39,420 nt of DNA, taken from NCBI GenBank assembly GCA_000990355.1, contig LBSX01000018.1, positions 1 through 39,420 of the forward strand, in the 5' to 3' direction. Numbering within the stretch: the first letter of the stretch is position 1; every line of letters begins with the position of its first letter. The position numbers and the translations under genes were made by a program. Under the pieces are notes generated by a model. That model saw nothing but the letters and a program-made list of their open reading frames with translations. It made no database searches and was not told the origin of the DNA. Positions 1 to 39,420 of the stretch are shown one piece after another. This stretch comes from Candidatus Magasanikbacteria bacterium GW2011_GWC2_37_14. Its GTDB lineage: Bacteria; Patescibacteriota; Patescibacteriia; Magasanikbacterales; UBA922.

Positions 1-104
1 GTATGAACTATTCCACACCTCTACTCAATGGGCCTTTAGGGGCTCATTTTGTATTGGAATGGGTTTCCATTTGGGGCTCATGTTGTATTGTACAAGACTC
101 CCGT

Positions 105-133
105 TTGTACATCTTTTTAAGATGTGCTATAAT
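105..133 (+). promoter_or_regulatory. sigma70-type promoter (TTGTAC-N17-TATAAT)
   Basis: -35 at 105-110, 17-nt spacer, TATAAT at 128-133. Confidence 0.55.
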
Positions 134-139
134 ATACGG

Positions 140-252
140 GCTTGAAAAATATCTTGAACATTTTTGTTAAAGGTATTAAAGCAATAGGGTTAATTATTAG
201 CCCAAAAATACTGTGTGGCATGACCCGTCGTTTAGGCGGGTTTTGCTTTTTA
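140..252 (+). ncRNA. candidate small RNA or epmA leader ending at a Rho-independent terminator
   Basis: Promoter at 105-133, no ORF, GC hairpin ACCCGTC/GGCGGGT followed by TTTTGCTTTTT at ~223-250. Confidence 0.35.
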
Positions 253-336
253 GCCAGCCAGTTTTTACTGGCTGGACTAATCCGCCATAGCCCGTTAGGG
301 CGAAGGCGGATTCTTGTTTAAAATAGATGATCAATT

Positions 337-1317
337 ATGAACCAACTGTCACACCTACAAAAAAATAAACAAAATTTAGAATTGCGTTTTGCTATTTTAA
401 AAGCGATTCGTGGTTTTTTTTCTGCAGAAAATTTTGTAGAAGTAGAAGTACCTTTGATTGTAAAATTACCTGGTCAAGAGCCAAACTTATCCCCAATTAA
501 AGTTAATATTCATAACGAACGTGGTGAAGAATTTAATGGTTTTTTACATACCTCCCCCGAGTACACCATGAAAAAATTATTGGCCGTGGGTTGGGAAAAG
601 ATTTTTTATTTGGGAAAAACTTTTCGCGATCAGGAAAGTTTTGGTGGTACGCATAATCCCGAATTTACCATGTGTGAATGGTATCGGACAAACGAGGATA
701 TGTTTAAGTTGATGGATGATCTAGAAAATTTGTTTAATTTTGTGGCCGGGACTGTCCAAAGTAATAAAAGTTTCAAATTTCAAAGAATAACAATGAAAGA
801 ACTGTGGCAGAAATATGTGGGTGTAAATTTGGACGAATATTTGAGCGAAGACAAAATGTTTGAATTATGTGTGACACAAGGTTATCAACCCCAGAAACAA
901 GAAAGTTATGAAGAATTATTTTATCGCATATTTTTAAATAAAATTGAAGCTAATTTAATTGAACCAACAATTGTTTATAATTATCCGGCTAAAATGGCTT
1001 CTTTGTCCAAATTATCAGCAGCTGACCCTAATTATGCCGAGAGATTTGAAGTTTATATTAATGGTTTGGAATTAGCCAATGCGTTTTCCGAATTAACCAA
1101 TGGCAAAGAACAGTTAAAACGGCTAAAATTGGAACAAGCCGAGCGCGGGCAAAGTGGTAAGGATGTGTTTGATATTGATGAGGATTTTATCGAAGCCCTA
1201 AATTTTATGCCAGCTTCGGCAGGTATTGCCTTGGGGGTGGATAGATTGGTGATGCTATTAGCCTCTTGCCAAGAAATAAATAATGTGATAACATTACCGA
1301 TGTCAAAAATTTTTTAA
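337..1317 (+). CDS. epmA: EF-P--lysine ligase-like class II lysyl-tRNA synthetase paralog (EpmA/PoxA/GenX)
   Basis: 326-aa class II LysRS catalytic core without the anticodon-binding domain (FRDQESFGGTHNPEFTMCEWY; GIALGVDRLVMLL), immediately upstream of efp. Confidence 0.88.
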   Translation: MNQLSHLQKNKQNLELRFAILKAIRGFFSAENFVEVEVPLIVKLPGQEPNLSPIKVNIHNERGEEFNGFLHTSPEYTMKKLLAVGWEKIFYLGKTFRDQESFGGTHNPEFTMCEWYRTNEDMFKLMDDLENLFNFVAGTVQSNKSFKFQRITMKELWQKYVGVNLDEYLSEDKMFELCVTQGYQPQKQESYEELFYRIFLNKIEANLIEPTIVYNYPAKMASLSKLSAADPNYAERFEVYINGLELANAFSELTNGKEQLKRLKLEQAERGQSGKDVFDIDEDFIEALNFMPASAGIALGVDRLVMLLASCQEINNVITLPMSKIF

Positions 1318-1324
1318 TTTGTAA

Positions 1325-1392
1325 TGTCATGCTGAATTTATTTCAGCATCTTTCCTAAGTATAAAAGATCCTGAAACAAGTTCAGGATGACA
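1325..1392. repeat. dispersed palindromic repeat TGTCATGCTGA...GATCCTGAAACAAGTTCAGGATGACA, copy 1
   Basis: Same sequence family at 30909-31030 and 38401-38458. Confidence 0.85.
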
Positions 1393-1403
1393 ATTTTAAA
1401 TGT

Positions 1404-1970
1404 ATGGGAGATACAACCGATATTAGAAAAGGTGCAGTTATTCGTCACAATAATGATTTGTATGTGGTAACTTTTGCACAATTTGTAAATCCTGGCAAAG
1501 GGGCTGCTTTTGTGAAAACTAAATTAAAAAGTATTTCCAATGGTAAAGGTACCGAAATGACTTATAAAAGTGGTGAAACTGTAGATGTAGTACGAGTGGA
1601 TTATGTAAATATGCAGTATTTGTACAACAACACCACTACCTATTCTTTTATGAATAAGGATACTTATGAAACTGCGGATGTCTCAGCTGATATTTTGGGT
1701 GATGATCTTAAATATTTAAAAGAAGGTTTGGAAGTGATAATGGCCACTCACGAAGGAAATGTAGTAGCCATGAACTTACCAAAGAAGATTCAATACACTG
1801 TAAAAACTGCGCCACCAGCCGTGCGCGGTGATACTGCCTCTGGTAATGTTACCAAAGAATTGGTTATGGATAATAATTTAATTGTTTACGGCCCAATTTT
1901 TATTAAAGAGGGTGAAGAAATTTTGGTAAATACCGAGACAGGGGATTATGCTGGAAGAGTGAGTGAGTAA
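1404..1970 (+). CDS. efp: Elongation factor P
   Basis: 188 aa; KOW-like N-terminus with PGKG loop; C-terminal GEEILVNTETGDYAGRV. Confidence 0.95.
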   Translation: MGDTTDIRKGAVIRHNNDLYVVTFAQFVNPGKGAAFVKTKLKSISNGKGTEMTYKSGETVDVVRVDYVNMQYLYNNTTTYSFMNKDTYETADVSADILGDDLKYLKEGLEVIMATHEGNVVAMNLPKKIQYTVKTAPPAVRGDTASGNVTKELVMDNNLIVYGPIFIKEGEEILVNTETGDYAGRVSE

Positions 1971-1984
1971 TTATGGATTAGTAT

Positions 1985-2155
1985 GTTCCTCCCTTGTTAA
2001 AGGGAGGACAGCCTTCGCCGTGAGCTCACTTCGTGGTGACTCAATGGAACCAGGCCGAACGGGAGGGATATTGGCCAACAACCCCCTTAACCTGTCTGCC
2101 GGTAGGCAGGTCCCCCTTTATTAAGGGGGAAAAACCCGCTGGTAAGGCGGGTTTT
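1985..2155. repeat. intergenic inverted-repeat cluster (CCTCCC..GGGAGG, CCCTTTATTAAGGGG, CTGCCGGTAGGCAG)
   Basis: Multiple nested palindromes related to those at 8399-8522, 33030-33065, 35068-35150 and 39150-39400. Confidence 0.65.
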
Positions 2156-2412
2156 TAAATTAACAAATATATTATTGTTATTTGCACCAGCAAGATTATC
2201 GCCAACACCGTTTGAAATGAATTTTTTTGTGTCTTGTGGCGAAAATAGTTCATGCCAAGAAGTGTGCCGAGCGAACCTCCAATTAGTGCTAGGCTCCAAA
2301 GAATTTTTTCGGGAATCCGCCGATGATTTAAATTAGCTTTCATTTTGTCGTAGCCAATAACAAAAAAGCTAATCAAATTCAGACAAATTAAATAAATTAT
2401 TAAAATATCCAC
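2155..2412 (-). CDS. DUF1294 family small membrane protein
   Basis: 85 aa; NLISFFVIGYDKMKA...RIPEKILWSLALIGGSLGTLLGMNYFRHKTQKNSF is the DUF1294 signature. Confidence 0.85.
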   Translation of the reverse strand: MDILIIYLICLNLISFFVIGYDKMKANLNHRRIPEKILWSLALIGGSLGTLLGMNYFRHKTQKNSFQTVLAIILLVQITIIYLLI

Positions 2413-2422
2413 AAAATTATAA

Positions 2423-2971
2423 TTAACGTGATTGTTTTAAATGGTACTGGCGGTCGCTTTCGGCCAATTGGATCATCGATTGCCGCACTTCATTGGGGTT
2501 GGGGATGTTTCTAAAAATAATATGGGTATTACCCGAAGCAGTCTTTACATCAATGTCACCATAATTGAGCAGAGTATGAAAAAATCCAGTAATATTAACT
2601 GTTAAATCTTGAATATTGTACAGATCAAATTCGGTAACTGTGCGTGAGAATAAGCCTATTTGTTCAATGTCGATTACTCGATCGTTGGTTACAATCCACA
2701 TATCCAAATAAAAATCCACAAATTCCCCATAAGCATATAAATAAATACTCAAGAAATAAATACTAGCCAAGAGTACTGCTAGAGTATAATAAATTTCTGT
2801 TTGGAATAAATCAGGAAAAATATTTATAAATAAAAAATAGACACCCGCTGGCACTGCCATCATAAAAATAAAAATCAAAATTTTTGGAAAAAAAGTAATG
2901 GGATGGCGATGCAAACTATATTCAATTTTTTCGTAAGGTTTTTGTTTTATAAGGTGGCCAATAAATTGCAT
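2423..2971 (-). CDS. PH domain-containing membrane protein (bPH2/YdbS-YdbT-like)
   Basis: Two TM segments followed by WIVTNDRVIDIEQIGLFSRTVTEFDLYNIQDLTV. Confidence 0.8.
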   Translation of the reverse strand: MQFIGHLIKQKPYEKIEYSLHRHPITFFPKILIFIFMMAVPAGVYFLFINIFPDLFQTEIYYTLAVLLASIYFLSIYLYAYGEFVDFYLDMWIVTNDRVIDIEQIGLFSRTVTEFDLYNIQDLTVNITGFFHTLLNYGDIDVKTASGNTHIIFRNIPNPNEVRQSMIQLAESDRQYHLKQSR

Positions 2972-2980
2972 AAAAATAAA

Positions 2981-3244
2981 TTAAAATTGAGGTGAAGCTT
3001 GAAAAAAGTTGGTGTTAAATTCCAACAATGTTTGTTGCCAATTTACGTCTATAAGTAATTGATAAGTAAAGTATAGGGTTAAAATCGTTAGAGAAAAAAT
3101 AAAAAAACTCATTATAAAACTGGCCATGGCAAAAGAGCCAGTAACCACAATGTGGTAAAAATTTAACAAAGAAAAAATTAAAAATACTGCCAAAAAAGCC
3201 AAATAAATAAATAAAATAACGTAGAGTGGAATGGTTATAGTCAT
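2981..3244 (-). CDS. small membrane protein, function unknown
   Basis: 87-aa ORF with TM segments, same strand between PH-domain protein and ruvB. Confidence 0.6.
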   Translation of the reverse strand: MTITIPLYVILFIYLAFLAVFLIFSLLNFYHIVVTGSFAMASFIMSFFIFSLTILTLYFTYQLLIDVNWQQTLLEFNTNFFQASPQF

Positions 3245-3251
3245 ATATAAA

Positions 3252-4298
3252 TTATAAAAGAGTCTGATTGAATTTTTTGTTTAAGTGATCATAAGCTTGT
3301 TTGGTGGCTTTGCGTCCGCGGGGGGTTCTTTCCAACATGCCAATTTGCATTAAATATGGTTCGTAAACTGTTTCTATAGTATCCATTTCTTCGGCAATAG
3401 CCGCGGCCAAAGTATTTAAACCTACTGGGCCACCTTGAAAGTTTTCAATAATCGAAGTGAGCAATTTACGATCAACGTCGTCTAAGCCAAAGGCGTCAAT
3501 GTTCAACATTTTTAAGGAGTTATTGGCAATTTCTTTGTCTATTTTGCCATCGTGGCGTACTTCGGCGTAATCACGTACCCGTTTTAATAAGCGATTGGCC
3601 ACACGCGGAGTTTTGCGTGAGCGTTCGGCAATTAATTTAACAGCTTCTTCTTCTATAGTTGTTTCCAATAATTTGGCATTGCGGTTAATAATATGGCCAA
3701 TTTCATTGGTTTCATAAAAATTAAGATGATAAATATGTCCAAAACGATCACGTAAAGGACCAGAGAGTAAACTCATTTTGGTAGTGGCGCCAATTAAAGT
3801 AAATTTTTCGAGTGGCATGCGCAAAGTGCGAGCTGTGGGTCCTTTGCCCACAATAATATCAATCGCATAATCTTCCATGGCAGTGTAAAGTATTTCTTCA
3901 ATAGTTTTATTTAAGCGGTGAATTTCATCAATAAATAAAATGTCGCCTTTTTCTAAATTAGAAAGTATGGCTGCAAGATCGCCAACTTTTTCCAAAGCTG
4001 GGCCAGCAGTAATTTTAAAATTAACTCCCAGCTCCTTGGCAATAATATTTGCCAAAGTAGTTTTGCCTAGGCCTGGGTTGCCATAGAGTAAAATATGTTC
4101 AATTGGTTCATCGCGTTTTTTGGCAGCTTCAATAGAAATTTTTAAAGGCTCTTTGATTTGTTCTTGGCCAACAAAATCAGCCAAAGTTTGTGGTCGTAGA
4201 GTAAATTCTATTTTGGCTTCTTCGCTAGTAGCTTTGGGAGTAACTAAACGATCAAATTCTTCGCTTAAATTTTCTGGGAAAGTTTCTTCATTTAACAT
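3252..4298 (-). CDS. ruvB: Holliday junction DNA helicase RuvB
   Basis: LRPQTLADFVGQ, Walker A GNPGLGKTTLA, DEIHRL, GPLRDRFG, RTPRGR. Confidence 0.97.
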   Translation of the reverse strand: MLNEETFPENLSEEFDRLVTPKATSEEAKIEFTLRPQTLADFVGQEQIKEPLKISIEAAKKRDEPIEHILLYGNPGLGKTTLANIIAKELGVNFKITAGPALEKVGDLAAILSNLEKGDILFIDEIHRLNKTIEEILYTAMEDYAIDIIVGKGPTARTLRMPLEKFTLIGATTKMSLLSGPLRDRFGHIYHLNFYETNEIGHIINRNAKLLETTIEEEAVKLIAERSRKTPRVANRLLKRVRDYAEVRHDGKIDKEIANNSLKMLNIDAFGLDDVDRKLLTSIIENFQGGPVGLNTLAAAIAEEMDTIETVYEPYLMQIGMLERTPRGRKATKQAYDHLNKKFNQTLL

Positions 4299-4462
4299 AA
4301 CCCCTATATTGTAACTTTTTTAAAGATTATTTACAAGAATTGCCAATTTTGTTGTTTGTATTTTATTTTGATTTTTAAGGCTGTGGATAAAACAATTCAG
4401 ACCAATTTAGTCTTGAATTTTTTGCTCTGAGTTAAGAGAAAAATTGAGTGTCGCGACAATAT

Positions 4463-4491
4463 TTGGCAGGGGGTTCATGAAGTGGTATAAT
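4463..4491 (+). promoter_or_regulatory. promoter of nrdJ (TTGGCA-N17-TATAAT)
   Basis: -35 4463-4468, -10 4486-4491. Confidence 0.55.
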
Positions 4492-4510
4492 CTAAGGGCA
4501 CTAAATTTTT

Positions 4511-4556
4511 ACAACATATTGTGGTTGGTAGATATTTGGAACACTATATATAGTGG
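4511..4556 (+). promoter_or_regulatory. putative tandem NrdR boxes
   Basis: ACAACATATTGT (4511-4522) and CACTATATATAGTG (4542-4555), centre-to-centre 32 bp, upstream of a ribonucleotide reductase gene. Confidence 0.65.
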
Positions 4557-4599
4557 TGTAGTAAATATCTAAAAAACACTTAATTATTAATTTTTATAT

Positions 4600-7500
4600 A
4601 TGGGTCCTACCGATTCCCGAGTTATTCAAGGTCTGCATTTGGGTCAAAAAGATGATACTAAATTTGTTTATAATGAAAATGGTTTGCGTTTTAAGCGTAA
4701 GTTTAGTGTTGATGGCCAAAGTCCTTATGACTTGATTGAATATGATCGTCGGACCTCGGTGATTCGTGAACCAGATGGTAAAGTAGTATTTGAAATGAAA
4801 GATATTGAAATTCCCAAAAACTGGTCCCAGGTAGCTACCGATATAATGGCGCAAAAATATTTTCGTAAAACCGGTGTGCCCCAATACAACGCCGATGGCA
4901 CAGCCAAAAAACACACTGACGGGTCTTCCGTGCTTGGACCCGAAACCAGTGTAAAACAAGTGGTACATCGCTTGGCTGGTACTTGGCGTTATTGGGGCGA
5001 ACGTTATGGTTATTTTGCTTCGGCAGCCGAGGGACAAGTTTTTTATGATGAGCTCGTCATCATGCTTTTAAAACAAATGGCTGCACCCAATTCTCCCCAA
5101 TGGTTTAATACTGGTTTGCACTGGGCTTATGGAATAAATTCTGGTGCACAAGGACATTATTATGTGGATCCTGATACTGGAGTTTTAACCAAAGCCACCG
5201 ACGCTTATTCACATCCTCAACCACATGCTTGTTTTATTCAATCAGTTCATGATGATTTGGTAAATGAAGGTGGAATTATGGATTTATGGTTGCGTGAAGC
5301 ACGTCTGTTTAAATATGGTTCTGGCACTGGGACTAATTTTTCTAATCTTCGTGGTAATGGTGAACCATTAAGTGGTGGTGGACGTTCTTCGGGCTTAATG
5401 AGTTGGTTGCGTATTGGTGATCGCGCAGCCGGAGCAATTAAATCTGGTGGTACTACTCGTCGTGCTGCCAAAATGGTGGTTTTAAACATGGATCACCCCG
5501 ATATTGAAGAATTTATTAATTGGAAAGTTAAAGAAGAAAGAAAAGTTGCTGCTTTAATTGCGGCTGGTTATTCTGCCGACTATGAAGGGGAAGCTTATCA
5601 AACTGTTTCTGGTCAAAATTCCAACAATTCGTTGCGTGTACCACACAAATTTATGGAAGCGGTAGAAAATGATGGTTCTTGGAATTTAACTTGGCGTATA
5701 GATGGTAGTGCTTGTAAAACTTTAAAAGCTAGAGAACTTTGGGATAAAGCAGCTTTTGCTGCATGGGCTTGTGCTGACCCGGGCTTACAATACGATGGTA
5801 CAATTAATGATTGGCATACTTGTCCAGAATCTGGTCGGATTAATGCTTCTAATCCTTGCAGTGAATATATGTTTTTGGACAACACTGCTTGTAATTTAGC
5901 TTCTTTAAATTTGGCCAAATTTTTTAATTCTGAATCACAAGTATTTGATGTTGATGGGTATTTACACGGAGTACGTTTGTGGACAGTAGTTTTGGAGATT
6001 TCTGTATTAATGGCCCAATTTCCTAGTAAAGAGATTGCCCAAAATAGTTATGATTTTCGTACTCTTGGTTTGGGTTATGCCAATTTGGGTTCGGTATTAA
6101 TGATGCTTGGTTTGGCTTATGAATCCGAAGAAGCTTATGCTTTTGCTGGTTCAGTTACCGCGATTATGACTGCGGAGAGTTATAAAACCAGTGCAGAAAT
6201 GGCTAAATTTTTGGGAGCTTTTTCCAAATTTGAATACAACCGTGCCGATATGTTACGAGTAATTAGAAACCATCGTCGGGCGGCTTTTGCGGCAGAAAAA
6301 AATGAATATGAAAAATTAACAGTTTTGCCAGTAAGTATTAATCCACAGTATGCTCCGGCCTATTTATTGACCGTAGTACGTGAAGTTTGGAACGAAGCTT
6401 TGAGTTGGGGAGAGAAATATGGATATCGTAATGCCCAAACAACTCTTTTGGCGCCCACTGGTACCATTGGTTTACTTATGGACTGTGCGACGACTGGGGT
6501 AGAACCAGATTTTGCTTTGGTAAAGTTTAAAAAATTATCTGGTGGTGGTTATTTTCGTATTGTCAACGAAGCTGTACCATCAGCATTAAGGAATTTACAA
6601 TATTCAGAAAAAGAAATCGAAGCCATTATTAATTATTTGCGTGGTACGGCCGACATTACTTCTGCTCCACATATTAATGCTACTTCTTTAAAGTCAAAAG
6701 GTTTTACTGATGAAGATTTGGCAAGTGTAAATAAAGCTTTAAAAGGCGCTTTTGAAATTAAGTTTGTGTTTAATGTTTGGACTTTGGGTGAAGAATGTTT
6801 AAAGCATGTTGGTTTTAAACCAACAGAATATAATGATCCAAATTTTAATATGTTGCGAGCTCTTGGTTTTAGCGAAGAGCAAATTAATGAAGCCAATAAT
6901 GTAGTGTGTGGTACTATGACCGTAGAAGGAGCACCATATTTAAAATCAGAACATTATTCGGTGTTTGATTGTGCTAATCGTTGTGGAAAGATTGGTCAGC
7001 GTTTTATTCCTTATCTGGGTCATATAAAAATGATGGCCGCAGTACAACCATTTCTTTCGGGAGCCATTTCCAAAACTATCAACATGCCAAATGAAGCAAC
7101 TTTGGAAGATGTAAAATTAGCTTATCAGGAATCTTGGAAATCAGGCTTAAAAGCAGTTGCATTGTATCGCGATGGTTCCAAATTAAGTCAACCACTTTCT
7201 ACTACTTCTAAAAATAAAGGTGATAAAGAGGAAGAAAAAGCAGAGGTTGTAGTAGAGACGCAAAATATTGCGTCTGTACAAAAAATTGAAGAAACCGTAA
7301 ATATTTCTCAGACTGTAAATAATTTTGAATTTAATGATGCTTCGGATATGGGCAAGGCCATGGAGCAAGCAGCGCAAATTTTTGAACATTACAATGGCAC
7401 CAAACCCATGGAGTCTTACAATAAAGATGGTGGGGTAACCGAAAAACGCATTTATATGTATGGCGAAAAACGCCGTTTGCCTGCCAAACGTAGTGGCTTT

Positions 7501-8130
7501 ACGGTATCGGCAAAAATTGGTAATCAACAAGTTTGGTTAAAAACTGGTGAATACCCAGATGGTAAATTAGCAGAAATTTTTATTGATATGTATAAAGAGG
7601 GTGCTGGTTTTCGCAGTATGATCAATATGTTTGCGATTTCCGTTTCCATGGGTTTGCAACGCGGAGTGCCACTAGAAAAATATGTAGAAAATTTTGTCTT
7701 TACGCGTTTTGAACCATCGGGTATGACTGATCATCCCAATGTAAAAATTTGTACTTCAGTAATTGACTTTGTGTTTAGAATTTTGGGAATGGAATATTTG
7801 GGACGCACTGATTTTGTACAAGTTAAGCCATTAGGAATTCAGAAAAATAAATTTGAAAATATTGCGCGCTTGGCCGAAGCGGGTGTTGGTCAGGAATCAC
7901 TAGGATTAAAAGAAGTGGTAAAACCGATTGTGGATCCGGTGACAGACAAAGAAGTTGTGGAACAAGTAGCTTTGCCGACTTTGGAAAAGAAAGTGCAGAA
8001 TGCTTCGGATGCAGCGTTGAGTAATATGATGGGTGATGCTCCGGCTTGTCCTACCTGCGGTCACATTACTGTTCGCAATGGTGCGTGTTATAAGTGCTTG
8101 AATTGTGGAGAGTCGCTTGGTTGCAGTTAA
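4600..8130 (+). CDS. nrdJ: Adenosylcobalamin-dependent (class II) ribonucleoside-diphosphate reductase
   Basis: 1176 aa; NSPQWFNTGLHWAYG, GSGTGTNFSNLRG, NPCSEYMFLDNTACNLASLNL, LAPTGTIGLLMDC; C-terminal Cys-rich CPTCG...CLNCG. Confidence 0.95.
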   Translation: MGPTDSRVIQGLHLGQKDDTKFVYNENGLRFKRKFSVDGQSPYDLIEYDRRTSVIREPDGKVVFEMKDIEIPKNWSQVATDIMAQKYFRKTGVPQYNADGTAKKHTDGSSVLGPETSVKQVVHRLAGTWRYWGERYGYFASAAEGQVFYDELVIMLLKQMAAPNSPQWFNTGLHWAYGINSGAQGHYYVDPDTGVLTKATDAYSHPQPHACFIQSVHDDLVNEGGIMDLWLREARLFKYGSGTGTNFSNLRGNGEPLSGGGRSSGLMSWLRIGDRAAGAIKSGGTTRRAAKMVVLNMDHPDIEEFINWKVKEERKVAALIAAGYSADYEGEAYQTVSGQNSNNSLRVPHKFMEAVENDGSWNLTWRIDGSACKTLKARELWDKAAFAAWACADPGLQYDGTINDWHTCPESGRINASNPCSEYMFLDNTACNLASLNLAKFFNSESQVFDVDGYLHGVRLWTVVLEISVLMAQFPSKEIAQNSYDFRTLGLGYANLGSVLMMLGLAYESEEAYAFAGSVTAIMTAESYKTSAEMAKFLGAFSKFEYNRADMLRVIRNHRRAAFAAEKNEYEKLTVLPVSINPQYAPAYLLTVVREVWNEALSWGEKYGYRNAQTTLLAPTGTIGLLMDCATTGVEPDFALVKFKKLSGGGYFRIVNEAVPSALRNLQYSEKEIEAIINYLRGTADITSAPHINATSLKSKGFTDEDLASVNKALKGAFEIKFVFNVWTLGEECLKHVGFKPTEYNDPNFNMLRALGFSEEQINEANNVVCGTMTVEGAPYLKSEHYSVFDCANRCGKIGQRFIPYLGHIKMMAAVQPFLSGAISKTINMPNEATLEDVKLAYQESWKSGLKAVALYRDGSKLSQPLSTTSKNKGDKEEEKAEVVVETQNIASVQKIEETVNISQTVNNFEFNDASDMGKAMEQAAQIFEHYNGTKPMESYNKDGGVTEKRIYMYGEKRRLPAKRSGFTVSAKIGNQQVWLKTGEYPDGKLAEIFIDMYKEGAGFRSMINMFAISVSMGLQRGVPLEKYVENFVFTRFEPSGMTDHPNVKICTSVIDFVFRILGMEYLGRTDFVQVKPLGIQKNKFENIARLAEAGVGQESLGLKEVVKPIVDPVTDKEVVEQVALPTLEKKVQNASDAALSNMMGDAPACPTCGHITVRNGACYKCLNCGESLGCS

Positions 8131-8177
8131 ATTCCGAAGGAGCACACGACTGAGGAATCTCTTTTAGAAAATTATAA

Positions 8178-8207
8178 AACCGGTTTCAAAAGGGGCCGGT
8201 TTTTGGA
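8178..8207 (+). terminator. Rho-independent terminator after nrdJ
   Basis: AAACCGG...CCGGTTTTT hairpin. Confidence 0.6.
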
Positions 8208-8217
8208 TATTTATTTT

Positions 8218-8398
8218 CCACTTTTTCAAAAAAGTGGAGTAAAAACTTCGCGCTAAACAAACACTACGGAAAATTTAGGTCTCGTCATTCGTTTTTGCTC
8301 GTGCGAGCCGAGAATAAAGAGCTCCGAAGGATCACTCATACTCGCCTCTAAATTTTTTCCTGGTGTTTGTGCGCGCGTGAACGAGTGAGTGAACGTGG
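8218..8398. repeat. long imperfect palindromic element, copy A
   Basis: CCACTTTTTCAAAAAAGTGGAGTAAAAACTTCGCGCTAAACAAACACT...GTGTTTGTGCGCGCGTGAACGAGTGAGTGAACGT; partner copy at 33200-33418. Confidence 0.85.
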
Positions 8399-8522
8399 TA
8401 AACCCTCCCCTCGTAGGGGAGGTGTCCCGATTTGCATCGGGACGGTGGGGTTCGTAGTTCTAACATGAACCCCCACCCTCCGACTGCGACGTCGGAGGAC
8501 TCCCCCTACGAGAGGGAGGATT
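8399..8522. repeat. cloverleaf-like repeat (CCCTCCCC...GGGAGGAT), copy 1
   Basis: Near-identical 124-bp copy at 39191-39313; nested hairpins GTCCCGAT/ATCGGGAC, GGTGGGGTTC/GAACCCCCACC, CCTCCGAC/GTCGGAGG. Confidence 0.85.
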
Positions 8523-8617
8523 ACAAAAAACAGTCCACTAATGAACTGTTTTTTGTTGGCCCCGACACGATCGTGGCACAACGTTCGCGTCGGGGAGTGG
8601 ACCGGGTGGTCCGCCTC

Positions 8618-8932
8618 CTACAGGTCGTCGATCACGAAATCGTGGGCCTTGTACTCGGGGTAGATTGCCTCGAGCTTGTGGAGGAACATCTGGGCGATCA
8701 GCTCCAGCGACGGCTGGTTGGCCTTCTCCTTGGCCGATTGCACGGCCTGGTACAGGCAGCAGATGCCCGCCTCGTCGTCCTGGATGGGCTTGTCGGGGAA
8801 GTTCTCGAAGCACATCGCCAGACACTCGATGGTGGTCAGCGCTTCGGTGAGGCTTTTGGCCTCGTTGGCTTTCTTGGCCAGCTTGTTCACGATCGCCATC
8901 ATGAAGGTCACGAGCTCTTTATCAATCTGCAT
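8618..8932 (-). CDS. hypothetical protein, GC-rich island gene 1
   Basis: ORF track 8618..8944; ATG at 8932 has a GGAG SD six nt upstream; TTGACA-N17-TAAAAA promoter; terminator ACAGTCCACTAATGAACTGTTTTTT. Confidence 0.65.
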   Translation of the reverse strand: MQIDKELVTFMMAIVNKLAKKANEAKSLTEALTTIECLAMCFENFPDKPIQDDEAGICCLYQAVQSAKEKANQPSLELIAQMFLHKLEAIYPEYKAHDFVIDDL

Positions 8933-9124
8933 CCATTTCTCCAAGAGGGGTTTGTCGACAATTGTTTTTTATCATAAAAACGTATTTTTGTCAATATTTT
9001 TATAGTTTTCTTTATCTCAAAATATTTAATTTAAGCTTGACACTTAGTCTATATTATGAAATAATTTTTTTGTCCTTTGGGCCATCCCTCTTTGGGGGGT
9101 GTAACGTAGTTATGTGAGGTGGTC

Positions 9125-9349
9125 ATGAGGTGGCAAGTCTTCGAAGTCAGGCGTAGAATCATGTCCAACGGTGCCGAATCCGATGAACTTGCTTTGGGCG
9201 TTCAGCTTGACCGCAAGCTTGGCGAGTGGACCCGTAACCACCCGAAGGCCAAGATCGTCGGTAATCCTGCCCAGTCGGCGTTCGTTTCTGGCAACGAGGA
9301 GGTCCTTATTCACATTATCTACTACAAGGAGAGATGGATGCGCTGGTAG
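9125..9349 (+). CDS. hypothetical short protein, GC-rich island gene 2
   Basis: 76-aa ORF (VFEVRRRIMSNGAESDELALGVQLDRKLGEWTRNHPKAKIV...VLIHIIYYKERW); upstream TTGACA at ~9038 and downstream hairpin plus T-run. Confidence 0.55.
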   Translation: MRWQVFEVRRRIMSNGAESDELALGVQLDRKLGEWTRNHPKAKIVGNPAQSAFVSGNEEVLIHIIYYKERWMRW

Positions 9350-9527
9350 CGCGTCCGCGGTCCGTCCCGTGTTTGCCTGCCATTCGGCCCGGTACACACG
9401 GGCGGGCAAACACAATTTTCACTCCTAAGAGTGTTTTTTTATAACAAAAATATTAATTTGAATTTATAAGTTTTTTATGGTTTAATAATCTCGGTGTAAT
9501 CAATTTTAATTAGTCTAAATCAATGTT

Positions 9528-10073
9528 ATGAAAATCTATACCAAAACTGGGGACCAAGGCAAAACTAGTATGCTGGGTGGGAAGCGTGTACTTAAGTCTT
9601 GTTTAGAAATGGAAGCAATTGGTGAGGTAGATGAGCTTAATGCTTTTTTAGGGGTATTGATTGAAGAAATAGAAGATGATTTTAAAGTAGAGAAAAAGAA
9701 ATTAATTAATATCCAAAATAATTTGTTTGTAGTGGGTGCTAATTTGGCCGGTTTGCAAATGAATGTAGTTAGTATGCCAAAATTAAAAAATTCTGAAGTT
9801 AAAAAATTGGAAAAATGGATTGATAAAATGGATTTGGAATTGCCCAAATTAACCAATTTTATTTTACCTGGTGGTAGTGAAGAATCAGTTCTAGCTTTTT
9901 ATGCCCGAGCAATTTGTCGACGAGCTGAACGCCAAGTAATTGCTTTAAGTCAAAAATATAAAGTTGATCCAAATATTAAAAAATATTTAAATCGTTTAAG
10001 TGATTTGCTTTTTACTTTAGGACGTTGGTTTAATTTTAAAAGTGGAGAAACAGAAATTAAGTGGCAAAGATAG
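9528..10073 (+). CDS. Cob(I)yrinic acid a,c-diamide / ATP:cob(I)alamin adenosyltransferase, PduO type
   Basis: MKIYTKTGDQGKTSMLGGKRV..., GEVDELNAFLG, FILPGGSEESVLAFYARAICRRAER. Confidence 0.95.
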   Translation: MKIYTKTGDQGKTSMLGGKRVLKSCLEMEAIGEVDELNAFLGVLIEEIEDDFKVEKKKLINIQNNLFVVGANLAGLQMNVVSMPKLKNSEVKKLEKWIDKMDLELPKLTNFILPGGSEESVLAFYARAICRRAERQVIALSQKYKVDPNIKKYLNRLSDLLFTLGRWFNFKSGETEIKWQR

Positions 10074-10126
10074 TTGATATTTTAAAGTAAAAGTGCTAGA
10101 ATAATAGCACTTTTATTAATTATCCT

Positions 10127-11047
10127 ATGACTCCTGAACAATCTTTATTTTTGGTTTTTGGCATTGTCATTGTCGGTTTTATGGTCGTTGATTTAGGCTA
10201 TTTTAATCGTAAAAGTCATAAGGTTGGTTTTAAAGAAGCTTTGTGGCAATCTTTGTTTTGGATTGGGATTTCTATTGTTTTTGGTATCTTAATTTCCATA
10301 TTTTTGAGTCGGGAATTGGCAGCAGAATTTTTGAGCGCTTATGTAACGGAAAAAATGCTATCGGTAGATAATCTATTCGTGATCATGTTGATTTTTAGTT
10401 ATTTTAAATTGGACGAAAAATATCATCATAAAGCTTTGTTTTGGGGGATTTTGGGAGCGATAGTATTTAGAGGTATTTTTATTACCGCTGGCGCTTATAT
10501 AATTCATCAATTTTATTGGGTGTTGTATATTTTTGGGGCAGTGTTAATTTATACTGCTTTTAAATTAATTACTGAAAAAAAAGAAGAGCATATTGATTTT
10601 AGTCAAAACAAAATAATCAAGGCAGCACATAAATTGTTACCCTTTACCAATAGTAATCATGGAGGAAAGTTTTGGCTGAGAGAAAATGGCAAGTTTTATT
10701 TTACTTCACTATTTTTAATTGTTTTGTTTGTAGAATTTACTGATATTATTTTTGCGGTAGATTCAATTCCCGCGGTTTTTGCCATTTCGCAACATTGGTT
10801 TATTGTTTTTACTTCCAATATTTTTGCGATCATGGGTTTGCGGGCTTTGTTTTTTTTGATTGAAAATATTCTTCATAAATTTCATCATTTACAAAAAGGT
10901 TTGGCTTTTATCTTGTTTTTTATTGGTGCCAAAATGCTTTCCGGTATTTTTGATTTTCATATTTCTTCTTTGGTATCTTTTGGGATTATTATGGGCGCTT
11001 TGGCAGCTTCAATGATCTTGTCGGTGATTTTTCCAAAGAAGATTTAG
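10127..11047 (+). CDS. terC: TerC/Alx family integral membrane protein
   Basis: TEKMLSVDNLFVIMLIF, FVEFTDIIFAVDSIPAVFAI, SNIFAIMGLRALFFL. Confidence 0.93.
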   Translation: MTPEQSLFLVFGIVIVGFMVVDLGYFNRKSHKVGFKEALWQSLFWIGISIVFGILISIFLSRELAAEFLSAYVTEKMLSVDNLFVIMLIFSYFKLDEKYHHKALFWGILGAIVFRGIFITAGAYIIHQFYWVLYIFGAVLIYTAFKLITEKKEEHIDFSQNKIIKAAHKLLPFTNSNHGGKFWLRENGKFYFTSLFLIVLFVEFTDIIFAVDSIPAVFAISQHWFIVFTSNIFAIMGLRALFFLIENILHKFHHLQKGLAFILFFIGAKMLSGIFDFHISSLVSFGIIMGALAASMILSVIFPKKI

Positions 11048-11062
11048 CCGTTGGCAACACTC

Positions 11063-11091
11063 TTGAAATATTTTTTTGGGTGTGTTATAAT
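11063..11091 (+). promoter_or_regulatory. promoter (TTGAAA-N17-TATAAT) of the tRNA-Leu unit
   Basis: -35 11063-11068, -10 11086-11091. Confidence 0.6.
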
Positions 11092-11120
11092 TTTTTCACA
11101 ATTTATTTTGACCAGTATTT

Positions 11121-11190
11121 ATGCCCAGGTGGTGAAACTGGTACCATGAACCACAAGGGTTCATGGCCGTGCACCCCTGTGGTGCACGGG
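11121..11190 (+). other. partial tRNA-Leu 5' duplication followed by two perfect 9-bp hairpins
   Basis: 23-nt exact repeat ATGCCCAGGTGGTGAAACTGGTA (also 11222-11244), then CCATGAACC-acaag-GGTTCATGG and CCGTGCACC-cctgt-GGTGCACGG. Confidence 0.8.
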
Positions 11191-11223
11191 ACACAATAGA
11201 CAACTAGTAAAATAAATCAACAT

Positions 11224-11307
11224 GCCCAGGTGGTGAAACTGGTAGACACAAGGGACTTAAAATCCCTCGGCAGCAATGTCATGCGGGTTCGATTCCCGCC
11301 TTGGGCA
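11224..11307 (+). tRNA. tRNA-Leu (anticodon UAA)
   Basis: GCCCAGG/CTTGGGC acceptor, anticodon loop CTTAAAA, long variable arm, GGTTCGATTCC T-arm; CCA not encoded. Confidence 0.95.
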
Positions 11308-11382
11308 CTACGTAGTGCTTGGTTTCTGAAGACCTAGAGGGTTGGCCCTCTAGTGAATATCTTTAGGTGACCGAGATACATC

Positions 11383-11415
11383 AAAAAACACCAACAATTA
11401 TGAATGGTGTTTTTT
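11383..11415 (+). terminator. Rho-independent terminator after tRNA-Leu unit
   Basis: AAAAAACACC...GGTGTTTTTT. Confidence 0.75.
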
Positions 11416-11428
11416 GTATATTGATTTA

Positions 11429-12391
11429 TTAAATGGATTTAGTCGATTCTTTACAATCATCTTCAACTACTAGTTCTTTCTTCTTTATCCAGGTGAATCC
11501 TTTATCTGGAACAATAATAGCCACATCCACTGGTCCGCCAACTCCGGGTATCGCACCGGGATCAGCGACTATACCGTCAGAAAATCTTTGTATTGCTGAA
11601 GTAGTTTTTATAATTAAGGCAGAAAAATCTATCGCATCTTGCAATGTCATTGTACCCCACTGTATTGCATATTCTAAATTACGAAGTTGTTTATTTATTT
11701 CTTCCTGGCCATATTTTTGTGCTGATTCTTGAACAAATTTAATATTACCAATTCTACCATCAAAACCTAATACAATTCTCGAAGCAACATCATTTTGACC
11801 CTCCCAAGATGCCCCATATTCTTTTCCGGGTTCTTTACTGTTTCTCTTTATTTCAATCTCGCCAGGTATTCTACAAGTATATACCTCATGAGATTCATAA
11901 TTTTTATTGAAACCCGCTAAAAGAAAATTTAGTGGCTCTAGCATAGCATTAATCACACCTGTTTTACCATTTTTGTCTTGGACTTGGACTATAACAATAT
12001 TATTTTTTACTTCTGTTGTAATAATCTTACCACCATTAAGAGTAACGTCTCTCTCAAATTGGCTAGTAATAGCTTTTATTTGTTCCTCCACTTTATATAT
12101 ATTGCCAAAATATTTATGAATTTTTTCCGCCACTTCTTTTACAGTCATTTTTTCAGTATCTTCACTTTTTTTGAACTGTTCAATGTATTTGCTGATATTT
12201 TTCATCATGCCATTTTCAGGCAAAAATGCTAAACCCGTAGCCGCAATTGCAATCCTTTCATTGATTTTAAATAATTTAGAGGCATTGTCACTACCTATTC
12301 TAGCCGCCCCTCTTTGATTGCGATAGCTTTGACGACTATCAGCTGCTAATACGATACCTTCTGGTGTTGTTATATTAATAACAAGAGACAT
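11429..12391 (-). CDS. proteasome-like Ntn hydrolase (beta-subunit/Anbu/HslV superfamily), predicted Ser nucleophile
   Basis: After Met removal Ser1, Asp17 in GIVLAADSR, DNASKLFKI aligning with the Lys33 motif KDAKKIFKI; C-terminal GGPVDVAIIVPDKGFTWI typical of proteasome beta folds. Confidence 0.78.
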   Translation of the reverse strand: MSLVINITTPEGIVLAADSRQSYRNQRGAARIGSDNASKLFKINERIAIAATGLAFLPENGMMKNISKYIEQFKKSEDTEKMTVKEVAEKIHKYFGNIYKVEEQIKAITSQFERDVTLNGGKIITTEVKNNIVIVQVQDKNGKTGVINAMLEPLNFLLAGFNKNYESHEVYTCRIPGEIEIKRNSKEPGKEYGASWEGQNDVASRIVLGFDGRIGNIKFVQESAQKYGQEEINKQLRNLEYAIQWGTMTLQDAIDFSALIIKTTSAIQRFSDGIVADPGAIPGVGGPVDVAIIVPDKGFTWIKKKELVVEDDCKESTKSI

Positions 12392-12617
12392 ATGATGTAG
12401 AGTTAAAATTATTATTTAATAAATCATCACTTGAGAAAGCTGGACAAGGCATAATTAGATCAAACATGACAATTGGCCTGTTGTCCTGTCTGTCGCTTAT
12501 TATTTTTACTGGTTCTTCTTTCAAAATGAATGATTCTAAAATTTGTTTATGCAAAGGAGTTGCAATTTCTGGTAATTTTGAATTCCTAAGTATTTTTTCG
12601 AGCTCATTTATGTCCAT
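12375..12617 (-). CDS. 80-aa hypothetical protein, overlapping the Ntn hydrolase start
   Basis: ATG ORF overlapping the next gene by 17 nt; preceded by ECF-type promoter motif. Confidence 0.6.
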   Translation of the reverse strand: MDINELEKILRNSKLPEIATPLHKQILESFILKEEPVKIISDRQDNRPIVMFDLIMPCPAFSSDDLLNNNFNSTSYVSCY

Positions 12618-12629
12618 ATATATGTATAT

Positions 12630-13268
12630 TTAACTTTGCTCTAATAATATAACGTTTTTAGTGGCAAAAGGTTGCACTTCCTTCTCATCTTTATTAATAT
12701 CTTTGGTCAGTTTAAAGTTTTTTTTTAGTTTTTTCAACCCTCTACTTATTAAAGATTTAACCGTTCCTTCCTTTTTGTCTAATATTAAACAAATTTCTTC
12801 TATTGTTTTATTTTCAAAATACTTTAACGATATTACATCCTGGTATTTAATTGATAATTTCTGTAATTCTTTTCTTATGAGACCGCCTTTTATATCATTG
12901 TCTATTTTTTCTTGTGTTAGTCTGACTTCCGTCAAATGGTCACCAAAATTTTCTGGTTCAAAGTTGGCATCTTCCATTAGCTGGTCGAGTGAAACACATT
13001 TTTTCTTTCTGTAAAAATCATTAAGTTCATTAACTGCTATTTTAAACAACCACGGTGATATGCCAAATTCGGTACACTTAAATTTCTTTATAGATATCAT
13101 GGCTTTAAGAAAAACTGTTGATGTAATATCTTCTGCAACCTGGACACAATTTGTACGTTTTATTATGTATGACAAAATTTTCTGGTAGTATACAGTGTAT
13201 ATTGGTGCAAATTCTTTCTTATCTTGCTGTGCTTTTGCAATTTGTTCTTTTTCTATTTCAATGTCCAT
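12630..13268 (-). CDS. RNA polymerase ECF-type sigma factor
   Basis: Sigma2-like region (YKILSYIIKRTNCVQVAEDITSTVFLKAM...PWLFKIAVNELNDFYRKKK) and sigma4 HTH (IKYQDVISLKYFENKTIEEICLILDKKEGTVKSLISRGLKKLKK). Confidence 0.9.
   Translation of the reverse strand: MDIEIEKEQIAKAQQDKKEFAPIYTVYYQKILSYIIKRTNCVQVAEDITSTVFLKAMISIKKFKCTEFGISPWLFKIAVNELNDFYRKKKCVSLDQLMEDANFEPENFGDHLTEVRLTQEKIDNDIKGGLIRKELQKLSIKYQDVISLKYFENKTIEEICLILDKKEGTVKSLISRGLKKLKKNFKLTKDINKDEKEVQPFATKNVILLEQS
12651..12675 (-). promoter_or_regulatory. ECF-type promoter motif B (GCAAC-N16-CGTT)
   Basis: Minus strand TGCAACCTTTT-N8-AAACGTTATA, lying inside the 3' end of the sigma CDS, 33 nt before the 80-aa ORF. Confidence 0.7.
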
Positions 13269-13307
13269 ACTTAAATAATTTTGAGAGTCTCCTCATCTAA
13301 TATCTAT

Positions 13308-13333
13308 AACGTTTAGAGAAGCTAAAAGGTTGC
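13308..13333 (-). promoter_or_regulatory. ECF-type promoter motif A (GCAAC-N17-CGTT)
   Basis: Minus strand TGCAACCTTTT-N9-AAACGTTATA, 40 nt before the sigma start codon. Confidence 0.72.
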
Positions 13334-13422
13334 ATTAGTATTTTATACCTTAATACTCAAACAGTAAACGCCCCTTATTTGAGGCGCCTGCTATTCTAAA
13401 AATTGTAAAAATAAACTCGATT

Positions 13423-14760
13423 TTACCCCTCCAACAACAACTCTTTCTCCTTAAGCGACAGCTTACTTCGTAAATTACTCAACAAATCTCTCTTCTCATA
13501 AACCGTTCCATCCTTAAGGATATACTTGGCATAGTTTTTCATATCAATACTTTTTTGTTTTACAGTATCTTCATTTGCCATGCCCAATACTGCTGATCTA
13601 AACTTGCTATACTTCTCAAGTTCTTCCGTCAACTTTTCTTTCATACCAAGTTTATCTAAACTCACACCGTCCACTATCTTTAATAACTCTTCAGTTAAAT
13701 CAGTTTCATTAATTGGTCGACAAGGACAATTTTTATCTCTGCTCTTAGTACAAATATAGTAGACGTGGCGATTATAACTGCCATCTTTTAATTTCTTGAA
13801 CTTTTCATCGGCGGTAATACCCGATCCGCAATGTCCACATTTGATTAACCTCGTAAAAGCAAATTCTTTTATTACAGATTTGTCTATCTCTTGGGACTTA
13901 ATTTGTGCTTGTACTCTATCAAACAATTCTTTGTCTATTATCGGCTCGTGTACCCCAGTATACCAATTACCACTACCTCTCGGGTATTCAAAAACTCCGT
14001 AGTAAAAGGAGTTTTTGAGAAGAAGGTATAAATTACCGAGGGATAAGTGTTTGTCATTTTTAGTTTTGAAGTTTATTTCATTCTTTAGCCAAGCATATAC
14101 TCTTCGTCCACTCCAACCATCTAAGGCTACTTTTTCAAATATTTGCTTCATTACTGTCGCTCGGTCTGGATCTACAATTACACTACAAGGTTTGTCCGTA
14201 CGTTTTTCATTTAAATACCCAGTTGGAGCAACCACTGGCCACAAACCCATTTCTACTCTGGCTCTTAATCCTCTCTTTATGTTTATACTCTTGGTATCAT
14301 TTTCTAATTTGGCCTGGCTCCCTAAAATCATGAATAAAAACTTTTCATTGGGGTTATTAGTAAACGTCTGACTATAGGTTCGTATTTCAACCAGGAATCC
14401 TTGATCCATTAAATCCACTACTTTACCAAGGTCACCAGCATTTCTACTAATTCGGTCTGGATGCCAGCAGATAATGCCAGTATATTTACCAGCTTTAATT
14501 TCTTCTAGAAGCTCATTAAACACCGGCCGTTCACCTACGTCTTTGGCCGAATGGCTTTCTTTTTTAGTACCCCTAATTATTAGTCCCTCTCGCTCCGCTA
14601 AAGTCGTCATTTCCTTGATCTGGGAATCAATAGAAAGAGCCTGTTGTTCGTCCGATTCTGTCGATTTACGCGCGTAAAGACAGTATTTTACCTTTACCTT
14701 TGGAATAACCCCATGTTGGTTGCCTTTTATTTGCATATAGTTGTTATTACTTACAACCAT
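13423..14760 (-). CDS. large serine recombinase / site-specific integrase
   Basis: YCLYARKSTESDEQQALSIDSQI, GIICWHPDRISRNAGD, recombinase domain and zinc ribbon CGHCGSGI...CxxKSRDKNCPC. Confidence 0.95.
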   Translation of the reverse strand: MVVSNNNYMQIKGNQHGVIPKVKVKYCLYARKSTESDEQQALSIDSQIKEMTTLAEREGLIIRGTKKESHSAKDVGERPVFNELLEEIKAGKYTGIICWHPDRISRNAGDLGKVVDLMDQGFLVEIRTYSQTFTNNPNEKFLFMILGSQAKLENDTKSINIKRGLRARVEMGLWPVVAPTGYLNEKRTDKPCSVIVDPDRATVMKQIFEKVALDGWSGRRVYAWLKNEINFKTKNDKHLSLGNLYLLLKNSFYYGVFEYPRGSGNWYTGVHEPIIDKELFDRVQAQIKSQEIDKSVIKEFAFTRLIKCGHCGSGITADEKFKKLKDGSYNRHVYYICTKSRDKNCPCRPINETDLTEELLKIVDGVSLDKLGMKEKLTEELEKYSKFRSAVLGMANEDTVKQKSIDMKNYAKYILKDGTVYEKRDLLSNLRSKLSLKEKELLLEG

Positions 14761-14818
14761 ATTAATGACGCAACCCCCCTAGGTAGTCCAGACCGAGAGT
14801 AGGTAAATTGTAGATAAC
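14759..14818. repeat. 60-bp direct repeat, copy 1 (candidate att-like site)
   Basis: 56/60 identical to 15418-15477; abuts recombinase start codon. Confidence 0.85.
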
Positions 14819-14855
14819 AAACACATGCCATAATATTTTTTGAGTGTGCAATACA

Positions 14856-14884
14856 TTGACAACCATACTTTTGTCTGTTAGGAT
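14856..14884 (+). promoter_or_regulatory. promoter (TTGACA-N17-TAGGAT) of GC-rich island gene 3
   Basis: -35 14856-14861, spacer 17. Confidence 0.5.
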
Positions 14885-14927
14885 AAAGTTCGTGCAAAGG
14901 ATGCACTAATAAAAAAGGAGACCTGTC

Positions 14928-15245
14928 ATGGCGGAGACGTTTGAGACCAAGTACCTGGATCTGGTGCGGAAGCTGCGCACGAGAGGAATCGAAGCCACTG
15001 CCCTGCTCATGGGGTGGAATCCTGGTCCGGATGGTATTCACTACACGATTCAGGTCGGTAGCTGGCAACACGGCCGGAAGCTGACCGTCGTGAGCGGGCT
15101 TGGCACGGACGAAGCCCAGATCGCGGTCATGAAGAAGACCTACGACCCGACCGTGCCTGCGACACCTGATCAAGTGTCCAAGGAAGTGGATCTGAAAACC
15201 CTCCTCGCCTTCGGTCAAGATCTCCTCGCCTTCACGGGCGACTAG
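14928..15245 (+). CDS. hypothetical protein, GC-rich island gene 3
   Basis: 105-aa ORF with AAGGAG SD; strong GC bias relative to flanks. Confidence 0.65.
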   Translation: MAETFETKYLDLVRKLRTRGIEATALLMGWNPGPDGIHYTIQVGSWQHGRKLTVVSGLGTDEAQIAVMKKTYDPTVPATPDQVSKEVDLKTLLAFGQDLLAFTGD

Positions 15246-15417
15246 CGCCGTCCTGTCGCACTACCACCCACCGTTCTGGTGGAGTGGTTCCCCACGCACA
15301 TTCCAACAAGGGAGGATTCCCCGACTGTATACGGTAAAAACGAAAGGAGAAAGTCGGGAACAGTCGAAAGATCATCTAGAGATAGGTGATTTTTTGATAA
15401 TTTCTAAGTTTGTCTTT

Positions 15418-15477
15418 ATATTAATGACGCAACCCCTCTAGGTAGTCCAGACCGAGAGTAGATAAACTGTAGGTAAC
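15418..15477. repeat. 60-bp direct repeat, copy 2 (candidate att-like site)
   Basis: See copy 1 at 14759-14818. Confidence 0.85.
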
Positions 15478-15560
15478 TCGACTTCGCAAGAATCTATATG
15501 TAAGCTATTATACACTGGACTTTTAGCTCTATTTGAGTTAAAATATCTTTAACAATTTAA

Positions 15561-15749
15561 GGCCGAAAGGCCAGATACCTAAACCTAAATTAATTTAGGC
15601 ATGGTTTCTCAAGACCCAACGAAGACACTGAACTCCACGTTCAGCGACTCTTCGTTGGGCTATACCGGGAAACTGGTATAGGGTCGTAAGACCTAGCTGG
15701 CGTGGGGTTTTGTGTTTCATGCCGGCTAACCAACAAAGGTCGGTTTTTT
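15561..15749 (+). ncRNA. candidate structured RNA or 5' leader
   Basis: Hairpins GGCC-gaaa-GGCC, CCCAACGAAGA/TCTTCGTTGGG (inner CTGAAC/GTTCAG), CTATACC/GGTATAG, GGTC-gtaa-GACC, AGCTGGC/GCCGGCT, then a T-run; no ORF. Confidence 0.5.
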
Positions 15750-15772
15750 ATTTATTATTAACTTAAAATATT

Positions 15773-16345
15773 ATGCCAGAAAATACAACATCAGTCACCA
15801 CTAAAAAATGTCGTCATTGCCAAGGGATAGTAGATATCAAAGCTAAAAAATGCCAACACTGCAGTTCTGATTTAAGAAATTGGTTTATTAGACACAAAAT
15901 TATTTCTATAATTTTGATAATCATACTATATGCCATTGGTTCTCAAAGTTTGAGTGACACCAACAAAGCAAGACAGGCGGCGAAATTAAACAATGATGGC
16001 TCTACGACTAGTACTTCCGCTGAAGTGCAAAACGACAATAATTTACAAGTCGGACAAGATTCATATCTACGTTTACCAAATATTTCTGATCCTGGACAAA
16101 AAATATGCTTAGGTACAACCACCGATGACGCAGATAAAATTACTAAGGCTATGTTGGCTAATGACTTTTTAGGTCTGTTAGAAATTCCAGGTGCCTTTTG
16201 TGTAAGCAACGGTACAAAGGTAAAACTTATAGAAAAAGATTTTCCACTAAGAAGAGTTAGGATAGTTGAAGGCGTTAATAAGATTGATAGTGATAAAGTT
16301 GGTCTATCTGGATGGGTACCATTAGAATTTGTGGTAACCAACTAA
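15773..16345 (+). CDS. zinc-ribbon membrane protein with SH3-like extracytoplasmic tail
   Basis: CRHCQGIVDIKAKKCQHC zinc ribbon, one TM segment, C-terminal beta-rich domain ending DSDKVGLSGWVPLEFV. Confidence 0.6.
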   Translation: MPENTTSVTTKKCRHCQGIVDIKAKKCQHCSSDLRNWFIRHKIISIILIIILYAIGSQSLSDTNKARQAAKLNNDGSTTSTSAEVQNDNNLQVGQDSYLRLPNISDPGQKICLGTTTDDADKITKAMLANDFLGLLEIPGAFCVSNGTKVKLIEKDFPLRRVRIVEGVNKIDSDKVGLSGWVPLEFVVTN

Positions 16346-16349
16346 TTTA

Positions 16350-16829
16350 TTATTTATCCAACTCAGACTTGGAATCTAAAACGTCAGTAATAATTTTATC
16401 ATTATTATCTTTTTCTCTGCCCGGGTAGATGAATACTCTAATAGCTTCTATTGTTTTTTCAATTAGATTTTTCTTTTCATTTTCTACTTTACGTAATTTC
16501 TCTTCTAGTTTGAGTCTCATAAAACCTGGGTTAGCATTCTCATATCTTGGACTATTGTGCTCCAAAATATATTTTGATGCGTTGAGTGCCACATACTCGT
16601 TACTACCTTTGACCAAACTGACAATTTTAGATTCTGCTACATCACAGATTCCAGTAATGCCGATATCTTTGGCTTTGTTGAATTCTTCTCGAAACACTTC
16701 GTCTTCATTAAACCATCGATAAAAAGTAGCTCGAGAAATATCAAACTTGTGACACAAAGAACTGATAATCGGATTATCACTAGCCAACTTAATCATATTT
16801 TTTTTAATTTTAGCTTTGGACACTTTCAT
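16350..16829 (-). CDS. phage terminase small subunit-like HTH protein
   Basis: N-terminal HTH (NPIISSLCHKFDISRATFYRWFNEDEVFREEFNKA) and organisation typical of small terminase-like proteins. Confidence 0.55.
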   Translation of the reverse strand: MKVSKAKIKKNMIKLASDNPIISSLCHKFDISRATFYRWFNEDEVFREEFNKAKDIGITGICDVAESKIVSLVKGSNEYVALNASKYILEHNSPRYENANPGFMRLKLEEKLRKVENEKKNLIEKTIEAIRVFIYPGREKDNNDKIITDVLDSKSELDK

Positions 16830-18153
16830 ATTTAACGGCCTTTTTTCCAGTTAACTTTTCCCAACGATTACGGATAACCTCGGCGTAGACTGGAGATTTC
16901 TCCATAACATAGCAACGTCGATTCATTTTGGTCGCTGCTATCAAAGTCGAGCCACTACCACCAAACGGCTCAACTATTAAGTCTCCTCGTTTGGTTAGTA
17001 CTTTGATATATGGTATTAAAATCTGTAATGGTTTAGTACCAAAGATTATTCCTTGTCCAGAGTGTTTAGCGTCGTCAGCGTTAAACTCAATAAAATCACT
17101 CGGACAAATCTTTTTACCTTTTTCGTATCCTTCCCATTGGGGTTTACCTGAAATGGCATACAACGCCGTTTCATATTCATTCTGCAATTCTTGTTCTTCA
17201 TCTTCGAGATTGTATTCTACCTCACCAGAAGCCCCAACCATGGCGATATCATGTTTAGAAAAGAATTTATGCTTAGCAGCAAATCCTTGGGTACGATTAG
17301 GTAAATGCCAAACTAACATATTTTTAATTTTCCAATGTTTTTTCATTTCATCCCAGATGATTGGAATGTTCTTCCAATTTTCGTAAACAATAATGGAAAA
17401 ATTATTCTTGGCAATATTTTTGGTATTAGCCATCCATTTTTCTGTAAAATCATCAGGCAGTTCGTCGGTCTCAAGGTAGCGACGATTTTTCTTGGCCCCG
17501 AATCCTTCGGTTGGATTCCCATTCCTTTTGCCAGCTTTTAAATAATCCAAAATGTATGGTGGATCGGTAAAGCACATGTCAGCTTTTTCACCATTCATTA
17601 AGTTTTGTATATCTGCTTCAATGGTCGAGTCACCACAATACAAGACACTATCTCCCAAAAGCCAACGATCTCCTTTTTGGATTTCAATTTCCGTAATATT
17701 TAGTTTGTCCAACTCTTTTTCTAGATCAAATTGTTCAGGGATATCTTCGACTTCAAAAATGTCATCGATATCTTCGCTACTAAATCCAACGTCAGCTAAA
17801 AAACTTTCGTCAAATTCAGCTAAAAGATTTAGATCCCATTCGCCAGTATTTTTATTTAATCGTAAATTAAGTTCTTTCTCTTTACTTATATCTGGTAGGT
17901 TAATGTACACAACTGGCATTTCTGTGTAGCCCATTTTTTGAGCAACAAACAATCTGAAGTGTCCGCCGATAACAATGTTCTTTCTGTTATCTGCACCATT
18001 AGCGATAATAGGGTCTACCAGACCGAATGTATTTATACTCTCTGTTAGTTGCCCTACAGCAACCTCATCCCACTTGCGTGGGTTATATTCTGTGGGTTTC
18101 AAGTCCATAATCGGGACTTGGACGATATTGATGTTGTGACTTTGTGTAGTCAT
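16810..18153 (-). CDS. ParB-like nuclease domain plus site-specific DNA methyltransferase
   Basis: ParB-like N-terminus (NPRKWDEVAVGQLTESINTFGLVDPIIA...VIGGHFR) and MTase motifs TDPPY and EPFGGSGSTLIAA; ORF track extends to 18213, ATG at 18153 preferred. Confidence 0.88.
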   Translation of the reverse strand: MTTQSHNINIVQVPIMDLKPTEYNPRKWDEVAVGQLTESINTFGLVDPIIANGADNRKNIVIGGHFRLFVAQKMGYTEMPVVYINLPDISKEKELNLRLNKNTGEWDLNLLAEFDESFLADVGFSSEDIDDIFEVEDIPEQFDLEKELDKLNITEIEIQKGDRWLLGDSVLYCGDSTIEADIQNLMNGEKADMCFTDPPYILDYLKAGKRNGNPTEGFGAKKNRRYLETDELPDDFTEKWMANTKNIAKNNFSIIVYENWKNIPIIWDEMKKHWKIKNMLVWHLPNRTQGFAAKHKFFSKHDIAMVGASGEVEYNLEDEEQELQNEYETALYAISGKPQWEGYEKGKKICPSDFIEFNADDAKHSGQGIIFGTKPLQILIPYIKVLTKRGDLIVEPFGGSGSTLIAATKMNRRCYVMEKSPVYAEVIRNRWEKLTGKKAVKYESVQS

Positions 18154-18259
18154 ATGTTTGTTAGTTAATGAATTAAAAAAATACCTAACGATAGGTATTA
18201 TATACAAAGTCAAAAGCCAAATTGTGACATTATTTGTTACAAATAACTGTGTGATTTTT

Positions 18260-19114
18260 TTAGCTTGTTTTAGATAATTTATTCATTCTACTTCTAATCT
18301 TTCTCATATTAGGAATAAATTTATCCACATCTGATTTTGTAGCATCTTCTGGTAAAAACTCTGTAGCCACATCCTGATCTTTCCATTTGTAATCTCCTTC
18401 TTCATCATTAATTACCATGTTCTTCTTTTTTGATAATTTCATTAATTTTACATTTTCATTAAATTTATTCATGGGATGCATTTCCACATCTCCCAGTGGA
18501 TAGTGACAATGACTTAAAAATTTGAATTTTTTATTTTTTATAAATTTAAGATGCATCTCCACTTCTTCTTTTATCATTTTCCACTCGTCTCTTGTGGGTT
18601 TATTATAAACAGCCACACTGATATATTCCTTATCACAATCAAATGCGATTGAATGATTGGCACTTGGGGCGGTTATGTCATTAAAAAAAATATACTTTCT
18701 AACATTTTCCTTAAAGTGAATTGGTAATTTGTTATTTTTTACAGTGTCATTTAATTCTTGATCAAAGTGATTTAATCTTATGTAAGAGTTGTTAACTTGT
18801 GTTTTCTCAAGTCTATAATCACTAAATTTTTTATATAACCCTTTTTTAAGTTTTATTTCTATATTTTTTAAAGCTTTAAGATAATTTTTATTTTCCATAT
18901 CTATATCTGTCTGCAGAACCATTTTTTTATGCCAAAGATCGCATTCTTGACCACTTTGAAAACCATCTTTATTAATATTAAAAATATTCCTAATTTTTTT
19001 AATATCTGATTGGAATTTTTGACTATAAACTGTTTTTTTCATTAAATCCAAATTTACCCGATGAATTTTAGGGACTATTTCAAAAATGATAGTTTTTTTG
19101 TTCTTTTTAGTCAT
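18260..19114 (-). CDS. hypothetical protein
   Basis: 284-aa intact ORF, no recognised family. Confidence 0.65.
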   Translation of the reverse strand: MTKKNKKTIIFEIVPKIHRVNLDLMKKTVYSQKFQSDIKKIRNIFNINKDGFQSGQECDLWHKKMVLQTDIDMENKNYLKALKNIEIKLKKGLYKKFSDYRLEKTQVNNSYIRLNHFDQELNDTVKNNKLPIHFKENVRKYIFFNDITAPSANHSIAFDCDKEYISVAVYNKPTRDEWKMIKEEVEMHLKFIKNKKFKFLSHCHYPLGDVEMHPMNKFNENVKLMKLSKKKNMVINDEEGDYKWKDQDVATEFLPEDATKSDVDKFIPNMRKIRSRMNKLSKTS

Positions 19115-19236
19115 GTTGTTATTTTAACTGAAAAACAGCAATTATTCAACTGAAATATATTGACTTTTAACTTATAAATTGTTTAAATAGGATGGGGTGG
19201 TGGTGCAAATAGTGTGCGGGGATCTGGGAGGTTGCG

Positions 19237-19722
19237 ATGGCATGGACCGACCTGATGGTTGGTAATCGTGGACATTGGTATGTTCTGTTCTGGAGATACA
19301 GTATAAGGTGGGATCTTATAGGGGGATTTTTTCCACAAAATATTATTCCAATTCAGATGGAATTTCGGTTGAAAATCCAGGACAAAAGCTGGCAACAGCA
19401 GGAGTTCTGGACTAGGACCGTCCTTCTGAGGGCAGAAGATAAGGTTTTTAGAACCGATGACGAGAAAAAAGATGTCGGGATGATTGTAAATTATTTGTTA
19501 TATAAGGCTAATCGGTTCTACCTGGGGATGGCCACGGACAGCAAGCTCATGCCCCAGGAACTCTTCTGGGCGTATCTGACCACGTTGCTGGAATCGGCGC
19601 TCATGGGCAGATCTTGGAGAGATCTTGGCCAAGAGCGCGAACTCATCATCTGCCGTCCATTCACTGATCGGGACGACAGAGATTGGGATAGAGATTTCGT
19701 CAATAACAGGGAGAGGGGCTGA
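19237..19722 (+). CDS. hypothetical protein, GC-rich island gene 4
   Basis: 161-aa ORF, GGGAGG SD, upstream TTGACT, compositional shift. Confidence 0.55.
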   Translation: MAWTDLMVGNRGHWYVLFWRYSIRWDLIGGFFPQNIIPIQMEFRLKIQDKSWQQQEFWTRTVLLRAEDKVFRTDDEKKDVGMIVNYLLYKANRFYLGMATDSKLMPQELFWAYLTTLLESALMGRSWRDLGQERELIICRPFTDRDDRDWDRDFVNNRERG

Positions 19723-19877
19723 AGAAATACCCTAAACCCTAGACATGGTCCCCCAACACTAGCCCTTCCCGATTAGTTTCGGGATGAGGACAGAGCACCA
19801 CCACCCCTGTTCTCATATTAAATTAACTATAAAAGTTTGCCAAGAATCCTAATTGTCTTTGCCGGGAATTTTAGTGA

Positions 19878-19906
19878 AAGCGACTTGATTTATTAGTCGC
19901 TTTTTT
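19878..19906 (+). terminator. Rho-independent terminator
   Basis: AAGCGACT...AGTCGCTTTTTT. Confidence 0.7.
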
Positions 19907-20030
19907 GTTTTTTAACTCAAAATGACCAAATGAGGGAAAGTAATTTATCAGCATTTTTGCTCTTTCAAAATGTACCTTAAAGGTGTAAAATTATCATATA
20001 ATCATTGCTGTATAACTAAACAAAAAATTT

Positions 20031-20336
20031 ATGATTGACCTAAAAAAACTTCAAAAAGATATTTACGATAATAAAGTCGCTAAAGGATTTAATACAAAAG
20101 ATGTTAATTTTGAGTTTGGCCTAACTTATGGCGAACTTGCTGAGGCATTCAATGCCTATCGTAAAAAATTGCCCGACCTTGGTGAAGAATTAGCAGATGT
20201 GGTCATATATCTTTTGGGACTTTCGGCCATATTAGGCATTGATATTGAAAAAGAAATTTTGAAAAAAGTTGCGAAGAATAAAAAGCGTGAATATAAAAAA
20301 ATAGACGGAGTAAATGTTCGAACAAAAGATGTATAG
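20031..20336 (+). CDS. MazG-like nucleotide pyrophosphohydrolase
   Basis: EFGLTYGELAEAFNAYRK...LGEELADVVIYLLGLSAILGIDIE. Confidence 0.8.
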   Translation: MIDLKKLQKDIYDNKVAKGFNTKDVNFEFGLTYGELAEAFNAYRKKLPDLGEELADVVIYLLGLSAILGIDIEKEILKKVAKNKKREYKKIDGVNVRTKDV

Positions 20337-20453
20337 AACTCACAAATAACGTCGCCAACACGGCATATCTGGTTCTGTTACATCCAAATACCAACACACT
20401 TCAGATGATACAAAATGATAATAGAGTAACTAATATAAAATTAAGTCAACAAT

Positions 20454-20885
20454 ATGAGTGAGATAGATCCTAAACAACATTCCGCTGAGCATATTTTATC
20501 TGCAGTTTTTGGACAATTATTTAACAGCAAAATTATTGACTCAAGATTTAGAGGCAATAATGTTAGATGTGATTATGAATTAGAAATAAAAATTCCGACT
20601 GAAGAAATAATCAAAGAAGTGGAAGACAGAGCAAATATAATCATTTCTGAAAATAGAGAGGTTGTCTTTGAAGAAATTGGCTTGGAACAAGCCAAAGCAT
20701 TGTATTCTTTGCATCGATTACCCGACGGTGTTAAAAATGTAAGTATTGTAAAAATAGGGTCAGATATAATTACACCATGTAAGGGACCACATGTTAAAAA
20801 TACAAAAGAGATTGGGATACTAAAGATAAGGACACACCATCTGGTTAGTCCTAATGTATTACGTCTAACTTTTGTCCTTGATTAA
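20454..20885 (+). CDS. free-standing tRNA-editing (AlaX / tRNA_SAD) domain protein
   Basis: HSAEHIL zinc motif and CKGPHVKNTKEIG. Confidence 0.8.
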   Translation: MSEIDPKQHSAEHILSAVFGQLFNSKIIDSRFRGNNVRCDYELEIKIPTEEIIKEVEDRANIIISENREVVFEEIGLEQAKALYSLHRLPDGVKNVSIVKIGSDIITPCKGPHVKNTKEIGILKIRTHHLVSPNVLRLTFVLD

Positions 20886-20914
20886 AATAATATTTAACAT
20901 TTATCAATAATAAT

Positions 20915-21343
20915 ATGTTACCAGATGAAAAATCCAAACGTTTTATAGCTATTCTAAATAAAAAAGTTGACATCGGTAAACTAATGAATGCCTTAGGACA
21001 TATGACAGCGGGTATGGCAGGCGGTAATGGAAAAGCGGAGGAAATGTGTTTTTTACAATACCAAGATAAAGATGGGGGTAAACATCCGAATATTTCGCAT
21101 TTTCCATTTATAATACTTAAAGCTGATAATTCAAATAAAATTCGTGCCGTTCGTAATGAATGTATCACTCGGGGTATTCTTTTTTCGGATTTTACCAGCA
21201 CGATGACTATTGGCACTTCTGAAGAACAACAAAATAATACTCGTGAAACATCGGAGGCAGAACTTGAATATTATGGTATTGTTATGTTTGGGTTAACTGA
21301 TGATCTAAAAGAATTTACTGGTAAATTTTCGTTATTTCAATAA
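20915..21343 (+). CDS. DUF2000 family protein
   Basis: KRFIAILNKKVDIGKLMNALGHMTAGMAGG, SHFPFIILKA, DFTSTMTIGTSEEQ. Confidence 0.75.
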   Translation: MLPDEKSKRFIAILNKKVDIGKLMNALGHMTAGMAGGNGKAEEMCFLQYQDKDGGKHPNISHFPFIILKADNSNKIRAVRNECITRGILFSDFTSTMTIGTSEEQQNNTRETSEAELEYYGIVMFGLTDDLKEFTGKFSLFQ

Positions 21344-21357
21344 TTATTTTACCACTT

Positions 21358-22245
21358 ATGCTCTGGCTCATCTTCGCCATAATCCCTGCCGTTGGTGACG
21401 GTCTTAGCAATATCATTGACGGACACCTCTCAAATAATAAATTCCATAATCCTTGGGTGTTATTGTTTTACTCTGGAATCATGGAATTGTTATTCTTACC
21501 ATTTGTTTTATTATATAGACTCCCTGCAATCTTTTCTTTTAAAATAATGCTCTTTTTCCCAATCATCGCTTTTTTAGATTTTCTTACTTTAATTTTTTAC
21601 TACAAAGCTCTCAAAGAAGACGACACTTCAATTGTCGCTTCTTTATTCTCGTTGGGTAAAATATTCGTGCCAGTCTTAGCATTCTTTGTGGTTGGTGAAA
21701 GATTGTCGCCATTGCAGTATTTAGCCTTTTTTGTCATTATTTTTTCTTCAACCTTACTTACAGCTAGTAGTAGTGGAGGAAAGATTAAATTTAACAAGTC
21801 TTTACTATTAATGTTTTTGTCTTCTTTAGTTCATTCAATTGAAGGTGTAATTTACAAATATGTTTTAGAATCAGTGGATTGGGTATCGGGGTTTGTTTAT
21901 GTTACTTTGTTTTCCATACTTGGTTTTATTATAATTGCCATTATAAAAAACAAAGAAGTCAAGAAGCAATTTAATACATTTAAAACCAATTTTAATTTAG
22001 TAATATTTAATTCATCAATTGCTTTTATTGCCAGCCTATCATCGGTTATAGCTTTTTCTCTGGCCCCAATTACTTTGGTCAAAGGTATTTTTGCTACCCA
22101 ACCATTTTTTGTTATTATTTTTACTTACTTTTTGAGTAAATATTTTAAGACTAACTACAAAGAGAAAATGGATAAAGGTAATTTAATTAAAAAGTTAGTT
22201 ATCTTTACTGTAATGTGTGTGGCTTTAATTTTCGTGATTGAATAA
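21358..22245 (+). CDS. EamA/DMT family transporter
   Basis: 10-TM pattern; EEDTSIVASLFSLGKIFVPVLAFFVVGERLSPLQYLAF-like motif. Confidence 0.8.
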   Translation: MLWLIFAIIPAVGDGLSNIIDGHLSNNKFHNPWVLLFYSGIMELLFLPFVLLYRLPAIFSFKIMLFFPIIAFLDFLTLIFYYKALKEDDTSIVASLFSLGKIFVPVLAFFVVGERLSPLQYLAFFVIIFSSTLLTASSSGGKIKFNKSLLLMFLSSLVHSIEGVIYKYVLESVDWVSGFVYVTLFSILGFIIIAIIKNKEVKKQFNTFKTNFNLVIFNSSIAFIASLSSVIAFSLAPITLVKGIFATQPFFVIIFTYFLSKYFKTNYKEKMDKGNLIKKLVIFTVMCVALIFVIE

Positions 22246-22265
22246 TAATTAACATAATAAATTAT

Positions 22266-22967
22266 ATGAAAAATAAAAAAATAACCATTGGCATTCTAGC
22301 CGGCATGGGTCCAAAATCAACGTCACCATTTTTAGATCTTGTAATTGAACAATGTCAAAAACAATACGAAGCACACGATGATATTGATTTCCCGCATATC
22401 ATCATTTATTCATTGCCTACACCATTCTATATTGGTAAAAAGATAAATAATAAGGAAATGGAATTGACGATTCGTAATGGATTGCAAAAATTAGAAAGTA
22501 TGGGAGTCGATTTTATTGCAATGCCTTGTAATATTGCACATAAGTATTTTGACTATTTAAAAAGAAGCATAAATATTCCGTTACTAAACATTATTGAAGC
22601 GACCGCCAATGATATTGACTCGACGACAAACAGAGTGGCTGTATTGGCTACAAAAGCGACAATGGAGACAAACATTTATCAAAAAGCGATTAAAGAAAAA
22701 AATAAGGAGTTCATTTATAAGAAAGCATGGCAACAAAAGATTGATAGTTTGATCCAGAATATAAAGAAAGGTGAAAGTCAAAATAACCTTTCTTTAAGAG
22801 TAAAAGAAATAATAAGATTGTTAAGTAATGAGAAGGTTGACACAATTATTGTCGCCTGTACCGATTTGACCAAAGTAATGAAAAAAATAAAAGGATTTCA
22901 TATCATTGATTCGAGTGAAGCACTCGCAAAAGAAACTTTAAAAACATATTTAAATTATTCCAAATAG
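22266..22967 (+). CDS. aspartate/glutamate racemase family protein
   Basis: GILAGMGPKSTSPFLDLV, FIAMPCNIAHKY, IIVACTDLTKVM (paired catalytic Cys). Confidence 0.88.
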   Translation: MKNKKITIGILAGMGPKSTSPFLDLVIEQCQKQYEAHDDIDFPHIIIYSLPTPFYIGKKINNKEMELTIRNGLQKLESMGVDFIAMPCNIAHKYFDYLKRSINIPLLNIIEATANDIDSTTNRVAVLATKATMETNIYQKAIKEKNKEFIYKKAWQQKIDSLIQNIKKGESQNNLSLRVKEIIRLLSNEKVDTIIVACTDLTKVMKKIKGFHIIDSSEALAKETLKTYLNYSK

Positions 22968-22982
22968 GATATATAGAATTCT

Positions 22983-23651
22983 ATGTCTGGTCGTTCACTT
23001 ATAATGTTTCACGGTAATAGTTCTGTCTACGGCAGACCTAATTCTGTTGCATCTATAACCGAAGCCTTAAAACACAATGTGGATATTATCGAATTAGATG
23101 TCCGTAAAAGTAAAGATGGAATTTTGTTTTGCCATCATTGGTCAAAGTTTGTCTGGACATTAAAATATTTAAATTTTGAATTTATTAGGAAAAAATTTGA
23201 AGTTAATACCTTGGAAGAAGTGCTTAGTATTATTCCAACCCAAAAAATTATATTCTTAGATATTAAGGATAAAAGGATTACAGCCGAAGACTTAAAAAAG
23301 GTTTGCGAAAAATTTGTTCAAGAATATTGGCTAGCCAGTTGCAATTTACAATATTTAGGACATTTAAAATCTGTATTGAGAGATTATGCGTTTGTATATA
23401 ATTTTGGCTTTATATTTTTCAAAAAAGGTGTTCAAGAATCCAAAGCACAGGGAGTTAATATTATTAAAGTATTCCGCTGGCAACTAACACCAAATTTAAA
23501 ATCACATCTACTCCAATCTAATATTCAATTTAATATCCATCCTTGGTTTATGAATACTAAAAAGTATTTAGAGATGGTGGAAAAGTATGGATCGGTTTGG
23601 ATTGCTTATGACGACTTGGATCATTTAGAAAAACCCTGGACAAAATTTTGA
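22983..23651 (+). CDS. glycerophosphodiester phosphodiesterase family protein
   Basis: MFHGNSSVYGRPNSVASITEAL...IIELDVRKSKDGILFCHHW. Confidence 0.7.
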   Translation: MSGRSLIMFHGNSSVYGRPNSVASITEALKHNVDIIELDVRKSKDGILFCHHWSKFVWTLKYLNFEFIRKKFEVNTLEEVLSIIPTQKIIFLDIKDKRITAEDLKKVCEKFVQEYWLASCNLQYLGHLKSVLRDYAFVYNFGFIFFKKGVQESKAQGVNIIKVFRWQLTPNLKSHLLQSNIQFNIHPWFMNTKKYLEMVEKYGSVWIAYDDLDHLEKPWTKF

Positions 23652-23656
23652 TAACT

Positions 23657-24876
23657 ATGCTAATCAATTTTCTAAAAAAAGAATGGCTACATTACAAAAT
23701 TCTGCCAAAGAAGGCCAGACTGTTAGTTTTGTCATATAATTTACGTTCTGTGGCTTATCCAATTTTAACGCTTACATTTGGCGTACTACCACTTCGATTA
23801 TCAGTGTAGTTGTATATAGTTTGGGACACTTTATCGCCTTACCAATAGGTTTTTATCTTAATGGTAGATTATTAAAGAGGCTACATATTAATCAAACACA
23901 TTTCTTGGGATTGTTTTGTTCTCTTTTAGGTATGGCTTCGGTAATCTTTTTTCATAGTTCCGTTTGGTATTATCTCTTGGTGTTTGGTATTATTTATGGC
24001 CTGGGTAATGGAATGTATTGGTCTAGTAGAAATTATCTAACTTTCCAAGAAACAACCCCGAATAGTAGAAACTATTTTTTTGCCATACTTTCTTTTACTG
24101 ATTCCATAATTAGTATTGTCGTATCTTTTTCTATTGGCTGGCTAATTAGCTTTGGTGATATTAGTAAATTGTATTCACCGTTTATTGCCTATACTGGTAT
24201 TACTATTTTGGCTTTAGTCTCTGTTCTCTTTGGTGGACTAAATTTACTACGAGCTAAGTTTGAAACACCGATTGTTAATAAGATTTGGCAGCCAGTTATT
24301 TCTAAACGTTGGAATTCGGTAAGAATGGTAAATGTAGCTATTGGTATTTTAGAAACAATTGTTCCTCTTCTTTCCACTTTGTTAATTTTACGTTTCTTAG
24401 GCAAAGAAGGAATCCTCGGAACTATTACTGCCGCTGTCGGAATTCTCACAATTATCCTTTATTACCTCTACGGACGTTTAGCTAAACAAAATCATCGCCG
24501 TACAGTATTGGTAATGGCATTAACAACCTCATTTTTGTTAGCTTTCTTTTTAATTGTCGGCCAAGGAATATTGCCAATATTTGTCTATGTGCTTTTAGCC
24601 GGACTACCAATTACTTTCTATATGTTAGCCTATGACCCATGGCAACTGGATATAATGGACAAAGAATTAAGTAATAATCCCCAAGAAAAGTATGCTCTGA
24701 TTTTTGATTGTGAAGTATTTTTAAATATTGGCCGAGTAATTAGCTTACTTATTTTTTTAACCCTAGTCCTAAAATTCTCTGGTGAGTTTGCTTTAAAAAT
24801 AACACCCCTCATTTTATCAATTTTGCAGATTATATCTTTTGCTTTGATTTGGAAAAGACTATCTTGGGAAAGATAA
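23657..24876 (+). pseudogene. MFS transporter interrupted by a frameshift near 23760-23785
   Basis: ATG 23657 encodes MLINFLKKEWLHYKILPKKARLLVLSYNLRSVAYPILT then stop at 23807-23809; MFS-like continuation in the next frame (AYIWRTTTSIISVVVYSLGHFIALPIGFYLNGRLLKR...). Confidence 0.65.
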
Positions 24877-24893
24877 TTAATAGTATATAAAAT

Positions 24894-25400
24894 ATGATTA
24901 ACCAAAATGAAATTTACGCAAAGATAATTCAAATCCTTGATAATAACGGGGTGGAATATAAGTTATTTTCTCATCAAGAGGCACTAACTTATGAAGACCT
25001 GGCTAAAGTCCAACAAGAAGCTGGTTTTATTGGAACAGAAATGAAATGTTTAGTATTAAAAGCCAATGATACTTTTTTTGTATATATTACCTTACAAGGA
25101 GAAAAGGTAAATTTTGACACCATCAAAGAAAAATTAGGAGTGAACAAGATCAAATTATGTTCATCAGAAGAATTGCAGGAATATTTTGGTGCTAAACCTG
25201 GTTGTGCTTATCCTTTTGGTTTTGCTGTTCAGTATGATATTTATATAGATCCTAGAATATATAATCAAAATTGGCTTTTATTTAGTCCTATTCTGCCGAC
25301 CAAAACCGTACAAGCAAAAGGAGTTGATCTGAAAAAAGTTTTTGATAATATTGAAAATAAGATTGAAGAGGTTACTAATTTCAATGTTAGTGTACAATAA
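24894..25400 (+). CDS. YbaK/EbsC-type aminoacyl-tRNA deacylase
   Basis: LDNNGVEYKLFSHQEALTYEDLAKV, GTEMKCLVLKAND, KPGCAYPFGF. Confidence 0.8.
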   Translation: MINQNEIYAKIIQILDNNGVEYKLFSHQEALTYEDLAKVQQEAGFIGTEMKCLVLKANDTFFVYITLQGEKVNFDTIKEKLGVNKIKLCSSEELQEYFGAKPGCAYPFGFAVQYDIYIDPRIYNQNWLLFSPILPTKTVQAKGVDLKKVFDNIENKIEEVTNFNVSVQ

Positions 25401-25706
25401 GATAGTATAAAACCATGGTGTTTTATTCTTTTTAAATGAAACACAACTTAAACAAACTGTTTCACTCTCATATTCTCTAAATTTAGCTTAAAAACTTACT
25501 TTTGATACACGTTCGCAAAACCCCTCTACAGTGTCTCATTTGTCTCATTCTCACCAATAAACCTTTACCTACCACAGGTTGCCCAATCATCATATTTATG
25601 ATATTATACCCCAGACCGAGATGCTTTGGGCTGGATTTCAGAAGACCTCCAAAGAAGCCCTTGGTTGACTGTATTAATTCCGTTCTAGACCGTGCAAGCG
25701 CACTAA

Positions 25707-25744
25707 AAAATAACAATCCAACTGCTTGGATTGTTATTTTTTTG
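25707..25744 (+). terminator. Rho-independent terminator
   Basis: AAAAATAACAATCCAA-ctgc-TTGGATTGTTATTTTTTT. Confidence 0.85.
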
Positions 25745-25761
25745 GTGGATTAATCTTACTA

Positions 25762-25790
25762 TTGACAAAAGAATTATTTTTTGCTATACT
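25762..25790 (+). promoter_or_regulatory. promoter (TTGACA-N17-TATACT) of GC-rich asparaginase gene
   Basis: -35 25762-25767, -10 25785-25790. Confidence 0.75.
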
Positions 25791-25868
25791 CAGCTGTTTA
25801 AATAGGTAAACTGTTTTCGCTTTTTTTGCCTGTTTAAATAATGAGGTCATTAAAAAAATCAACAACTA

Positions 25869-25920
25869 ATCTTTCAGCACACTAACTGTCTTTTAAGGTA
25901 ATTAGTGTGCTGAAAGATTT
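25869..25920 (+). promoter_or_regulatory. perfect 18-bp inverted repeat in 5' leader
   Basis: AATCTTTCAGCACACTAA-16nt-TTAGTGTGCTGAAAGATT, no T-run after it. Confidence 0.8.
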
Positions 25921-25994
25921 GGAAACACACCAAGCGTTTTGTCGCATGGGCGGCGAGATGGAGGTGTAGTACTTTGGATAAGGAGGGAACGGAG

Positions 25995-27077
25995 ATGAAG
26001 ATTCACGTGCTCAACACCGGGGGTACCCTGGGGATGGTGGGAAAGCCCCTCCGTCCGGCCAAGTCCGCGGCAGAGTTGCTTGAAGGGATCACTATCCCCC
26101 AGGGCATCGAGATGACGCTGGAGGACCTGCCGGTTCGACAGGACTCCACCAACGTCATGCATCGGGATCGTGTCGAGATGGCTCGCATGATCACGGCCGC
26201 CTACGAGGAACACGACGCGTTCCTCGTGTTGCACGGAACCGATTCGCTCGCCGAGACCTGCGCGTTCCTGGCCATGACGTTCAAGCAGTCCCTGCAGAAG
26301 CCGGTCTTCGTCATCGGCGCGCAGATGACGAAGGACGAGAGCGGCAGCGACGTGCCGATGCAGATCGCGAACACCATGCGCGTTGCGATGGCATTCGTGC
26401 GCAACTGCGTCGTCGGGGTGTTCAACGTGTGCATTGGGAACGTGCTCGACGGTTCGCGGGTGCGCAAGCGCAACGAAGCCGACTTCGACGCGTTCTACAC
26501 GCCCGGTCGGCACGCCGTGGCCAAGGCGTGGCCGCACGTCAAGATCATGGAAAGCGCGCGCTCCAAGAACGAGGTCCTCGCCGTGCAGGGTCTGCGCATC
26601 GATGCCGGATTCGAGCAGCACGTGGCCACCCTGGTCGTCTCGGCGGACACGCCGCCGTACGTCCTCATGGACATGGTCCGTGCCGGCCGTATCCGGGGCG
26701 TCATCCTCGAGTGCAAGGGAGCTGGCAACATCCCGGATCGGGTCTGGACGGCCGAGGAGCTCAAGGACACGGAGTCCTACTCCTGGATCGACGCCATCCA
26801 GGCAGCGACCAAGGCCGGTATCCACATCGGGATCATCTCGCCGTTCGACGACGGACGGGTGGTCCTGGACCGCTACGAACTCGGCACCAAGGCCAAGGCG
26901 GCTGGGGCACTCTCCCTCGAGAGCCTGACGCCGGCCATGGGCGACACGAAGTTCCGCATGGCGATCCACATGCATCCGGACAAGCCCGAGCGCGTCCAAC
27001 ACTTCCTGTCCACGAGCATCGTCGGCGAACTGCTCGGCGGGTTCGAGGACGTGGACGACCCGCTGGCCGTGGCGTGA
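25995..27077 (+). CDS. asparaginase family protein, GC-rich island gene 5
   Basis: NTGGTLGM and LHGTDSLAETCAFL motifs; strong SD AAGGAGG; ORF track starts at TTG 25974. Confidence 0.88.
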   Translation: MKIHVLNTGGTLGMVGKPLRPAKSAAELLEGITIPQGIEMTLEDLPVRQDSTNVMHRDRVEMARMITAAYEEHDAFLVLHGTDSLAETCAFLAMTFKQSLQKPVFVIGAQMTKDESGSDVPMQIANTMRVAMAFVRNCVVGVFNVCIGNVLDGSRVRKRNEADFDAFYTPGRHAVAKAWPHVKIMESARSKNEVLAVQGLRIDAGFEQHVATLVVSADTPPYVLMDMVRAGRIRGVILECKGAGNIPDRVWTAEELKDTESYSWIDAIQAATKAGIHIGIISPFDDGRVVLDRYELGTKAKAAGALSLESLTPAMGDTKFRMAIHMHPDKPERVQHFLSTSIVGELLGGFEDVDDPLAVA

Positions 27078-27209
27078 CAACACCCCCGTAGCTCTTCGGA
27101 GCGCAGGTATGAGGGTGAACGAATTCGCTGTTCTTTCTTGGGGCTTCCTGCAGCCCCTTCACACTATCATCTTTATTTAATAGAGGTGATTGAAGAATAA
27201 AAAGCTACT

Positions 27210-27232
27210 CAAATGAGTAGTTTTTTGTTATA
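27210..27232 (+). terminator. Rho-independent terminator
   Basis: CTACTCAAATGAGTAGTTTTTT. Confidence 0.65.
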
Positions 27233-27271
27233 ATACAATTATTATAATGAAAAAATAATAATTTAAATATC

Positions 27272-28300
27272 ATGAAAAATATTTTAATTCTTTTTTGTGG
27301 TGGCACTTTGGTGATGGAGGAAAATAAAGTCGGTGCTTTGACAACTCCAGCCAAGGACAAAGCAATTATGAATCTTTTAAAGATTGAACCGAAATTAGGT
27401 AAAATTGCTAATATAAAATTGCATTATGTTGATAATATAGACAGCTCCAATATTGAACCTGAACATTGGAATAAAATGACCCAAATTATTGCGGATAATT
27501 ATAACAAGTATGATGGTTTTGTAATCACCCATGGCACTGACACCATGGCCTATACCTCAAGTGCTTTATCTTTTACTTTACAAAATTTAGGCAAGCCAGT
27601 TGTTTTAACTGGCGCACAAATTCCAGGGAAAGAAATTGAAACCGATGCTCGACGCAATTTAATTAATGCTGTACGGGTGGCTGCTGAAGATGTAGCTGGT
27701 GTATTTTTAGTGTTTGATGAAGAAATAATTTTAGGATCACGTGTTTCCAAAGTTTCAGAGTCCAGGCTTGATGCCTTTGAAACTATTAATGACTCTTTAT
27801 TCGGTGAAATCAGAATTGATTTGCGTTTTTGCGATAACCATCCTCGTCGTCACAATAAAAAACTAAAGATAAAAACAGGTTTTGAACCAAACATTGCCAT
27901 TATTAATCTGGTACCTGGAACACCCACTGAAACCATTGATAATTTACTTAATACTGGAATTAAAGGATTGGTGCTTAATGGCTATGGTTCGGGAAATATC
28001 AGTTATAAATATTTAGCGATAATAAAAAAAGCCAAAAAATTGAACATACCTGTTATTGTTACTACTCAATGTTTAGAGGGTGCCACTTTAATGGAAATGT
28101 ATGATGTTGGTAAAAGGGCTCTAGATATGGGGGCTATCCAAGCTTATGATATGAGCCTAGAGAGTACCACTACCAAGCTAATGTGGGTGCTGGATAAAAC
28201 CAAAAAGGTTTTAGAAATTAAAAAAATGATGCACACCAATTGTGCCGGGGAAATTATGATAGAGAGTAGCAAAAGTGATTTATCAAAACATGTAATATAG
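27272..28300 (+). CDS. L-asparaginase (type I-like), AT-rich
   Basis: LFCGGTLVMEE, VITHGTDTMAYTSSAL, PVVLTGAQIPGKEIETDARRNL. Confidence 0.92.
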   Translation: MKNILILFCGGTLVMEENKVGALTTPAKDKAIMNLLKIEPKLGKIANIKLHYVDNIDSSNIEPEHWNKMTQIIADNYNKYDGFVITHGTDTMAYTSSALSFTLQNLGKPVVLTGAQIPGKEIETDARRNLINAVRVAAEDVAGVFLVFDEEIILGSRVSKVSESRLDAFETINDSLFGEIRIDLRFCDNHPRRHNKKLKIKTGFEPNIAIINLVPGTPTETIDNLLNTGIKGLVLNGYGSGNISYKYLAIIKKAKKLNIPVIVTTQCLEGATLMEMYDVGKRALDMGAIQAYDMSLESTTTKLMWVLDKTKKVLEIKKMMHTNCAGEIMIESSKSDLSKHVI

Positions 28301-28317
28301 GGCACTATCAATTTTAT

Positions 28318-28785
28318 ATGACTTTAGAAACCGAACAAGCTAATCTTCGCCGAAGAGGTGTAGAAAGCCGTGAATTTGGGGTGGAAAATAAAGAAAGTAA
28401 AGAAAATGAAGAACTAAAAGCGGCGGCCGCTATGGAGCGAGCCGACACCATTATCCGCGAAGCTAAGAATAGCAAAAAACAAATGCAAAATATTGTGGTG
28501 CATATGCAAACCGTAATCAGTGCGATTCGCCAGCTTCGGACACAATTACAATTGGTACAAAAAGATGATGACGATTCTTCGGTAAAACAAGATAAGAAAA
28601 AAATTGCCGAATTAACGAAAAAATTAGAAGATTATGGTGATGAATTAATAAAAATGAAGGCAGATTTAATTCGTGAGCAAATGGAGGAATTAAAAAATGA
28701 TATTGGCGAAGGTGGAAGTCTTGAAGAATTACAAAAAAAAGCCGAAGCTTTGGTAGAGGAGTTGATAAAACAGGTGAAGCAATAA
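28318..28785 (+). CDS. coiled-coil hypothetical protein
   Basis: 155-aa ORF rich in E/K/Q heptads. Confidence 0.55.
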   Translation: MTLETEQANLRRRGVESREFGVENKESKENEELKAAAAMERADTIIREAKNSKKQMQNIVVHMQTVISAIRQLRTQLQLVQKDDDDSSVKQDKKKIAELTKKLEDYGDELIKMKADLIREQMEELKNDIGEGGSLEELQKKAEALVEELIKQVKQ

Positions 28786-28792
28786 AAAAAGA

Positions 28793-28893
28793 CCCCCAGC
28801 TCCACTACGTTGCGCTGGGCAGGCTAGTAAACTTTATTAAAAAAGATAGTCTAGCTTGCCAGGCGCAGTGAAACGGAGACTGGGGGTTTGTTT
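28793..28893. terminator. long structured bidirectional terminator-like element, copy 1
   Basis: CCCCCAGCTCC...GGAGACTGGGGG imperfect long hairpin between convergent genes; copy 2 at 33440-33537. Confidence 0.75.
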
Positions 28894-28894
28894 T

Positions 28895-29992
28895 TTAGTT
28901 TTTATTTAAATCCATGCGATAATGATGTTCGTAAATATTTATTACTGCCAGGAACAAAGCACAAAAAACTGGACCAATCACAAACCCAGAAATTCCAAAC
29001 ATAAAAATTCCGCCCAAGGTAGAAAGTAAAACTATCAAAGGATGCATTTGGCTATCTTTGCCTACTAGTACTGGACGCAGTAAGTTGTCTATAGTGCTAA
29101 TAATGAGCATTCCTACTACCAGCATAGTTAAACCTTCCCAGGTGTTTCCTAAAATTAACATAATAATAGCTGTGGGAAACCAAACAATTGAACAGCCTAC
29201 TCCGGGCACAATAGACAAAGCAGTCATAATCACTCCCCAAATCAAAGCTCCTTTGATGCCCACGATCCAAAATAAAATTCCACCGAGTATACCTTGAATT
29301 GTACCAACAATAAAAGTTCCTTTAAGAGTCGCTCGAGCAGTAGAAGTAAAGCGATGACAGAGCATTTCTTCATAAATATCGCCAAGTGGCGAGAGGTGCA
29401 TTATTTTTTTGAGTATTCGACCGCCGTCTTTGAAAAAGAAAAACAATGAATAAAACATGATGAAGAGCAAGAAAATAAAACGTACAGAATTTTGCGTAAT
29501 ACTCTTTATGTTGTCAAATAAAAATAAACTTACATTTTTGGCAGCGCTTTCGGCATATTTAGACCAGTTAGCTTCTATTTGATTACTTAAAGAAGCAAAG
29601 GGAGTGTTGTCGAACCAATGTGAGGCATTTTTAACTTGCCCAATCCAATTTCCCGAAGAAGCTTGTTCATAAAGGCCAACAGATTCATTTACAACCAAGG
29701 TGCTTAAAAGAATAAGAGGAATAAAAAGAATAATAAAAACTAAAACTAAACTAATTATTGAAGAGAGTATTGGCCATTTTAAGAAGTGGTGTATTTTTTT
29801 GTATAAAGGATTGAAAGTAATGGCAATAATGGCAGCCCAAAAAATTGGGTAAAAGAAGGGGCGAAAAATATAGAGTAAAATTATACCCAAAATAATAATT
29901 AAACTAAAAAAGAAAACAGAACGCATTTTAATGAAGTTAGTATTGGTAGGCATATAATTTATTAATGAATAATGACACCTATATTTTACCAA
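28895..29992 (-). CDS. AI-2E family transporter (PF01594-like)
   Basis: Multiple TM; GIKGALIWGVIMTALSIVPGVG, DNLLRPVLVGKDSQMHPLIVLLSTLGGI. Confidence 0.85.
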   Translation of the reverse strand: MVKYRCHYSLINYMPTNTNFIKMRSVFFFSLIIILGIILLYIFRPFFYPIFWAAIIAITFNPLYKKIHHFLKWPILSSIISLVLVFIILFIPLILLSTLVVNESVGLYEQASSGNWIGQVKNASHWFDNTPFASLSNQIEANWSKYAESAAKNVSLFLFDNIKSITQNSVRFIFLLFIMFYSLFFFFKDGGRILKKIMHLSPLGDIYEEMLCHRFTSTARATLKGTFIVGTIQGILGGILFWIVGIKGALIWGVIMTALSIVPGVGCSIVWFPTAIIMLILGNTWEGLTMLVVGMLIISTIDNLLRPVLVGKDSQMHPLIVLLSTLGGIFMFGISGFVIGPVFCALFLAVINIYEHHYRMDLNKN

Positions 29993-30016
29993 AAAATAGC
30001 CATAAATACAAAGGGC

Positions 30017-30045
30017 TTGACAAATTTCGCGCTTTTTAGTATTAT
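30017..30045 (+). promoter_or_regulatory. promoter of rpsB (TTGACA-N17-TATTAT)
   Basis: -35 30017-30022, -10 30040-30045. Confidence 0.7.
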
Positions 30046-30167
30046 ATTGTCATCTTAAACCTGTAAGTTTTACAGGTTCTGGAAAATAATTAATCCCTCA
30101 TTTATTGCATTTTTCCTCTTCCCAGCCCTCCTGGGTGGTAGCAATAAAGAGGTTAAAAGGAAAAAAT

Positions 30168-30896
30168 ATGAAAATACCAAGTATTTTAGAGATGCTTCAA
30201 TCTGGGGTTCATTTTGGTCACCAGGTTTCTCGTTGGCATCCAAAAATGAAACCATTTATCTTTACCGAGAGAAATGGTGTTCATGTAATTGACCTAGAAA
30301 AAACTCAGGTCAAATTAAAAGAAGTAGCCGAAATTGTTAAAAAAATGGCTGCCGAAGGCAAAATTATTTTGTTTGCCACTACCAAGCCTCAGGCCAAAGA
30401 AATTGTGCGCCAAGCGGCCGTTAGTTGTAGTATGCCATATTTGGTGGAACGTTGGCTGGGTGGAATGCTTACAAATTTTGTGGAAATCAAGAAATTGATT
30501 AAAAAATACAATATTTTGAAACAAGAAAAAGAGAGTGGAGAATTGGAAAAATATACCAAAAAAGAACAATTGGAATTTACCAAACAATTAGAAAGAATGG
30601 AAAGATATTTATGTGGTTTATCTAATTTAGAAAAAATGCCAGATGTAGTATTTTTACCTTCTTTTCAAAAAGAAAAAACTGCCGTACTTGAAGCGGATAG
30701 AATGCAAGTGCCAGTGGTAGCTATTTGTGATACCAACGCCAATCCGGTAAAAGCTGATTATTTTATTCCTGGTAATGATGATGCAGTTAATTCTATTAAA
30801 CTCTTGGTAAATGTAATTGCCGAAGCAGTAAAAGAAGGTAAAGAGGAATTTGAAAAGAATAAAGTTGCCATTGCTTCTGCAGTCGTGGTAAAATAA
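30168..30896 (+). CDS. rpsB: 30S ribosomal protein S2
   Basis: LQSGVHFGHQVSRWHPKMKPFIFTERNGVHVIDLEKT, WLGGMLTNF, VVAICDTNANP; ORF track starts at 30105, ATG 30168 preferred. Confidence 0.96.
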   Translation: MKIPSILEMLQSGVHFGHQVSRWHPKMKPFIFTERNGVHVIDLEKTQVKLKEVAEIVKKMAAEGKIILFATTKPQAKEIVRQAAVSCSMPYLVERWLGGMLTNFVEIKKLIKKYNILKQEKESGELEKYTKKEQLEFTKQLERMERYLCGLSNLEKMPDVVFLPSFQKEKTAVLEADRMQVPVVAICDTNANPVKADYFIPGNDDAVNSIKLLVNVIAEAVKEGKEEFEKNKVAIASAVVVK

Positions 30897-30908
30897 AGTG
30901 AAATAAAA

Positions 30909-31030
30909 TGTCATGCTGACCCTGAAACAAGTTCAGGGTGACATTACTCGTTTCAGCATCTCTTCTAAAAATTAATTCATTTAATAAATTTATCCTGTGT
31001 AAAAGATCCTGAAACAAGTTCAGGATGACA
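30909..31030. repeat. dispersed palindromic repeat TGTCATGCTGA/CCTGAAACAAGTTCAGG, copy 2 (double)
   Basis: Two tandem CTGAAACAAGTTCAG(G) palindromes between rpsB and tsf. Confidence 0.85.
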
Positions 31031-31058
31031 GATAATGATTCAGGATGACAAAAAAAAT

Positions 31059-31703
31059 ATGATTACCGCTTCCGACATTGCCGCGCTCCGGGCCAAAACA
31101 GGAGCAGGAATGATGGATTGTAAAAATGCTATGGAAGAATGTGGTGGAAATGTAGAACAAGCAGTAGATTGGTTGCGTAAAAAAGGGGTAATGAAAGCGG
31201 CCAAACGTGCCGACAAAGTTGCTGCCGAAGGTTTAGTTTATGCTTACATTCATGCTGGTGGCAAAATTGGCGTGTTGGTAGAAGTAAATTGCGAAACTGA
31301 TTTTGTGGGTAAGACTGATTCTTTTAAAGCTTTGTGCAACGATATTGCTATGCACATTGCTGCCGTGAATCCAAAATATTTGACTCGTGAAGAAGTTTTG
31401 GCCGAAGATTTGGAAAGAGAAAAAGCAATTTATCGTGAACAATTACAAGCCGAAGGCAAACCAGCCGAAATGATCGAAAAAATCTTGGAAGGCAAAATGA
31501 GTAAATATTATAGTGAATTTTGTTTGTTGGAACAGCCTTTCATAAAAGATGAAAATTCGACAATAGAAAAAATGTTGCAAGCCAAAACTGGTGAGATTGG
31601 TGAAAAAGTTACTATTCGTCGCTTTGCTCGTTTTGAACTAGGTGAAGGAATTGAAAAGAAAACCAAGGATTTTGCCGAAGAAGTGGCCGAACAATTGAAA
31701 TAA
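31059..31703 (+). CDS. tsf: Elongation factor Ts
   Basis: IAALRAKTGAGMMDCKNAMEE...EAVDWLRKKG-like UBA, VEVNCETDFVGKTDSF; ORF track starts at 31035 within repeat sequence. Confidence 0.95.
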   Translation: MITASDIAALRAKTGAGMMDCKNAMEECGGNVEQAVDWLRKKGVMKAAKRADKVAAEGLVYAYIHAGGKIGVLVEVNCETDFVGKTDSFKALCNDIAMHIAAVNPKYLTREEVLAEDLEREKAIYREQLQAEGKPAEMIEKILEGKMSKYYSEFCLLEQPFIKDENSTIEKMLQAKTGEIGEKVTIRRFARFELGEGIEKKTKDFAEEVAEQLK

Positions 31704-31821
31704 GCTACGAAATACGAAATTTACGAAAATACGAAATACCCCGGGATGAACCCGGGGTTTTGTATTGTCAAAATGATAGGAAAAGTGCTATTATTATATT
31801 GTAAATATTAATATTTTTTTT

Positions 31822-32421
31822 ATGCCTAGTTTTGAACAATTTGAGCCAGCTCACGTGGCTTCGGCTGTGTTGGCTGGGGAATTAAAATTAACTAAACAGG
31901 GTTTGTTTTTCGGAGGTGTTTTATTGGATGATCCAAGAGATGTGCAAGTGGTCATGGCCAGTTTGGATGTAGCCATTAAAAATAGTATGGCCGGTGGAAG
32001 ACAAATTGAGGAAGTTTTAAAACCATTACAAGCTGAGTTATTAGCTCATTTTCCACAACCAGAAAAAAAAGTTGAAGTGCCACCAGTAGAAAAGCGACCA
32101 TTGGAACAGTGGACAGATTTTATGGTAGATTGGCAAGTAGCTGTGGATAGAGCTATTTTAATAGCTGGTGACGGAAAGAGAGTTTATATTAATGCGGATT
32201 TAAGATTTTTGGATCTACAAATGAAAAGTACTGTAAATGAAGTATTGGATTCTAACACAACTCTTGATAGGTTATTGGAAATGAAAAGAGATTTAGATGC
32301 TTTGGCTAGGAGTGCCCCACGTGATGGTGACTGGCGGAAGCGTTTTAAAAGTTTATTAGAAAGTTTGTTGGCAGAACAAATAGGTATTAAAACACATGGT
32401 CCTATGGATTTACAAAGATAA
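31822..32421 (+). CDS. hypothetical protein
   Basis: 199-aa intact ORF immediately upstream of ruvA. Confidence 0.65.
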   Translation: MPSFEQFEPAHVASAVLAGELKLTKQGLFFGGVLLDDPRDVQVVMASLDVAIKNSMAGGRQIEEVLKPLQAELLAHFPQPEKKVEVPPVEKRPLEQWTDFMVDWQVAVDRAILIAGDGKRVYINADLRFLDLQMKSTVNEVLDSNTTLDRLLEMKRDLDALARSAPRDGDWRKRFKSLLESLLAEQIGIKTHGPMDLQR

Positions 32422-32427
32422 TAATTT

Positions 32428-33018
32428 ATGATTTCATTTTTAATTGGCAAGATAATTAATAAAGAAAATAACAAAATTTGTGTGTTAACCGCGAGTGGGG
32501 TTGGTTATGAAATAAATTTACCAACATTTTTGTTTTTGGAATTAAAAAATAATCAGGAAGTGCAAATACCAGTTTATTTGGCGGTGCGGGAAAATTCACA
32601 AGATTTGTATGGTTTTAAAGATTTGGCGCAAAAAGATTTGTTTTTAAAATTTTTGGATGTTAATGGTATTGGCCCCAAATCAGCATTGCATTTATTGTCG
32701 CTTGGTACAGTAGCAGAAATTTCTGGGGCAATTGCTCGGGGCGATGTGGAATATTTAACCAAAGTGAGTGGAGTTGGCAAGAAAACTGCGGAGAGAATTG
32801 TGGTGGAGTTAAAAAATAAAGTATCTGCCCTAGGCGGATCCGCCTCTGGTGGACAAAGTTCGGAATTAGCTGGTACAGCTTTGGGAGAAGTAGTTGATGC
32901 GCTAGTTTCACTTGGTTATTCCAAAGAAGAAGCGCGAGAAACAGTAAAGAGTTTGGATAGTAAAGATAAAACAAGTGAAGAATTATTAAAGTTGGCGTTT
33001 AAGGTTTTGAGTAAATAA
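32428..33018 (+). CDS. ruvA: Holliday junction DNA helicase RuvA
   Basis: MISFLIGKIINKENNKICVLTASGVGYEI, VNGIGPKSALHLL, VSGVGKKTAERIVVELKNK. Confidence 0.95.
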   Translation: MISFLIGKIINKENNKICVLTASGVGYEINLPTFLFLELKNNQEVQIPVYLAVRENSQDLYGFKDLAQKDLFLKFLDVNGIGPKSALHLLSLGTVAEISGAIARGDVEYLTKVSGVGKKTAERIVVELKNKVSALGGSASGGQSSELAGTALGEVVDALVSLGYSKEEARETVKSLDSKDKTSEELLKLAFKVLSK

Positions 33019-33199
33019 ATTAAAATGTTTTTCGCTTCCCTCCCCCTACAAGGGGGAGGTAGGAGGGGGTTTCGTCATCGTTGTCTGTCATTCCTGTCCC
33101 GTAACCTGGTACGGGATAAATTCCGACAGGAATCCACCCGCCTGCCATCGCTATGCTCTAGCATCAGCGGGCAGGGAAATCGTCTCATTACTCTTATCT

Positions 33200-33418
33200 C
33201 CACTTTTTCAAAAAAGTGGAGTAAAAACTTCGCGCTAAACAAACACTGCAGAAAATTTAAGACTCGTCATTCGTTTTTGTTCTGAACTCGCCCCGCATTG
33301 TGTGCGGGGCTCAAACAACAGAACAAATCCGCCTTCGCTCACGCTACGGCGTACCACTCCTCCTCGCCTCTAAATTTTTACCTTGTGTTTGTGTGCGCGT
33401 GAACGAGTGAGTGAACGT
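33200..33418. repeat. long imperfect palindromic element, copy B
   Basis: Shares both arms with 8218-8398 but has a different, longer centre. Confidence 0.85.
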
Positions 33419-33439
33419 TTAAAAAAATTAAACACAAAA

Positions 33440-33537
33440 CCCCAGCTCCACTACGTTGCGCTGGGCAGGCTAGTAAACTTTGTTAAAAAGATAGTCTAGC
33501 TTGCCAGGCGCAGTGAAACGGAGACTGGGGTTTTGTA
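33440..33537. terminator. long structured bidirectional terminator-like element, copy 2
   Basis: Near-identical to 28793-28893. Confidence 0.75.
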
Positions 33538-33717
33538 TATTCAAGTATTCGTAATAATTTTACCCTCACACCTATGTATAGGTGTTGGGGTTTATAAACA
33601 CTTGAGTCACCCTGGTCCTCCAGGCCAGGTGCTCCTAAGTAATTAGGAAAAGAACGGAAAGAACGTGGTTTTTTGCCCCGGAGCTGGGGCGGGCGGTGGC
33701 ATGGGGTAGCCGGGTTG

Positions 33718-34083
33718 TTAGTCGCCCTCGGGTAGAGGATCGTCATCATCGCTCGTTCGCTTGAACGCGAACATTGCTAAGATGAAGAGGACGAACACTT
33801 CAACACCCTTGGACCAGCCGAGCAAGAATTGCTCGAGTTGACTATCCACAGGGGCTTCAGCCCAGGACCATGGCATGGGCTTGAGCCTTACGACACAGGT
33901 GCGACCGTAGTAGGTGTTGGTGTAATACTGGTCGCGGTCGTAGCCGAAGGCCAGGGAAACGGCCGTGGTGGCCGATTTCTTGTTCTCGTCGGCGAAGTCC
34001 GTCTCGCGCGTGTAGTTTCGCAACGTGGTGCCGACGCTGACGAGGGCGAACGCGAAGACGAAGAGCTTGAAGAGTGTTTTCAT
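33718..34083 (-). CDS. hypothetical membrane protein, GC-rich island gene 6b
   Basis: 121-aa ORF, N-terminal signal/TM and C-terminal TM; in tandem with 6a. Confidence 0.6.
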   Translation of the reverse strand: MKTLFKLFVFAFALVSVGTTLRNYTRETDFADENKKSATTAVSLAFGYDRDQYYTNTYYGRTCVVRLKPMPWSWAEAPVDSQLEQFLLGWSKGVEVFVLFILAMFAFKRTSDDDDPLPEGD

Positions 34084-34085
34084 GG

Positions 34086-34787
34086 CTAGGCCTCGTCGGC
34101 GGCCGTGGCGGGGGTGGAGGTCTGGGCGAAACGCTCCGCGGCCACACTCATGATAAGTTGCCGTTCTGTTGTGGTGCAGGCGCAGGCATCAATGACCCGC
34201 ACCATCCGAGCATGGAGCTCGGCCGCTTCTCCAGACTTATAGACTAAGGTTCGCGGTTTGGAGGCAGCGACTCGCAGTACGGCGACTGCCAGCTCGGTCA
34301 ACGCTTCGCGTCGCTTTGCCTTGGCCGAACGTTCCAACTTCTGCTTGACCTTTTTGGCCTTGCAGTAGTCGACCAGGCGCTTGCCAGGGTAGATACCGAG
34401 GAGGGCGCCCAAGTAGATGATCGATGGAGCCCACCAGCACCAGCAGTCCTGAACGTAGAGCTTGCCCGACCAGCCGAGAGCGGTGACACCGAGGCCAACC
34501 AGAATCACGAGGAGCGTGATTTTGATGGTCCAGGCGATGACGCTGATCCAGTCGATTCCGCGCCACCAGAGGCGGAAGGTGGGGAACTGGCGGTAGCAGC
34601 CGACCACCACGAAGCCCACGACCGTGAGGCTCAGCATGGCCGTGGGGAGCCACCAGAGCGGGTTTCCTCCTTCCCGCATGTTGATGGACAGCCAGGTCAG
34701 GAGTGGGGTCAGGATCACGGTTGCTACAACACCAAGGACGGTCCACGAGACCAAGCGACGCAACTGAACAAAGCGCTTCTCGGACAC
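34086..34787 (-). CDS. hypothetical multi-TM protein, GC-rich island gene 6a
   Basis: ORF track 34086..34808; GTG at 34787 preceded by GGGAGG SD; about four TM segments then a cytoplasmic helical tail. Confidence 0.6.
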   Translation of the reverse strand: MSEKRFVQLRRLVSWTVLGVVATVILTPLLTWLSINMREGGNPLWWLPTAMLSLTVVGFVVVGCYRQFPTFRLWWRGIDWISVIAWTIKITLLVILVGLGVTALGWSGKLYVQDCWCWWAPSIIYLGALLGIYPGKRLVDYCKAKKVKQKLERSAKAKRREALTELAVAVLRVAASKPRTLVYKSGEAAELHARMVRVIDACACTTTERQLIMSVAAERFAQTSTPATAADEA

Positions 34788-34937
34788 GGGACACCTCCCT
34801 TCTACCACAACCTTCCGGGGTAGTGGTTAGGAAGTGAGCTACCTGACGCGAGAGATAGGCCTTGTACAACGGGGTGACACACCCCTAAGCGTTTAAGCTT
34901 TTAGTACACCTATTCTGCCCAGGCTCGCTCGTGTGAT

Positions 34938-34986
34938 CCACAGAACCTTTTAATGTGTTTGAAAAGCAAACTAAAAGGTTCTGTGG
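34938..34986 (-). promoter_or_regulatory. perfect 15-bp inverted repeat in 5' leader of the GC-rich pair
   Basis: CCACAGAACCTTTTA / TAAAAGGTTCTGTGG, with inner GTTTG/CAAAC. Confidence 0.8.
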
Positions 34987-35036
34987 AAAATTTATGTTGT
35001 AATGAGCAGAAATGTTATTATATTAAATAACGGCGT

Positions 35037-35064
35037 ATTGTAACATTTTTTCGGGGTTTGTCAA
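35037..35064 (-). promoter_or_regulatory. promoter (TTGACA-N16-TACAAT) of the GC-rich pair
   Basis: Minus strand -35 at 35064-35059, -10 at 35042-35037. Confidence 0.65.
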
Positions 35065-35157
35065 GTACCCCTCCCTGCCCTCCCCTTATAAAGGGGAGGA
35101 AACGAAACGTTTACCTTTCTCCCCTTTATAAGGGGAGAATTAAAGAGGGGTAATTTA

Positions 35158-35187
35158 AAAACCCGTCTTTTTTAGACGGGTTTTGTG
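35158..35187. terminator. bidirectional Rho-independent terminator after gyrA
   Basis: AAAACCCGTCttttttaGACGGGTTTT. Confidence 0.75.
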
Positions 35188-35282
35188 TTTGTTCTTTGTT
35201 TTTACAACAACGTCATACTTGCCACCTTATCGCCGTCATCTTTTCCGCCATAGGCGGACCAGCCTTGGGCTGGAAATTTGAG

Positions 35283-37766
35283 CTATAATAAAGTTGCTGA
35301 TGCTACTTTATCACCTTCCTCTTTGAAGCGCATAATCCTTACGCCTTGAGTAGCGCGGCCAAGAGTAGAAACAGTTTTTAGTTCAATGCGAATTACTTGG
35401 CCGTTTACCGAAATTGCCATTAAATCTTTTTCTTCGGTATTATTAATTACATCTACACTAATAATTTTGCCAGTTTTTGGGGTAATGTTCATGGTCTTGA
35501 TACCACTACCACCACGGCCTTGAACTTTGTATTCATTAATTAAAGTTCTTTTACCCAAACCATTTTCCGAAACTACCAACAATTCCAAAACTTTGTTTTT
35601 TACTAAGTCGGGAGAAATTACATCCATGCCTACAATATAGTCATTGCTCTTTAAGCGCATACCACGTACCCCGCTAGCAGTGCGGCCCATGGGTCGGATA
35701 TTGGCTTCTTTAAAGCGGATGGCTTGGCCACCGGCAGTTACAATCATAATTTCATCTTTGCCAGTAGAAGGACGCACCCATTCCAGCATATCATCGGTTT
35801 TTAATTTTAGGGCAATTAATCCAGAATGACGCACATTGGCAAAATCAGTAAGCGCGGTTTTTTTGGTCGTGCCTTTGTTCGTAACCATTACCAAAAATTT
35901 ATATTTATTTATATCGGTTACCGAAAGAATAGCCGAAAGTTTTTCATTGGGAGCTAATTGTAAAAAGTTTACAATGGCCTGACCTTTGGCCGTGCGCGTG
36001 GCTTGAGGAATATCGTAGGCGCGAAGTTGGAAAACCCGACCACGAGTAGTAAAGAAAAGAATGTTGTCGTGGGTATTGGTAGAAATTAGTTGATCCACAA
36101 TATCTTCTTCTTTGGTAGTTACCCCAATTACACCTTTGCCACCGCGTCCTTGAGTTTTAAAGGTGTCGGGAGGCAAACGTTTGATATAGCCATCACGCGT
36201 GGTCATAATAATGGTGGATTCGTTGGGTACCAAATCTTCTACGGAAAATTCTTTTACCCCACCAGCCACAATTTGTGTACGACGCTCGTTGGCAAATTTT
36301 TCTTTAATTTCTTTGGTTTCGTTTTTAATAATTTCCAAAATTCTTTTGGTGCTAGACAAAATTGCTTCTAATTCTTTTATCAAAGCGCGTTTTTCTTTTA
36401 ATTCATCTTCAATTTTTTGTCTTTCCAAATTAGCCAATTGTTGCAAACGCATTTCCAAGATGGCCACAGTTTGGCGTTCGGTAAATTTAAATTTTTCCAT
36501 TAAATTCTTTTTGGCATCTTCTTTGTCTTTGGATTTGCGAATGGTGTTAATTACGGCATCAATTTTGTCTAAGGCTTTGCTTAAACCTTCCAAAATGTGG
36601 GCGCGGTCTTTGGCTTTTTCCAAGTCATAAGCAGTACGACGGCGAATAATTGTTTCGCGATGTTTAATGTGTTCTTCCAAAATTGTTTTTAAATTTAACA
36701 CGCGAGGTTGAATGCCGTCAATTAGGGCCAAAAGATTTACATGAAAAGTAGTTTGTAAGTCGGTAATCGTATAAAGTTTATTTAAAACTTTTTTGGGATA
36801 AGAATCTTTTTTAAGATCAATAACAATGCGTACGCCGTCTTTGTTGGATTCATCACGTAAATCTTTGATGCCTTCAATCTTTTTTTCTTGTACCAAGTCG
36901 GCGATTCTTTCAATTAAAGTGGATTTGTTTACTTGATAAGGAATTTCATTAACAATAATTTGAAATTGTCCATTTTTATTTTCTTGAATATCGGCTTTGG
37001 CGCGCATGACAATTCCACCCCGTCCAGTGGCAAAAGCTGTGGCAATATCTTTTTTGTTATAAATAATGCCACCAGTAGGGAAGTCTGGTCCTTTAATATA
37101 TTCCATTAATTCTTCGATAGTAATTTTGGGATTGGTGATTAAGGCATCAATACCATCGCAAAGTTCGCCCAAGTTGTGTGGAGGAATGTTGGTGGCCATG
37201 CCTACAGCAATACCCATACTGCCATTTAATAATAAATTTGGCAATTTCGAGGGAAGCACTCGTGGTTCGCGATGTGAACCATCATAAGTAGGAGAAAAAT
37301 CAACAGTGTCTTTTTCGATGTCAAAGGCCATTTCTTCGGCAATAGCAGATAATTTGGCTTCGGTATAACGCATAGCGGCGGCGCTATCGCCGTCCATAGA
37401 ACCAAAGTTACCTTGGCCATGGACCAAAGTGTGACGCATGTTGAAGTCTTGGGCCATGCGCACCATGGAATCATAAATAGCCGAATCACCATGAGGGTGG
37501 TACTTGGCCATTACCTCACCCACCACGTGGGCGGATTTACGAAATTTGGAAGTGTGTTTTAAGCCAATGTTCCACATGGCATACAAAATACGGCGGTGCA
37601 CTGGCTTTAGGCCATCACGGACATCGGGCAAGGCGCGCGAAACAATTACACTCATGGCATAATCCAAATATGAGGTTTTCATTTCCTCGACCAATTGCAC
37701 AGGTTCTACTTTGCCACTGGGGTTTAATTCTAATTTTTCTTGTTCAACTTTTTTTACATTTGCCAT
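35283..37766 (-). CDS. gyrA: DNA gyrase subunit A
   Basis: [56 protein letters not shown], GyrA-box-like QGRGGKGV. Confidence 0.97.
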
Positions 37767-37768
37767 AT

Positions 37769-38293
37769 TTAAAGTGAAATAGTAGTGCTAACAGTGGAAC
37801 TGGTACTGGTAGCTAAATTGTTAAAAGTTTTGATTAAACTATTTTTTAAAATTTGGTCTAAATTTTCATCGGAAACTTTTTCTGGTATTAATTTTTGTAG
37901 CTCGCTATCTTTTTCTTGATTAATTTTTTGCCAATCTTTTTTTATGGTGTTTACAAATTCGCTGCTGTCATTTTTGGCAATTTGCAAAAAAGTTCTAGTA
38001 TTCCAAAGCCACATGCCAAAAATTAAAATAGTAATGCCAATTACTGCCAACCAAACATAGAGTCTTTTTCTTTTTATGGTTTCGTAATCCACGGGAGTAC
38101 TATTTTCTAATTTTTGTTGGGGAATTTGTGAAAGATTAGATTCGGTAAATTCCACTTTTTCGTAAATCAATCCAGGAATTTTTTCTATAGCAGCTTTAAT
38201 ATCTTTTTTAATTTGTTTATGTTCGGTTGATTTTTTATTGGTGCTTTTTTTCTCGTTGGATTTTTTGCTAGTAGATTTTTTTTTGACAGGCAT
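37769..38293 (-). CDS. hypothetical single-TM protein upstream of gyrA
   Basis: 174-aa ORF, Lys/Ser-rich N-terminus, one TM segment. Confidence 0.6.
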
Positions 38294-38400
38294 ACTTTGA
38301 AAATTTCTAATTTCTAATTTCTAATTTCAAATAAAATGTTAAATAATTTTTATTAGGTGAATTAGACATTTGATAATACTAACTATTTATTTTTTTAAAT

Positions 38401-38458
38401 TGTCATGCTGAATTTATTTCAGCATCCCAGGGGATCCTGAAACGAGTTCAGGATGACA
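38401..38458. repeat. dispersed palindromic repeat TGTCATGCTGA...TTCAGGATGACA, copy 3
   Basis: Same family as 1325-1392 and 30909-31030. Confidence 0.85.
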
Positions 38459-38462
38459 GTCG

Positions 38463-39077
38463 TTACTCCTTACTTAGTACCATAACTTGCATTTCTTCTT
38501 GTGGCAAATCTTTTTTCTTAATAATAATTTTCTTTTCCGGAGTGCCGTTGCTAGAACCCAATTCTTTTAATAAACTTTCAACTTCTTTGGCTTTGGGGTC
38601 ATTGTCGCATTTAAAAGCCATTGGGATAACAATGCGTGGTTCAATCGCGTTTATTACTTTGGCAGCACCTTCGGCATCATAAGCACCTTCGGAACCAAAT
38701 GGTACAAATAAAATATCTACTCCCGATAATACTTCTAACTGAGCATCGGTTAATTGTTTATTGTTTAAACCTAAATGTCCGACACTTAATTGTTCGGCGT
38801 CAAGTCGGAACATTACTGTACCATCGGTATGACCATTAGTGGCGGTAATTAAAACACTGTCAGTTTCGCATTCACCAGCATGAGAAAGTGTAAAAGGTTC
38901 TCCAGACAAAGTAATAATACCTTCTTCGCCATGGGTCATTAAACCAATGTCAGGCATAAGACTGCGGGGAAATTCACCCGTTGCCGGGCGATAGGGATCA
39001 ATAATAATTACTACATCTTTGTCATAGGGTTTTACTTGTATTTTGATGGCAGTATTGCCAAGCCAACTTATGTGCAT
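38463..39077 (-). CDS. MBL-fold metal-dependent hydrolase (UlaG-like)
   Basis: MHISWLGNTAIKIQ, VGHLGLNNKQLTDAQLEVLSGVDILFVPFGSEGAYDAEGAAKVI. Confidence 0.85.
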   Translation of the reverse strand: MHISWLGNTAIKIQVKPYDKDVVIIIDPYRPATGEFPRSLMPDIGLMTHGEEGIITLSGEPFTLSHAGECETDSVLITATNGHTDGTVMFRLDAEQLSVGHLGLNNKQLTDAQLEVLSGVDILFVPFGSEGAYDAEGAAKVINAIEPRIVIPMAFKCDNDPKAKEVESLLKELGSSNGTPEKKIIIKKKDLPQEEMQVMVLSKE

Positions 39078-39190
39078 AATAAAAATAGGTAAAAATTATG
39101 ACCATATTTTACCATTTTTTTATACACAACACAAGGGGTGGAAATCGTTGTTTCTCCCCCTTAACAAAGGGGGATTAAGGGGGTTGTTGG

Positions 39191-39313
39191 TAAACCCTCC
39201 CCTTGTAGGGGAGGTGTCCCGATTCGCATCGGGACGGTGGGATTCGTTGTACTAACATGAACCCCCACCCTCCGACTGCGACGTCGGAGGACTCCCCCTA
39301 CGAGGGGGAGGAT
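39191..39313. repeat. cloverleaf-like repeat, copy 2
   Basis: Near-identical to 8399-8522, followed by a fragment (GGTGTTTGTGCGCGCGTGAACGAG) of the 8218-8398 element. Confidence 0.85.
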
Positions 39314-39420
39314 TTCGAACGGTGTTTGTGCGCGCGTGAACGAGCTGGTGGTTCGTTTTCCTCCCCTTTATAAGGGGAGGATTAAGGAGGGGTAAGTTAA
39401 AAACAAAAAATACCCCAACA

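Follow-up and report, generated by a model that had tools for sequence, protein, structure and literature searches.

The genome of Candidatus Magasanikbacteria bacterium GW2011_GWC2_37_14 (GCA_000990355.1; 1.10 Mb in 24 contigs) encodes a proteasome-like protein, P0001, that very probably has the fold and the active site of an N-terminal nucleophile (Ntn) hydrolase with serine as residue 1 (Ser1). Its gene is located at positions 11429–12391 on the minus strand of a 39,420-nucleotide stretch of contig LBSX01000018.1, referred to here as the window, and it encodes 320 amino acids (aa), the approximate chain length given in the first-pass annotation of this DNA. The Ser1 is real but has precedent among known proteasome homologs. 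The unusual part is the genomic context of the relatives of P0001, which lay beyond the view of that annotation: in most of them, the Ntn gene is paired with a regulator gene in or near restriction loci, and this pairing is worth following. On balance, the findings favor a model in which P0001 is a Ser1 Ntn hydrolase resembling the PMI group (PMI, proteasome homolog with multiple insertions) that acts as a dedicated regulatory peptidase of mobile restriction/defense loci.

P0001 is the sole match to the proteasome family PF00227 in the whole genome. Its score of 26.6 bits is above the curated cut-off of 22.4, indicating that the proteasome likeness is beyond chance. A model of the archaeal beta subunit matches over the N-terminal third of the protein, which begins MSLVINITTPEGIVLAADSR, and the C-terminal motif GVGGPVDVAII aligns with the beta-subunit segment SASGGMIDVAVI. 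Thus, the proteasome core extends across the whole of P0001. The NCBIfam model of HslV was not among the matches up to E=1. Further evidence comes from structure prediction, one of the checks proposed in the first-pass annotation. An AlphaFold2 run with a 12-sequence alignment produced a model with a pLDDT of 78.7 and a pTM of 0.76, and the best 50 PDB matches of this model in Foldseek were all proteasome entries, which points to a proteasome-subunit fold.

The N-terminus of P0001 was predicted in the first-pass annotation to expose a serine after removal of the initiator Met, with no propeptide, and the sequence supports both predictions. The start codon ATG (12391–12389) is followed by the Ser1 codon TCT (12388–12386), and the Met-Ser start that this pair (12386–12391, minus strand) encodes is kept in all core homologs. 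An in-frame TAA (12416–12418, minus strand) precedes the ATG by 8 codons, and no ATG, GTG, or TTG lies between the two, ruling out an upstream start and with it a propeptide. The core set consists of 11 members, among them a homolog that is 64% identical to P0001 (L004, JAKPCP010000007.1) and others from whole-genome searches. The ten members with tabulated starts, one of which is the window’s own, all begin with Met-Ser; in these, the upstream stop is 2–19 codons away and no alternative start exists. One member (G315), whose gene is split over two contigs and which stands outside the table, also begins with Met-Ser-Leu. The Ser1 codon varies among homologs between TCT, TCA, AGT, and AGC. In other words, Ser1 is encoded by both the TCN and the AGY classes, indicating that serine is maintained at the amino-acid level. 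Neither of the two findings that, according to the first-pass annotation, would have spoken against the Ser1 reading was made: an upstream start is not conserved among the homologs, and each of them carries Ser or Thr as residue 1.

The remaining residues of the active site are conserved as well. In an alignment of eight full-length members, S2, D18, R20, K39, and G53 (numbered from Met) are invariant. D18 (codon 12338–12340, minus strand) falls at the position of proteasome Asp17, as had been claimed. K39 (12275–12277, minus strand) is the equivalent of Lys33, and G53 (12233–12235, minus strand) is assigned by alignment as the equivalent of the oxyanion Gly47. The lysine belongs to the motif SDNASKLFKI, just outside the interval 12300–12391 covered by the first-pass annotation, and is residue 38 counted from Ser1, which corresponds to position 33 of the proteasome once a 5-residue insert is taken into account. 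The annotation had read DNASKLFKI in the same way. Other positions appear to differ from proteasomes. Residue 3 is V, A, G, C, or T in the core family, while Thr or Ile is reported in proteasomes, where residues 3, 33, and 46 contact the methyl group of Thr1 (PMC4792962). The variability of residue 3 would be consistent with a site that is not built for anchoring a Thr methyl group. In a profile alignment, Ser169 of the proteasome aligns with Val, and the amine-positioning residues Ser129, Asp166, and Ser169 are, by alignment, apparently not conserved, a point against the proposed active site.

How unusual is a Ser1 in this superfamily? The first-pass annotation held that a Ser1 variant with a longer chain and a middle extension would be an unusual branch, and took HslV to use Thr1. 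The literature does not support Ser1 as a novelty, and Thr1 is not universal in HslV: natural Ser1 has been reported in the B. subtilis HslV (CodW), in BPH outside Betaproteobacteria, and in one Anbu (PMC5777263), and the proteasome-like family is listed with ‘Thr1/Ser1’, propeptides being absent outside proteasome beta subunits and HslV (PMC8665760). BPH outside Betaproteobacteria share with P0001 both the natural Ser1 and the lack of a propeptide, and CodW shares the natural Ser1 but has an HslV-type partner; BPH and CodW are compact double-ring subunits without inserts comparable to those of P0001. Anbu likewise has no propeptide, and its Met is removed to expose residue 1. However, Anbu resides in a transglutaminase/ATP-grasp/Alpha-E operon, whereas the neighbors of P0001 are TerC, a cobalamin adenosyltransferase, a sigma factor, and a recombinase, and the long C-terminal helix of Anbu does not appear in the P0001 model. 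The 20S beta subunits use Thr1 instead of the Ser1 found in all core members here, mostly carry a propeptide, which P0001 lacks, and have partner alpha/beta genes, in contrast to the single PF00227 match in this genome. Proteasomes are described as strictly Thr1-using for a reason called enigmatic; the yeast beta5-T1S mutant is active but slower, and its Ser1 rotates away without the Thr1 methyl contacts (PMC4792962). Published assays found peptidase activity for neither of the close homologs Anbu and BPH (PMC5777263), which weighs against an active P0001.

The P0001 model contains helices H1 (residues 66–76), H2 (84–98), H3 (200–208), and H4 (250–271). The first-pass annotation had proposed a middle extension of ~100 aa. 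The extra residues are indeed present, but not as a single block: the alignment and the model place them in two inserts, one after H1/H2 (residues about 101–150; 11942–12091, minus strand) that forms a helix and three strands, and one between H3 and H4 (residues about 210–249; 11645–11764, minus strand) that contains inserted helices at 212–237. Inserts after H1/H2 and between H3/H4 were described by Fuchs, Alva, and Lupas in 2021 as the signature of the PMI-3 and PMI-4 groups, and extra residues at these sites reportedly interfere with the assembly of rings or double rings (PMC8665760). P0001 shares with these groups the proteasome-like core, the Thr1/Ser1 triad, the lack of a propeptide, and the same two insert sites. 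It is therefore probably a PMI-3/PMI-4-like member, placed by the published description of these groups, whose representatives are OGZ26396.1 (PMI-3) and HDY66466.1 (PMI-4).

Close homologs are spread over several bacterial families with the same Met-Ser start and the triad kept. Shorter Ser1 relatives of 244–257 aa occur in the same phylum (G211, G078, and G456), and a sister clade (G863, G952, and G874) is likewise Ser1. In this sister clade (loci L061, L062, L063, and L056, the last from G920), AADSMET replaces AADSRQS, changing the Arg at residue 19 to Met. Relatives on IMG/VR contigs fall into those with Ser1 (L023, L024, L026, and L027) and those with Thr1 (L022, L025, L028, L031, L033, and L034). 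In an IQ-TREE tree with no root assigned, a single supported branch (99/96) separates Ser1 from Thr1. A member from the window’s own class (G538) pairs with one from another class (G121) with 100/98 support, and 59 relatives of the window genome yielded no homolog of P0001, making horizontal transfer of the Ntn gene likely. A weak match in a close relative (G041) was an endonuclease III and was rejected as a chance match. Across 380 genomes, matches of any strength occurred in 13, indicating a sporadic presence. A tblastn search with P0001 against phage and plasmid records gave no match, nor did searches with its relatives against plasmids and in two further viral scans. Separately, phages of Stenotrophomonas, Porphyromonas, and Providencia encode hypothetical proteins of 414–431 aa that start with MTA and end with VGGP(I/V)DVA (L039:3008–4258, L040:2029–3273, and L041:1963–3258), near lysis or structural genes; these look like long Thr1 proteasome-like proteins.

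Comparison of neighboring ORFs across the homolog loci revealed a recurrent partner. Nine genomes were assessable, the window’s own being the ninth; one further locus, in G308, is truncated where its contig stops. In eight of the nine (G126, G147, G121, G116, G184, G315, G538, and G1023), a LexA-type winged-helix (wHTH) gene lies directly upstream of the Ntn gene on the same strand, and in seven of these eight the two genes overlap or lie within about 16 nt of each other. A genome-wide PF01726 scan returned only 1–3 matches per genome, one of which sat at the Ntn-upstream position in all eight, the match at this position in G126 and G121 being below the Pfam cut-off. A naive estimate puts the chance of this placement at about 1e-21, a figure to be discounted for shared ancestry because the loci are not all independent. 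No Peptidase_S24 domain was found in the wHTH partners scanned, among which the G538 partner is represented by its BLAST homolog from G121.

The wHTH-Ntn pair lies in or near restriction loci of type I, II, III, or GmrSD type. In G116, the gene order is HsdM, wHTH, Ntn, a membrane-segment protein, HsdS, an unknown gene, and HsdR, and G315 carries an HsdM/HsdS-type protein. The G121 locus contains type III-like mod and res genes with homologs in G538. A methyltransferase is accompanied by a TdeIII endonuclease in G147 and by a 485-aa protein of unknown kind in G1023. G184 has a DUF2779/Cas4-like gene with GmrSD nearby, and G126 has a divergently oriented LexA-S24-methyltransferase fusion. In two unrelated genomes, a full LexA (wHTH and S24 peptidase) is fused in this way with an N6/N4 DNA methyltransferase and lies divergent from the Ser1 Ntn gene (L042:2410–4308 and L049:8174–9733). 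In six of ten genomes, a PF01555 methyltransferase lies no more than 5 kb from the Ntn gene, compared with 0.19 expected by chance. On IMG/VR contigs, genes of the restriction-modification (RM) type are also found near two Thr1 relatives: a methyltransferase with an Mrr-like domain and MmeI. No RM genes were found beside the Ntn gene at L004 and the G863-clade loci, and L004, like the window, has no wHTH partner. For PMI homologs, Fuchs et al. found no informative genomic context (PMC8665760), in contrast to the wHTH pairing in RM loci seen among the relatives of P0001. A search of the open-access literature for proteasome-like proteins linked to RM or LexA yielded nothing on point, and within that literature the linkage appears to be new.

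In the window, the wHTH gene is absent upstream of the Ntn gene, and its slot is filled by an 80-aa ORF of unknown family, P0002 (12375–12617, minus strand), which shares 17 nt with the start of the Ntn gene. P0002 was detected by tblastn in no other Ntn locus, and its single-sequence fold was uninformative (pLDDT 46). A frame-shifted fusion of P0002 and the Ntn gene was ruled out, because P0002 is missing from the other loci and the homologs begin at the same Met-Ser. P0002 is adjoined by a gene for a 212-aa ECF-like sigma-70 factor (12630–13268, minus strand). At L004, an ECF-like sigma gene 31% identical to that of the window lies 0.6 kb downstream of the Ntn gene (L004:7268–8703), which may be a coincidence. 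Further upstream of the Ntn gene are a large serine recombinase (13423–14760, minus strand), which shares 59% identity with a recombinase close to the short Ser1 relative in G211, and a protein with ParB_N and N6/N4 DNA methyltransferase domains (16810–18213, minus strand). The latter belongs to a 2.7-kb segment that occurs twice in the genome with about 83% nucleotide identity (window about 16429–19164; contig C16 5260–7995, L069). The segment encodes a terminase-like HTH protein, the ParB-methyltransferase, and a 284-aa protein, and each copy is near a different serine recombinase. Given the serine recombinase, the methyltransferase, and the repeated segment, the Ntn gene of the window appears to be carried as cargo by an integrative element. 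TerC is sporadic among genomes, so TerC synteny was uninformative for an empty site. Two parts of the window (14500–15999 and 8000–9499) have a GC content of 0.45–0.51 compared with about 0.30–0.38 around them, and long ORFs overlap on both strands at 14751–15245.

How would P0001 act? Methionine aminopeptidase would remove the initiator Met, the free amine and hydroxyl of Ser1 would form the active site, and Lys38 and Asp17 would activate Ser1 for attack on a peptide bond. Since there is no propeptide, an autolysis step would be unnecessary. From its genomic context, it is fairly likely that the protein’s function is tied to RM/defense loci, where it would serve as a dedicated peptidase rather than in housekeeping proteolysis. 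The most likely substrate would be the operon partner, which in most relatives is the LexA-type wHTH protein without S24; in the window it might be P0002 next to the ECF-like sigma factor. Cleavage of the partner would then change the expression of neighboring genes. This cleavage is proposed tentatively, because S24 is missing from the wHTH protein and because known pairs of an HTH regulator and a peptidase offer an analogy. In two such pairs, CapH/CapP (mentioned in PMC12255303) and ImmR/ImmA, a peptidase likewise lies next to a DNA-binding regulator on mobile or defense loci, but the peptidases are metalloproteases, whereas here a Ser-Ntn enzyme accompanies a LexA-type wHTH protein and the cleavage is hypothetical. 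A more speculative version is a ‘split LexA’, in which the S24-less LexA-type protein would be cut in trans by the Ser1 peptidase, the two forming a mobile regulatory/defense cassette used with several RM types.

Other explanations were considered. One is that P0001 is a general self-compartmentalizing protease whose ring or barrel degrades damaged proteins, the wHTH protein being a mere transcription regulator and the RM association a by-product of shared islands. The proteasome fold would fit such a protease, as would the stable chromosomal place of the G863-clade gene near the enolase and alaS genes. However, the sporadic presence of the gene, the position of the inserts, reported to impede the assembly of rings or double rings (PMC8665760), and the absence of an AAA+ partner from the compared neighborhoods make it unlikely. 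The association with RM operons of several types, inside or beside which the Ntn gene is found, could alternatively reflect a defense effector that is released or expressed when phages attack or DNA is damaged and that cleaves proteins of the host or the phage, with the wHTH protein as sensor or repressor. The LexA-like DNA-binding domain of the partner and the membrane-segment partners or neighbors in several loci agree with this role, but PADLOC models gave weak partial matches only, and an effector of this kind is considered doubtful.

The chemistry itself could also differ. A ligating proteasome homolog is known in connectase (PMC8665760), and the extra inserts of P0001 could shape substrate specificity, as would suit a protein ligase or transpeptidase rather than a hydrolase. 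Yet connectase is without H1/H2 and has a two-helix insert between S3 and S4, whereas P0001 has H1/H2 and carries its inserts elsewhere, so a ligase is very improbable. A catalytically dead scaffold, comparable to a proteasome alpha subunit, would explain why the secondary relay residues look altered and why several of the sequence matches of P0001 are alpha subunits. It is hardly compatible with the invariance of the Ser1, Asp17, Lys33, and Gly47 equivalents across distant members, the retention of Ser through both codon classes, and the lack of an alpha-type N-terminal extension in P0001.

A conserved group with a natural Ser1 and no propeptide is a useful comparison for the question of why proteasomes use Thr1. 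Through the linkage to wHTH and RM genes, proteasome homologs that have so far been without a role gain a candidate one that is concrete and can be tested, and a split LexA, if true, would give a PMI-type proteasome homolog its first functional setting. The linkage would also add a peptidase component to the restriction/defense loci of bacteria with tiny genomes.
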